A stretch of DNA of 43,923 nucleotides from Desulfatiglans anilini DSM 4660 (GTDB lineage Bacteria; Desulfobacterota; DSM-4660; Desulfatiglandales; Desulfatiglandaceae). Of this stretch, positions 1 through 43,923 are shown one piece after another. The notes beneath the pieces are model-generated. The model saw only the letters and a program-made list of their open reading frames with translations. It had not been told where the DNA came from and made no database searches. A program made the translations under genes and the position numbers. How positions within the stretch are numbered: the stretch's first letter is position 1; each line of letters begins with the position of its first letter. The stretch is taken from contig NZ_AULM01000029.1 of the NCBI RefSeq assembly GCF_000422285.1, positions 1 through 43,923 of the forward strand, written 5' to 3'.

Positions 1-243
1 ATCCTGCACATCATTGAACACAAGCTGCGCCTGTGTGGCGACCATCGTTCATGGCTCACTGTCCGAGATATCCTCTCGACCCACCAACGCCTGACCATCG
101 AGTTCAATGTCAAAGAACAGGATACGGTCCAGCGCAAGCATCTGCGCCTCTGTAGCAGCGCTGAACCCGAACATCAGGAAATCTATCAGCACCTCGGGCT
201 AAAGGAGGTCCCCATGCCGAAAAAAATCGCGACCGTAAAATGA
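1..243 (+). CDS. IS4/IS1634-like transposase, C-terminal end (5' cut by window edge)
   Basis: An open frame enters at base 1 and ends at TGA 241-243, giving 80 residues. It contains EHKLRLCGDHRSW, VRDILSTHQR and, near the end, QEIYQHLGL. From memory, this is the usual ending of IS4/IS1634-type DDE transposases, where a conserved HKLR helix is followed by a strand-rich tail and a '..IYRALGL' segment. The catalytic D, D and E lie upstream, outside the window, so activity cannot be judged. The short Met-initiated reading starting at 214 is only the tail of this frame. The 3' flank (244-315) carries what looks like the element's right end. Family assignment is from motif memory and is moderate; being a transposase tail is more secure. 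Confidence 0.65.
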   Translation: MLHIIEHKLRLCGDHRSWLTVRDILSTHQRLTIEFNVKEQDTVQRKHLRLCSSAEPEHQEIYQHLGLKEVPMPKKIATVK

Positions 244-314
244 GTAGTGACCATAAAATCGACTAACATACTGAAATATCAGCTTTCGGTAAAAAAAATG
301 GCAAACTTGGGCTA
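1..314 (+). mobile_element. right end of an IS element (IS1634-like)
   Basis: This spans the transposase tail plus about 70 bases of AT-rich non-coding flank. It closes with the motif TGGCAAACTTGGGCTA (299-314). A near copy with 14 of 16 bases identical and the same orientation occurs at 25083-25098 without a transposase, which suggests it is a terminal inverted-repeat sequence. The exact boundary and target duplication cannot be set because the left end is outside the window. The element stops about 25 bp short of the tRNA-Val terminator. Confidence 0.5.
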
Positions 315-330
315 ACAGATTTAGACCGAA

Positions 331-364
331 AAAAAGATAGGCCAGGACATGAAGTCTCTGGCCT
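331..364 (-). terminator. Rho-independent terminator of tRNA-Val
   Basis: Read on the minus strand, AGGCCAG and CTGGCCT form a perfect 7-bp stem (364-358 with 345-339) around a 12-base loop. A run of seven Ts follows within a few bases. It lies 19 bp beyond the 3' end of the tRNA gene. Confidence 0.75.
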
Positions 365-382
365 AAGTCTTTGGTTTTGTTC

Positions 383-457
383 TGGTAGGCACGCGGGGAT
401 TTGAACCCCGGACCCCTACCGTGTCAGGGTAGTGCTCTCCCCCTGAGCTACGTGCCT
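383..457 (-). tRNA. tRNA-Val (anticodon GAC)
   Basis: The minus strand folds as a complete tRNA. The acceptor stem is AGGCACG/CGTGCCT, followed by a D-arm with GGGGGAGAG. The anticodon stem CTACC/GGTAG encloses the loop CTGACAC (anticodon GAC). The T-arm is CCGGGGTTCAAATCCCCG-like, then discriminator A. The CCA is encoded (383-385). The GAC anticodon reads valine codon GUC. Confidence 0.95.
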
Positions 458-470
458 GTGGAAAGCTTGT

Positions 471-500
471 TAGATAGCAGGGGCCGGGGGTTCTTGTCAA
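471..500 (-). promoter_or_regulatory. sigma70-type promoter of tRNA-Val
   Basis: On the minus strand TTGACA (500-495) is followed after 18 bp by TATCTA (476-471), which ends 13 bp before the mature tRNA 5' end. The -35 is perfect and the -10 is weak. The position fits a short 5' leader. Confidence 0.55.
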
Positions 501-632
501 GATCAATTCTTGCTTGCGCGCGATTTTGTCTTGCCGACCCAAGGTGCGTTGCGGCACGCGCATCCGCTTCCACCCGCAAACGGGGGGGCATCCCACCATC
601 ACTTGCCGAACGGGATCCGTGTCGGCGGCGGG

Positions 633-1877
633 CTAGAGGATGATCCCTACCAGCGCTCCGGTCATGCAGGTGGCGAGGGTGCCGGCCACGATGGATTTCA
701 GCCCTAGGGCCACGATCTCACTCCGCCTCTCGGGCGCCATGGTCCCCATGCCGCCGATCATGATTCCGAGGGACCCGAAATTGGCGAAGCCGCACATGGC
801 GTAGATCATGATCAGACGACTCCTCATGCTCAGGGCGCCCTCGGGCAGATTGGACAGATCGATGTAGGCCAGGAGTTCGTTCAGGACCGTCTTGGTGCCC
901 ATCAGGGCGCCCGCGATGTGCGCTTCGGCCCACGGAACGCCCATGAGCCAGGTGACCGGGGCCATGACCCAGCCGAGGATGCGCTGGAACGTCAAGGCGC
1001 TGCCGTGGATGTCGGGCCCGATCGCCAGAATCAGATTGACGAGCTTGACCAGGGCGACCAGAACGACCAGCATCGCGATGATGCCGATGAGGAGCTTCGC
1101 CCCCTCGAGCGCCCCCTTGGTAATGGCGTCCATGGAGCTGTCCGCCATGCGCGGGATGGCGATGTCGCCGGAGGACGGCTCGCCCTCCTCCGGGACCATC
1201 ACCTTGGCGACCGTAATGGCCGCCGGAACGCTGATCAGGGAGGCCGTCAGAAGGTGCCCCATGATGTCCGGCACCACCCGGCTGAGGATGCCGGCGTAAA
1301 GGACCATCACCGTACCCGCGATGGTCGCCATCCCCGAGGTCATGATCGTGAAGAGCTCGCTTCTCGAGACCTTTGCCATATAGGGCCTCACGATCAGCGG
1401 GGATTCGACCATCCCGACAAAGACATTGACCGCGCTCCCAAGGCCTTCGACCCCGCCGATCCGCATCAGCCGCACCAGCACCCAGGAGAAGGACCGGACC
1501 ACAGCCGGAATGATCCTCCAGTAAAAGAGGAGAGAAGACAGGGCCCCTATGACCAGAACAAGCGGGAGGCCCCTGAAGGCAAAGACGTAGCTCAACCCGG
1601 GTGCCTTCTCGTCGAAAGGCAGCTCGGCCCCGCCCAGGTAACCGAAGACGAATCCGGTTCCTGCGCGGGTCGCCTCCTCGATGAAGCCGACGACGGTGTT
1701 CAGTGAAAAAAAGAGGCCACGGCTGCCCGGCAGCCTCAAAAAGAGGACGGCCAAAAGGACCTGCAGCGCAAGGCCGGTGCAGACAATGCGCAGCCTCACC
1801 CCCCGCCGGTTCTCCGAGAAAAACCAGGCGGCCGCAACCAGCGTCAACAAACCGAGCAGACTCTGCAGGTGCTCCAT
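633..1877 (-). CDS. concentrative nucleoside transporter (CNT/NupC family)
   Basis: This is an integral membrane protein of about 414 residues, the usual CNT length, with many hydrophobic helices. CNT proteins import nucleosides with Na+ or H+. The family core is visible: GMVESPLIVRPY followed by SRSELFTIMTSGMATIAG around residues 155-190, then TVLNELLAY and CGFANFGSLGIMIGG in the C-terminal half, with MAPERR near the end. Unusually, the family's GQTE nucleobase-contact motif reads GMVE here, and the later ANFSS motif reads ANFGS. The substrate may therefore differ from a standard nucleoside. The ATG at 1877 gives the typical MExLxSLLG start; an in-frame TTG at 1886 has a better-placed AGGGG and is an alternative. 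It follows pgsA by about 35 bp and is the last gene of the minus-strand run. Confidence 0.85.
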   Translation of the reverse strand: MEHLQSLLGLLTLVAAAWFFSENRRGVRLRIVCTGLALQVLLAVLFLRLPGSRGLFFSLNTVVGFIEEATRAGTGFVFGYLGGAELPFDEKAPGLSYVFAFRGLPLVLVIGALSSLLFYWRIIPAVVRSFSWVLVRLMRIGGVEGLGSAVNVFVGMVESPLIVRPYMAKVSRSELFTIMTSGMATIAGTVMVLYAGILSRVVPDIMGHLLTASLISVPAAITVAKVMVPEEGEPSSGDIAIPRMADSSMDAITKGALEGAKLLIGIIAMLVVLVALVKLVNLILAIGPDIHGSALTFQRILGWVMAPVTWLMGVPWAEAHIAGALMGTKTVLNELLAYIDLSNLPEGALSMRSRLIMIYAMCGFANFGSLGIMIGGMGTMAPERRSEIVALGLKSIVAGTLATCMTGALVGIIL

Positions 1878-1912
1878 AATGCGCAAACGCCCGGCCCCTG
1901 CCAGGGGGACGC

Positions 1913-2458
1913 TCAGAGGCGCGGCGTTTCCTCCTCGCTCATTTTTCTAAACCAGTAACGCATGTAATGGAGACCGGAGACGACGGTCAACGCCCCCGTC
2001 ACCCAGAACACCGGCTCACCGACCAACCCCCGCAGGTGGAGTTTCTCATCGGACAGCACCACGAATATGCTGAGGAGCTGAAAAAAGGTCGTGATCTTGC
2101 TGACCACGGACGGGCACATGACCACTTCATGCCGGGTGATGAAGAGGATGAGGACCCCCAGGAGGATCAGCACATCCCGGCTGATGGCAACCACCGTGAG
2201 CCACACGGGGATGAAGCCGCGGGCCGCCAGGACGATGAAGGCAGCCACCAGCAGGATCTTGTCGGCAAGGGGATCGAGGAAGGCGCCGATCTGGCTTTTT
2301 TGATTGAAGGCGCGCGCGATGAAGCCGTCGACCCCATCGCTCACCCCGGCGATGACAAAGACGATCAGGGCGGCGGTCAACCGGTCATCCAGGAGGTAAA
2401 TGACGAAGATCGGCACCAGGATGACCCGCAGGCTGGTGATCAGATTCGGGACCGTCAT
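1913..2458 (-). CDS. pgsA: CDP-diacylglycerol--glycerol-3-phosphate 3-phosphatidyltransferase (CDP-alcohol phosphatidyltransferase)
   Basis: This membrane enzyme of about 181 residues makes phosphatidylglycerophosphate from CDP-diacylglycerol and glycerol-3-phosphate, the committed step to phosphatidylglycerol and cardiolipin. The CDP-alcohol phosphatidyltransferase signature is complete: SDGVDGFIARAF followed by GAFLDPLADK (D-G-x2-A-R-x8-G-x3-D-x3-D) at about residues 40-65. Several hydrophobic helices flank it. The ATG at 2458 gives the characteristic MTVPNLITSLR start. An in-frame TTG at 2467 would overlap the upstream stop and is less likely. The start lies 5 bp after the stop of the FlgT-like gene, so the two are probably co-transcribed. 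Another CDP-alcohol acceptor (such as inositol phosphate) cannot be excluded, but the length and N-terminus favour PgsA. Confidence 0.85.
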   Translation of the reverse strand: MTVPNLITSLRVILVPIFVIYLLDDRLTAALIVFVIAGVSDGVDGFIARAFNQKSQIGAFLDPLADKILLVAAFIVLAARGFIPVWLTVVAISRDVLILLGVLILFITRHEVVMCPSVVSKITTFFQLLSIFVVLSDEKLHLRGLVGEPVFWVTGALTVVSGLHYMRYWFRKMSEEETPRL

Positions 2459-2463
2459 ATCGC

Positions 2464-3624
2464 TCAATAACCCGAAGGTGAAACGGAAAAGATCAGCGCA
2501 CCGTCAGGACCTGTTTCCCCCCTCATCGCGAAGGGGCGGTTCGGGCTCTGATCGACGACCGTGAGCAGCTGCGCCGCGTCGCCCCTGAAGAGGACCTCGT
2601 AGCCGACCCCATCGCGCCCGGCGCGGCTGGGTTTGACCGACTGCACGCCGGGGACGCCGCTTGCAAGAAAGCTCTGGAACCGGTTTACTTCCTCATAGGA
2701 TCGGAAGCCTTTCAAAAACACCTCGAGCGTCCTCACTTCACCCGAAGCACGGTCCGGGGCCGCTGAACGCCCCTGCTGAAGCTCGGCGGCCGCCTTCCGG
2801 ACCGCCCTGTCCAATGCGGCCAGATCGGACTCTTCCACACTCCCGCCACCCCCCGGACTCTCGACGACGCGGCTTTGAGCCAACACCTTCCGAGCGCGCA
2901 CATCATAGACCTTCAGGTCGAGGGAAACCTTCCCCTCGCTTTGAACCTCGCTTCGGCCCGAGAGCACCCATTCCACCCCATACAACCCACCCCAGCGGTA
3001 GATGTCCTCGCCCCGCAGGTCCAGAGCCCGCATCGACGCGGCGATGTCTTTGCCCGGGAAGGCGGTCACCCGGTTCACCGGCTCGTAACCCAGATCCTGG
3101 AACGTCTGATGCAGAAGGATCTCGGTCGTGTCGAGCGCCGGCTGCGCCATGGGGTCTTTCCACCAGCAGGCCGGTTCGCCGTCCCGCTTCTCGGACACCA
3201 TGAACAGGATCTTGATCGGGGCGTTCGCTTCTTGGAGGAGGCCCGCTTTCTGAAGCTCCTTCTCGAGCATGGCGTCGTTCACCCGCAGCCTGACGAGCAC
3301 AAAGAGGCTCCCTTCCGATGCGACCTCCTGCAGGATGGCATACTCCTGGACAAGTTCCGCCGATCTCGGGAGCACGTCCTTGACAACCCTTTCAAGCCCG
3401 GACGCAAGCTGCGCGCTCTCCACGCGGTCAGCCACAGCCGCCTCGATCCCCTTCGCGAGGGCGGCGGCGATCGCCCCCTGCCTGGCTGCCGCCTGATTCC
3501 CCGCCTTTATGGACGAACTGCCGATCACGTACCGGTCCGGCGGCTCCTTCATCTGCGCGAAGGCGGCTCCTGTCAACGCGGTCCAGAGGATCGCCAGCAG
3601 CGCTGCTCCCTTTATATACTTCAT
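2464..3624 (-). CDS. exported protein with FlgT-like N-terminal region, function unknown
   Basis: The product is a 386-residue protein with a clear signal peptide (MKYIKGAALLAILWTALTG then AFAQ), so it is periplasmic or outer-membrane associated. Residues about 30-125 (GSSSIKAGNQAAARQGAIAAALAKGIE onward) resemble the 'A/G-R-x-x-A-I-x-x-A-L' start of FlgT/LPP20-like periplasmic domains. A second alpha/beta region (PIKILFMVSE, then TTEILLHQTFQDLGY) resembles the FlgT middle domain, and a SPOR-like or TolB-like tail may follow. No flagellar gene is nearby, so a flagellar role is not supported. The ATG at 3624 has AGGGGAGG seven bases upstream. Gene order miaA, this gene, pgsA on one strand suggests an operon. 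Domain naming is from memory and is tentative. Confidence 0.6.
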   Translation of the reverse strand: MKYIKGAALLAILWTALTGAAFAQMKEPPDRYVIGSSSIKAGNQAAARQGAIAAALAKGIEAAVADRVESAQLASGLERVVKDVLPRSAELVQEYAILQEVASEGSLFVLVRLRVNDAMLEKELQKAGLLQEANAPIKILFMVSEKRDGEPACWWKDPMAQPALDTTEILLHQTFQDLGYEPVNRVTAFPGKDIAASMRALDLRGEDIYRWGGLYGVEWVLSGRSEVQSEGKVSLDLKVYDVRARKVLAQSRVVESPGGGGSVEESDLAALDRAVRKAAAELQQGRSAAPDRASGEVRTLEVFLKGFRSYEEVNRFQSFLASGVPGVQSVKPSRAGRDGVGYEVLFRGDAAQLLTVVDQSPNRPFAMRGETGPDGALIFSVSPSGY

Positions 3625-3747
3625 CAACCCTCCCCTTGCTGAAACGATATCGTGCCTCGGCTGCAGAAAGACTCAGGGTGAAAACCCGGCCGCCTGCAGC
3701 TTCTGAACCTCAATGCCCGCCAGATGCAAAGGACCGGCCATCTTCAA

Positions 3748-4716
3748 TCAGCCAGCCCTCGCGCCGCTCGAATCTCTTAGCGCACCGTCGTCTGTTTCGA
3801 GGTGCCTCCGGATCACGGCGAGCACTCTGTCCACCGCCTCGGGCGCCATCCAATGCATCTCCGGATCCGCCTTGAACCAGGTCAACTGCCGCTTCGCATA
3901 CCTCCGGGTGTCCCGCTGGAGCAGCGCCGCCGTTTCATCCATAGACCACCGGCCTTGTAAAAAACCCACGGCATGGCGATACCCGATCGCCTGCATCGGC
4001 TTCAGGTCCGGGGAGAACCCGCTGCGGAGGAGACCCTCGGTCTCTTCGACCAGGCCCAAGCGCATCATGTGGAGGCTGCGCACATCGATCTTCTCATAAA
4101 GCTTCGATCTTGGAACGTCCAGACCAATCTTCAGGGCGCTCAGCGTCCTGTCGCCGAACCCGTGGGCACGGACCAGGGCGGAGGCCTTCCGCCGGGTCAG
4201 GGCCAGAATCTCCAGGGCCCGTGTGATCCGCAGCCCGTCGTGCGGGTGGATCTTCGCGGCAGCCTCGGGATCCAGTCGTTCGAGCCTCGCATAGAGGCGC
4301 TCGAGGCCGCCATCCTTCCATTCCGCGATCAGGGCATTCCTCACGGCCGGATCGGACGGCGGCACGGGCATCAGACCCCCGAGGAGGCTCCGGATATAGA
4401 GCCCTGTTCCGCCCACGACCAGGCAGACCCTGCCGCGGCGGACGATGTCATGGACGGCTGGAAGCGCCAGGGAGCGGAAGATCGCCGCGTTGAACGGCTG
4501 GTCGGGGTCCACGACGTCGAGCAGGTGATGAGGAACCCCGGCCCTCTCGGAAAGCGAAGGCTTCGCCGTACCGATATCCATCCCGCGGTAAACCTGCATG
4601 GAATCGGCGTTCACCACCTCAGCGTCGAGGCGCTGCGCCAGTTCGACCGCCAACGCGGTCTTGCCGCCGGCCGTCGGTCCGGCGATCACGATGACCTTGG
4701 ACCGTTCCCGATGCAT
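3748..4716 (-). CDS. miaA: tRNA dimethylallyltransferase
   Basis: MiaA transfers a dimethylallyl group to N6 of A37 in tRNAs reading UNN codons. The protein is 322 residues, normal for the family. Visible motifs are the P-loop GPTAGGKTALAVELA (about residue 13), NADSMQVYRGMDIGTAKPS (substrate-binding DSMQVYR), HHLLDVVDP, and VVGGTGLYIRSLLGG at about residue 100. The C-terminal half has AIGYRHAVGFLQG and RRYAKRQLTWF, as expected. AAGGGAG lies four bases before the ATG. It sits about 90 bp downstream of mutL; the mutL-miaA pairing is widespread in bacteria and supports both calls. Confidence 0.97.
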   Translation of the reverse strand: MHRERSKVIVIAGPTAGGKTALAVELAQRLDAEVVNADSMQVYRGMDIGTAKPSLSERAGVPHHLLDVVDPDQPFNAAIFRSLALPAVHDIVRRGRVCLVVGGTGLYIRSLLGGLMPVPPSDPAVRNALIAEWKDGGLERLYARLERLDPEAAAKIHPHDGLRITRALEILALTRRKASALVRAHGFGDRTLSALKIGLDVPRSKLYEKIDVRSLHMMRLGLVEETEGLLRSGFSPDLKPMQAIGYRHAVGFLQGRWSMDETAALLQRDTRRYAKRQLTWFKADPEMHWMAPEAVDRVLAVIRRHLETDDGALRDSSGARAG

Positions 4717-4808
4717 TGTCTCCCTTCAGGCCGTCATTGCGGCATGTATAAACGATGCCCTGAGACCCGAGCTCTTCGGCCTCCATCGAGGAAACGCTCG
4801 AGACACGC

Positions 4809-6560
4809 CTACACCGTGCGTTTGAACATCCTCTCGAGCTCGGTGTAGCGGATCTGCCGGAAGACCGGCCTCCCGTGGGGGCAGTGATCGGGCACATCGA
4901 GGCCCTTCAACTGCTCGAGCAGCCGCTCCATCTCCTCGCGCACGAGCCTGTCCCCGGCCCGGATGGCACCGTGGCAGGCCATTGTGATCAGCATCCGATC
5001 GAGAAGATCCTCACCCCTCAAGGTGCGGCCCTCCTCGGCGAGGGCCAGGAGATCCGCCAGGAGCTTTCGCCAGTCCCGGTCCTTCAAGACGGCGGGCACC
5101 GCCCTCACGAGGAACGTGTTGCCCCCGAAATGATCGAGTTCGATGCCGACCCGCAGGAGCTGTTCCCGCTGCTCGAGCGCCGTGCGCGCCTCCCGCGCAC
5201 CCAGCTCGATCTCCAGGGGGAAGAGATGGGCCTGGGTGGCCAGGCGTCCGTCCCGGACCTGCTCTTTGAGGGCCTCGTAGACCACCCGTTCGTGTGCGGC
5301 ATGCTGGTCCACCATGAGCAGGCCCTCGGCCGCCTCGCAAAGGATGTAGCTTCGCCCCAGCTGGCCGATCACGGAAAGGGGTCGAGCCTCTCCGCCAGGC
5401 GCCTCCGGCTCCTCCTCCGGGATGAAACGCCACGGCGGCGGATCCGATGGATCCGAGGCCATCGGACCGTAGGTGCGTTCAGGCTCCGCGGCACGGAACC
5501 GGAGCGACTGTTCGACAGGCGGGGGGGCTGCGTCCATCCGAGGCGGCGGGGCTCCTGCAAAAGCCGCCGTCAACGGGGCACCGAAAGACCTCTGAACCGT
5601 CTCGAAGACCGCCCGAAAGACCGCCTGGGCATTGCGGAAGCGGACCTCCTGCTTCGTCGGGTGTACGTTGACATCGACCTCTTCGGGGTCCATCTCGACA
5701 AAGACCAGAGCCTGGGGGTACTGGCCCCGCATCAGCCGCTGGCCGTAGGCGTCCATCACCGCACGGTGGATCAGCCGGTCCCGGATGTATCGGCGGTTCA
5801 CATAGATCAGAAGACGGTCCGGCCGCTTTCGGCTAAACTCTCCGGGCGCCGTGAAGACGCGGACCCTGAAGCCGCCCCATTCACTCTTGAGATCCGCCAT
5901 CGCTTCAGCGACGTCGCGCCCAACCAGAGCCGAAAAGCGGATCACGGGCTTGTCCGAAGCAGGGAGGCTCAGCAGCTCCCGGCCGTCCTCCTCCAGTTCG
6001 AAGGCGATCTCGGGGAAAGGCATGGCCATCTGCGTCACCGTGTCGACGACGTAGCGGCCTTCGGTGCGGTCCGCCCGAAGGAACTTCCGGCGGGCCGGCA
6101 GATTGAAAAACAGATCACGCACCTCGACTGTCGTCCCCGGCGGGGCGCCTGCCTCGATGATGGTGCACCTCCCCCCGCCCTCCATCTCGAGCCGGAAGGC
6201 GGCGATCTCATGATGAGGCCGGGAGGTGATAGAAAAGCGGGAGACGGAGGCGATGCTCGGCAGCGCCTCCCCGCGGAACCCCAGGGTGCGGATGGCGGAG
6301 AGGTCCTCTGCGCTCCGGATCTTGCTGGTCGCGTGGCGTTCGACGCACAGGGCCAGATCCTCGCGGCTCATGCCCACCCCACGGTCCGCCACCCGGATCG
6401 AGGTCCGGCCCCCCTTGCCGATCTCCACCGAGACCCGGTCGGTCCCTGCATCGATCGCGTTGTCGATCAGTTCCCTCACGACCGAGGCGGGGCGGTCGAT
6501 TACCTCGCCGGCCGCGATCTGACTCGCCAGCCGTTGGGGCAAAACATGGATGACGTTCAT
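4809..6560 (-). CDS. mutL: DNA mismatch repair protein MutL (with endonuclease motif)
   Basis: MutL couples MutS mismatch recognition to strand incision. The GHKL ATPase N-terminus is complete: LPQRLASQIAAGEVIDRPASVVRELIDNAIDAG carries the catalytic Glu and the Mg-binding Asn, followed by DRGVGM, HATSK and TLGFRGEAL. The middle contains VDVNVHPTKQEVRF. The C-terminal dimerisation domain has DQHAAHERVVYE, the metal-dependent nicking motif DQHA(x)2E(x)4E, plus ACHGAIRAGD and CPHGRP. This is therefore an endonuclease-competent MutL, expected where no MutH acts. Its length of 583 residues is normal. It starts at ATG 6560 inside an ATGA overlap with the preceding PLC-like gene, so translation is probably coupled, and miaA follows it. 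Confidence 0.97.
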   Translation of the reverse strand: MNVIHVLPQRLASQIAAGEVIDRPASVVRELIDNAIDAGTDRVSVEIGKGGRTSIRVADRGVGMSREDLALCVERHATSKIRSAEDLSAIRTLGFRGEALPSIASVSRFSITSRPHHEIAAFRLEMEGGGRCTIIEAGAPPGTTVEVRDLFFNLPARRKFLRADRTEGRYVVDTVTQMAMPFPEIAFELEEDGRELLSLPASDKPVIRFSALVGRDVAEAMADLKSEWGGFRVRVFTAPGEFSRKRPDRLLIYVNRRYIRDRLIHRAVMDAYGQRLMRGQYPQALVFVEMDPEEVDVNVHPTKQEVRFRNAQAVFRAVFETVQRSFGAPLTAAFAGAPPPRMDAAPPPVEQSLRFRAAEPERTYGPMASDPSDPPPWRFIPEEEPEAPGGEARPLSVIGQLGRSYILCEAAEGLLMVDQHAAHERVVYEALKEQVRDGRLATQAHLFPLEIELGAREARTALEQREQLLRVGIELDHFGGNTFLVRAVPAVLKDRDWRKLLADLLALAEEGRTLRGEDLLDRMLITMACHGAIRAGDRLVREEMERLLEQLKGLDVPDHCPHGRPVFRQIRYTELERMFKRTV

Positions 6561-7432
6561 AGCTTCAGCAGATCAGGATCGATCACAAACGGCGCCGGCC
6601 GCTTGGCACTGCTCCGCAGATGCCGCGAAAACCACTTGCGGCAGGCCGTCTCGATCGGCACCTTGCCCATCGGGTCGAAGCGAAGGCAGGAGCTCTCATC
6701 GGGGCGCGTGAGGACATCCTGCACCAGTCGGCAGGAAAGATCGAGCGTCAACGCCAGATACTGCTCGAAGAGCGGCCAGCGCGGCGCGCGCATCCCCCAG
6801 ATCGCTTCGCGGTTGGCATTCACGAAACCGGTGAACTTGACCGACTGGGTGTAGAGGAGCTTGCTGGCGCTCATCCGGCCCCGGCTCTTCCCGCCGATGA
6901 ACCCGAGGATGGCGTCGCAGTTTTGGTGGTCCATCTTGAGAACCCGGTTGGCCAGCTGCGTATAATCGGTCCCGATCCAGTAATCGGCCTTGAGCTCCCA
7001 GTACAGATGGCCCATCCGGTTTCCGGGCGGGAAGAGGCTGAGCATCTTGGGAATGAAGATATGATGCGCCGCGACATCCGCCGCGAGGTGGGACAGAAAC
7101 CCATAGGCATAGGAGCGTTCTTGATCGTCGCGGGCCTCCGCGAGAAACTGGAACCCGCCCTCCCAGTGGTGCGGATGATCGTCGGCCTTCTTCTTCCCCT
7201 TGCCGATGAAAAAATCGGCCGCCATGCAGCCGTAAAGGTATTCGAAGGGATAGGCGGTCACCGCCCCGGCGATGGCCGGCAGGATCTCCTTCAGATGCCC
7301 CATCAAATGGAGGGCAGTGAGGGTGTGGACCCCCGGCCCCCACGCCAAGGCCCAATCGGCCTGCAGCCATTGAATGAAGGTACCCAGTCCGACAAAACAC
7401 AGAACCTTCAGAAAAAACCGTTTTCGCCCCAA
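6557..7432 (-). CDS. zinc-dependent phospholipase C-like protein
   Basis: The protein has 291 residues and a hydrophobic N-terminus (VLCFVGLGTFIQWLQADWALA) that is a signal peptide or anchor. The mature start is WGPGVHT. In the Zn-dependent phospholipase C fold, an N-terminal Trp and spaced His/Asp residues bind three zinc ions. Candidate ligands seen here are the W-G-P-G-x-H start, AADFFIG with DDHPHHWEGG at about residues 70-90, and GFLSHLAADVAAHHIF at about 110-125. This matches the 'zinc dependent phospholipase C family' found in many Desulfobacterota and Firmicutes; the actual substrate is unknown. The best start is TTG at 7432 with AAAGGAGT upstream, at somewhat long spacing. The gene ends in a 4-bp overlap with mutL, an odd partner for an exported lipase-like protein. 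Confidence 0.75.
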   Translation of the reverse strand: MGRKRFFLKVLCFVGLGTFIQWLQADWALAWGPGVHTLTALHLMGHLKEILPAIAGAVTAYPFEYLYGCMAADFFIGKGKKKADDHPHHWEGGFQFLAEARDDQERSYAYGFLSHLAADVAAHHIFIPKMLSLFPPGNRMGHLYWELKADYWIGTDYTQLANRVLKMDHQNCDAILGFIGGKSRGRMSASKLLYTQSVKFTGFVNANREAIWGMRAPRWPLFEQYLALTLDLSCRLVQDVLTRPDESSCLRFDPMGKVPIETACRKWFSRHLRSSAKRPAPFVIDPDLLKL

Positions 7433-7486
7433 AGTCGCTTTGCACTCCTTTATGATGGCTTCGCCGCCGAAAAGGCGGCCAACGGA

Positions 7487-8758
7487 TCATTCCATCGCTT
7501 CTGCGATGGAGACCGTCCGATCGCCGAGCATGTTGACGTAGCATCCGAGTTCGTTGTCGTACCAGCCATAGATGACCGCCTGCGTGATGGCGATCCGCAC
7601 GCGTTCGGCCGGCGCGCCCGCTGCGGGGCGCGCGTCGATGCCGCAGACCTTTCCGAGGTCGATCGCCACCTCCGCGGTCCGCGTGAGCGTCTCGTGCCCC
7701 TCGATCAAGGCCGCCGCGCGCGGCAGCCCGATGATGTCGGAGGAAACGTTCTGCTCCTCCGAGTAATGGAGGTACCCGCGCGAATCCTGCTGCGCAGCCT
7801 CACGGTAAACAGCGTTGATGTCCTCCCGGCGGATGCCCTCCCCGGTGGGGTCCTCCTGCAGATTCACGACGAGGATGACGAGGGAGCCGGTCGAGTTCGG
7901 AATCCGGACCGATTCCGCCATGAACCCGATGTCCTTCATCTCGGGGATGACGAGCCCGAGCGTGTTGGCGGCCCCCGTGCTCGTGAGGATGATGTTGTTC
8001 AGGATGCCGCGGTTCTTCCGCAGATCGGTCGCCCCCGCGCCCGGCATCCGGTCGAGGACCTGCTGGGAGGACGTCACGGCGTGGATCGTGGCCATCGAGG
8101 CCGTCAGGATCCGGTCGGCCCCGAAGCGATCGAGCAGCGGCTTCACCATGTGCGCCAAACAGGTGGTCGTGCACGAGGCGTTCGAGACGATCTTGTGCAC
8201 CTTCGGGTCGTAGGCGTCCTCGTTTACGCCCATGACGGTCGTCACCGCATCCCCAGGCATGGATTTGGACTTGTCCTTGATCTTGAAGGGCGCGGACACG
8301 ATCACCTTGCGCGCCCCTGCGGCCAGGTGCCCGCGCGCACTCCCCTTCGGGGCGTCCACGGGCAGGGTGGGATCGATGAACTGCCCGGTCGTGTCGACCA
8401 CCAGTTCGACCCCGTTCGCGGCCCAGGCGATCTCGGCCGGGTTGCGCGTCTCCCGCAGGACCTTCACCGGCACGCCGTCCAGGCGCAGGGTGCCGGCCGA
8501 TTCGTCGAGCGCTTCGACCACCGGGCCCGCTTGATAACCGTAAAGGTAGCCGCCGAGCGACCCGTAGGTCGAGTCATGAACCATATAGTGCGCGAGATCC
8601 GCGAGGGAGGTGCCCACACCGCGCCCGACGTTGACCACCACCTCCCCGAAATATTTCCGGGCCACGTGGTGCCAGAGCGTCATCTTGCCGATGCGGCCGA
8701 GGCCGTTGATGCCAAGTTTGCGTCCCTGACCGGATCCGCCGCCGATGATATCCGCCAT
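7487..8758 (-). CDS. gap: glyceraldehyde-3-phosphate dehydrogenase-like protein, long divergent form
   Basis: The 423-residue protein is clearly in the GAPDH family. It has GINGLGRIGK for the Rossmann loop, SNASCTTTCLAH with the nucleophilic Cys, SMATIHAVT with the catalytic His, TSTGAAN, and a C-terminal YGWYDNELGCYVN. It is about 85 residues longer than standard GAPDH and departs at informative positions. The Asp that follows the second beta strand and binds NAD ribose is missing (VVVNVGRGVG instead of VAINDx). CTTNC is CTTTC, and TGAAK is TGAAN. It may use NADP or a modified substrate; this is inference. AAGGAGG sits five bases before the ATG. It starts 10 bp after the stop of the PPDK-like gene, which supports a shared role in lower glycolysis or gluconeogenesis. 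Confidence 0.85.
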   Translation of the reverse strand: MADIIGGGSGQGRKLGINGLGRIGKMTLWHHVARKYFGEVVVNVGRGVGTSLADLAHYMVHDSTYGSLGGYLYGYQAGPVVEALDESAGTLRLDGVPVKVLRETRNPAEIAWAANGVELVVDTTGQFIDPTLPVDAPKGSARGHLAAGARKVIVSAPFKIKDKSKSMPGDAVTTVMGVNEDAYDPKVHKIVSNASCTTTCLAHMVKPLLDRFGADRILTASMATIHAVTSSQQVLDRMPGAGATDLRKNRGILNNIILTSTGAANTLGLVIPEMKDIGFMAESVRIPNSTGSLVILVVNLQEDPTGEGIRREDINAVYREAAQQDSRGYLHYSEEQNVSSDIIGLPRAAALIEGHETLTRTAEVAIDLGKVCGIDARPAAGAPAERVRIAITQAVIYGWYDNELGCYVNMLGDRTVSIAEAME

Positions 8759-8768
8759 AGCAACCTCC

Positions 8769-11700
8769 TTATGCCGTTCGAACCTTTAATTTTCCAAGGT
8801 AAACCGTCCCGCTCCTCCCGTCAAGACTGATCCAGTCCCCGGCATTCAAAACCTGGCGGTCGAGCGAGCAGGCGCTGTCCTTTTCCATGCAGACGAGCGC
8901 TGTGCACCCCACCACGCAGGTCTTGCCGAGCCGATGGGCCACGATCGCCGCATGCGAGGTGGCCCCGCCCCGCGCGGTCAGAAGCCCGTCGGCCTCGTGG
9001 ATCTCGACGATGTCGTCCGGCACTGTGTCCCCCCGCACCAGGACCAGGGGCGTCTCCGGCTCCCGCTGACGCCAGTCTGCGATCTCTTCCCGCTTGAAGA
9101 CCACGCGCCCGACCATCGCGCCGCCGCTGACGCCCACGCCGTGCCCCAGCACCCGCGGCGGCTCACCGTCCGCGATGTCGAAGGCCTGGACCTGCTTCCG
9201 CTCGCGGATCCCCATGTCGCGGGTCTGAAGAAAATAGAGGCGCTCCGGCTGAGGCCCCTCGAAGGTGAACTCCATCTCCTGCGGGGTCCAGCCGTTCTGA
9301 TCGATCAGCCTTTCGGCATAGCGCTTCAGGGCAAGATATATTTCCGGGAAGAGGGTTTCGAGGGAGCCCTCCCCGGCGCGGTCTTCCATGGCTGCCTGCT
9401 GTTCCGAAACCGGGAGGGTCGTCACCAGGCCCGAGACCACATCCTCCCCCTGATTGCCCGGGGTGAAGTCCCCCCAGAGGCGCACCATGTCGGCAGGCAT
9501 CCGCGGGCTGTGGGTGAAAAGCACCCCCGCGCCCGAATCCCGCGACCGGTTGCCGAAGACCATGCCCTGCACCGTCACGGCAGTCCCCCAATCATCCGAG
9601 ATCCCCATGATCTTCCGGTATGCGGCGGCCTTCGGCGCAAACCAGGAATCGAACACCAGGTGCAACGCAGCCATCAACTGTTCCATCGGCTCATCCGGGA
9701 CCAGGATCCCCTGGCCGCGGACAAGCGCCGCATAGGCCAGTGCGAGATCCTTCATCCGGTCGTCCGAAAACTCCCGCTTGTGGCGTACGCCGGCCCCGGC
9801 CTTGTGCTCCTCCATGAGATCGTCGAAACGGTCCCGCGCGATGCCCCCCGCCATCCCGAAGGACTGCTGGAGCCGCCGAAACGTGTCCCAGGCGAACCAC
9901 GCGTTGCCGCTCTCCTCCGCCAGGCGCTGAACGATCGTTTCGTCGAGTCCGATATTGAGGAAAGTCGTCATCATGCCCGGCAGCGAAATCGACGCGCCGC
10001 TTCTGACCGCCAGGAGGAGCGGCTTCTCGGGCCGGCCGAAGCCCCGCCCGGTCTCCTCTTCGAGGCGCGCGATCCCGCGCCGGAGATCCGCTTCGAAGCG
10101 CCGGCGCACCGGTTCGTAATCCCGGACCAGCTCCCGGCCGCGGAAGACATCGGTCGTGACGATGAATCCAGGGGGCACGGGCAGCCCCAGCTCTTGGATG
10201 CGGACGAGATTCAGCCCCTTGCTCCCTAAATGGATGACGTCCTTCACCTCCGGCTTGACCGGGTGAAACGGCGTCACAGCGCGCTGCGGCTCATAGTCCA
10301 GGAGCAGACGAAGCGACTCGGGCGGCAGCTCCGCCGCCTGTTTCCTGAGCGTGTCGAGAATCCGGCCGATGAGGCGATCCAACGGCTGAAGGCCGAGCGA
10401 AGAAGCGATCCGATCGCGCAGGAAGATCTCGCTTATTCGCTGGGCAAGCCGCGTGCGGTCCGCCTCCCCGCCTTCCGGTTCCTGCGGGTCCCTGAAACGG
10501 GGGAGGATCCGCGTCAGAGGGACCTCGGAGGCCGCCCTCAGCAGGTTTTCCTGGTGGATGTTGTTGAAATAGTCCTGGACGATGTTCCCGACGGCCCGCG
10601 AGAAGCCCTGAAAAATGTCCACATACTGGCCGGCCGAAAACCCCCGGATCGCCAGGGAATGATCCAGGAGGTCCAGCTGCCGTTCGAGCTCCTGGCTCAG
10701 GATGCCGTCCACCGCAAGGGCGCGCGTGAAGAGGCGCAGGGTGTTCCGGATCTCCCGGAAGCCCCCACGGGTGACGAATCCGAGTTCGATCCTTTCGAGC
10801 AGGTTTTCGAAGCGCACGTTGACCAGGGCTTCGAGCCTGAAGGTCAGCCCGAGGGCATCGAATTTCGGCTCGTGGTAGCTCCCGTAGGTGGAGGGGATGT
10901 CCACCGCGAAGTGCCGCTTGTGATAGATGTCTTCCTGGGCCTCGAAGCGCTCGTCGGACAGGATCAGGTCCTTCAGCTCCTCCAGGTGGTCGAGGAGGCC
11001 TTCGAGCTGGCTGACCGGATCGGCCACGTGGAGCGCCTCCCTAAGACGCTCCACCCCGGGCAGGACCCCCGGTCTGACTACGCCGAGATAGGACTCGAGG
11101 TCGGTGTAGCCGTGTTCGTATTTTTGAAAAAGGAGGCGGTAGAGGCGGATCGCGAGCCGCACCCGTTCGGCCTCCTTGGGGTCGACATCGGAAGCCTCGG
11201 CGATCGTCTCATCCGGGATCTCGAGCAGGTCCTCGACACCCCGCGCCCCCGCCGCTTCGGCGGCCTGGCTGAGGACCGCATGAACGCCGTCCAGGAAAGG
11301 GCCTTCGCTGCCGAGGCGCTCATAAAGGCCTAGCGGGACATAGGGTTCGAGGGGGATTTTCTCCCGGGTCAGCCAGTAGTGCAGCAGCCCCTCCATCAGC
11401 CCGACGATCCGGTTGCTGCTCTCGACATGGCTTTGTTTGCGGACGAAATGGACCAGCGCGTCGTCGCGGCGCGTGATCTCATCCAGGCGCGTGCTCACGT
11501 CGCGCAGGGGGCCCTCGGCGCCGATGTCGTTGAAATAGGACGGGAAGAGACGCGCCAACTGCTTGACGAGATTGTAGACGGGGCGAACGCCGCTGTTCAG
11601 GAGCGCGGTGATGTCGCGGGGGAAGAGGTCGGTGTCCCGGATGAGGACGCCGCTCAGCCCCAAGTGGACGATCAGCGCCGACAGCAACCGCCTGCTCCAG

Positions 11701-12956
11701 CGCGGCTCGCATTCGATCAACCCGAGCCACGTGCGGATGTTCTGTACGTGCGCATCGTTGGCCTGGAGCTGCCACTCGTCGGTGACCCCCCGGAAATCGG
11801 GCGCCTCGAAGCCCATGCCGATCGCGTGGTCCTGGAAAAAGAGGATCAGCCCGCAGTCCCCGGTCTTGTAAACGGCCTGGCCGAGATTCAGGACGCAGGT
11901 CAGGGCCGTCCCCGGATAGGCGCCCGCCATGCGCTTCAGGATGGTAAAGGTCTTCTCGAGGGCCTCCCGGACCCGCTCGGGGCCCTCGTGCTCGATCAGG
12001 CGGACGAGCGTCCGGTTGATCTCGCGCAGGATCTCTTCGTGCAGAACGGCGAGCCCCTCCAGATCCATCATGTGCAGCAGGAACCAGAGCTTCCACATCC
12101 GGCCCGTCTCACCGCCGCCGCCCGCCTCCTCGATCGCCCTCGGGGCCGCTTCATAGGCGGCTACGATCTCCCCGTAGCCGGGGAGCGCCAGGATGCGCTC
12201 GACGGGCTTCAGGCCGTCCTCCTCGGAGGAGCGGAGCGCCTGTTCGAGGTCTTCGCGCGCGGCCGCCAGCCTCGCATGCTGGAGATCGGCGAAGGCGTCT
12301 TCGGGCACCGCCTTCGTGTCCGGCGCCGCCTCGGCCCGAAACCATTCCAGTGGATCGGGCTGCGCCATCCACTCGTCATAGGCGGCCCGGTAATAATCCG
12401 CCAGAAGGCGGCGCAGGGCGGCGACGGTGCAGTCGGGGGGCCCCGCGTCGATCAGCTCGCGCCCCAGGCGGTTGATGCGGTAGAAACTCCGGACGAAGCG
12501 CCGGAAGAGGCCCTCCTCCAGGCACCGGATCGATTCGAACACGCGGTCCAGGAGCGCATAGAAGGCCGGGGCCTCCCGGACGCCTTCCCGGATGATCTTC
12601 TGAAGCAGCACAAGCAGGTTGTCCGCGGCATCCTGCTTGACCGATTTGGTCCCCGCGGATCCAAGCGCCATGAAGAAGATGTCGCAGTAAACCCCGGCCG
12701 CTTCGACCCCCTCGGGGTGGGTCTTCAACGCGTGGAAATAGTTCAGCGCGTACCCCCGGGTCTCTTTGACGATAAAGGCCCAGTTGCGGTAAGGGTGGCA
12801 GACCTCCTCGAGGTACGTCTCGAGGCCTTCCTTCAGACCCGGGTATTTCGCCATGACCCGTTCGATCACCCGGTAGCGCTCGTCGACGGTGACATCCACG
12901 CGGGTGCAGGCCAGGTTGACTTCGAGTGCGCAAGATTCTGGCGGTTGCTTTTCCAT
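8769..12956 (-). CDS. PPDK-like ATP-grasp plus phosphohistidine protein with large unknown N-terminal region
   Basis: The protein has about 1395 residues. Residues 1 to about 885 are mostly helical and not recognised. From about 890 it follows the ATP-grasp half of pyruvate phosphate dikinase: LGSKGLNLVRIQELGLPVP, LLAVRSGASISLPGMMTTFLN, GTAVTVQGMVFGN, SGAGVLFTHSP, GNQGEDVVSG and LYFLQTRDM. A swivelling phosphohistidine domain ends the protein, with GGATSHAAIVAHRLG and phosphorylatable His about 1335. The C-terminal PEP/pyruvate TIM barrel of PPDK and PEP synthase is absent. The protein can be expected to autophosphorylate from ATP, but the phosphate acceptor is unknown; the N-terminal region is the obvious candidate acceptor module. 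ATG 12956 was chosen because a longer frame would run into divergent radC; its ribosome site is weak. GAPDH follows 10 bp downstream. Confidence 0.8.
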   Translation of the reverse strand: MEKQPPESCALEVNLACTRVDVTVDERYRVIERVMAKYPGLKEGLETYLEEVCHPYRNWAFIVKETRGYALNYFHALKTHPEGVEAAGVYCDIFFMALGSAGTKSVKQDAADNLLVLLQKIIREGVREAPAFYALLDRVFESIRCLEEGLFRRFVRSFYRINRLGRELIDAGPPDCTVAALRRLLADYYRAAYDEWMAQPDPLEWFRAEAAPDTKAVPEDAFADLQHARLAAAREDLEQALRSSEEDGLKPVERILALPGYGEIVAAYEAAPRAIEEAGGGGETGRMWKLWFLLHMMDLEGLAVLHEEILREINRTLVRLIEHEGPERVREALEKTFTILKRMAGAYPGTALTCVLNLGQAVYKTGDCGLILFFQDHAIGMGFEAPDFRGVTDEWQLQANDAHVQNIRTWLGLIECEPRWSRRLLSALIVHLGLSGVLIRDTDLFPRDITALLNSGVRPVYNLVKQLARLFPSYFNDIGAEGPLRDVSTRLDEITRRDDALVHFVRKQSHVESSNRIVGLMEGLLHYWLTREKIPLEPYVPLGLYERLGSEGPFLDGVHAVLSQAAEAAGARGVEDLLEIPDETIAEASDVDPKEAERVRLAIRLYRLLFQKYEHGYTDLESYLGVVRPGVLPGVERLREALHVADPVSQLEGLLDHLEELKDLILSDERFEAQEDIYHKRHFAVDIPSTYGSYHEPKFDALGLTFRLEALVNVRFENLLERIELGFVTRGGFREIRNTLRLFTRALAVDGILSQELERQLDLLDHSLAIRGFSAGQYVDIFQGFSRAVGNIVQDYFNNIHQENLLRAASEVPLTRILPRFRDPQEPEGGEADRTRLAQRISEIFLRDRIASSLGLQPLDRLIGRILDTLRKQAAELPPESLRLLLDYEPQRAVTPFHPVKPEVKDVIHLGSKGLNLVRIQELGLPVPPGFIVTTDVFRGRELVRDYEPVRRRFEADLRRGIARLEEETGRGFGRPEKPLLLAVRSGASISLPGMMTTFLNIGLDETIVQRLAEESGNAWFAWDTFRRLQQSFGMAGGIARDRFDDLMEEHKAGAGVRHKREFSDDRMKDLALAYAALVRGQGILVPDEPMEQLMAALHLVFDSWFAPKAAAYRKIMGISDDWGTAVTVQGMVFGNRSRDSGAGVLFTHSPRMPADMVRLWGDFTPGNQGEDVVSGLVTTLPVSEQQAAMEDRAGEGSLETLFPEIYLALKRYAERLIDQNGWTPQEMEFTFEGPQPERLYFLQTRDMGIRERKQVQAFDIADGEPPRVLGHGVGVSGGAMVGRVVFKREEIADWRQREPETPLVLVRGDTVPDDIVEIHEADGLLTARGGATSHAAIVAHRLGKTCVVGCTALVCMEKDSACSLDRQVLNAGDWISLDGRSGTVYLGKLKVRTA

Positions 12957-13020
12957 GCGGCGGAGACCCTGAGGAAATCTATAAAAAGAAAGCGGAGTCC
13001 GAGGGTGTCTATAAGGTGGA

Positions 13021-13049
13021 TTGACTCCGGAGGATATTTTTTTTATTCT
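13021..13049 (+). promoter_or_regulatory. candidate sigma70 promoter of radC
   Basis: TTGACT (13021-13026) is separated by 17 bp from TATTCT (13044-13049), within an AT-rich patch of an otherwise GC-rich region, about 160 bp before radC. An imperfectly placed inverted repeat CGGAGTC...GACTCCG overlaps it and could be an operator for the divergent pair. This is inference from motif match only. Confidence 0.4.
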
Positions 13050-13211
13050 ATCATCGCGACGGCCCCCAAGGCAATCCCCCTTTCCCGAAGCGGCCGGTTT
13101 TACGCTTTCCGTTGCGCTGCCCCCCCGGACCAGCTTTTCCTCGATTTCAGGCAAAGCCCTTCGCGGCCCCAGGAAAAAACCCTCAACCCTTTTTGATTCT
13201 GACGGCAGGTC

Positions 13212-13946
13212 ATGAAGGACGAAGCCGCATGGCGCAGGCGCGTCGAAGGCCATCGCGAGAGGCTGCGTCAACGTTTTGTGGAAGGCGGGCTCGAACGCTT
13301 TTCGGATGAAGAAGTGGTGGAGTTCCTGCTGACGCTCGGAACGCCCCGGGGGGACCTCAAACCGGCGGCGAGGGAGGCCATGAAGCGCCTGGGGAGCCTG
13401 TCGGCGGTCCTTTCGGCGCCCCTCGAAAAACTGACGGCCATACCCGGGATCGGCGCCCGCAACGCCCTGTATCTCCAACTCGTTCACCAGACCGCTGCGC
13501 GCTACCTTCGGGACCGGGCCGCAGCCCAGCCCTTCTTCTCCTCATCGCAATGCATCTTCGACTACCTGTTTCACAGCATGCGGGACCTCAAGCGCGAGGT
13601 CTTCAAGGTCCTGTTTCTGAACCGCAAGAACATGCTGATCGAGGATCGGGACCTCTTTGCCGGATCGTTGACCGGAAGCGCCGTCTATCCCCGGGAGATC
13701 ATGGGGCTGGCCCTGGAGCTCAAGGCGGCCGCTCTCGTCTTCGTCCACAACCACCCTTCCGGCGACCCCTCCCCCTCCCCGGAGGACCAGCGCCTCACGC
13801 GGGACCTCGTCTGGGCCGCAAAGCTCCTCATGATCCAGGTCCTCGACCACATCGTGATCGGACACAACACCTATTACAGCTTCGCAGACCAGGGGCAGAT
13901 CCGGCGGTATGCGGAGGATTACGACCAGCGCCTGCGCTCCATCTGA
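13212..13946 (+). CDS. radC: RadC family JAB/MPN metalloprotein
   Basis: The 244-residue protein has the standard RadC layout. An N-terminal helix-hairpin-helix region (DEEVVEFLLTLG, then LTAIPGIGARNAL at about residues 75-90) is followed by the UPF0758 JAB1/MPN domain. FLNRKNMLIEDRDLFAGSLTGSAVYPREI precedes the metal-binding HNHPSGDPSPSPED motif (His-x-His-x10-Asp) at about residue 178. The family role is unsettled; RadC proteins were once linked to DNA repair and are now considered possible metal-dependent hydrolases. ATG 13212 is preceded by a modest AGG. It is the only plus-strand gene in the first 22 kb apart from the IS tail, diverges from the PPDK-like gene and converges on the peroxiredoxin. 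Confidence 0.93.
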   Translation: MKDEAAWRRRVEGHRERLRQRFVEGGLERFSDEEVVEFLLTLGTPRGDLKPAAREAMKRLGSLSAVLSAPLEKLTAIPGIGARNALYLQLVHQTAARYLRDRAAAQPFFSSSQCIFDYLFHSMRDLKREVFKVLFLNRKNMLIEDRDLFAGSLTGSAVYPREIMGLALELKAAALVFVHNHPSGDPSPSPEDQRLTRDLVWAAKLLMIQVLDHIVIGHNTYYSFADQGQIRRYAEDYDQRLRSI

Positions 13947-14108
13947 GAGCGCAAAGAGCCGCGCAGGCAGGGGGCAGGACGTATGCCAAAGCCCCGGAGG
14001 CGCCTCCCTCCAAAGGAGCGCCCAGGGCGCCTGCAGCAAAGGCCCATGAAAAGCGCAGCGGCCCCGGCTCGGCCCCGGGAGCACCGGCCGGGGGCAAAGC
14101 CCGAAGAC

Positions 14109-14150
14109 GCCGGCGGCGGCACCGTTTCGTGAACGGTGGCCGCCGCCGGC
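14109..14150. terminator. long GC hairpin between convergent radC and peroxiredoxin genes
   Basis: An 18/19-base inverted repeat (14109-14126 with 14132-14150, one extra C on the right arm) closes a 5-base loop TCGTG. No T-tract follows on either strand, so it is not a classic intrinsic terminator. Its position between convergent genes suggests a bidirectional transcription end or mRNA 3' stabiliser. Confidence 0.5.
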
Positions 14151-14201
14151 AAGGGATGTGGCTGATGCAGGGCCGCGGGGATGCAGCCCCTTCAAAATGC
14201 G

Positions 14202-14921
14202 CTATTCGCGCTCCATTTCCGGTTTCCAGACCTCCCAGACCTTCCCCACGAGGTCCGGCCCAGGCTTCAGGGTGAGCTTGCCGGGCCGCCATCCCGATGG
14301 GGTGGCCTCGGCCCCTTTGGTCGCTCTGACGTGCTGGAAGGCCTGAATCTGGCGAAGGGTCTCGGCGACATGGCGCCCGACCGGGGGCGTCAGGACCTCG
14401 TATCCCTGGATCACGCCGTCCGGGTCGATGATGAACCGGCCGCGGTTCTCGACCCCGGCATCCTCATCGTACACCCCGTAGGCCAGCCCGACCTTCCCCC
14501 CACCGTCGGCAAGCATTGGGAAAGGCACGCCTCCTTTGACCATCTTGGACAATTCGTAGTCGTTCCACATCTTGTGCACGAAGACACTGTCAACGCTCAT
14601 GGACAGGACCTCGACCCCCAGTTTCTGAAACTCTGGATATCGATCGGCGACCGCCGATATCTCGGTCGCTCAGACGAAGGTGAAATCACCGGGGTAGAAG
14701 CACAATACCACCCATTTCCCCAAACACTCCGAGAGCTTTACGGCTGTGAACTCGCCCTTGTGATAGGCCGGGGCGACAAAATCGGGGGCTGGTTTTCCCA
14801 CCTGGATCATCTTTCTTTCCTCCTTTGCCGGTGTCGAAGGTTGCGGTTCTTTGGCCTCACCTGCCTGTCCGACCAAACCGCCGGTTGGACGCGCACAGCC
14901 CACTTTCGGCTTTTCCGCCAT
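14202..14921 (-). CDS. prxU: selenocysteine-containing peroxiredoxin (UGA at 14672-14670 read as Sec)
   Basis: This is a 239-residue AhpC/Prx1-type peroxiredoxin that reduces peroxides. Two open frames join across a single in-frame TGA. Before it is [16 protein letters not shown]; after it is ATEIS then [20 protein letters not shown], continuous family sequence in the same frame. The TGA falls exactly where the peroxidatic Cys of FVCPTE/FVCATE belongs, at residue 84, so it is read as selenocysteine, not as a frameshift or decay. A hairpin suited to a bacterial SECIS follows (14643-14658). The usual resolving Cys of VCPAxWxPG is lost (ATPSGWRPG) and no Cys remains after residue 84. Cys residues at about 9, 67 and 76 are the only intramolecular candidates. 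The N-terminal extension of about 37 residues is unusual. GAGGAGG sits seven bases before ATG 14921. Confidence 0.9.
14643..14658 (-). promoter_or_regulatory. SECIS-like hairpin of prxU
   Basis: In the mRNA, AUCGGC and GCCGAU form a perfect 6-bp stem closed by the 4-base loop GGUC, with outer GAU/AUC pairing possible. The loop begins 17 bases after the UGA and starts with G, matching what is known of bacterial SECIS elements (apical loop 16-37 nt downstream, G among the first loop bases). Confidence 0.75.
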
Positions 14922-14944
14922 AGAAATCCTCCTCTACGCGATGG

Positions 14945-15071
14945 TTAGTAAGTTTCCATCCGGAAATGGTCCTTTTTCTGCCAATCTCGGCGTCAATCTG
15001 CACGTTTGCTTGTGCGGCGACTCCCAGGCCGCCGGCACATGAACGCTCGATTTCCTTGAAATCGGCAAATC
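14945..15071 (+). repeat. intergenic repeat, copy A
   Basis: It begins TTAGTAAGTTTCCATCCGG and continues through CCAATCTCGGCGTCAATCTG and TTTGCTTGTGCGGCGA to a decayed tail. The reverse complement of 19744-19876 matches along almost the whole length, roughly 80 percent by eye and much higher in the first 90 bases. The core TTTCC-N4-GGAAA is palindromic. Confidence 0.8.
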
Positions 15072-15097
15072 TGGACCCACAGTGAAGCGCTGGAACC

Positions 15098-15173
15098 GAG
15101 CACCCGGGGGGAGTGAAGAAACCAGGACCCATCCCTGCGGGATGGGGCTGAGCACCCGAAGGGTGTGAAGAAA
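15098..15173. repeat. pair of 24-base direct repeats
   Basis: GAGCACCCGGGGGGAGTGAA plus GAAA (15098-15121) recurs as GAGCACCCGAAGGGTGTGAA plus GAAA (15150-15173), 20 of 24 bases identical. A small palindrome CATCCCTGCGGGATG lies between them. No function is evident. Confidence 0.65.
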
Positions 15174-15188
15174 AGCCCTCAATTCCGA

Positions 15189-15237
15189 TTTGCAAACTCG
15201 ATTGTACCAGGGAAACCATTTCCGGATCGAAACAAGT
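15189..15237 (-). repeat. intergenic repeat, half-unit A'
   Basis: Read on the minus strand, GATCCGGAAATGGTTTCCCT followed by an AGTTTGCAAATCGGAATTGA segment aligns with plus-strand 19695-19745 with few mismatches. It is a partial second member of the same family and lies in opposite orientation to copy A. Confidence 0.65.
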
Positions 15238-15415
15238 TAACGGTGACACTCATTTCTTCACGCATCGCTTGCGTGCCGCGAAAGATCCGGACCGGCTCCT
15301 CCGCCGGCGGCGGGGGCCGTCCGTTTCGATCAAGGCAGTCATGCGCCCCTAACATAACCTTCTCCGGGCAAAAGAGCAAGAATTCCAGGATGGCGGATCG
15401 TCCTGCGCCCCCGGA

Positions 15416-16762
15416 TCAGATCTTGATTTCGATCTGGCCGAAGGCCCAATAGGCATCCTCATGGCTGCCGGTCTTTTCGACGAACTCGCCCGGGTAAAAT
15501 CCTGCGCATCCCGCCATCAGCCCGATGCGAGGGCACACCTGATACTTCCAGATCAGATCGATCTCTTCTCCCAGTTCCGAGCCGGAGGAGCCGGTCGGGT
15601 CCCACCGCATCTTTTTTCCGGTGCAGTAGTACCAGGCATCCCGATCCTCCGCCAGGCGGAAGTGGTGATAATCGAGGGACAGTTTCATCTTCTCGGCCGG
15701 TTTCACCCCCACGCCGACCTGGAGGTCCACCAGGTTCATCCAGGAAAACAGGTTCATGCGCCCGTAGTACAGATCGATGGCGCCGAACACCCCGTCGAAC
15801 GTCCCGTGTCTCCCGTCCTTGGGGTCATCGTCTCCGGAGGCGTAGCTGACCGCGGCGGCGAGACGCGGCTTCCAAGGCGCCGGGAAGGTGTACCCGCCCT
15901 CGACGTTGAAACCGAAGGCGCGGACGCTGTCCCGGCCATAATCCCCGAACTGGTAGGCGAAGGTTGAGGCGTAGTCCAGCCGATTCCACTTCCCCTTGGC
16001 ATAAAAACCCACGGTCTGGACCAGCAGGTCTCCGAGCCCGGATTCGCCCTTGGTGGTCTCATCCGAATCGTGTTTGACGACGTAGAAGAGGTCGAGTTTG
16101 TTCCCCGGGACCGCCTTGATCTGTGCGTAGGCTGCGTACGCCTTGTAGGGATAGTGTTCGTCATCGAATTCGTCTTTGAGGTAGAAGATGCGCTCCCCGG
16201 CAAAGATATCGACATCCACACTCTTGCTCTGCCACAGCAGCTTTCCGGCATCCCACGTGTAGCGGCCGACGTTGCCCCAGTCTCCGGGACCGAAGATCCG
16301 GTTGTCTCCGTACTTGATAGCCTGCCTTCCCACCTTGAAACCCAAGGGGGATGTCCCTATCTCCCGCCATTCCACGAAGGCCTGCCGAAGGTCCAGCTCA
16401 TTCAGATAGGGACAGCTCCGCCCGAAATCATCCTTGTCGAGGTCGGAGAGAAAGAAGCGCGCGTCCTGAAACTGCACGAAAAAGTTTATCTTCTGCGGCA
16501 GCGTGTACCCCAGGTTGACCCGTACACGCGTCAGCAAAACCTCGTCGTCCCGGCCCGTCCCGTAGGTCTGGATGTTGAACTGGTCCATATACTCGTACCG
16601 GAAACGGACATTGGCGCTCAAATCGAGCCTGCCGGGGCCGAGTTCGATCCCCTTCAACCGATCGTCCAGCCAATCGGCCTTCGCCTCGGATTGCACCATC
16701 AAGGGTCCGAAAAACAGAAGCACCAGAAAAATCATGAAAACTCTTGCGTGTCTCGACGGCAT
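15416..16762 (-). CDS. outer-membrane porin, alginate-export (AlgE-like) family
   Basis: The 448-residue protein has a signal peptide (MPSRHARVFMIFLVLLFFG, cleavage near SEAKA). The rest is a regular run of amphipathic beta strands such as LSANVRFRYEYM, RVRVNLGYTLP and QINFFVQFQDARFF-like segments. It ends QIEIKI without a C-terminal Phe. FKVGRQAIKYGDNRIFG and DWGNVGRYTWDAG are typical of the 'alginate export' beta-barrel family, whose members also occur as generic outer-membrane channels in bacteria that make no alginate. ATG 16762 has GGGGAG four bases upstream; a longer reading from 16792 would overlap the ATPase stop. The gene closes the ABC transporter operon, so it probably provides the outer-membrane route for the same solute (inference). 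Confidence 0.75.
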   Translation of the reverse strand: MPSRHARVFMIFLVLLFFGPLMVQSEAKADWLDDRLKGIELGPGRLDLSANVRFRYEYMDQFNIQTYGTGRDDEVLLTRVRVNLGYTLPQKINFFVQFQDARFFLSDLDKDDFGRSCPYLNELDLRQAFVEWREIGTSPLGFKVGRQAIKYGDNRIFGPGDWGNVGRYTWDAGKLLWQSKSVDVDIFAGERIFYLKDEFDDEHYPYKAYAAYAQIKAVPGNKLDLFYVVKHDSDETTKGESGLGDLLVQTVGFYAKGKWNRLDYASTFAYQFGDYGRDSVRAFGFNVEGGYTFPAPWKPRLAAAVSYASGDDDPKDGRHGTFDGVFGAIDLYYGRMNLFSWMNLVDLQVGVGVKPAEKMKLSLDYHHFRLAEDRDAWYYCTGKKMRWDPTGSSGSELGEEIDLIWKYQVCPRIGLMAGCAGFYPGEFVEKTGSHEDAYWAFGQIEIKI

Positions 16763-16784
16763 AATCTCCCCTTTCTTACGTTTC

Positions 16785-17807
16785 TCAATCATTCATCACC
16801 ACAATATGTTCCGGCGGAATATGTATCCTGATGCGATCTCCGGTATGGGATACCCGATCGGTCGATGTGTGGATGACCAATGGCATGGCGCCATCGACCG
16901 TGATCTCGTTGAAATAGGGTTTTTCGAGCGTGCGGATGACCGTCACGACAGAGCCTTGTTTTTCGTTGCCGTTTTCATTTTCCAGAACCTCGATGTGCTC
17001 CGGCCTGATCACGGCGATGACCTTTCCCTTGAACGGGTTTTTCTTCCTAAAGCAATGCTCGCCGATCCGGATCTCCGATCCGTCGCTCTCAGCCGGGAAG
17101 ATGTTTTGCGATTTTACAAACCTCGCCACGAAGGCATTCTTCGGACTGGCCATGATCTCCTTCAGCGTGCCGATTTGGACTATTCGTCCACCGTCCATGA
17201 TGGCGACGCGGTCGGAGACATCGGCGGCCTCTTCGAAGTTGTGGCAGACATGGATAAAGGTCGCATTCACCTCGCGCTGGATCTGCCTCAACTCCCTCGC
17301 CATCTCTCCCCTCAGATTTTCATCCAATGCGCTCAGGGGCTCATCCAGGAGGAGCAGCCTCGGACTGGTCGCCAGCGCACGCCCCAGGGCGACCCGCTGC
17401 TTCTCGCCGCCGCTCAGGTTGAGGGGCATGCGATGACGGATATACTCGATCCGGAGCAGTGAGATCATCTGCGAAACGACCTGGGAGATCTGATCCACAG
17501 GCATCCTCCTCGCCTCCAGGCCGTACGCGATGTTCTTTTCGACCGTCAGATTGGGGAACAGGGCATAGTCCTGCGGGACATACCCGATGTTCCGCTCCTC
17601 TGGATAGAGGGGTGTCACGTCCTCCCCACCCACCAGGATGCTGCCGTTATCCGGCTTGTAAATCCCCGCGATATACTCGATCAGGACCGTCTTGCCGGCG
17701 CCGGTCGAGCCGAGGATCGAAAAATACTCCCCTTTCGGCACCTTCAGATCGATATCGTGGAGCGTGAACCCCCCCAGATTTCCACCGAGCTTTTTGACTT
17801 CAAGCAT
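16785..17807 (-). CDS. ABC transporter ATP-binding protein, molybdate/tungstate-type (ModC/WtpC-like)
   Basis: This 340-residue ATPase energises import from the cytoplasmic face. All motifs are intact: Walker A GSTGAGKT (about residues 33-40), Q-loop YVPQDYALFPNL, signature LSGGEKQRVALGRAL, Walker B LLLLDEP with SALD, and H-loop HVCHNFEEA. The C-terminal segment (FKGKVIAVIRPEHIEVLE onward) is a TOBE-like domain, often a regulatory oxyanion-binding unit in ModC/CysA-type ATPases. It starts 12 bp after the permease stop and its end lies close to the porin start, so an operon is clear. Sulfate-type (CysA-like) substrate remains possible. Confidence 0.85.
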   Translation of the reverse strand: MLEVKKLGGNLGGFTLHDIDLKVPKGEYFSILGSTGAGKTVLIEYIAGIYKPDNGSILVGGEDVTPLYPEERNIGYVPQDYALFPNLTVEKNIAYGLEARRMPVDQISQVVSQMISLLRIEYIRHRMPLNLSGGEKQRVALGRALATSPRLLLLDEPLSALDENLRGEMARELRQIQREVNATFIHVCHNFEEAADVSDRVAIMDGGRIVQIGTLKEIMASPKNAFVARFVKSQNIFPAESDGSEIRIGEHCFRKKNPFKGKVIAVIRPEHIEVLENENGNEKQGSVVTVIRTLEKPYFNEITVDGAMPLVIHTSTDRVSHTGDRIRIHIPPEHIVVMND

Positions 17808-17819
17808 GATTTGATCTCC

Positions 17820-18740
17820 TTACCACACATAGCCCTTTGCCCCGATGCGGTGCATGGCGTAGACCGAAATCCCCCCCACGAGCACCAGAACAAAGGCCAG
17901 AGCAAAACCGTATTCCACATTGCCGAACTCCACCTGGGCCCAGACGGCCACCGAGACCCAGTCGGCCTGATCCATCTGCAGCATTTTGGTCAGGTCCGAA
18001 AACCGCGACGGAGGCAGTTCCCGAAAGGTCCCGCAGAAGAAGAGGACCGCGCTGAACTCCGCCATTGCCCGGGTCCACGCCAGGATGATCCCGGCGACGA
18101 TCCCGCTTTTGGCCAGAGGCAGGGTCACCGTGCGAAAGGCGCGGTAGCGGTTGCTGCCGAGCGACCGGGCGATCTGCTCGAAGCGCGGATTGACGCTGTC
18201 GAAGGCGGCCTTCCAGGCGCTCATTCCGAACGCGAAAGAGAGCACCAGCGACGCGATGACCATGCCCGGAAAGATGCTGTGGGCGAACTTGAAGCCCAGG
18301 GCCTGCTGCAATTTCCACAAGGGGCCGTAGTTGAACATCACGATCAGGCAGATGCCGATGACAGAACCGGGCATCACCATCAGGGAAGAGAAAAGGACAT
18401 CGATGAAGGATTTGCCGGGGATCTTGTACCGGGAAAGCCCATAGGCTGCGGGGATGCCCAGCACGGCCGCGATGAAGGTCGTAAGGACCGTGATCGCGAA
18501 GGTCAGATTGAGCGACTTCCAGAAATAGGCATCCTTCCAGAATCCGCCTCCGAACTCGTTCATAATCTCCCGGTCCTCGCCCCATACCTCGATGATTTCA
18601 CGGGTTTCCACGGCTGCCTGATCCACGAAGAGCTGATCCAGGTTGCTCAGGAACAGGTAGGCGGAATAGAAGAACAGCAGGCCGGCAAAACAGGTGAAAA
18701 ACAGGTTGAACAGGCTGCGGCTGCGCCTTTTACCAGACAT
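17820..18740 (-). CDS. ABC transporter permease (ModB/CysW-like), second of two
   Basis: This inner-membrane protein of 306 residues has an N-terminal helix, a periplasmic segment of about 50 residues, then a five- or six-helix binding-protein-dependent transport domain. The coupling EAA loop is visible as DSVNPRFEQIARSLGSNRYRAFRTVTLPLA at about residues 195-225. ATG 18740 has GGAGGGAGGAG upstream. The gene overlaps the end of the first permease by 11 bp, so translation is coupled. Having two distinct permeases is like CysT/CysW sulfate systems rather than the single ModB of most molybdate systems. Confidence 0.85.
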   Translation of the reverse strand: MSGKRRSRSLFNLFFTCFAGLLFFYSAYLFLSNLDQLFVDQAAVETREIIEVWGEDREIMNEFGGGFWKDAYFWKSLNLTFAITVLTTFIAAVLGIPAAYGLSRYKIPGKSFIDVLFSSLMVMPGSVIGICLIVMFNYGPLWKLQQALGFKFAHSIFPGMVIASLVLSFAFGMSAWKAAFDSVNPRFEQIARSLGSNRYRAFRTVTLPLAKSGIVAGIILAWTRAMAEFSAVLFFCGTFRELPPSRFSDLTKMLQMDQADWVSVAVWAQVEFGNVEYGFALAFVLVLVGGISVYAMHRIGAKGYVW

Positions 18741-19530
18741 TGCTCCTCCCTCCTATCCATTTCATCGCCGATATTGCGGAAACCGCCATCAGGATGCAGA
18801 CGATGCTCATCGAGGTGACCCATCCCATCATTCCTCCGTTCCAGTCCAGGTAAATGGCGAAAGGCATGATATCCGTCTTTCCCTCGGTCGCCCCGACAAA
18901 GAGCATCAACCCCTCCCATTCGGCGGCGGCCCTTGCCCAGACGACGATCATGCTGGCGATGATGCCGTTCTTCGCCATCGGGAGAATGACCTTGAAAAAG
19001 GTCCGTGCGGGCGATGCCCCCAAGCTGTTGGAAACCATCTCGAATTTGACGGGAATCATGTCGAAGGTCGCCTTCATGAGCCGGGCGCAAAAGGCGGCGG
19101 TCACCGTAAACTGGACCAGGAGCACGCCGTATACGTTCCGGCCGATGTAGATGGTGTAATGTTCACTGATCCAGTCGAACGGGAAGCGGGTCGTAATGCC
19201 GAATAGGAATGCACCGACCACCGCCGGGGAAACCACGATCGGCAAGTCGATGATCGTAGCGAACAGATGCCGGCACGGAAATCGGAACCTCGAAAGGGCG
19301 TATCCCGCCGGTATCCCGATGATCAGAGAGAAGGAAGTGGAAACCGTCGCCGTCCAGACCGTCAGCCAGAAGCGCTCCCACATCCGGGATTTCGAGAAAA
19401 AATAGAGGGTGTCGTGCCAGCCGAGGTAAATCCAGTTGCTCGCCACGAGCAAAACATAGACCGCCAGGACCGCGCCAACCGTTGTGGTGCACAAGGCCGG
19501 CCACCATCCCCCGCGAGACGTCAGAGTCAT
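18730..19530 (-). CDS. ABC transporter permease (ModB/CysT-like), first of two
   Basis: The 266-residue integral membrane protein has about six helices. The EAA loop reads FDMIPVKFEMVSNSLGASPARTFFKVILPMA at about residues 165-195, and SLIIGIPAGYALSRFRFP is typical of molybdate/sulfate-type permeases. ATG 19530 is preceded by GGGAGGAA at good spacing; reading further upstream would enter the repeat region, so the longer frame is rejected. It probably forms a heterodimer with the following permease. The repeat-rich gap of 339 bp separates it from the binding-protein gene, so the binding protein may be made at a different level. Confidence 0.82.
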   Translation of the reverse strand: MTLTSRGGWWPALCTTTVGAVLAVYVLLVASNWIYLGWHDTLYFFSKSRMWERFWLTVWTATVSTSFSLIIGIPAGYALSRFRFPCRHLFATIIDLPIVVSPAVVGAFLFGITTRFPFDWISEHYTIYIGRNVYGVLLVQFTVTAAFCARLMKATFDMIPVKFEMVSNSLGASPARTFFKVILPMAKNGIIASMIVVWARAAAEWEGLMLFVGATEGKTDIMPFAIYLDWNGGMMGWVTSMSIVCILMAVSAISAMKWIGGRSNVW

Positions 19531-19869
19531 GCTGATTCCTCCCTGTTTGGAAGCTCCGGGTCCTTTCTGAAGATCCGGAATAGCAGGATCGACGGATCGG
19601 TTCGAAAAACCGTTTTGTGGATGGAAACGGGCCAGGTGTCCATACACAAATGATTTCCCGGCACAACCCGGTTTCCCATTCGGAAATAAGCTATCCATCC
19701 GGAAATGATTTCCCGGTAGAACCCAGTTTCCAAACCGGAAATGAGGATTTTTGGCCAATATCAATGAAATCAAGCGTTTGCGCTGAGGCGACCTGGTGGT
19801 CGCCGCACAAGCAAACATGCAGATTGACGCCGAGATTGGCCAAAAAGACCATTTCCGGATGGAAACGAG
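19531..19869. other. repeat-filled gap inside the transporter cluster, no gene
   Basis: No coding frame is credible between the binding-protein stop and the first permease start. The space holds copy B of the long repeat, two tandem shorter units and one further TTTCCATCC-type fragment (about 19614-19645, minus strand). The only other recognisable item is the permease ribosome site next to 19530. Confidence 0.65.
19648..19743 (+). repeat. tandem short units B' of the intergenic repeat family
   Basis: Two similar units run head to tail: AAATGATTTCCCGGCACAAC... (from 19648) and AAATGATTTCCCGGTAGAAC... (from 19703). Each ends in CGGAAAT. The second matches half-unit A' at 15189-15237 in inverted orientation. 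Confidence 0.7.
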
Positions 19870-19876
19870 CTAATCT
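19744..19876 (-). repeat. intergenic repeat, copy B
   Basis: This is an inverted copy of 14945-15071. On the minus strand it reads TTAGCTCGTTTCCATCCGG, then CCAATCTCGGCGTCAATCTG and TTTGCTTGTGCGGCGA. It overlaps the TAG stop of the binding-protein gene (19870-19872), so the repeat abuts or supplies that gene's end. Confidence 0.8.
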
Positions 19877-20823
19877 CCAGCCCGCTTCGTCTTCTTCTGC
19901 CGTAAGACCTCACTGGTCAGATCGCCTACCGTTTCCTCATTGACCGGGAACGAATCATCCTTGACGGCCTTGGCGGCGTTGACCAGATATTGCATGTCCT
20001 GATCGGTCGTCCCATCCAGGCAGAAGCCCTGCTCGTCCACCGGGATCACAGGGTTGATAGCATAGGCATGCCGGTGGAAGACGGCCCGGCCCTCGCTCGA
20101 AAGGATGAAATCCATCAGTTTTCGCGCGTCTTCTTCGTACCGGGCGAATTTCAGGATGCCGATCGGCAGCCGGACAATCCCCCGGTATTGGTGTTCGATC
20201 GGGATGATCTCCGCATCCCTCAGGTAAAGCACCGCCGTCGTCGCCCAGACGATCGTGCAGTCGATCGCCCGGTGCTGCGCCGCATTCCCCAGTTCGGGGA
20301 TGCACTTGGCGCTCAGGGTGGCATTCTCCTTGACCTTGTCCCAGATGCCCGCCTTTTCGAAGGTCTTTTGATGCCAGATTCCGATGGCGCAGGAGCGCGG
20401 GTTGCCGAGCCCCACTTTTATACCGGGTTTGGCGAAATCCTCTATACAAGTGATGTTTTTGGGGTTTCCGGCAGGCGTGATGATCACGGTCACAAAATAG
20501 GCAGGGATGTCCGTCTCAGGATGATAGTCGGTCACAAACCCCCGTTCCACCGCCTGGAGCAGATAGAACTCCTCGCCTGGCATGAAGAGGTCCCCTTGCT
20601 TTGAGCGGGTGATATCCGCGATAAAGTAGCCGGACCCCTTATAGGAAAAATTGACGTGGATGGACGGGTTCTGCTCTTCGAAAATCTCCTTGATTTCATT
20701 CAGGGCGCCCCTCTGCCCCAAACCGGCATGGAAAAGCAGTTCTTTATCCTCCGCGTATGCATTGGAAAATAGGAAAAGCACACCAACAAAGCAAAAAATC
20801 GCCCAATTCTTGATCACGTTCAT
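19870..20823 (-). CDS. ABC transporter substrate-binding protein, molybdate/tungstate-type (ModA-like)
   Basis: The 317-residue protein has a signal peptide (MNVIKNWAIFCFVGVLFLFS, cleavage near AYAED), so it is periplasmic. It has the ModA/extracellular-binding-protein fold: LLFHAGLGQRGALNEIKEIFE, then GDLFMPGEEFYLLQAVERG, FVTVIITPAGNPKNI and GLGNPRSCAIGIWHQKTFEKAG. The GNPRSCAIG loop corresponds to the GDPxxxAxG anion loop of ModA-type proteins. Oxyanion binding is therefore likely; whether molybdate, tungstate or another anion cannot be told. ATG 20823 has AAGGAGTG at good spacing, preferred over an upstream frame start. Two stable hairpins precede it. It heads the transporter cluster. Confidence 0.8.
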   Translation of the reverse strand: MNVIKNWAIFCFVGVLFLFSNAYAEDKELLFHAGLGQRGALNEIKEIFEEQNPSIHVNFSYKGSGYFIADITRSKQGDLFMPGEEFYLLQAVERGFVTDYHPETDIPAYFVTVIITPAGNPKNITCIEDFAKPGIKVGLGNPRSCAIGIWHQKTFEKAGIWDKVKENATLSAKCIPELGNAAQHRAIDCTIVWATTAVLYLRDAEIIPIEHQYRGIVRLPIGILKFARYEEDARKLMDFILSSEGRAVFHRHAYAINPVIPVDEQGFCLDGTTDQDMQYLVNAAKAVKDDSFPVNEETVGDLTSEVLRQKKTKRAGD

Positions 20824-21145
20824 CTCGCACTCCTTTCGCTGAATGATCAAACTGCGCCACCGAGGCGCAGACCTTGTTTAGCCGCCCCGAAGGGCGGGCG
20901 GGTTGGACATGCGGCGCCATTGCCGGACGTCATCCATTGAGGCCATGACGCAAACAGCCTGAAAAGCGGCCTTCAGCGTGTAGCTCGCGCTTGAAATCCA
21001 TGCGCGCCGGAAGGGTGGCAAAGGTGGGTCCGTTGGGCAGGAGGTCTATGCCGCCGACGTGGCCGGAGGGATATCATCCGGCGTCCCAAACCCGGCTCGA
21101 AGGCAGGTCAAAAAAGAAGCGAGCTTTCGTGGCGGTGTCCTTTGT
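20824..21145. other. 5' region of the transporter cluster, no gene
   Basis: The sequence upstream of the binding-protein gene holds two back-to-back hairpins near the start codon and a further inverted repeat GACGCCGGA...TCCGGCCACGTC around 21057-21086. A short minus-strand frame (about 20955-21090) has no recognisable similarity and no start signal. No clear -35/-10 pair was found. Confidence 0.5.
20852..20901 (-). promoter_or_regulatory. tandem leader hairpins before the ModA-like gene
   Basis: On the minus strand CCGCCC(GCC)CTTCGGGGCGGC (20901-20881) is followed after 10 bases by CTGCGCC-TCGGT-GGCGCAG (20870-20852), then TTTGATC and the ribosome site. The second stem is 7 perfect base pairs and ends 29 bases before the start codon. 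This could be an attenuator or ligand-sensing leader, but no known Moco/tungsten riboswitch consensus was recognised. Confidence 0.4.
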
Positions 21146-22000
21146 TTACATTCCATGGCCTCCAGGCTCTTGCCACGGGGCTTTGTTGTTGCCACCGCCC
21201 CCTGAACGCCACGTCATCATCAGGTAAAGAGCAATTCCGGCAATCATCACGGGGAAGAGGAAAAGCACCAGCCCCTTGACCGGGTTTCTGCTGACAATCA
21301 GCCGGACGCTGGGCGTCCGGGGCACGAACTCCGGCCCTTTCTTCTCCTTTGGCGGTGTAAACCGCTTCAAGGTCACCTGGATGTCTTTCCAGACAAAGGG
21401 TTTCATGAAATAGGCCCTGCCCTGTGCCTCTGTTTCTCCGTTCCGCAAGAAGGCCACCTCGGAGAAATTGCCTTGTGAAAGCACAGCGAGCGGGACATGT
21501 TCATTCGGGCTCTGGTTCAGGAGCTTCATGTCGTCTTTGAAATGGATCTCCCTGACAGCAAGCGTGTAGCCTTGCGGCAGCGAAAAAGACTGACCTTTTC
21601 TCAGCAGGATGTTTTCATATCTGTATCCGAGCAGGAAGCTGCCGAAATGCCCGAGCGCGACCAGGCCGAACACCACATGGATGACCAGGATGACCATCCT
21701 CGAACGGAGAACGTTCCCCTTCATGAGCCGGATCAATTTGTTCCACGAACAGAAGACGAGGTTCACGGCGAGGATGAGCATCGCGGAGCAAAGCCCGACG
21801 AACCAGACCTTCAGGAGCAAAGGCGGCTGCTTATCGCCTGAAAACCAGACAGGGACGAGTGCGCTGTTCATGATCTTGAACCCGCCTTCGTAGAAGGGCG
21901 ATTCAGCGAGAAGAATCCCCCATGCAAACCAGAAAACGAGCACGGCGAGGATGACCGTTGTGAACTGCATCGAGGAGAGGAGTTCGAAGGTTCGTTTCAT
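21146..22000 (-). CDS. ResB/CcsB-like cytochrome c biogenesis protein (short form)
   Basis: The membrane protein has 284 residues. It has three N-terminal helices (SMQFTTVILAVLVFWFAWGILL, VWFVGLCSAMLILAVNLVF, MVILVIHVVFGLVALGHFGSFLLG), a periplasmic beta-rich domain of about 120 residues and a final helix near 245-268. This is the ResB/Ccs1 plan, but shorter than the classical 400-500 residues. ResB works with CcsA in System II to keep apocytochrome thiols reduced and deliver haem. The HVVFGLVALGH helix has two His in positions suited to haem contact. Its start overlaps the upstream stop by ATGA. The pair could serve the di-haem peroxidase encoded nearby (inference). Confidence 0.7.
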   Translation of the reverse strand: MKRTFELLSSMQFTTVILAVLVFWFAWGILLAESPFYEGGFKIMNSALVPVWFSGDKQPPLLLKVWFVGLCSAMLILAVNLVFCSWNKLIRLMKGNVLRSRMVILVIHVVFGLVALGHFGSFLLGYRYENILLRKGQSFSLPQGYTLAVREIHFKDDMKLLNQSPNEHVPLAVLSQGNFSEVAFLRNGETEAQGRAYFMKPFVWKDIQVTLKRFTPPKEKKGPEFVPRTPSVRLIVSRNPVKGLVLFLFPVMIAGIALYLMMTWRSGGGGNNKAPWQEPGGHGM

Positions 22001-22743
22001 GACAGCGCCTTCACGATCGTGACGGTGAGCATAACCATGGGGATCATCATGCCGAGGAGGGCTTGGATATCATTAGACATGGGGGGCTTCCCGGGGGGAT
22101 GAAACGCAGCCATCAGCAGAAGAAGGATGATAGTGGATTGGAAGAACGCGGTGCTCCAGTGCCAGAAATCCCCCCAGCCGTTCTGGCACCATAGGATCCC
22201 AGCGTATTCCGCACAAAGGAAGAAAAGCGCACTCAGTAGAAGAAAGTTACGCCCCTGATTGAACACCGGCCTGAGGGTTTTTCTCTCGCCGCGCCGCGAC
22301 CTGAAAACGAAGAAGTGGGCTGCGGCGAAACAGGCGGAAGCCAACGCCAGGCACCGGAAGCCATGGAACATGACGACCGACCAATCCGCATGGTGCAGCC
22401 TGTAGGAGGGTGGCTCTTTCGGAAAAAACAGAGTGACCACCAGGAGAACCACCATTTCGATCCAAACCCAGATCCCGACGCCCAGCCCGCCCCTTTCGGG
22501 AGCAGCGAGAAAGACGCCCAGCAGCCCCAAAAAAAACGTTACAAAGAGGATTCCGCTGAATATCTCGAAGACCGGAGCGACCCCGGAGACCACCGTAATC
22601 ACAGCGAGCACACATCCATTCAAAGCGACGCCCGCCACGGACAAGAATCTGGAAAGGCGATTCCACCCTAGGCAGACGGCTAGAAGCGTCGCGGCGTAAG
22701 CAACCCAGATCGAGACGTACCCCGGGAAAATGAAGGTTTTCAT
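21997..22743 (-). CDS. CcsA/CcmC-like haem-handling membrane protein
   Basis: The 248-residue protein has about eight hydrophobic helices. It contains a tryptophan-rich segment GWGDFWHWS at about residue 188, aligning with the WWD motif (WGxxWxWD) of CcsA/CcmC/NrfE haem proteins, except that the final Asp is Ser. HHADWSVVMFHGF and AAAHFFVF supply His residues that could be axial haem ligands. With the following ResB-like gene it forms a compact System II-like pair. ATG 22743 is preceded by GGAGGGG at rather long spacing. No thiol reductase gene (ResA/CcdA) is adjacent. Confidence 0.7.
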   Translation of the reverse strand: MKTFIFPGYVSIWVAYAATLLAVCLGWNRLSRFLSVAGVALNGCVLAVITVVSGVAPVFEIFSGILFVTFFLGLLGVFLAAPERGGLGVGIWVWIEMVVLLVVTLFFPKEPPSYRLHHADWSVVMFHGFRCLALASACFAAAHFFVFRSRRGERKTLRPVFNQGRNFLLLSALFFLCAEYAGILWCQNGWGDFWHWSTAFFQSTIILLLLMAAFHPPGKPPMSNDIQALLGMMIPMVMLTVTIVKALS

Positions 22744-23085
22744 TGGACCGCTTCAACCCCTCCAAAAAGCGTCTTTCCCATCTCTGTCGTTCGGGGCTCA
22801 TAACCCATTCAATACAGCGAGCCGCCCAGCATAGGCAAGCCGCGCACTCCGGCCGGCCAGCCCGCCTCCGGCGTCCGACACCCCGCATCTTTCCTGACGA
22901 CCTTCCCAGGGCTCGGGCCCTCATATTCTCAGAGAAAGCCCAGCCTCCGCCCAGTAAAAGCATTGCGGCAAGGACATTTTTCTTGACAGGCATTCGTATT
23001 GACCATATATCTGAAAAGACTTATATCAGCCATGATACATCTGTCAACCTGTTTTTCTGCGTTTTCGAAACCGAGGACCCCCATC
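22744..23085. other. divergent intergenic region
   Basis: The region lies between the CcsA-like gene (minus) and the unknown plus-strand gene. It contains the plus-strand promoter at 22983-23011 and short AT-rich direct repeats TATATCTG and TATATCAG (23006-23029) that could bind a regulator. Nothing coding is supported in 22744-22980. Confidence 0.5.
22983..23011 (+). promoter_or_regulatory. sigma70-type promoter of the two-gene cassette
   Basis: TTGACA (22983-22988), a 17-bp spacer and TATATC (23006-23011) form a strong promoter match. Transcription would begin near 23018, so the in-frame TTG at 22999 cannot be the start codon of the following gene. Confidence 0.6.
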
Positions 23086-23880
23086 ATGCAAGGTTATCAT
23101 TCGTCGCCCGTGGGCCCGGAGGCCCAGACCGGACCGCTGTTCCATCTCTATCTGCAGGAATCGGCCTTCGTCTTCCTGACACCCCGAAAGCCTGCCGACC
23201 CCACTCCGTGGCAGGAGCACACCGCTTTCATCCGGGAATTCAACAGCGAACTCGAGTCCGCCTCGGACTGCACGGCACTCAACGAACCGTTCCTCGAGGA
23301 CCGGCTGGCGACCCTCGACAGGAGCGCCCTGACCAAGGATGATCTCTACTGGCTGAGCATCGCCCGGTTGACGGAACTGGCCCTCCTGTGCGCAGGTAAC
23401 TACGCCGACGCCTGTGAATTCCAGCTCGTCGGCGACCTGCTTCTGAACCCGCGTGTCATCTACGTTCACGTTCGCGGCGAGGATTATCCGATCGTCAAAC
23501 ACCGCCACGAAGCCTTGACCGAGCAGTTTGGCCGGCGTGGATGCTCCACCAGCGACGTCATCGACTGGCTGAAAAATGAAACGATCCTCGAGCTCAAAAA
23601 GGAAGCGCTTCTGCCATATCTGTATAAGCAGATGGAGGATGCCGGCTGTTTTTCGGAAAACTACCTTGAATCCATCCGGATGCGCAAGATACGAATCGCT
23701 TCCTTGATCGCCTTTCTCGCCAACGCTTCACTCAGTGATGCGGCTTCCGTGCACCAATGGATGCGCAGCGCCTCACCAAAGGACAGGAAAATGCTCGAAT
23801 CCCGGTTGTGCCGCTTCGACCGGGGTGTTTTCTTGGACTTAGGGTTGGAAATTCACCAAAGGACAGAGTTTGAAACATGA
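23086..23880 (+). CDS. protein of unknown function, partner of DUF2080 gene
   Basis: The product has about 264 residues from ATG 23086, where GAGGA lies eight bases upstream. An ATG at 23032 is in frame but lacks a ribosome site. The family is not recognised. It is soluble, with no signal peptide or membrane segment, mixed alpha/beta and mostly helical in the second half. Local features are REFNSELESASDC, DDLYWLSIARLTELALLCAG, a strand pair around VIYVHVRGEDYPIVKHRHEA, and a basic helix RMRKIRIASLIAFLANAS. Codon use looks like that of neighbours, arguing for a maintained gene. It overlaps the DUF2080 gene by 4 bp. The pairing with a small AbrB-like protein would fit a toxin-antitoxin or transposon-accessory arrangement (inference). 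Confidence 0.65.
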   Translation: MQGYHSSPVGPEAQTGPLFHLYLQESAFVFLTPRKPADPTPWQEHTAFIREFNSELESASDCTALNEPFLEDRLATLDRSALTKDDLYWLSIARLTELALLCAGNYADACEFQLVGDLLLNPRVIYVHVRGEDYPIVKHRHEALTEQFGRRGCSTSDVIDWLKNETILELKKEALLPYLYKQMEDAGCFSENYLESIRMRKIRIASLIAFLANASLSDAASVHQWMRSASPKDRKMLESRLCRFDRGVFLDLGLEIHQRTEFET

Positions 23881-24101
23881 TCACTCCAATCCCTGACAAC
23901 GTTTCGAAGAGGCACGCCCCAAAAAAGGTCAACATGCGCGAATCGCTCCCAAACAGGCCGCTGACGAAAACCAAGGTCAAATTTGAGGTCTACGGGGAAG
24001 AGATGTTGGAAAAGAGCGTGAAGCAGAGCAGCAACAGTGGACGCGTTTACCTCCCCCCGGACTGGGTAGGCTCGAGAGTCAAAATTATTCGGATCGAGTG
24101 A
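23877..24101 (+). CDS. DUF2080 family transposon-associated protein (AbrB-like)
   Basis: The 74-residue product's last 45 residues, KTKVKFEVYGEEMLEKSVK then NSGRVYLPPDWVGSRVKIIRIE, fit the DUF2080 pattern known mainly from archaeal and some deltaproteobacterial mobile elements. The G-R-V-Y-L-P-x-x-W-V-G core resembles the SpoVT/AbrB swapped-hairpin fold used by DNA-binding antitoxins. The first 30 residues are an extension; ATG 23934 with weak AAGG is an alternative start that gives the typical family length. The ATGA overlap with the preceding gene implies coupled translation. Family assignment is from memory of the motif. Confidence 0.75.
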   Translation: MITPIPDNVSKRHAPKKVNMRESLPNRPLTKTKVKFEVYGEEMLEKSVKQSSNSGRVYLPPDWVGSRVKIIRIE

Positions 24102-24450
24102 TCCCCCCCCTTCCGCCGCTTTTTTCCCTTTTCCTCCAGCAGACGAGCCCTGACTGCGACGAGGCTTTCGGCGCCGTCTTCGCCCTTCTCACCAACTCCA
24201 GGCCCTGTTTTTAGGCTCCCCCGCCAGGGCAGAGGCCTTTACCTCCCTGCATGATCCTCTCCTTTTAGGAACCTCCCTTCCCTTCCGCTTCAATCGCCCT
24301 TGTGCGGCTCTTTTTGCAGTCTGCCAAATTCCTCCGATGGCAGTGCTTTTTGACCCCAAAAACCCTGTTCTAAGCCTTCCAGGAGCGCCTTTTTTAGAAG
24401 TTTATGTTTATAAATCAGCAACATATCTTGGTCCGACCCCAAGAAAAAAG
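24102..24450. other. non-coding gap before tRNA-Leu
   Basis: This is pyrimidine-rich sequence with several C- and T-runs. No credible frame, known RNA or clear terminator was found. It may contain the 3' end of the cassette transcript. Confidence 0.5.
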
Positions 24451-24479
24451 TTGACCGCAAAGAAGGGATGGTCTATTTT
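24451..24479 (+). promoter_or_regulatory. promoter of tRNA-Leu
   Basis: TTGACC (24451-24456), 17-bp spacer, TATTTT (24474-24479). The -10 ends 29 bp before the tRNA, a usual distance. Confidence 0.6.
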
Positions 24480-24508
24480 GAGGCCGCTCATAAGGATTTT
24501 CCACAGGC

Positions 24509-24593
24509 GCGAGAGTGGCGGAACTGGCAGACGCGCTGGACTTAGGATCCAGTCGGGAAACCGGTAGGGGTTCGAGTCCCCTCTCTCGCACCA
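24509..24593 (+). tRNA. tRNA-Leu (anticodon TAG)
   Basis: This is a class II tRNA of 85 bases including encoded CCA. The acceptor is GCGAGAG/CTCTCGC. The anticodon arm CTGGA-CTTAGGA-TCCAG gives TAG. A short variable stem CGGGAAACCG and the T-arm AGGGGTTCGAGTCCCCT follow, then discriminator A. It reads CUA/CUN leucine codons. Confidence 0.95.
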
Positions 24594-24603
24594 TGGTAAA
24601 AAC

Positions 24604-24637
24604 AAGGACTTACGGCCTAAAATCGTGAGTCCTTTTT
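24604..24637 (+). terminator. Rho-independent terminator of tRNA-Leu
   Basis: AAGGACT (24604-24610) pairs with AGTCCTT (24628-24634), helped by inner ACG/CGT, and is followed by a T-run to 24637. It lies 10 bp after the tRNA. Confidence 0.75.
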
Positions 24638-24824
24638 AAGTGCGGGCGGAGGCTGAAAATATATACGCATACTGCAAGCAGGAAAATTAGGGCTTACGGA
24701 TCAGGGTAAATACCATCGAACCCAGCCCCCCGACGAACTCGGATGAGCCGACACCCCGCCGACGAGGTCTCCCCCGCTTCCGCGCATCACAGCCGTAGCA
24801 TCGATAACGCGAACCATTCAGAAA

Positions 24825-24960
24825 CAACGCCAAGAAGTCCTCTTTGAAGCCTTCCAGCGCTTTCCCGAACGGTTCAAGGGCATTCTATCACAACCCTCTA
24901 CCTACCCCCCCCTTACCCTACGCCGTATGGATCAAGAAAACGTCGGCTAGCGATGGGGGG
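24825..24960 (+). pseudogene. possible decayed transposase C-terminus
   Basis: Plus-strand translation gives FEAFQRFPERFKG (about 24843-24880). In the next frame it gives PPLPYAVWIKK (about 24904-24939), with the change of frame at a run of nine Cs. 'YPERFV.G...PPxLPxAVWIN' is, from memory, a common C-terminal ending of IS3-type transposases. Stops surround both pieces. The rest of 24640-25082 shows no gene. Confidence 0.3.
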
Positions 24961-25082
24961 GTACAGGTATTTACGGCATGGCGTATCTCATTTTCATTGA
25001 CACATTCCTGCTGAAAAATCTAATGCTTATTCCTGAAGATAGGCTGATTTCAGGGCCAAAATAACCCCCAGTCTGGAATTTT

Positions 25083-25098
25083 TGGCAAACTTGTGCTG
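25083..25098 (+). repeat. solo copy of IS right-end motif
   Basis: TGGCAAACTTGTGCTG matches 14 of 16 bases of 299-314, the end of the left-edge IS, in the same orientation. No transposase precedes it, so it may mark the scar of an excised or deleted element. Confidence 0.45.
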
Positions 25099-25113
25099 AG
25101 CATTTGAAATCCA

Positions 25114-25151
25114 GCGGAGGGAAAAAGGATCAAAGCCCTCAGTCCCTCCGC
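25114..25151 (-). terminator. candidate terminator hairpin after the peroxidase gene
   Basis: GCGGAGGGA and TCCCTCCGC pair perfectly over 9 bp with a 20-base loop that contains a T-run on the minus strand. It sits about 50 bp downstream of the peroxidase stop. The missing T-tract after the stem lowers confidence. Confidence 0.4.
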
Positions 25152-25198
25152 CCATTCAGCGCCCATGAACTGCATTGCCGCCGGCTTGCGCACAGCCC

Positions 25199-26638
25199 TC
25201 AGGGGGGCGTCGGGGTTGATGTGTCCGACAAGGTGGACAGAAATTGCAGGACCGGCTGGCCCAATGATGGGTTTAAGCCCAGGTTGCCAAGCTCGGTGGT
25301 ATTCATATTCGCTGCAACTTCCGGGTCCGGCCAGGGCACCCTGACGGGCATGGGGGGAGGCCACCCTTGGCCAGGAACGTCCCGGGTGTTGTAAAAGTGC
25401 ATGATGTGCTGCAGAGGGTGGATTTGCGTGAAAGAGAAGCTGCCATCTTGGATTTGAAAGTTGCTTTTGAAGTAACCGTTGTGGCCGTAGGCCCTGACAC
25501 ACTCCGGATCATCCACCCACTCCGTACCGTTCCACTTGACCCGCTTGGCGACATTGCGCAGCGTCGGCACCTTGTGCTTGCCGTAATTTCCCAGGGCCTT
25601 GGACGCGTAAGTCTCACCATCCGAGGCGGTATCCGTGGTCGCGGCCAGAAAACCGCCCAGACCCTGATCCACCCAAAGCTCTCCATCGGGGTTGATCTTT
25701 CGGGGTTGGGTATAGAAGGGATTCAGGGGGTTTTTCGGGATCCCTATGTTGTCATAGCTGAAGTCCGTGAACAACGGAGGTTTATTTCCATCCGCGCCGC
25801 TGGGCGTGAGAACGTGGCAGGTCGAGCACTTGGCTTGATCGTTGAAAACGGCCAGCCCGAAGAGTTCGGTATCGTTCAAGATGCCGTCAGCATAAGGTTT
25901 ATAGCCCGCCCAGTTGGATTGTTTGATGTCTTCAACCTTGAACCCAGCCGCCGTGGCCGCCCGCCAGAATTCATCGAACCTGGAGTCGAAGGGATTGACT
26001 TCGTCCGAGCGTTCATAAGCTGCGATGGCCTTGCCTATCACCTGGTATAGAGCGTCTACATCCAGTTTCCCGTGATCAATCATTTCGCCGGTCTCATCCC
26101 AGTAGACCTGCTCAAACAGATCAGCATACTCTGATCTGAGAAGCGCCATGACGACGACCTTGATTTCCTTGGGATTATGCATTTCCACCGGGTTCAGGAA
26201 AGGTCCCAGGGCCTGCTCCTGCAAAGGATCACCTAGAGTCCAGCCGGTGGCCCGGCCATCCCAGAACATGCCTCCGAAGATCAAACCCTTTACCTCATCA
26301 TAATACATAACCGGACTCTCCCCGGCGTAGGCTGCGGAGGGGGGTTTGCGGTTTCCGGCCCGGGTATGGATCACCCCGGGCATGACCGCGCCGGCCGCGT
26401 TGATCTCCGAGTTCGGCCCGGTCCAGCCCACCTTAGGATCATGGCAGGTGGCGCAGGACATCCCCGGCGGCGTTGAAAGATTGGTGTCGAAAAACAGGTG
26501 TTTGCCGAGCAGTTCCAGATCGGTGAGAGCTGGCGGATCAGGTGCGGCCTCTGCCGGCGATAATGGCTGCCACACATTGAACATCAAACCGAATGCCAAA
26601 CCCAACGCCATGAATAATCGACCAATTGACTTTTCCAT
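25199..26638 (-). CDS. di-haem cytochrome c peroxidase (CcpA/MauG superfamily)
   Basis: The 479-residue protein has a signal peptide (FMALGLAFGLMFNVW, cleavage after AEA), so it is periplasmic or surface-bound. It has two haem c sites, CATCH at about residue 62 and CSTCH at about 271, the standard spacing in bacterial cytochrome c peroxidases. GKHLFFDTNLSTPPGMSCATCH and FNDQAKCSTCHVLTPSG are typical, as are FWDGRA near 125 and KVPTLRNV before the C-terminal region. It is longer than the usual 320-350 residues, with extra C-terminal sequence (HNGYFKSNFQIQD onward). It reduces H2O2, or oxidises another partner as MauG does. It starts 37 bp after the protease stop, good AGGAGGGG site, and ends the copper/haem gene set. 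Confidence 0.88.
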   Translation of the reverse strand: MEKSIGRLFMALGLAFGLMFNVWQPLSPAEAAPDPPALTDLELLGKHLFFDTNLSTPPGMSCATCHDPKVGWTGPNSEINAAGAVMPGVIHTRAGNRKPPSAAYAGESPVMYYDEVKGLIFGGMFWDGRATGWTLGDPLQEQALGPFLNPVEMHNPKEIKVVVMALLRSEYADLFEQVYWDETGEMIDHGKLDVDALYQVIGKAIAAYERSDEVNPFDSRFDEFWRAATAAGFKVEDIKQSNWAGYKPYADGILNDTELFGLAVFNDQAKCSTCHVLTPSGADGNKPPLFTDFSYDNIGIPKNPLNPFYTQPRKINPDGELWVDQGLGGFLAATTDTASDGETYASKALGNYGKHKVPTLRNVAKRVKWNGTEWVDDPECVRAYGHNGYFKSNFQIQDGSFSFTQIHPLQHIMHFYNTRDVPGQGWPPPMPVRVPWPDPEVAANMNTTELGNLGLNPSLGQPVLQFLSTLSDTSTPTPP

Positions 26639-26675
26639 GATTCCCCTCCTGCTCGATCCCCTGTGGGATGCGACC

Positions 26676-28439
26676 CTATTTTTCCGAAACCGTCGTTATT
26701 TCCCATCCCTCTTTGCCCGACACGGAGATCTCCCCCGGGTTTCCTCCGACCCTGTTGAGGGAAAGGGTCCAACTGGAACTCTTGCGGTTCCACTTCATGG
26801 GGCCGTAGCCCCCGACTTCCAGGGATGCATCGCTTCCCAGGGCACTTGTCGCCTCCACGACGAGGGAGTCTTTCTTGCGCACGTACACCGCTTCGAGCAC
26901 CTCGATGGTCAGGTCCCAGCCGTTGCAGTCCTGGTCGAGCCCGTCGTGCTTGATCTCGGACGCACCGGGATGGATGGAGGGATCCAGGTCATTGCAGTCC
27001 GAGGCCGTCCCGCAATCCGCCTCGGCGTAATAGCCGTCTCCGTCGGCATCCGTGCAGGAGAAGGGCGAGTCCAACAGATAAAACGCCTCTAGGACGTCTA
27101 AGAGACCGTAACCGTAGACGTTGTCAGGCCCTGCGAATCCAAGGTCAAGAGCCGATTCTTTCAGGGCGCCTTCGAGTTCGGCAACCGTCAACCCTGGGAT
27201 GCCGCTCAGGAGGAGCGCCATGGCCCCGGCCACATGGGGCGAAGCGAAGGAGGTGCCCGAAACATACGCGTAGGAATCCGGGATCACGCCGCCGAAGGTG
27301 AGGTCGGTGGTCCTGATGCTCACTCCCGGCGCAGTCACCTCCGGGTAGATGCTTCCATCGCATGCGGACGGGCCGCGGCTGCTGTAGAGATCGATGCTGT
27401 CGGATGCGTCCACGGCGCCCGCTGCGAAACCTTCAGGATAATTCGCCGGGCTGACGCTGGTGTAATCGGAGGGTCCGCCGTTTCCTGCTGAAAAAACCAC
27501 GGCGATTTCGGCGGCCTTGAGGATCTGGACATCCTCCCGGAATTCTGTGACACAGCGATCGGCCTCCTGGTCGAACCCCCAGGAATTGTTCACCACATCA
27601 GGCGCATCGTCCGTCCATGGGTCTCCGTCCGGATCCAGGAGCCATTGAAATCCCAGGTGCACGGCGCTGTAAGAGGCAGCACCAAGGTCGTTGAAGACCT
27701 TGACGGCAATCCACTGCGCATCGGGTGCCACCCCGACGGCCGTGCCCCCGTTCGACCCACCGACCATGATGCCCATGACCTGGGTGCCGTGCCCATCCCT
27801 GTCATAGGGGGTCAGGTGCTCACCGTACGGGTCGAACCAGCTGTTGGCACCCCCACGCCAGCGATCGGCGAGGTCCGGGTGGTTGACGTCCACCCCTGTG
27901 TCCATGGCAGCCACCACAACCCCTGCGCCGGTGTAGCCCAGGCTCCAGAGTTCCGGGGCCCCGATCCGGGCGATGTTCCATTCGGGGCCGGCGGGGACAT
28001 CGGCGGTCGAGACGGGCGCCTCGAAGTGTTTGTCCAGTTCCACCCGTTCCACGTCCGGCCGTCTGGCCAGTGCGCGAATCAGCGCGGGCCGCGCCGTCAG
28101 CGCCAGCCCATTGACGATCCAGAGCGGCCTGAGCCCCTTTGCACCTCCCGCCCGGGCGAGCGCTTTCACGGGCGCCTGGGTCTCATCCGCCTTGTTTTTG
28201 AGGGATTGAATGAGGTTCCTCCTCCTGAGGCCCCTGTCCTTGCCCGAGAAGGCAGGCAACTCAACCTTGTCCAGCATGGTCACGATCACAGCCACCTCTT
28301 CCTGAGGACCGAGCGAAGGGAGAAGCGCTTCGAGCTCCGCCCCGATCACCCCGGCCCTGGCAGGCAGAGCGCACAACAGGAGCAGACCCGCTGCCAGGAT
28401 GGCGGATCCCACCATGTTTACCGGTTTTAAAAGGCCCAT
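26676..28439 (-). CDS. subtilisin-like (S8) serine protease with MopE-type metal-binding motif
   Basis: The 587-residue exported protease has a signal peptide (SAILAAGLLLLCALPARA), then an I9-like propeptide of about 100 residues. The S8 domain carries the full triad: AMDTGVDVNHPDL (Asp), GHGTQVMGI (His) and GTSFASPHVAGAMALLL (Ser), with oxyanion NNSWG. After the protease, about residues 470-520, DADGDGYYAEADC, SDCNDLDPSIHPGASE and DGLDQDCNGWD match the Asp/Cys-rich pattern of MopE/thrombospondin-type metal-binding repeats. A beta-rich tail follows. ATG 28439 has AAGGAG at ideal spacing; an upstream frame start is rejected. It likely matures surface proteins of this cluster or is itself retained at the cell surface (inference). 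The peroxidase gene follows at once. Confidence 0.88.
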   Translation of the reverse strand: MGLLKPVNMVGSAILAAGLLLLCALPARAGVIGAELEALLPSLGPQEEVAVIVTMLDKVELPAFSGKDRGLRRRNLIQSLKNKADETQAPVKALARAGGAKGLRPLWIVNGLALTARPALIRALARRPDVERVELDKHFEAPVSTADVPAGPEWNIARIGAPELWSLGYTGAGVVVAAMDTGVDVNHPDLADRWRGGANSWFDPYGEHLTPYDRDGHGTQVMGIMVGGSNGGTAVGVAPDAQWIAVKVFNDLGAASYSAVHLGFQWLLDPDGDPWTDDAPDVVNNSWGFDQEADRCVTEFREDVQILKAAEIAVVFSAGNGGPSDYTSVSPANYPEGFAAGAVDASDSIDLYSSRGPSACDGSIYPEVTAPGVSIRTTDLTFGGVIPDSYAYVSGTSFASPHVAGAMALLLSGIPGLTVAELEGALKESALDLGFAGPDNVYGYGLLDVLEAFYLLDSPFSCTDADGDGYYAEADCGTASDCNDLDPSIHPGASEIKHDGLDQDCNGWDLTIEVLEAVYVRKKDSLVVEATSALGSDASLEVGGYGPMKWNRKSSSWTLSLNRVGGNPGEISVSGKEGWEITTVSEK

Positions 28440-28455
28440 CGCTTTCTCCTTATGA

Positions 28456-28932
28456 TTATTGCACAATCAAGTTTTTCACCTCGAGGTCGCCGATCACCAC
28501 CGTCACCTCGCTCCCCGACTTGACGAGCCCCGGATTCCCGAAGAACATCCAGTAAATCCGCCCTTCCTGAGGCTCGTTGGACGTGCCCTGCAGAGGGCCG
28601 ACCTTTGCGGTCATCGGAACGCCAAGCACCTTGCCGGTTTCCTGATCCACGAGATAGGGCTTCACATTCCTATCGAACAACGGAGCGGCCTTGACCGGAT
28701 CCACCACCCGGTACCGAAAGTCAACCATATGTCCCCGGGCGCTCATCCAGATCCCGACGATCTCGATGCCCCAGTTTTGAGCTAGATCCATCTGCATGGC
28801 CCCGGACTCACCGCTAGGGGAGGCCTCCTCCAGCGCGGGGGTAGAGATTTTCTCCGAGCAGGCCCCGGCGGCCAGCAGCATCGATGCCGAAGCGAACAGA
28901 AGCAGCCATCTGTGCAGCCGTGATAGAGTCAT
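28456..28932 (-). CDS. small lipoprotein, function unknown
   Basis: The 158-residue precursor has a basic start and hydrophobic stretch ending AAGAC, a lipobox that places Cys 25 or so as the lipidated residue; Ser follows it, which favours the outer membrane. The mature part (AQNWGIEIVGIWMSARGHMVDFRYRVVDP...) is beta-rich with DFRYRV and IYWMFFGNPG. It resembles no family I can name with confidence. It lies 16 bp before the protease gene and 165 bp after the first cupredoxin gene on the same strand. It could anchor or chaperone the redox proteins. Confidence 0.65.
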   Translation of the reverse strand: MTLSRLHRWLLLFASASMLLAAGACSEKISTPALEEASPSGESGAMQMDLAQNWGIEIVGIWMSARGHMVDFRYRVVDPVKAAPLFDRNVKPYLVDQETGKVLGVPMTAKVGPLQGTSNEPQEGRIYWMFFGNPGLVKSGSEVTVVIGDLEVKNLIVQ

Positions 28933-29097
28933 GAATCGAATTCCCCTTTCGTCTCTTCAAACGATCCGGGCCATTTCCGCCGGTCCGCTGCCGTTTCGGG
29001 TGCGGGGACCGGCGATGGTGCCGGAGTGCACTGGCAGCTGCGGGAGGCGTCGGCCCTCTTCCGCTCTTCAGGAGAAAAGGGTCGACGCTCCGCCGCC

Positions 29098-30603
29098 TCA
29101 GTTTCTCACGACATTGACCCGTACGGTCGCGGTATTGGAAGTCGCACCGTCGTCGTCTCTGACCGTGTAGGAGAAGACATCCGTGCCCAGGAAGTTCTTC
29201 CTGGGGGTAAAAACCACGCCGTTGGACACCACCTCCACGGTGCCTCCCCTGGTCGGCTGCGTGACGATGACGATCGAATCCGGATCGATGGCGCCGTCGG
29301 GATCGTAGTCGTTCTCCGTCAGGTAGACGAACGCGGTGGTGTTTCGGGTCGTGGTGGCGTAGTCGTCCACCGCCACGGGAGGATCGTTGACATCCTCGAT
29401 GGTCAGCATGATCGTCGCGGAGCCCGGCAGGCCCCCGCTGTCCGTCACGGAGGCCGTAATCATGTGCATGCCTGGGGCAAGCGCCGAGGTCGAGAAGGAG
29501 CCGCCGGTGCCGATGTTTCCGTCGATGCTCGAGGTCCAGGAAAGCGTCCCGGAGAGGTCGCCGTCCTCCGCATCCATTGCGGTCCCGCTAAAGGCCACCG
29601 TCTCGCCCAAGACGAACGAAGCCCCGTCGAGCGGCGAAAGGATGTTCACGGCGGGGGTGGAGCCCCATCCGACTGTGAGATTCACCAGCATCCCCCCGCC
29701 GCTCACACCGGCATTGGTGAGATGGTGCATCCGGTCGTAAACGGCGTAGGTTTCGGCGGCTTCAGGCACCCAGATCACGTCCAGGGTCTTCATGGCCGGC
29801 AGGAGCGCGGAGTACTGCTCCCTCGGGTAAGGGTAGGGGTTTCCGTCCTCGGCGACGACCGTCCACCACCCGTTCTGAAGCGCGGGGACATGGTTCTTGA
29901 GCCCTGCGTTGAGGAGGCGGATCAGGACCCGCTGATTCGCGCTCACCGTATTCAGGGCAGGAGTGTCCGGATAGGGCTGGCCGTTGACCAGAAAATAGGC
30001 CGGGTCGTACCTCAAGGGCTGGGCCTGGAGGGGAGCCGGGTCGTGAAGAGCCGGATCGATCTCGCTGTAAAAGAGGACCAGCTCTGCGTCATACGGGACT
30101 CCAGGGTAGGCCTCTCCTAAAGCCGGCACCACCTTGACCCCGCCGTAGAGCCCCATGTGCACCTGCAGGGCCGGGTCGGCGCCGCTGTGGTAGATATACG
30201 TGCCGGGCCGCATACCGGTCCAGGTGTAGGAGCCTGTATCGCCAGCCGCGACGGTGCCGGTAAAGGAGGTGACCCTGCCGCCGTCGACCACCGGCGAAAG
30301 CGCCGAGGCCTGGCCCGGGATCACGATCGAAACCGGTACTGGAAGGTTATTCGTCAAGTGGATGGTGAGGGTGGTATCCCCCGGAAGGACCTCCAGCATC
30401 GGACCCGGCACCGTCACCACTCCCCCCGCATCCGCGTCGGCAAACCCCCACACGGTAATGACCGTGCTATCGGGCATGGTGAGCGTTGTGGCATCCGCCG
30501 TCAGGTTGTACTCCGCGGCGAAGGAGGGCGCAGCCATCAGGAGGACGGCGAGAAGGATCGATGCAAGCCATCCTGGTTTGTTCCTTGGTCTGGTGAGCTT
30601 CAT
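29098..30603 (-). CDS. multicopper-oxidase-like cupredoxin protein with Ig/cadherin-like C-terminus
   Basis: The 501-residue exported protein (signal LASILLAVLLMAAPSFA) has two parts. Residues about 30-330 form two cupredoxin domains of multicopper-oxidase type: VPGPMLEVLPGDTTLTIHLTNNLP, TYIYHSGADPALQVHMGLYG and QRVLIRLLNAG. Most copper ligands are missing: no HWHG, no HPxHxH, no HCH. It is therefore probably not an oxidase alone. Residues about 330-500 are an Ig-like domain (VNILSPLDGASFVLGE) and a Cadherin_5/Big_9-type domain (NDPPVAVDDYATTTRN, FTPRKNFLGTDVFSYTVRDDDG), both common in surface-attached proteins. Good AAGGAGGG before ATG 30603; starts 16 bp after the preceding oxidase gene. 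Confidence 0.75.
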   Translation of the reverse strand: MKLTRPRNKPGWLASILLAVLLMAAPSFAAEYNLTADATTLTMPDSTVITVWGFADADAGGVVTVPGPMLEVLPGDTTLTIHLTNNLPVPVSIVIPGQASALSPVVDGGRVTSFTGTVAAGDTGSYTWTGMRPGTYIYHSGADPALQVHMGLYGGVKVVPALGEAYPGVPYDAELVLFYSEIDPALHDPAPLQAQPLRYDPAYFLVNGQPYPDTPALNTVSANQRVLIRLLNAGLKNHVPALQNGWWTVVAEDGNPYPYPREQYSALLPAMKTLDVIWVPEAAETYAVYDRMHHLTNAGVSGGGMLVNLTVGWGSTPAVNILSPLDGASFVLGETVAFSGTAMDAEDGDLSGTLSWTSSIDGNIGTGGSFSTSALAPGMHMITASVTDSGGLPGSATIMLTIEDVNDPPVAVDDYATTTRNTTAFVYLTENDYDPDGAIDPDSIVIVTQPTRGGTVEVVSNGVVFTPRKNFLGTDVFSYTVRDDDGATSNTATVRVNVVRN

Positions 30604-30619
30604 GTTCGTCCCTCCTTTC

Positions 30620-31948
30620 CTAGTGCATGGGGGCGCCGGGGGGATTGACGATCAGCATCGTCATCATGCCGCCCGGGAAAATGTCGTAGTTGACCATCTC
30701 TTTTTCGGTGTGAGAGTGCCACATGTAGACGAATCCGCCGTAAGGGTTGAGGCCTCCTTCACCGGGGGGGAGGGCCTCCATCCGGCCTAGGAAGGGCGAA
30801 CCACTCCAGAAGCCGCCGAAGGTGAGATCCAGATCCTGAGGAAGGGCGACGGGAAAGGGTTTTCCGTGGTCGGCGCACCACTCCCAGGTGTTGTCGTCGA
30901 ATCCGTCACCGTCCATGTCCATGCACATGTGCGCGTAGTCGGGGTCGTTGGGATCTCCATAGATATCCCAGCCCATTCCCTTGCCCGTCCATCCGAAGAT
31001 GGCATCGGCCGTCTCGCCCGGCACCGACTGCAAGGTGAACACCTCATAGCTCAGGTCCGCTCCGGCCCCGGCCTCACTTTGCAGCAGCCTCCCGTTGCGC
31101 GCGATCACCCTGGAGTGGTTGCCGTGGTGGTGGAAGGGGTGCAGATCCCTTCCCGCGCCGATGATCCTCAGCAGCAGCCTCTGCCCCGGCTGCATCATGG
31201 GCATGCTGTCATAGGGCTGGGTCGGCAGCCAATCCACACCGGGCATCAGCATGGTGTCGGGGGCGCACCGGCCGTTGATGAACCAGTAGTTCGGAAAGTA
31301 ATCCGAGAGGTAGTTGGTGTCCTCGAGGGCGGCCGGCCCCTGGAACTCGACCAGCTGGTGAAGCCGCGGGTCCATCTCGCTCAGGAGGAAAAGGTACTCC
31401 TGATCGTACATCGAATCCGGGTGCCCGTACGCCGTGGGATGGGAGGCATCGAAGCCGGTGGGCCTCACGATGATCGCCCCCAGGAGCCCCATCTCCACCT
31501 GGAGTTCCGGGTGGGTGCCGCTGTGGTAGAGGTAGGTCCCCGCGTGGGTGGCGGTGAAGGTGTATTCCACTGTGCCCCCCGGCGGCGCCTCGTCGGTGAT
31601 AAGGCCGGCAGTGCCGCCCTGCGTTGACACGACGTGCCCCGGGAACAGAATGGATGCATTCTGCCCGTAAGGCAGTTGGTTCGTCAGGGTCACCGTCACC
31701 TCGTCCCCCTGGTTGACGATGAAGGTCGGTCCGGGATACTGGGCCCGCCCATCCCCGTCCGCATAACCCCAGAAATAGACGCTCCCCCCGTCCGGTGTGC
31801 TGATGTGATCCGCTTTTGCGGTCAGGCTGAAGCTGGGCCCCGGGATGCCGTCGATCATGGCCCAGGCCGGGCCGCCCCACAAGATCAGGCACAGGGCAAC
31901 CGAAAGCACCATGGGCAGCTTCGCCGCGTGTATGGATCGTAGTCTCAT
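30620..31948 (-). CDS. multicopper oxidase-like protein with HPFHHHG and HSH motifs
   Basis: The 442-residue exported protein (signal LPMVLSVALCLILWGGPAWA) has cupredoxin domains with VYFWGYADGD, YPGPTFIVNQGDEVTVTLTNQLP, TYLYHSGTHPELQVEMG, QRLLLRIIGAGRDLHPFHHHGNH and, near the C-terminus, FVYMWHSHTEKEMVNYD. HPFHHHG corresponds to the HPxHxHG motif that provides type 1, 2 and 3 copper ligands. The last motif is HSH rather than HCH, so the type 1 Cys is missing. The first-domain HWHG is also absent. An insert DMDGDGFDDNT looks like a calcium-binding loop. ATG 31948 follows GGAGGAG at ideal spacing; an upstream ATG at 31966 would include that site within the coding region. It is 20 bp downstream of the third oxidase gene. 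Confidence 0.78.
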   Translation of the reverse strand: MRLRSIHAAKLPMVLSVALCLILWGGPAWAMIDGIPGPSFSLTAKADHISTPDGGSVYFWGYADGDGRAQYPGPTFIVNQGDEVTVTLTNQLPYGQNASILFPGHVVSTQGGTAGLITDEAPPGGTVEYTFTATHAGTYLYHSGTHPELQVEMGLLGAIIVRPTGFDASHPTAYGHPDSMYDQEYLFLLSEMDPRLHQLVEFQGPAALEDTNYLSDYFPNYWFINGRCAPDTMLMPGVDWLPTQPYDSMPMMQPGQRLLLRIIGAGRDLHPFHHHGNHSRVIARNGRLLQSEAGAGADLSYEVFTLQSVPGETADAIFGWTGKGMGWDIYGDPNDPDYAHMCMDMDGDGFDDNTWEWCADHGKPFPVALPQDLDLTFGGFWSGSPFLGRMEALPPGEGGLNPYGGFVYMWHSHTEKEMVNYDIFPGGMMTMLIVNPPGAPMH

Positions 31949-31968
31949 GGCTACTCCTCCTTCCATTC

Positions 31969-33234
31969 TTATTGGATCCGGATTTCGGTCATCATGCCGC
32001 CGAAGGGATCATCATCGTTGCTGAGGTAATTGAGATTGGTCGTGTAAAGGAAATAGGTTCCCGGATCCACATCCGCCGTGTCGAGGATGACGTCCAGGGC
32101 CTCCCCGCCGCCCAGTGTGACCGAGTGGGTCGTGTAGTAGAGGTCCTTCCCGGGGGTGATCCCGTCGGGGCTCGGCCCTCTCAGGAGCCGGGCGTTATAC
32201 CCGACCACCTTCATCGGGATGCCCAGGCTCGCGAGGGTGTAAAACCGGGTCACGTTCAGATTGGAGACGCGCAGCAGGATCTTCTGGCCCTGGCTTGCCT
32301 CGATCAGGCTGCTGACGGGCTGGGAGACCCTTCCCATGTTCTCCATGGGCGGCGTCAGCGAACCCGGCACGATCGTGTCAGGGTATCCCCGGCCGTTCAG
32401 CATGGGATAATCGTCCCTCATGAGGGCGAAGGGCAGGGGGTTGACCGATTCGCTTGCATCGTGGAACGCCGAATCGAAGGACCCGATCTGGATCGGGTAC
32501 TCGACGTCGTAGTAGGTGGAGCCATCCCCGTCGTTGTAGGCGTATGTATATCCCGCCTGGTGGATGAAGCCGTTCAGGTCCTGCCCGGCGGGCAGCCGAT
32601 TTTGGGCCGGTCTGACGTACAGGTTTCCGAGCATACCCATCTGCATGTGCTCGGTGGCCTCCACGTGGCAGTGGTACATGTAGGTGCCGGGCTCCACCAC
32701 GTGGTAGAAATAGGTGAGGGTCGCCCCCATGTTGATCGAGATGGAGGCATCCGGCACCCCGTCAAAGACGGAGGAGGCCTGCGGGAAACCGTGCCAGTGG
32801 ACCGTGTGGGGGTCGAAGAGGTCGGGGCGCATCATCATCCCGACGTTGGTGAGGTTCAGGTAAAACCGGTCCCCTTCATCGAGCACGATGGTGGGGGCGG
32901 GGAAAGCGGCCGACATCATCCCTTCCTCCATCACCCTGTCTTCGGGGATGCCCGTCACGTCGCCGAAGCCGAACATGTACATCGACCTTCCGTCGGCCAT
33001 GGAGATGTACCCGTCTCCGGCTGAAAGGTGCATGCACTTGACGCCCGGGTCATACTCCGGGTTCGGTTTGTTGCTGGGCTTCCCGTTCGGCAGAAGCAGG
33101 AACGGGTCCGGTATGCTGTCCCCGTTCAGGTCACCGGGGCATTGGACAAGGATCTGGGCCATCGCAGGCACCGACCCGCCAAGCAGCAGAAAGGCCATGG
33201 CAAGCAGAGCCGCATATCTTGAAAGCTGCTTCAT
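31969..33234 (-). CDS. multicopper oxidase-like protein with HWHG and HCH motifs
   Basis: The 421-residue exported protein (signal YAALLAMAFLLLGGSVPAMA) has an N-terminal domain with HTVHWHGFPQ (about residue 145) and TYMYHCHVEATEHMQMGMLG (about residue 190). These are the HxH type 2/3 motif and a Cys-containing HCH...H..M type 1 site. The C-terminal cupredoxin domain (KILLRVSNLNVTRFYTLASLG, then DVDPGTYFLYTTNL) has lost the HPxHxH and HCH ligands expected there. The oxidase is therefore incomplete alone and complementary to its neighbour. DLNGDSIPDPFLL near residue 35 resembles a Ca-binding dockerin-type loop. AAGGAG before ATG 33234. It lies 66 bp after the beta-helix gene, with a strong hairpin in between. 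Confidence 0.8.
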   Translation of the reverse strand: MKQLSRYAALLAMAFLLLGGSVPAMAQILVQCPGDLNGDSIPDPFLLLPNGKPSNKPNPEYDPGVKCMHLSAGDGYISMADGRSMYMFGFGDVTGIPEDRVMEEGMMSAAFPAPTIVLDEGDRFYLNLTNVGMMMRPDLFDPHTVHWHGFPQASSVFDGVPDASISINMGATLTYFYHVVEPGTYMYHCHVEATEHMQMGMLGNLYVRPAQNRLPAGQDLNGFIHQAGYTYAYNDGDGSTYYDVEYPIQIGSFDSAFHDASESVNPLPFALMRDDYPMLNGRGYPDTIVPGSLTPPMENMGRVSQPVSSLIEASQGQKILLRVSNLNVTRFYTLASLGIPMKVVGYNARLLRGPSPDGITPGKDLYYTTHSVTLGGGEALDVILDTADVDPGTYFLYTTNLNYLSNDDDPFGGMMTEIRIQ

Positions 33235-33258
33235 CTCGTTTCTCCTTTCATTGGATCT

Positions 33259-33288
33259 CTGCCTGCCGGGGCGATCCCCGGAAGGCAG
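33259..33288 (-). other. strong intra-operon hairpin between beta-helix and oxidase genes
   Basis: CTGCCT-G-CCGGGG-CGAT-CCCCGG-A-AGGCAG is two perfect 6-bp stems with one mismatch and a tetraloop. No T-tract follows on the minus strand. It could be a processing or mRNA-stability element that sets different levels of the two neighbours. Confidence 0.5.
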
Positions 33289-33300
33289 AGCGGGTTCTCT

Positions 33301-36300
33301 TTACGGGAGCAGCTCGTCTGCGCCGATATCCACCGGAGCGGTTCGGAGCTCGCCGTCGAAATCCCAGGCAAGATCCGGGTAGGCCCCGCTAAGAGGGGTC
33401 CCTGCACCCACGGCAGGCGACCCTGCTTGGATGTGGTAATCGCTGCACACCCCGGGGTTTCCATCTCCAGGGACGGCATCGTCGCAGCGGGTGAGGGGCC
33501 CGAAGCGCACCTTGATGAAGTTTCCTCCCTCGTCAAAGGCCGGAGCGGGCTGCAGCGCCGTGGTGCCTTCGCCCGGAACGACCGTCGTCCCCCTGCCGCC
33601 GTTCAGATAGGGGAATACGAACCCCGGGTCCAAACTGACGTTCGTCCCGTCGTATCCGGTGGCGTCGGTCAGGATGGAGTAGGCCGGATCCAGGCTTCCG
33701 GCGGCGCCCATCACGGCGAGATCCCAGTGAGGTTCGGGTGCGGGCTGCAGCGTGTACACCGGATCCGCATCATTGGGGTCTCCCGTGAAGTAGAACGAGC
33801 GATTCTCCCAAACGATGTCGTTCGCGAGCTGCGGGTTGCTGAAGACCCCGGCCACACCCAATGCCGCCAGTTCAGGGCTGTGGGCGCGGGAGACGATGCC
33901 GGCCGGCTGGGGGCTCGACACATTCGGGTTGCCCGGCGAAAAGGCCTCGCCTGCCGTGGCCGTGCTGTCGTTGTGAGCCACGGTGTTGTGAAGGATGTTC
34001 ACCCTTGCGCCGTCATAGAGCGAGATTCCGCCCCCGGCCAGGGCGGCCAGGTTGTTGACCACCATGTTGTTGAGGATGTCGATGGTGTGCCACTGGTCGG
34101 CCTTTTTTAAATTGTCGGCCACATCCTGACCGTTGGCGCGCTGGACGGCGATGCCGCCCCCATCGCCGGCTTCAGCCGCGTTGCCTTGGATCAGGTTCCC
34201 GATCACCTTGACACTGCCCGACCCGGGGCTGAGACTGCCCGGGCCGCCAAGGGGGGCCTGCCCGCCGACGAAGATGCCGCCGCCCATGACCGTCACCCCC
34301 TGGTTGAAGGATTCATTGAAGAGGACGGTGTTGCGTGCGATGAGGCCGTTGTCGCTGAGGCCCAGGTGGCCGATGCCGCCGCCCTGGCCGAGGGTGAAGT
34401 TGCCGCAGATATAGTTCTCCACGAGGCTGTAGCCGTCCGAGCCCGTGCACAGGGAGACGCCGCCACCCGCCCCGCCGAGGCCGCCGTTCTGGGTGATGTG
34501 GTTGTTGTGGATTCGGATGAAGTCATTGTCGGCATCCGAGTGCAAAAGGGTGTTGCCCTGCTCCACGGTCAACTGGGCGTGCCCGAGGCGGATGCCGCCT
34601 CCGAAAAAGCCGCTGTTGTTGATGATCCGGTTGTTGCTGATCTCCAGGTAGTCCCCATAGCCGTTGACCACGATGCCGCCGCCCTGATCGGAGCCCCTGA
34701 TGGTGAAGCCGTCGATCCGGGCCCCCCGGTTCCGCGGGTGGTCGAAGCGGCTGTTCCCGCCCGACTTCGCGAGCACCAGGATGCCGGCGCCTTCCTCATT
34801 GAAGAGCGTCACGGGTTCGATCCCGCCAAAGCCGATCTCCTGGCCCGGCGCGAGGTCAACGAGGTTCCCTTCGATGAGCTGCCGAACCTTATCCCTCCAG
34901 GCCGTGAGCTTCTCGGCCTGGACGCCCTTCACCGCGTTGATGACCACGCTGCCTGCGCCGTATCCCTGCAGCCTCACCGGCTTCCACATGATCACGGATT
35001 CATTGTAGGTGCCCGGGGGCACGAGGATAAGATCCCCGGGATCGGCGGCATCGATCGCAGCCTGAATGGAGCCGCCTGCCGGGACGGTCAGGACCTCAGC
35101 CTGCCGCGCCGTCCCCACCTGGACCGTGATGCCCCTGATGGTGGAAAGGCCGTTGTCGTTGCGTGTGATGACCAGCTGGTAGGCAGCCCCCTGCCTGGGG
35201 ATATTGGACGGGGTTGTGGCCGTGACAGCGGCGTTGCTCCAATTGTTCACGGTCAATGGATAAATTGTCCCATCGGCCGCGACGAGCTTGACCGTGCCTC
35301 CGCTGCCGAACCCATAGTCCCTCAAGACCGTGCGGGATCCTGCCCCATCGAAGGTCGGGTCGGGTATGGCCACCGACCCCATGGAGTAAATGGTGAGCGG
35401 GCTGTTGCCCCCCGGAACGTACGGGCCGTTTTGGACATAGTCGATCACCGGCGTCCCGTCGGGGAACTCGCAGTCGAGGGGGTACTGGTCCGGCCCCGCG
35501 AAGGCCGCCACGGGGATGACGGGCGTATCCAGGTAGGTGGTTGCACCCGGCATGTACTGGAAGGTGTAGCAGAAGGTGCTGTATTGCGCATTGTGATAGC
35601 CCAGCGGATCGGCGTTGGAATCGTTCATACAGGTGGTGATCATGTTGGGCGATATGCCGCTTGGCTGAGGCAGGTTCTCCGTGTAGGTGGAGGGCACCAG
35701 GGCATTGTACCTGCCCCACTCATCCGAGTAGGTCTGCCCGATCAGGCGGCCCGCCCAGTCGTAAATGCCGACCGGGAGCCAGGGCGGAGCATACTTTTCT
35801 CCGAACTGGGGAGAGGTGGGGTCGAACTCGTTCGCCGTATCATCCAGGATGAATCCGACAATGTGACCGGCGATCGGCGTCTGGGTGAAGAGGAAGAAGT
35901 CGGCCGCCGCATTTTGCCCGCCGCTCAGGTTGATGAACTTTCGGTCGCAGAGGTTCAAGACCGCGTCTTTCTTGGGGGCGGCGACACCGGGAAACAATGT
36001 CAGTTCAGCAGGGACCGTATACGGCTCGCCGACGCACTGAGGCGGAAGCAGCTGCGGACTGATGAGGTAATCCTCCCCGAAATCCACGTTTTTGTCCTGG
36101 CTCTTGACGATCTCGTATCCCTGGGGAGGGATCACCTCGACGACGTATTGCCCGGCGGGAAGCGGAACAACGTCGCCATTTGCAATCACACTGCCAGATG
36201 CGTCAACTGTGACACCGTCAGGGCAGTATTCCGTAAAGGCGTAGCCGCCGTCGAACACGCCCGGCCTCACCTGGTTCCAGTTGTACATGCCGTCGTAGCA

Positions 36301-38271
36301 CCGGCCGCCGTTATAAAAGGGGTCGCCGGGGTCGCCCGGGCAGCCGGTGGGCGGATCGCCGTCCCAGCTGTCGGTGGTGGTCGAGTTGACAAGCAGGCCC
36401 GGCACCGGATTCCCGCTTCCGTCATAGACCACGGAGTACAGGTTCACGCGCACGTTGGGGATTCCCGGTTCCCAGGGCTCTGCGGCCCCGTATTCGGGGT
36501 CGTCCTCGGCACGGGTCGTCGAATAGAAGACCATCCCCGAGATGCCGCCGTTTTCTCCCGGGCCATACGCCTTTTTGCCCCACATCATGACGCTCGTTTG
36601 CCCGAGAAAACCCTGGAAGGCCTGGGTAAGGACGGGGCCTGTCTCCGTGCGATAGGCCAAACCTCCATTGTCCGGCTGGGCCTGCGGATTCAGCTGTCCG
36701 CCGAACGTCCAGGGATCGGTGCCGTCTATCGGCCCTCCATGGTCGACGACCACGGTAACCCCCGTCGCCTTGAAACGTTCGAACCCCACCTCGGCCACCT
36801 GCCAGGAGAAAAACGGGAAAACCTCGTCGAAGGGGACGTACCCCTCGTGGTCCGTGGTCATGGACTGGTACATGGTGCCGTCCCGCCAGCGCAGGTTGAC
36901 GGTCTGGTCCATCATGGGCATCTCGCCTTCGCCCCAGAAGCCGTCTTCGTCCAGATCGTTGAACACGAAGTGCTCCAGCCTCGTAAACCACTGGAAGACG
37001 GGGACATCACCCAGTTCGAGGTCTGTCCCCTCCTCCACCCTGACGCCGTGAAAGGCGAAGATGAGATCCAGGTTGTCGTCCCAGACCACGAGCTGGTAAT
37101 CTCCGGGCGGCACGTTGGGGATCTCGAAGGTCCCGTCGGAGTTGCATCTCTTGGCGAACACCCCTCTTCCGGCAGGCCCGAGGTTCAGGCCGACCCACGG
37201 GGTGGTGTGCCCGAACGGGGCGCCGTTATAAAAGGCATAGTCCGGCGGTCGGGAGAGGTGGAGGTTCACGACCTGGCCCGTGATGCTGCTCCCGCCGGTG
37301 AGAACCGTCGTGTCGTTCATCGGGCTCACGAATCCGAAGAAGACATGCCAGCCCGGGGGGCCGAACTCCGCGAAGAAAGGAGGTTCGTTGGCCTTGACCC
37401 AGGCGTCGATAACCCTGGTGCCCTCGATCGTGGAGGTCTGGGCCCAGTTCGTGCCCGGAGGCGGCACGGCGAGGATCCCGTACTTCCCGGGTGCGAGATT
37501 CTTGATGACCGCCTCCCCGTTCGCATCGGTGAGCACATAGCCGTTCCCCATCATCGCCACGGTGCCGTCCGGATTGTAGGTGGTCCCGATGGGGTTGCCG
37601 AAGGCGTCCATCATCATGGCGCCGGCCGACATCCCGTACCGGCCGCCTGCGTCTTCCACGATGATCTTGAAGCCGGCGAGCCCTACTTCCTGGGGAAGAT
37701 CCGGCGCATTGTTGATGGGGAAGTTGTCCTCGAAGACGAAGACCGTGATCTGCGCCGTCGGGAGCGGCAGGGCGTTCAGGTAGACCGGCACATCTATTTC
37801 TCCCCCTGTGAGCGCCGCCGCGCCGATGCTCCAACTTCCCGAGTCTTTGGGAATGACGGAGACGTAGTAGGATTTCAAGGGATCCAGCGTGACAGTCATG
37901 GCATCGGGATCGACACCTTGTTCGTCTCCCACATCTCCCCACAAGACGGTCCAGGTTTCATCCCCCTGGGCGACGACCGGCATATAGCTCCGGTGAAAAC
38001 TCAATGCCAGGGTGTCGGGATCGGGGGTGCCCGGAGTCGTCCGGTAGGTCAGATCCTCCTCGATGACCCAGCGGTACGCTGTCAAAGGCACCGGCGTCAG
38101 GGGTTTTTGAAGGGAATCGCGGGGTACGCCCTTCACTTCGAATACGGCCGCTTGAGCCCCCGCAAACGTCCAGGTTTGCAGAAAAAGGAAAACAGCGGCG
38201 AGGACCATCAGCCACCCGCCGGTTTTCCACCTTTCTTTCCGATTTCCCATACTTCTTCCTCTGTGAACCAT
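33301..38271 (-). CDS. giant exported protein: repeated beta-sandwich domains plus right-handed beta-helix
   Basis: The 1656-residue protein has a long basic signal peptide (hydrophobic core WLMVLAAVFLFLQTWTFA). Residues about 60-950 contain repeated carboxypeptidase-regulatory/SdrD_B-like beta-sandwiches, recognised by NGYVLTDANGEAVIKNLAPGKYGI, FEIPNVPPGDYQLVVWD and PAGQYVVEVIPPQGYE. An IPT/TIG-like domain follows at about 955-1060. From about 1065, AGGSIQAAIDAADPGDLI and VPPGTYNESV open a right-handed parallel beta-helix of NosD/pectate-lyase type, with repeated N-N-x-I and GGGI turns up to about 1600. It ends with DIGADELLP, usual for polymorphic beta-helix proteins. ATG 38271 is chosen for its ideal AAGGAGG. 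It is likely a surface scaffold that displays or binds the oxidases encoded after it (inference). Confidence 0.78.
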   Translation of the reverse strand: MVHRGRSMGNRKERWKTGGWLMVLAAVFLFLQTWTFAGAQAAVFEVKGVPRDSLQKPLTPVPLTAYRWVIEEDLTYRTTPGTPDPDTLALSFHRSYMPVVAQGDETWTVLWGDVGDEQGVDPDAMTVTLDPLKSYYVSVIPKDSGSWSIGAAALTGGEIDVPVYLNALPLPTAQITVFVFEDNFPINNAPDLPQEVGLAGFKIIVEDAGGRYGMSAGAMMMDAFGNPIGTTYNPDGTVAMMGNGYVLTDANGEAVIKNLAPGKYGILAVPPPGTNWAQTSTIEGTRVIDAWVKANEPPFFAEFGPPGWHVFFGFVSPMNDTTVLTGGSSITGQVVNLHLSRPPDYAFYNGAPFGHTTPWVGLNLGPAGRGVFAKRCNSDGTFEIPNVPPGDYQLVVWDDNLDLIFAFHGVRVEEGTDLELGDVPVFQWFTRLEHFVFNDLDEDGFWGEGEMPMMDQTVNLRWRDGTMYQSMTTDHEGYVPFDEVFPFFSWQVAEVGFERFKATGVTVVVDHGGPIDGTDPWTFGGQLNPQAQPDNGGLAYRTETGPVLTQAFQGFLGQTSVMMWGKKAYGPGENGGISGMVFYSTTRAEDDPEYGAAEPWEPGIPNVRVNLYSVVYDGSGNPVPGLLVNSTTTDSWDGDPPTGCPGDPGDPFYNGGRCYDGMYNWNQVRPGVFDGGYAFTEYCPDGVTVDASGSVIANGDVVPLPAGQYVVEVIPPQGYEIVKSQDKNVDFGEDYLISPQLLPPQCVGEPYTVPAELTLFPGVAAPKKDAVLNLCDRKFINLSGGQNAAADFFLFTQTPIAGHIVGFILDDTANEFDPTSPQFGEKYAPPWLPVGIYDWAGRLIGQTYSDEWGRYNALVPSTYTENLPQPSGISPNMITTCMNDSNADPLGYHNAQYSTFCYTFQYMPGATTYLDTPVIPVAAFAGPDQYPLDCEFPDGTPVIDYVQNGPYVPGGNSPLTIYSMGSVAIPDPTFDGAGSRTVLRDYGFGSGGTVKLVAADGTIYPLTVNNWSNAAVTATTPSNIPRQGAAYQLVITRNDNGLSTIRGITVQVGTARQAEVLTVPAGGSIQAAIDAADPGDLILVPPGTYNESVIMWKPVRLQGYGAGSVVINAVKGVQAEKLTAWRDKVRQLIEGNLVDLAPGQEIGFGGIEPVTLFNEEGAGILVLAKSGGNSRFDHPRNRGARIDGFTIRGSDQGGGIVVNGYGDYLEISNNRIINNSGFFGGGIRLGHAQLTVEQGNTLLHSDADNDFIRIHNNHITQNGGLGGAGGGVSLCTGSDGYSLVENYICGNFTLGQGGGIGHLGLSDNGLIARNTVLFNESFNQGVTVMGGGIFVGGQAPLGGPGSLSPGSGSVKVIGNLIQGNAAEAGDGGGIAVQRANGQDVADNLKKADQWHTIDILNNMVVNNLAALAGGGISLYDGARVNILHNTVAHNDSTATAGEAFSPGNPNVSSPQPAGIVSRAHSPELAALGVAGVFSNPQLANDIVWENRSFYFTGDPNDADPVYTLQPAPEPHWDLAVMGAAGSLDPAYSILTDATGYDGTNVSLDPGFVFPYLNGGRGTTVVPGEGTTALQPAPAFDEGGNFIKVRFGPLTRCDDAVPGDGNPGVCSDYHIQAGSPAVGAGTPLSGAYPDLAWDFDGELRTAPVDIGADELLP

Positions 38272-38369
38272 GACATCCTCCTTCTCGTTGTTTGCCGCCT
38301 TCATCCACCGCCATGAAACCGTTCCGTTTCTCGCTGCCCAACCGGCGACTCCTTCCGGCCGGCAGATCC

Positions 38370-38390
38370 AGGCGGCCTCCGAGGCCGCCT
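38370..38390. other. perfect 10-bp inverted repeat upstream of the giant gene
   Basis: AGGCGGCCTC-C-GAGGCCGCCT (38370-38390) lies between the small ABM-domain gene and the giant gene. As RNA it would form a very stable hairpin but no T-tract follows; an attenuator or processing site is possible. The rest of 38272-38469 holds no gene. Confidence 0.4.
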
Positions 38391-38469
38391 CTGTCTCCGA
38401 CGCTGGCGCTCAGACCGTTCACCGCAACGAACCGCCCGGGTCCGAACTGCGCTGAAACAGGAACCGCTG

Positions 38470-38796
38470 TCACACACCATTCCAGTTTCCAACCCATTCA
38501 TGGACCGCTTCCTCCGCCAACCGCGCGTAACGTCTGGGCTCGCAGGGTGCCAGGAGAAGGTTCATGGCGCCCTGCAGCACCTTGTACATCTCGGATTGCC
38601 TATGCCGCTCGAGATCTTCGAGCGTCTCCCACACCTCGAACAGGCAGACTTCGTCCGGTTCCTCCAAGCTGAAGCAGGGGTCGCAGACGAGACATCCCTT
38701 GACCGACCGTATAGAAGGGACCAACGAGACCAGTGTCTGCAGGAGTTCTCTCCTTTTTTCCCGCCCGACTTTCATGTGGAAGGTGATCCAGATCAT
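38470..38796 (-). CDS. small antibiotic-biosynthesis-monooxygenase (ABM) fold protein
   Basis: The 108-residue ferredoxin-like protein, from ATG 38796, opens MIWITFHMKVGREKRRELLQTL, the usual ABM-domain start. SVKGCLVCDPCFSLEEPDEVCLFEVWETLEDLERHRQSEMYK follows, the standard second half (strand 'cllEvWet..dLerH..s'). Relatives include quinol monooxygenases and haem-degrading enzymes, but many are of unknown role. Three Cys in GCLVCDPC and EVC are unusual and might bind metal. There is no signal peptide, so it is the only cytoplasmic product of the set apart from the regulator. The ATG lies only about 2-3 bases after the predicted sigma54 transcription start, so it is either leaderless or initiates at the Met at 38775. 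It is first in the regulated gene set. Confidence 0.75.
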   Translation of the reverse strand: MIWITFHMKVGREKRRELLQTLVSLVPSIRSVKGCLVCDPCFSLEEPDEVCLFEVWETLEDLERHRQSEMYKVLQGAMNLLLAPCEPRRYARLAEEAVHEWVGNWNGV

Positions 38797-38808
38797 GAAA
38801 ACGGATAT

Positions 38809-38824
38809 AGCAAGATGCTGGCCA
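38809..38824 (-). promoter_or_regulatory. sigma54 (-24/-12) promoter
   Basis: TGGCCAGCATCTTGCT on the minus strand aligns with TGGCACGNNNNTTGCW: GG and GC are exactly 10 bp apart, and TGGC, G and TTGCT match. Transcription should start near 38798-38799. It lies between the gene for a sigma54 activator and the first gene of the copper/haem set. Confidence 0.75.
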
Positions 38825-38925
38825 GAAAAGGCAGGCGGTGCTGAAATCACTTGAATGGCTTTAAAAACAGATACTTATACAATACGGAGAAAGAGCGGAT
38901 CAAACGCATGAGGAGAGGTTCGGGG

Positions 38926-38954
38926 TATCCATATTTCGCGAACTATCCATATTT
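38926..38954. promoter_or_regulatory. candidate activator-binding (UAS) tandem repeat
   Basis: TATCCATATTT occurs twice, perfectly, at 38926-38936 and 38944-38954 (period 18 bp), 116-144 bp upstream of the -12 element. This is the usual distance for enhancer-binding sites of Fis-type sigma54 activators. The second copy extends to CCATATTTGG, a near-palindrome. Confidence 0.5.
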
Positions 38955-38984
38955 GGAGAGATCAAGAGCAAAAGGCGGGGGTGT

Positions 38985-41900
38985 TTATTCAGCAGGGTTC
39001 ACTTCGTGGCGGCGGATGTGGAGTTTTTTCATCCTGGCGCGGAGCGTGCTTGGATGCAGGCCCAGGATGGAAGCTGCACCCTGTTTGCCGTTGATGCGCC
39101 AGCGGGTCGCTGTCAGGGTGGAAAGGATATGCTCCCGTTCCACCTGCTCGAGCGTTCTCAAATCGGAATCCTGGGGCTGCGGTTGATTCTCGAGCTTTTC
39201 GGCCAATACCAGCGCGGGTCCCTTACCCAGGATCACCGCACGTTCGATGACGTTCTCCAACTCCCGGATGTTGCCGGGCCAATCATATTCCTGAAGCATC
39301 CTCATACTCTCAGGATGAATCGATGTGAACCTCTTTCCGAGTTCTCTGCCGTAGCGCTCGACGAAGGCCTCGACCAGCAGAGGGATGTCATCTTTCCGCT
39401 GCCTGAGCGGGGGTACGGTCAACGGAAACACGCTCAACCGGTAAAACAGATCCTGTCGAAAACGGCCCGCGCGAACCTCTTCTTCCAGGTTCCGGTTGGT
39501 CGTCGCCAGGATCCTCATATCCACCCGGATGGTCTTGGACGAACCCAGGCGCTGAATCTCACCGTGCTGGATCACCCGCAGCAATTTTGCCTGCAATTCC
39601 AGCGGCATCTCCCCGATCTCGTCCAGACAGAGCGTCGACCCGTCTGCAGCCTCGAACCGCCCCTCCCGCCGGGCATCGGCCCCGGTGAAGGCTCCCTTCT
39701 CGAACCCGAAAAGTTCACTTTCGATCAGGTTGCTCGGCAGGGCGGCGCAATTGACGGTGATCATGAGTTTGTCCCTGCGCGGACTCATCCTGTGGACGGC
39801 CGACGCTATCAAGTCCTTCCCCGTGCCGGTTTCACCCATGATCAAGACGGTCTTGTTCGTCGGGGCGACCTGCTCGGCCCGGAAGAGGACATACTTGATG
39901 GCGCTGCTCCGGCCGATAATCTGTTCGAATTCGTGCTTCAGCTTCATCTCCTGCCGGAAATAGATGTTCTCCGCCTCCAGGCGGTCTTTGAGGGCCTCGA
40001 TTTCCGACAAGGCTTTCAAGACCGCTTCTTCGGCCTTTTTCCTCTCTGTTATATCCGTCAAGACAGCGAAACTGCCCACGAACCGCCCATCTTTACTTAC
40101 GATGGGTTTGGGCGAGACCAGCGTATAAATCACGGATCCATCCTTCCTGGTCCAGGCCAACTCGTACGAACTTCTAACCCCTTCCCTGCGTCGGCTCATC
40201 TGGTCGCTCAAGATCTTCCGATTCGCCTCGTCAAGCCACTCCTCGACAGAATGTCCGATGACCTCGCTGCATTCAGCCCCCAACATCGTGCACAATTTCT
40301 TGTTGGCATAGGTCCAAATCCCATTCTCGTCCTTTATCCCAAGCCCTTCGTTCATGGTTTCGACCAGTGCACGATAGCGTTCTTCACTCTCTCGCAAAGC
40401 TTCTTCCGCAGCCTTCTTCTCGGTGATATCGCGGTTGGTCCCCCGCCGTCCCAGAAAACGGCCCTCCGCATCGAAAACCGGCAGACAGACGTGGGCTATC
40501 CAGCGAATGGATCCATCGGGACGGACGATGCGAAATTTGACCTCTCCCTCCAGACGTCTATCTTCGATATGGACCACGTGGCCCCCGAAAAGAGCCTGAT
40601 CATCAGGATGGATCAGCCTGGAAAACAACTGGGGATCGGAGATGAATTCCTCTGCACCGTGCAGCGTAATTTCTTTGCAGGAAGGCGAAACATAGACAAA
40701 TCTTCCTCCCTCGTCCACCCACCATTCCCAGTCATAGGTGTTCTCAGCGACGATGCGGTATTTGGTTTCGGAGGCCTGCAAAGCCATTTCGGCCTCTTTC
40801 CGCCAGGTGATGTCCTGAAGAATCTCCAGCCTGCACATACTCCCGTCATCACGCGCAACAGGGGTTTCGAAAATTTCATAGGTCTTGCCTGTCCTGGCGG
40901 ATTGCCACTCCCATTGAACGCTCTTTCCCTCGAACACCTCCTGACTCCTGCACCATGGGCAGACGTCCAGCCGGTCTTCCAAGTATTCATAGCATTTGCG
41001 CCGGTCGGGCGGCCCGAACTCCTTTTCGAGGACAGGGTTTACATACTCGATATCGTAGGTCTGGTTGGCGATGTAGACCCCGTAAGGCATCGCTTCCAGG
41101 ATCGACAACAAGTTGTTCCGCTCGATTTCAAGGCTGCGTTCCGCGTGCCGGCGCTCTTCCACCTCCTTTGAAAGATCCCGGTTGACGCTGACCAAGTCCG
41201 CTGTACGCTCCTCTACCTTTCGCTCCAATTCCGCGTGGGCTTTTTTGAGCGCCTCCTCGCTTTCTTTGAGACTCCTGAAAAGGACGGCCTGCGGCTTTGC
41301 CACGCCCAACTCGATGATCGCTTTGTAGATGCAGTAAAATGCGGCGATTTTCAGAAAATGACCGAGAAGGTTGGGTTCTCCATACACATCGGTGTAGGCG
41401 GAAAAGAACAGTTCCGAAAGAATGGTCAAAATTATGGAAACGATGAGCAGACGAAAAACGGCGGGGTCGAAGCGCTCTCTTTTCTTCAGAAGCAGGATAA
41501 TGGCCCCCAGGAGAATGAGACCGATAATGAACTCGCTCGCAATCTTAAAAAGAGTCAGACCCTCGCCCGGCACGTAACAGGTGGGAAACACATCCCAAAA
41601 AAATATAGACGACAGGAGCAAGGCCACAACCGTCGCATAGGCTGCGAGGGCGGCCTTCAAGTTCGGTCTTTTTTCAACGAAGAAAGGAGCGATCAGGAGC
41701 GACAGGCTTTGAAGGTACCGGGCGGCGATCCAGAGCTGGGTCGCCAGGTCTTCGTCATGATCGGGAAAAACGCCCATGCCTCTGTAAGCAAGTGTGTGAA
41801 CGAGATCCAAACCTCCGATGAAGAGGTAGGCGACCCCCAGCAGCAACAGGTAATAGTTATCAAGGGAGCGTCGGGCATTCCAGACGAGGAGGAAAATTGC

Positions 41901-42044
41901 AGCGGCGACAGCCGTGCTGAATATCTCGCTCAGCGCATGAAAAAGAAGATAACTGTAAAGGCTTGTCAGGTAAAGGCCGCCGAAAACCAAGGCCGATACA
42001 ATCATCAGGGCATACGATCTGCCCTCTCTTCGATCAACCGTCAT
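38985..42044 (-). CDS. membrane MASE3-PAS sigma54-dependent transcriptional activator
   Basis: The 1019-residue regulator starts with eight or so helices forming a MASE3 sensor domain ([27 protein letters not shown] at about residues 65-90), to about residue 250. A coiled coil ([18 protein letters not shown]) and three PAS domains follow at about 310-420, 425-545 and 555-670. The first PAS has Cys pairs KCYEYL and CPWC that could hold a metal or respond to redox. The AAA+ domain has Walker A GETGTGKD (about 736), the sigma54 contact loop GAFTGA (about 783) and Walker B LCLDEIGE. The C-terminus is a Fis-type helix-turn-helix ([18 protein letters not shown]). All ATPase features are intact, so it should activate a -24/-12 promoter, and one lies directly downstream. 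AGAGGAG precedes ATG 42044. Confidence 0.93.
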
Positions 42045-42995
42045 GGCTTCGCTCCTCTGAATTCGGGCGCTCGCCCCATCGCTAAGCGATCCATTTCTGC
42101 CAACGGCTCCCGGAAAAAGGCCCCGTGCCGCTCATCACGGATAGCGGCCTGGACCATCTCCGTGCAATCCCTCTCGGGGGGAAAATTCCTTCTGGGAAAA
42201 GGGTTGTTCCTCTACCTCAAACGTTGCACCATTTCCGATGGATCCGCCGAAACTGAACCCTTTGCAGCCTCAGAAATAGAGCCCGCCCTCAAAAATGTCG
42301 CGGGAGAGGTGAGGTGGATCCCGCAAGAACGAACCAGTGCAGCGGAAAAAACCAATAAAACTCGCAGCAGGAAAATTCAGGTCGGGCGCACAAAATGAGC
42401 AACACCAAAAAAAGGGTTCCCAGAGGACCCCATGCACCTGTCTGAAATTTGACGCAGAGAATGGATCCGAACCCCTGGAGCAGATTTTCTGCCAATCCGT
42501 TTGCCAGATTGGAGGATGGTTCTTCGACTCGCCATGATGACTTGAGATTCCAACTAAAATAAGGAATTCAAAGCCCTGCAAAATCGTTCCGGATCGCGGA
42601 CCTTTCTAAAAGATACACATCAAGGACGACCGCACAATGTTTCTAACTCACAAGGGAAAGAATAGCAAGAGCGGGAAAACGATTCTGCCTATCCTCACGA
42701 GCCCTCGCCGGCTCGGCCACTGCTCGCCTGAGCTCAGCAAGGCTCCGCGAGGCGTGGCCAAGTTCCGACTAACGAACAGTCGGAGTGAAGTTGGAGTTCT
42801 TACGCCTTATATCTCGGAGAAAATGGTCCCGCGATTGGGGGCCTCCTGATCTCGGCGGGGATGAATATCCCCTGGCGGCCCGCGCCGGGACCGTCAAACC
42901 TGAATCCCGTCACTGTTTTGGAATGACGTCCTTTAGAGCCATGATAGTCCGGGCATTTTACAAAACCAGGGCAGGTCCTGAGAATGATTGACGAC
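42045..42995. other. 950-bp gap upstream of the regulator, no gene supported
   Basis: No frame in this stretch looks like a protein. A perfect palindrome ATCGCTAAGCGAT (42078-42090) lies about 34 bp before the regulator ATG and could be an operator. Further right, 42700-42790 is rich in inverted repeats: GGCCAC...GTGGCC (about 42716-42760) and TCCGACT-AACGAAC-AGTCGGA (about 42764-42784). This suggests a structured intergenic repeat. The remainder is AT-richer, low-complexity sequence. Confidence 0.5.
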
Positions 42996-43814
42996 TCACA
43001 CTGTTTTCGGCACTTTCCCCAGGCGCAGGACCTGGTTAAGGAAAACTGCCATTACGGTGCTCAGCGTCAATGATGACTCGAAGAGCGGTCTGATAGCATG
43101 AGGAATGTCGACGAAAAGAGAGGGGAGCAGATCGAGGCTCAGTCCGAAAATAATCGATATGCCGATCACAAAGGTTTTGCGGTTATCTATACCCGCCCCG
43201 AATATGATCTGAATCCCTGAAATGATCATGAAACAGGTGACAAAAATCAGGATGGCCCCCATCACCGGCATCGGCATGAGTGAAAGAACCCCGGTTATCT
43301 TCGGAAAGAAACCGAAGATGATGAAGAGCGCACCAGCCATGTACCCGATGTAGCGGCTGGTAGCACCTGATGCGGCGCTGAAGGCTACATTGCTTGCTGA
43401 GGTGTCTGAAGCCATTCCTCCCAGCAGACCCGAGACCGTTGCGCAGCAGGCATCCGCCACAAGCCCGTTGCCGATGCGCTTCGTATCAGGTTGCGTCCAT
43501 TCCGTGTCATTGACTTTTTCACACATGATGAGATTGCCGAATGACTTGAGCGCTCCGGTAATAGAGACGATAGCAAAGATTGGGACCAGTGACCACTTGA
43601 AAGTGATGTCCAGCATCCCTTTCGTTGAAGGCAATGCCAGCCACGGTACAGCGTCAATCATATGAAAGTGCTCTCTGGTCAACAAACCGGCAGGGAGTGA
43701 TAAGAGATAACCGGTGATCAACCCGCCAAGGACACTGTAAAGTTTGAGAGCGGCGCAGCCTGTTTCCTCCAAAGCACACTGCATCGGCAAGCTTCTGATG
43801 GGCCAAGCCATCAT
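42996..43814 (-). pseudogene. NCS2 family purine/pyrimidine permease, N-terminal half missing
   Basis: The 272-residue product matches only the C-terminal part of NCS2 (uracil/xanthine) permeases, which normally have 430-480 residues. KLYSVLGGLITGYLLSLPAGLL joins the family at about its sixth helix. SITGALKSFGNLIMCEKVND, the VADACCATVSGLLGGMASDTSASNV helix-loop and the final PMPVMGAILIFVTCFMIISG follow normally. Before KLYSV, the segment MMAWPIRSLPMQCALEETG has no family likeness, and an in-frame TGA lies about 16 codons further upstream. The visible 110 bases upstream therefore do not continue the gene, pointing to a deletion or rearrangement. Transport activity is unlikely; a frameshifted upstream half beyond the window cannot be excluded. 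Confidence 0.6.
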
Positions 43815-43923
43815 CTCGCAACCATCCGTTGTTGGTTGGCAGAATATGCTGTCGGGAAGGGGCCGTATTTTTCACAAACGCTTGACTAGAGGGGGTCGGA
43901 TGTCGAATTATTCTGGCTTTGGG

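Follow-up and report, generated by a model that had tools for sequence, protein, structure and literature searches.

The locus and its domain architecture

The window analyzed here, a stretch of 43,923 nucleotides from Desulfatiglans anilini DSM 4660 (contig NZ_AULM01000029.1), encodes a PPDK-like protein without the PEP/pyruvate barrel, for which we use the working name PPDKx, and, immediately downstream, a variant GAPDH. The locus contains the following features:

7487..8758, minus strand: variant GAPDH, the partner gene (423 aa), 10 bases downstream of PPDKx
8769..12956, minus strand: PPDKx, the barrel-less PPDK-like protein (1395 aa plus stop)
8778..9161, minus strand: phosphohistidine swivel domain, residues 1266-1393 (PEP-utilizers, 67.5 bits)
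8952-8954, minus strand: His1335 of PPDKx (present in 100 of 100 alignment rows)
9216..10232, minus strand: PPDK-type ATP-grasp domain, residues 909-1247 (PPDK_N, TIGR01828, alignment with 1kbl, Foldseek)
10287..12956, minus strand: all-helical N-terminal region of unknown family, the proposed acceptor domain, residues 1-890
10836..10940, minus strand: conserved core 2, a beta hairpin, residues 673-707 (KRH and IPSMYG motifs)
11412..11810, minus strand: conserved core 1, residues 383-515 (DTDLFxRDIT, GAEGxLR, and RKQSHVES motifs)

An earlier, sequence-only reading had placed the gene at 8769-12956; these coordinates are correct, with the open reading frame (ORF) on the minus strand. Translation from the ATG at 12956 yields the 1395 aa protein and, because in most alignment rows the similarity to relatives sets in at residues 1-8 as counted from this ATG, the alternative GTG start at 13487 is unneeded. 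Both motifs highlighted in that reading, QGEDVVSG (1169-1176) and TSHAAIVA (1333-1340, containing His1335), are found in the translation. Its claims of a missing barrel and an unknown N-terminal region also hold: the only Pfam domains in PPDKx are PPDK_N and PEP-utilizers, with no PEP-utilizers_C, and the alignment to PPDK begins at 909-910, leaving approximately residues 1-890 upstream. The N-terminal region, however, was wrongly described as taking the place of the barrel. It precedes the ATP-grasp, which in turn precedes the His domain, that is, the domain order is different.

The catalytic core contains the two features that characterize PPDK, namely, an ATP-grasp domain with the catalytic residues and a phosphohistidine domain with the T-S-H-A signature. 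The ATP-grasp domain matches PPDK_N in Pfam with 114.9 bits; PPDKx scores 378.8 bits against the PPDK model TIGR01828 (below the equivalog cut-off of 843.45) and 77.9 bits against the PEP synthase model TIGR01418 (below the cut-off of 739.75). Judged by these scores, the ATP-grasp is of the PPDK type, far over PEP synthase. The equivalents of the PPDK active-site residues, K913, R985, R1028, Q1130, D1172, E1229, Q1244, R1246, and His1335, are conserved in all 100 alignment rows, whereas two further positions alternate between acidic residues (1171, E in 86 rows and D in 14; 1227, E in 96 and D in 4). In a structure model of residues 201-1395 (pLDDT 89.5, pTM 0.79), the ATP-grasp and His domains superpose on 1kbl at 3.4 Å over 538 columns (Foldseek E 2.4e-31); in 1kbl, according to PMC5371819, the His domain is positioned at the nucleotide site.

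A conserved family that lacks the barrel

Relatives of PPDKx were detected in 116 of the 395 sampled genomes of the phylum (only remote ones in two of these) and, among the best 80 loci of relatives, on which the occurrence beyond the phylum rests, also in Nitrospirota and Acidobacteriota. A divergent subfamily, found in genomes G361 and G431, has the same architecture and occurs without the variant GAPDH.

The sequence-only reading raised the prospect of a separate adjacent gene for the missing barrel. A search of the window's genome with PF02896 produced no matches on the window's contig; the four matches in this genome are all on other contigs, within long frames of 612, 623, 847, and 1018 aa. 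The same genome encodes an ordinary PPDK (at C2), and we therefore rejected the notion that PPDKx stands in for a missing canonical PPDK in this organism. The barrel was not found in any family member examined. In the set compared, no family ORF extends more than 24 aa beyond the matched region and, accordingly, the absence of the barrel is not due to chance or an assembly break; the ordinary PPDKs in L030 and L033 extend 333 and 419 aa beyond it. Hence it is highly improbable that PPDKx is a non-catalytic remnant or that misassembly or a frameshift removed the barrel in this genome alone. There is nothing weighty in favor of such an explanation, only a few relatives in which the gene is present as two frames (for example, G124), whereas full-length open frames are found in many species, the active-site residues are fixed throughout the alignment, and the lack of the barrel is shared by the members examined. 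By all these comparisons, PPDKx is a conserved family and not an artefact.

Pairing with a variant GAPDH

The product of the downstream gene matches both Gp_dh_N and Gp_dh_C above the Pfam cut-off and keeps the catalytic Cys and His motifs, and scores 326.1 bits against TIGR01534 (type I GAPDH), under the equivalog cut-off of 367.2. It differs from type I GAPDH in its length (416-456 aa vs 336-345 aa for the ordinary GAPDHs of the same loci), in several insertions, and in the coenzyme-site NDL motif, which is replaced by N-x-G-R.

The tight coupling to a GAPDH gene noticed in the sequence-only reading, with 10 bases between the genes, proved to be stronger than the adjacency alone showed. Among the 395 genomes, 113 encode both PPDKx and the variant GAPDH, 3 encode PPDKx alone, 2 encode the variant alone, and 277 encode neither. 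This co-occurrence holds even when the two genes are far apart and is specific to one GAPDH subfamily rather than to GAPDH generally. In G088 and G124, both single-contig genomes rated 100% complete, the variant is the sole GAPDH match at E up to 1e-20. The trees of PPDKx and the variant GAPDH largely agree, with the rows from Nitrospirota and Acidobacteriota placed alike. At several loci, PPDKx belongs to operons with gap, pgk, and tpi; the conserved neighborhood with gap that the earlier reading proposed to look for is seen, for example, in L074, L097, and L099, where the gene order is gap, PPDKx, variant gap, pgk, tpi. PPDKx and the variant GAPDH gene are also found together at locus L118 of Desulfoferrobacter suflitae, a cultured relative. 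The near one-to-one co-occurrence, these operons, and the largely matching trees all strengthen the original hint at central carbon metabolism. We found no description of PPDKx or of its pairing with GAPDH in the open PMC literature, subscription papers being outside the scope of the search.

The N-terminal helical region

Residues 1 to approximately 890 have no family match in Pfam, NCBIfam, or PADLOC (within this family, the Pfam scans covered the protein from the window and two distant relatives), and a search of PDB sequences with the N-terminal profile yielded six matches (best E 0.3), none of them convincing. In the AlphaFold2 model of residues 1-896 (mean pLDDT 89.6, pTM 0.85), the region is predicted with high confidence to be all-helical, save for the beta strands of core 2 (674-682 and 687-695). 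Comparison of this model to PDB structures using Foldseek and VIA gave no convincing match but only karyopherin-like and other helical-repeat chains. The Foldseek matches (best E 1.8e-4, TM-score at most 0.23 among the matches listed) are generic helical solenoids, and the best VIA match (Z 11.5, rmsd 17.0 over 340 residues) falls in the range that VIA calls common for helical repeats. We treat such matches as fold-class noise, which neither indicates kinship nor proves that the fold is new. Thus, the Pfam, NCBIfam, PADLOC, PDB-sequence profile, and Foldseek searches identified no known acceptor domain within residues 1-890, in line with the sequence-only reading.

Conservation within this region is concentrated in two segments. 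In core 1 (383-515), 36 of the 133 positions are at least 97% invariant across 100 rows, 15 of these being charged or His; in core 2 (673-707), where the IPSMYG motif reads IPSTYG in the window protein, this is the case for 16 of the 35 positions, including 7 charged or His, so that together the two cores contain 22 invariant charged or His residues. The fractions of invariant positions, 27% in core 1 and 46% in core 2, exceed those in the ATP-grasp (19%) and His (20%) domains, a pattern as would be expected of a second active site.

These observations bear on a possible regulatory role, in which PPDKx would be a histidine kinase that phosphorylates itself from ATP and, through the helical N-terminal scaffold, binds the variant GAPDH and perhaps phosphorylates or inhibits it, so that energy charge sets carbon flux. 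The precedent is VadK (Rv1127c) of Mycobacterium tuberculosis, a truncated PPDK reported to autophosphorylate on His422 and to interact with methylcitrate-cycle enzymes (PMC13400623). Like PPDKx, VadK consists of a PPDK-derived ATP-grasp and His domain, is barrel-less, and is linked to central carbon metabolism, but it is a protein of about 50 kDa without a large N-terminal domain and with other partner proteins; PPDKx contains a VadK-like core preceded by some 890 residues. The all-helical fold, with its solenoid-like and generic matches, and the strict pairing with GAPDH are compatible with this role. However, the charged invariant residues that cluster in 383-515 and 673-707 resemble a ligand-binding or catalytic site, and residues 1-382, the longest of the remaining stretches and a possible protein-binding surface, show little conservation (8 of 382 positions reach 97% invariance), so we consider a regulatory kinase of this type somewhat unlikely.

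Comparison with known dikinases

Swapping of acceptor domains is known in the dikinase superfamily. In plant glucan, water dikinases, the His domain comes before the ATP-grasp, unlike the order in PPDKx, and Pfam detected no carbohydrate-binding family in PPDKx, although a module lacking a Pfam model could escape. PPDKx resembles PPDK (TIGR01828) in the ATP-grasp and phosphohistidine domains, the catalytic residues, and the domain packing as in 1kbl, but lacks the PEP/pyruvate barrel and has the additional N-terminal region of about 890 residues. With RPH, PigC, and RedH, it shares a dikinase core combined with a replaced acceptor domain; the scores against the respective models are nevertheless far below the cut-offs (rifampin phosphotransferase NF041857, 31 bits vs 999; the prodigiosin ligase models RedH, 34.5 bits vs 1350, and PigC, 26 bits vs 1300), and the RPH order of ATP-grasp, RIF domain, and His domain is not found in PPDKx. 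The His domain is C-terminal in RPH as well, whereas the RPH acceptor domain is reported to lie between the ATP-grasp and His domains (PMC4844700). HpeHI, described among two-component small-molecule dikinases, likewise pairs an ATP-grasp and a His domain with an acceptor other than pyruvate but comprises two separate proteins and an RPH-like acceptor domain (PMC12167813).

Given that related dikinases act on rifampin (PMC4844700) and on phenolics (PMC12167813), the acceptor of PPDKx could be another small molecule or polymer, such as a sugar, glycogen, glycerate, or dihydroxyacetone, with the GAPDH link reflecting only shared regulation of carbon metabolism. Indeed, the Desulfobulbaceae-type loci carry glycogen-synthase genes and an ordinary gap upstream (cluster 3; 11 of the 81 loci examined). 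Such an acceptor appears rather improbable, however, because PPDKx tracks one specific GAPDH subfamily and not GAPDH at large, and because of the lack of a carbohydrate-binding Pfam family.

Proposed function

We infer that PPDKx uses an acceptor different from pyruvate. The best explanation, to which we assign a probability of roughly one-half, is that PPDKx is an active, PPDK-derived small-molecule dikinase with an N-terminal acceptor domain that works with the variant GAPDH. Under this scenario, the ATP-grasp would move the beta-phosphate of ATP onto His1335, releasing AMP as well as PPi formed from Pi as in PPDK, and the swivel domain would then pass this phosphate to an acceptor, small and anionic, that binds to the helical N-terminal region at a putative site built from segments 383-515 and 673-707. 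The acceptor may belong to the triose-phosphate/3-phosphoglycerate step, which is less certain than the dikinase steps. The most economical candidate would be 3-phosphoglycerate, converted to 1,3-bisphosphoglycerate that the variant GAPDH then reduces; as the specific acceptor, this compound is a tentative and, on balance, unlikely choice.

The pair would in that case constitute a dikinase-driven phosphoglycerate kinase (PGK) bypass (3-phosphoglycerate + ATP + Pi = 1,3-bisphosphoglycerate + AMP + PPi), the reverse direction of which would use AMP and PPi. That PPDKx and the variant GAPDH form such an undescribed energy-coupled module, making or using 1,3-bisphosphoglycerate, is quite doubtful. 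Sulfate reducers and syntrophs generate AMP and PPi when they activate their substrates, and from these two products the reverse reaction, if this proposal is true, would regain ATP.

Several observations count against the dikinase reading. A PGK match is present in 114 of the 116 PPDKx-positive genomes (the exceptions, G230 and G253, are both drafts), and we rejected the replacement of PGK by PPDKx. In G361 and G431, the proteins of the divergent subfamily retain the architecture but are not accompanied by a variant GAPDH. Furthermore, helical solenoids often bind proteins and are equally compatible with a regulatory kinase.

If the dikinase reading is correct, PPDKx would be a dikinase with the acceptor domain ahead of the ATP-grasp, a fixed metabolic partner, and a fold without a convincing PDB match in the searches run. 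The family is widespread in environmentally important anaerobes. Its members probably carry PPDK or PEP synthase annotations, and metabolic reconstructions would be distorted as a result. Thanks to the pairing with a distinct GAPDH, the function is directly testable using two purified proteins, and this pairing points to a step of phosphate transfer in central sugar metabolism that has not been described before.

Domain architecture and genomic setting

The window's PPDK-like gene, here called PPDKx, lies next to the gene for a variant GAPDH:

8769-12956, minus strand: PPDKx, 1395 aa
7487-8758, minus strand: variant GAPDH, 423 aa, 10 bases downstream of PPDKx

The only Pfam matches of PPDKx are PPDK_N and the PEP-utilizers mobile domain, in agreement with the sequence-only reading, which had described a protein lacking the PEP/pyruvate domain (PF02896, the barrel). 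The four barrel matches in this genome are all off the window's contig; an ordinary PPDK is encoded on contig C2, and contig C26 contains a PEP-synthase-like frame. The top NCBIfam match of PPDKx is PPDK, at 378.8 bits against a cut-off of 843.45, and the PEP synthase model TIGR01418 scores 77.9 bits. When PPDKx was compared with PDB sequences, the PPDK alignment spanned residues 909-910 to 1247 and then approximately 1266 to 1393, with no alignment upstream of residue 909-910.

Directly 3' of the GAPDH gene lies a gene for a Zn-dependent phospholipase C family protein (PF00882; 6557-7432, minus strand), followed on the same strand by what we take, from the translations, to be mutL-like and miaA-like genes. 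Long open frames antisense to the GAPDH and PPDKx genes (6620-8830, 8934-10229 and 11379-13196, all plus strand), one of which masked the GAPDH gene in greedy ORF calling, seem to be side effects of high-GC codon usage. Five additional PPDK_N matches in this genome are in stand-alone frames of 356-379 aa (contigs C56, C6, C9 and C13). In size, these frames match the ATP-grasp component of two-component dikinases such as HpeI, and systems of this type seem to be abundant in the genome.

PPDKx is a conserved protein family

PPDKx is a real family, with full-length homologs that are 51-57% identical within the window's order (96% for a same-genus copy) and more distant ones at 34-37%. With residues 1-896 as the query, 116 of the 395 sampled Desulfobacterota genomes were positive (105 of 327 among the better assemblies), two of them, G361 and G431, only remotely. 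Outside the phylum, Nitrospirota and one Acidobacteriota were represented among the best 80 loci of a longer list. In a comparison of ORFs across loci, no frame of the family extends more than 24 aa beyond the matched region; two rows of this comparison (L030 and L033) are ordinary PPDKs and not family members.

The G361 and G431 proteins (1485-1543 aa), with the domain order of PPDKx and a weak His domain, are a second, divergent subfamily:

L148:1734-6365, minus strand: divergent relative, within the 1485-1543 aa group
L149:4873-9330, plus strand: divergent relative, within the 1485-1543 aa group

The G431 protein (L148), the sole one compared with the window's PPDKx, is about 26% identical to it over 1011 aligned positions. 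Both proteins have A-H instead of S-H in the His-domain motif, and their genomes are without the variant GAPDH. The L149 gene adjoins one resembling a sigma-54-type regulator.

Precedents for dikinase cores that have lost or swapped the barrel are described for rifampin phosphotransferase (RPH; PMC4844700), the two-component small-molecule dikinase HpeHI (PMC12167813) and VadK, Rv1127c of Mycobacterium tuberculosis (PMC13400623). In the open-access literature searched, we found no description of a large helical domain ahead of ATP-grasp or of a dikinase with a fixed GAPDH partner.

Catalytic core and N-terminal region

Across 100 aligned rows (99 homologs plus the window protein), K913, R985, R1028, Q1130, D1172, E1229, Q1244, R1246 and His1335 are invariant; the split between E and D is 86 to 14 rows at position 1171 and 96 to 4 at position 1227. 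On the basis of the PPDK alignment, we take the invariant set to correspond, in position and role, to K22, R92, R135, Q240, D280, E323, Q335, R337 and His455 in the Clostridium symbiosum enzyme. Judged by this conservation, the catalytic core of PPDKx is intact. In a model of residues 201-1395 (pLDDT 89.5, pTM 0.79), the ATP-grasp and His domains superpose on the PDB structure 1kbl at 3.4 Å over 538 columns; the fit of 2r82 is 14.5 Å. 1KBL is described as the state with the His domain beside the nucleotide domain (PMC5371819).

The AlphaFold2 model of residues 1-896 is all-helical apart from one beta hairpin at 674-695 (mean pLDDT 89.6, pTM 0.85). No family in Pfam, NCBIfam, the PDB-sequence profile or PADLOC matched this region, and Foldseek and VIA searches with the model returned generic helical repeats and nothing else. 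Conservation along the protein is highly uneven, with region borders picked after the alignment was viewed.

Positions invariant in at least 97% of the 100 rows
Residues 1-382: 8 of 382
Residues 383-515: 36 of 133
Residues 673-707: 16 of 35
Residues 901-1260: 69 of 360
Residues 1261-1395: 27 of 135

In segments 383-515 and 673-707, 22 invariant residues are charged or His, and these dense segments look like a second active or ligand site. It is mainly for this reason that we favor an acceptor domain over a protein scaffold.

Association with a variant GAPDH

The 46 variant GAPDHs compared are 416-456 aa long vs 336-345 aa for 20 ordinary GAPDHs from the same loci; they keep the catalytic Cys and His motifs, share several insertions, and have N-x-G-R in place of the coenzyme-site NDL motif. 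Mutant Bacillus GAPDHs, presumably those engineered for NADP use, are among the closest PDB chains, a faint hint that the variant prefers NADP. In two single-contig genomes rated 100% complete (G088 and G124), the variant is the sole GAPDH match at E up to 1e-20, and so it is probably able to fill the cellular GAPDH role.

With the window's GAPDH as the query against these 395 genomes, we assigned matches with E <1e-90 (our own cut) to the variant class, which was present in 115 genomes; ordinary GAPDHs had E of approximately 1e-25 to 2e-51 among the matches listed. By cross-tabulation of lists copied by hand, 113 genomes have both genes and 277 neither. PPDKx occurs without the variant in three, a 76% complete draft (G170) and the remote G361 and G431, and the variant without PPDKx in two, G065 (79% complete) and G136 (62% complete). 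Fisher's test gives p = 7.5e-93, a value that exaggerates the evidence, as the genomes are related; more telling is that, in six families (f1, f2, f7, f15, f16 and f58), members with both genes occur alongside members with neither.

Among the 113 genomes with both, the genes are at most 4.5 kb apart in 86, on separate contigs in 23 and distant on the same contig in 4; in one of the latter (G358), they lie at opposite ends of a single contig and would probably be neighbors on a circular molecule. The variant was seen in 48 of 80 named loci. Of these loci, 53 have flanks of 1.5 kb or more on each side; the variant is present in 38 of them, in 35 within 500 bases. It lies downstream of PPDKx on either the same or the opposite strand. 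In Desulfobulbaceae-type loci, an ordinary GAPDH gene, preceded by a glycogen-synthase gene, is upstream of PPDKx, and the variant was not seen nearby. The order in L074, L097 and L099 is ordinary gap, PPDKx, variant gap, pgk, tpi (the last two named from translations).

A PPDKx tree, built by a quick method, and a variant GAPDH tree, each of 42 rows, are largely concordant, with several open forks in both. The Nitrospirota (L054, L062 and L064) and Acidobacteriota (L121) rows hold similar positions among Desulfobacterota in both trees, a pattern that fits joint transfer of the two genes.

Other neighbors upstream of PPDKx, in varying sets, are CODH/ACS genes (catalytic CODH, ACS alpha/beta, gamma, methyltransferase) in L047, L050, L051, L059 and similar Desulfobacteraceae-type loci, and PtsN, RapZ and mannose-type EIIA genes in L099, L101, L118 and similar Syntrophobacteraceae-type loci. 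The sole PGK match in the window's genome (C22:195-1403, locus L147) scores 253.8 bits against PF00162, compared with scores reaching above 520 in genomes among the matches listed; similarly weak PGK E-values were obtained for G001, G010, G018, G037, G047 and G049, from the window's family and order.

Proposed reaction

Most likely, the reaction begins with phosphorylation of His1335, in which ATP would donate the phosphate via PPDK chemistry, as suggested by the conserved residues and by VadK, which, though truncated, is reported to autophosphorylate (PMC13400623). From the conservation pattern, we infer that the swivel domain would then move the phosphate to an acceptor bound by the N-terminal helical domain. 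The strongest rival explanation is that PPDKx is a regulatory kinase. Under the acceptor-domain reading, the gene pairing suggests that the product may be linked to the variant GAPDH reaction, with 3-phosphoglycerate as the simplest candidate acceptor. PGK matches are present in 114 of the 116 PPDKx-positive genomes, and therefore the proposed route would be a bypass of PGK, not its replacement.

Follow-up and report, generated by a model that had tools for sequence, protein, structure and literature searches.

In the known two-domain multicopper oxidases (MCOs), neighboring protomers share each trinuclear copper cluster, one contributing its domain 1 and the other its domain 2. These enzymes are trimers whose cluster is built by two protomers, and their classes are defined by the position of the type-1 copper (PMC13151041). 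The trinuclear site of MCOs comprises eight histidines, four per domain, and in the six-domain MCOs one of three possible trinuclear sites has been kept and the other two have been lost (PMC3600357). A different kind of assembly is found in Mnx (MnxEFG) of Bacillus, which is a multi-protein MCO complex that needs more than one gene (PMC5622069). NirK is likewise a two-domain cupredoxin protein and forms a trimer with interface copper. Here we describe a conserved gene set encoding three cupredoxin proteins (MCO1, MCO2 and MCO3) and a giant scaffold (BHX). Based on the analyses presented below, we consider it probable (at about 0.68) that the three cupredoxin proteins form a hetero-oligomeric MCO, likely a three-subunit ring, which has one active site and is anchored to the surface via BHX.

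The window, by which we mean the whole 43,923-nucleotide stretch of DNA analyzed, corresponds to contig C27 in a genome of 4.67 Mb and 98.7% completeness. An earlier reading made from the sequence alone (the sequence-only reading) had described eight same-strand genes, separated by short gaps and with products that were all exported but for the ABM-domain protein. The ORFs we identified on the minus strand between 38796 and 25199 bore this out, as their families matched those described (Table 1) and the gaps, in order from the ABM gene to the CCP gene, measured 165, 66, 2, 16, 165, about -11 and 37 bp. The junction of about -11 bp, between LIPO and SUBT, becomes +16 bp if an internal start is used. 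Hydrophobic, signal-like N-termini were read by eye on all the products except ABM, and those of every core protein were of the Sec type. The length of 1656 residues given earlier for the beta-helix protein is obtained from an internal ATG, and the ORF identified here is 1667 aa, leaving the start of BHX ambiguous. No Pfam or NCBIfam match was identified for LIPO. No Cu-oxidase_3 proteins other than MCO1, MCO2 and MCO3 were found in the window genome.

Table 1. Genes of the window locus, listed from upstream to downstream.
Feature	Coordinates	Strand	Description	Status
MASE3-PAS-sigma54 protein (possible regulator)	38985..42044	-	Pfam assignment	Upstream of set, same direction
ABM-domain protein	38470..38796	-	PF03992; no signal peptide	Neighbor outside conserved set
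BHX	33301..38304	-	Exported beta-helix / SdrD_B-type (SdrD_B/NosD-like) scaffold, 1667 aa; Pfam/NCBIfam	Core
MCO1	31969..33234	-	Two-domain cupredoxin protein, Cu-oxidase_3	Core
MCO2	30620..31966	-	Two-domain cupredoxin protein, Cu-oxidase_3	Core
MCO3	29098..30603	-	Two-domain cupredoxin protein, Cu-oxidase_3; C-terminal Big_9/cadherin-like domain (Pfam)	Core
LIPO	28456..28932	-	Small exported protein, lipobox LAAGAC	Usual set member
SUBT	26676..28466	-	Exported S8 subtilase with MopE motif	Accessory member
CCP_MauG di-haem peroxidase-like protein (CCP)	25199..26638	-	Pfam assignment	Neighbor outside conserved set

Relatives of the set were drawn from a scan of species genomes, 395 genomes of the window's phylum, 61 relatives, plasmid records and the phylum of another carrier. 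The resulting 29 loci comprise a first 22, two from Burkholderiaceae and five more. MCO1, MCO2 and MCO3 occurred together, in this order and on one strand, at all 29 loci, and with BHX they make up a core whose order was constant except in a clade where MCO3 and BHX are fused. BHX precedes the three cupredoxin genes at most loci and follows MCO3 in the fused clade. At just two loci, L041 and L046, it was absent; in both the contig stops a short way upstream of MCO1, and whole-genome searches located BHX on another contig in both genomes. LIPO was present at 21 of the 29 loci, including those of Cupriavidus and Paraburkholderia, with contig ends cutting some of the remaining loci. SUBT was identified at 12 of the first 22 loci and was not found at the Burkholderiaceae loci, nor at several loci with flanking sequence.

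The sequence-only reading had proposed gene-neighborhood conservation as a check and, by this measure, the core kept its synteny and its orthologs were not scattered. Since the core behaves as one unit at all the loci, the earlier view of it as an undescribed set of copper oxidoreductase genes with a beta-helix scaffold is upheld. The larger proposal, that all eight genes, those for the di-haem peroxidase and the ABM protein among them, constitute a single surface copper/haem pathway, appears very improbable. The short gaps in the window make co-transcription possible, but neither ABM nor CCP had a homolog at any of the 28 other loci; they adjoin the core only in the window, and the haem component was therefore dropped from the set.

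MCO1, MCO2 and BHX were each identified in 16 of the 395 genomes sampled from the phylum, and these were the same 16 genomes. In addition, the pairwise-distance matrices of the set genes agreed with one another, with an r of 0.81 for MCO1 and MCO2 that was reached in 0 of 2000 permutations. These correlated distances and the co-occurrence fit the reading of MCO1, MCO2 and MCO3 as one oxidase, yet any operon transferred intact would be expected to show them. The carrier genomes are spread over many families, and the set also occurs in scattered bacteria of other groups, including Cupriavidus metallidurans CH34 and Paraburkholderia. Among the 61 relatives, a single further genome from the window's own family had the set, with an MCO1 of 56% identity, and sets from other groups were closer. 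One genome (G154) carries two sets that derive from distant branches of the tree. This patchy distribution points to transfer of the set as a unit between lineages.

The ligands of the three cupredoxin proteins were examined in an alignment of 22 MCO1 and 22 MCO2 sequences, then in the two Burkholderiaceae pairs and then at the five further loci. Domain 1 of MCO1 has the type-1 copper ligands (H143, C189, H196 and M201) and half of a trinuclear site (H146, H148, H188 and H190), located in the motifs PHTVHWHG (H143, H146 and H148) and HCHVEATEHMQMGM (H188, C189, H190, H196 and M201); all of these residues were invariant in 29 of 29 sequences. The other half of the site is in domain 2 of MCO2, where H279, H281, H417 and H419 were also invariant (29/29). 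These residues lie in the motifs HPFHxH (H276, H279 and H281) and HSH (H417, S418 and H419), in which Ser418 takes the place of the type-1 cysteine and H276 is a further residue that is invariant across loci. The complementary split of four plus four histidines was found in every one of the 29 MCO1/MCO2 pairs, and the ligand pattern is kept in the sequences of C. metallidurans CH34 and Paraburkholderia, which have an identity of about 40%. In domain 1 of both MCO2 and MCO3 the ligand positions are mostly occupied by V/I/P and S/G/Q, and in domain 2 of both MCO1 and MCO3 the cluster histidines are gone, with a histidine persisting at the old type-1 position in domain 2 of part of the MCO3 sequences. 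The three cupredoxin proteins had been taken to be three oxidases, a view that we revise, as none of them has a complete site alone: MCO1 and MCO2 have half each and MCO3 has no copper-site set. These ligand patterns indicate one oxidase site that would be built from MCO1 and MCO2.

AlphaFold monomer models of MCO1 (pLDDT 80) and MCO2 (pLDDT 74) both had the two-domain MCO fold, with two cupredoxin domains per chain, although in the MCO2 model the stretch with the second copper motif (residues 417-419) is of low confidence. Foldseek searches with the two models matched 2zwn and 3g5w, and alignments of the models with these structures over both domains gave Z scores of 26-27 and rmsd values of 2.5-3.0 A for 266-269 residues. 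In profile alignments, domain 1 of MCO1 and domain 2 of MCO2 fell on the corresponding domains of 3g5w and 2zwn. These structures, a Nitrosomonas europaea blue copper oxidase (3g5w) and a metagenome laccase (2zwn), are the best matches in sequence and fold for MCO1 and among the best for MCO2, and we take them to be type C two-domain MCOs, which the positions of their motifs in the alignment fit. As in the window proteins, they have two cupredoxin domains with the type-1 copper in domain 1, and trinuclear ligands split four plus four between domains 1 and 2. The type-1 ligands of MCO1 are in its N-terminal domain at all 29 loci, as in type C enzymes. However, in 3g5w and 2zwn both halves of the site come from one protein, in line with the description of the known two-domain oxidases as homotrimers, whereas here domain 1 of MCO1 would be paired with domain 2 of MCO2, the remaining domain of each is without ligands, and a third paralog is siteless.

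These structural relatives bear on the possibility that MCO1 is a blue electron carrier and MCO2 a histidine-rich copper binder, acting as separate proteins with no trinuclear cluster. Each protein alone does lack half of the cluster, and no activity is known. However, it is exactly the eight cluster histidines, four per protein, that are kept in all 29 pairs; they are retained where domains of the trimeric relatives face one another and lost on the non-facing domains. Based on this pattern, we regard two separately acting proteins as distinctly unlikely.

Under the reading that we prefer, MCO1, MCO2 and MCO3 would be three diverged copies of a two-domain, type-C-like MCO subunit that come together in a hetero-oligomer, for which a three-membered ring is most likely by analogy with the known trimers. 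The interface between domain 1 of MCO1 and domain 2 of MCO2 would be the sole one with ligands (a type-1 copper site and four plus four histidines) and, because ligands are left nowhere else, the ring would have one active site. If this interface is loaded with copper, electrons would enter at the type-1 copper of MCO1 and reach, via Cys189, the cluster that MCO1 and MCO2 share, and O2 would presumably be reduced to water there. MCO3, which would be copper-free, would close the ring, and its Ig-like C-terminal domain would attach the enzyme to secreted BHX, resulting in an oxidase anchored at the surface.

The link between MCO3 and the scaffold was suggested by gene fusions. In CH34 and Paraburkholderia, which account for loci L055 and L056, MCO3 and BHX form one protein, of 2698 aa in the former and 2723 aa in the latter, and in genome G577 (L064) a single open frame of 2739 codons spans both. 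In the Paraburkholderia fusion a Big_9-like stretch, read by eye, lies between the two parts and resembles the C-terminus of the window MCO3 as identified by Pfam. The three fused loci group in a single clade (support 1.0), and the fusion is thus most simply explained by one event rather than three. Since MCO3 is fused to BHX in three genomes, it is probably the protein that ties the enzyme to the surface scaffold. An apparent 1010-aa fusion of MCO2 in genome G513 was rejected as a long open frame in high-GC DNA and not a joined gene.

The fusion is also compatible with a narrower role for MCO3, in which MCO1 and MCO2 share the split site as a heterodimer or in some other stoichiometry and MCO3 stays outside any ring as a mere adaptor to BHX. 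The lack of a copper-site set in MCO3, and its being less conserved than MCO1 and MCO2, would suit such a role. However, MCO3 has retained its cupredoxin domains in sequence and is present at all 29 loci, and a ring of three predicts that two interfaces would be dead on both sides, as is seen. We therefore consider an adaptor outside the ring rather unlikely, and favor MCO3 as a ring member that also serves as the anchor.

The window genome has dsrA and dsrD, both above curated cut-offs, and no match in it was found to haem-copper oxidase (PF00115, COX1) or bd oxidase (PF01654). Based on these genes, the organism looks like an anaerobic sulfate reducer, and O2 is thus not a self-evident acceptor. 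An acceptor other than O2 (nitrite, NO or another), used in a NirK-like manner, would suit an anaerobe, and NirK structures appeared among the fold matches that ranked next for the MCO1 and MCO2 models. The type-2 site of NirK is not known to have His-x-His or His-Cys-His pairs. In contrast, the HWH/HYH/HFH and HCH motifs of MCO1, invariant in the 22-sequence alignment, constitute a trinuclear pattern and not the single type-2 site of NirK, and four further histidines are supplied by MCO2. Moreover, NirK consists of identical chains with a mononuclear site, unlike the different proteins here. On these grounds membership of the NirK family was rejected, and an acceptor other than O2 is in our view improbable, slightly more so than two separately acting proteins. 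For the split-site oxidase, a metal ion in reduced form, either Cu(I), Fe(II) or Mn(II), is our best guess at the substrate; the removal of O2 is an equally plausible benefit of such an oxidase to an anaerobe.

The neighborhoods of the set were also examined. Copper-related neighbors, namely a heavy-metal P-type ATPase (L005), two NosL genes (L050) and an RND efflux gene (L045), are suggestive, but the loci that have them are too few to settle the substrate. No Pfam match was obtained for cytochrome-like proteins encoded near the sets of Cupriavidus and L042. At L034, SUBT is followed after 22 bp by genes for GspE and other type II secretion components, and genes similar to type II secretion genes are near L039. 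A desulfoferrodoxin gene is near L004. In the window and at L005, L038 and L049, sigma54-activator genes with the same orientation as BHX are found upstream of it, making the MASE3-PAS-sigma54 protein a possible regulator of the set. No support was obtained for a sigma-54 promoter pattern ahead of the set, as the pattern had 17 matches in the window versus 16 expected.

Counted together, MCO1, MCO2 and MCO3 resemble the six-domain MCOs (ceruloplasmin, hephaestin and bacterial and algal proteins) in having six cupredoxin domains in total and one site kept. The six-domain MCOs, however, are one long chain, whereas here there are three polypeptides, with the type-1 copper in a domain-1-type unit. 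Membership of that family was rejected, as the three were separate ORFs at 29 of 29 loci and the only fusion was that of MCO3 with BHX. In Mnx only MnxG is an MCO and MnxE and MnxF are small unrelated proteins, whereas here two MCO-fold proteins would share a site; the set has no single complete MCO chain and LIPO is not recognizable by family, and it was not assigned to Mnx. No MCO with a trinuclear site divided between two gene products was found in the literature searched and, since subscription journals were mostly outside that search, the evidence for novelty is weak. The CH34 papers examined contained no description of the set's locus in C. metallidurans CH34, a strain that is tractable in the laboratory.

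We speculate, giving the idea an even chance, that an ancestral two-domain trimer became three different proteins in which the MCO1/MCO2 interface alone stayed active and MCO3 turned into an anchor, devoid of copper, for attachment to a giant surface scaffold. In this scenario, the lost type-1 site of MCO2 would have turned into an invariant His-Ser-Glu-Glu cluster (H276, S418, E421 and E423), a possible binder of the substrate metal beside the trinuclear cluster. If this is true, the set would be a separate-chain living counterpart of the loss of two out of three sites that has been proposed for ceruloplasmin-type six-domain oxidases. Confirmation of the split-site oxidase would reveal a homotrimer specializing subunit by subunit, before or without fusion, and would be relevant to how ceruloplasmin-type proteins have been proposed to originate. 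Annotation pipelines would then be scoring three "oxidases" where one exists, and a sulfate reducer in which no terminal oxidase was detected would have a predicted surface copper oxidase.

Across the loci compared, only one insertion was seen within the core of the set, which comprises the beta-helix scaffold BHX and the two-domain cupredoxin proteins MCO1, MCO2 and MCO3, and it was the 892-residue ORF of L047. The set genes in Paraburkholderia, where MCO3 is fused to a beta-helix protein, are annotated only as hypothetical proteins. One genome (G154) carried two divergent copies of the set, L038 and L039, on contig C71, separated by ~20 kb; these copies were in opposite orientation and fell on different tree branches.

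Features at the window edge and at loci (L-numbers) carrying the set in other genomes
Feature	Location	Details
Xanthine/uracil permease-like ORF	Window 42996-43814	Near contig end
Unrelated ORF, 892 aa	L047 2224-4902	Separates BHX from MCO1
Type II secretion genes	L034 15573-19778	Directly after set; GspE, GspF, pseudopilin-like ORFs
Set with fused MCO3 and beta-helix protein	L055 10479-22238; L056 10383-22287	Cupriavidus metallidurans CH34; Paraburkholderia

The family match of the permease-like ORF was confined to the C-terminal half of the permease, and the ORF is probably truncated by the contig end. The direct adjacency of secretion genes to the set at L034 suggests a dedicated secretion system at that locus.

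MCO2 (window 30620-31966) has lost its type-1 copper site, in place of which there are invariant His, Ser and Glu residues (H276, S418, E421 and E423). A strongly conserved Asp-His pair, D366 and H367, lies close in sequence to the replaced site. These residues could form a new metal site in MCO2.
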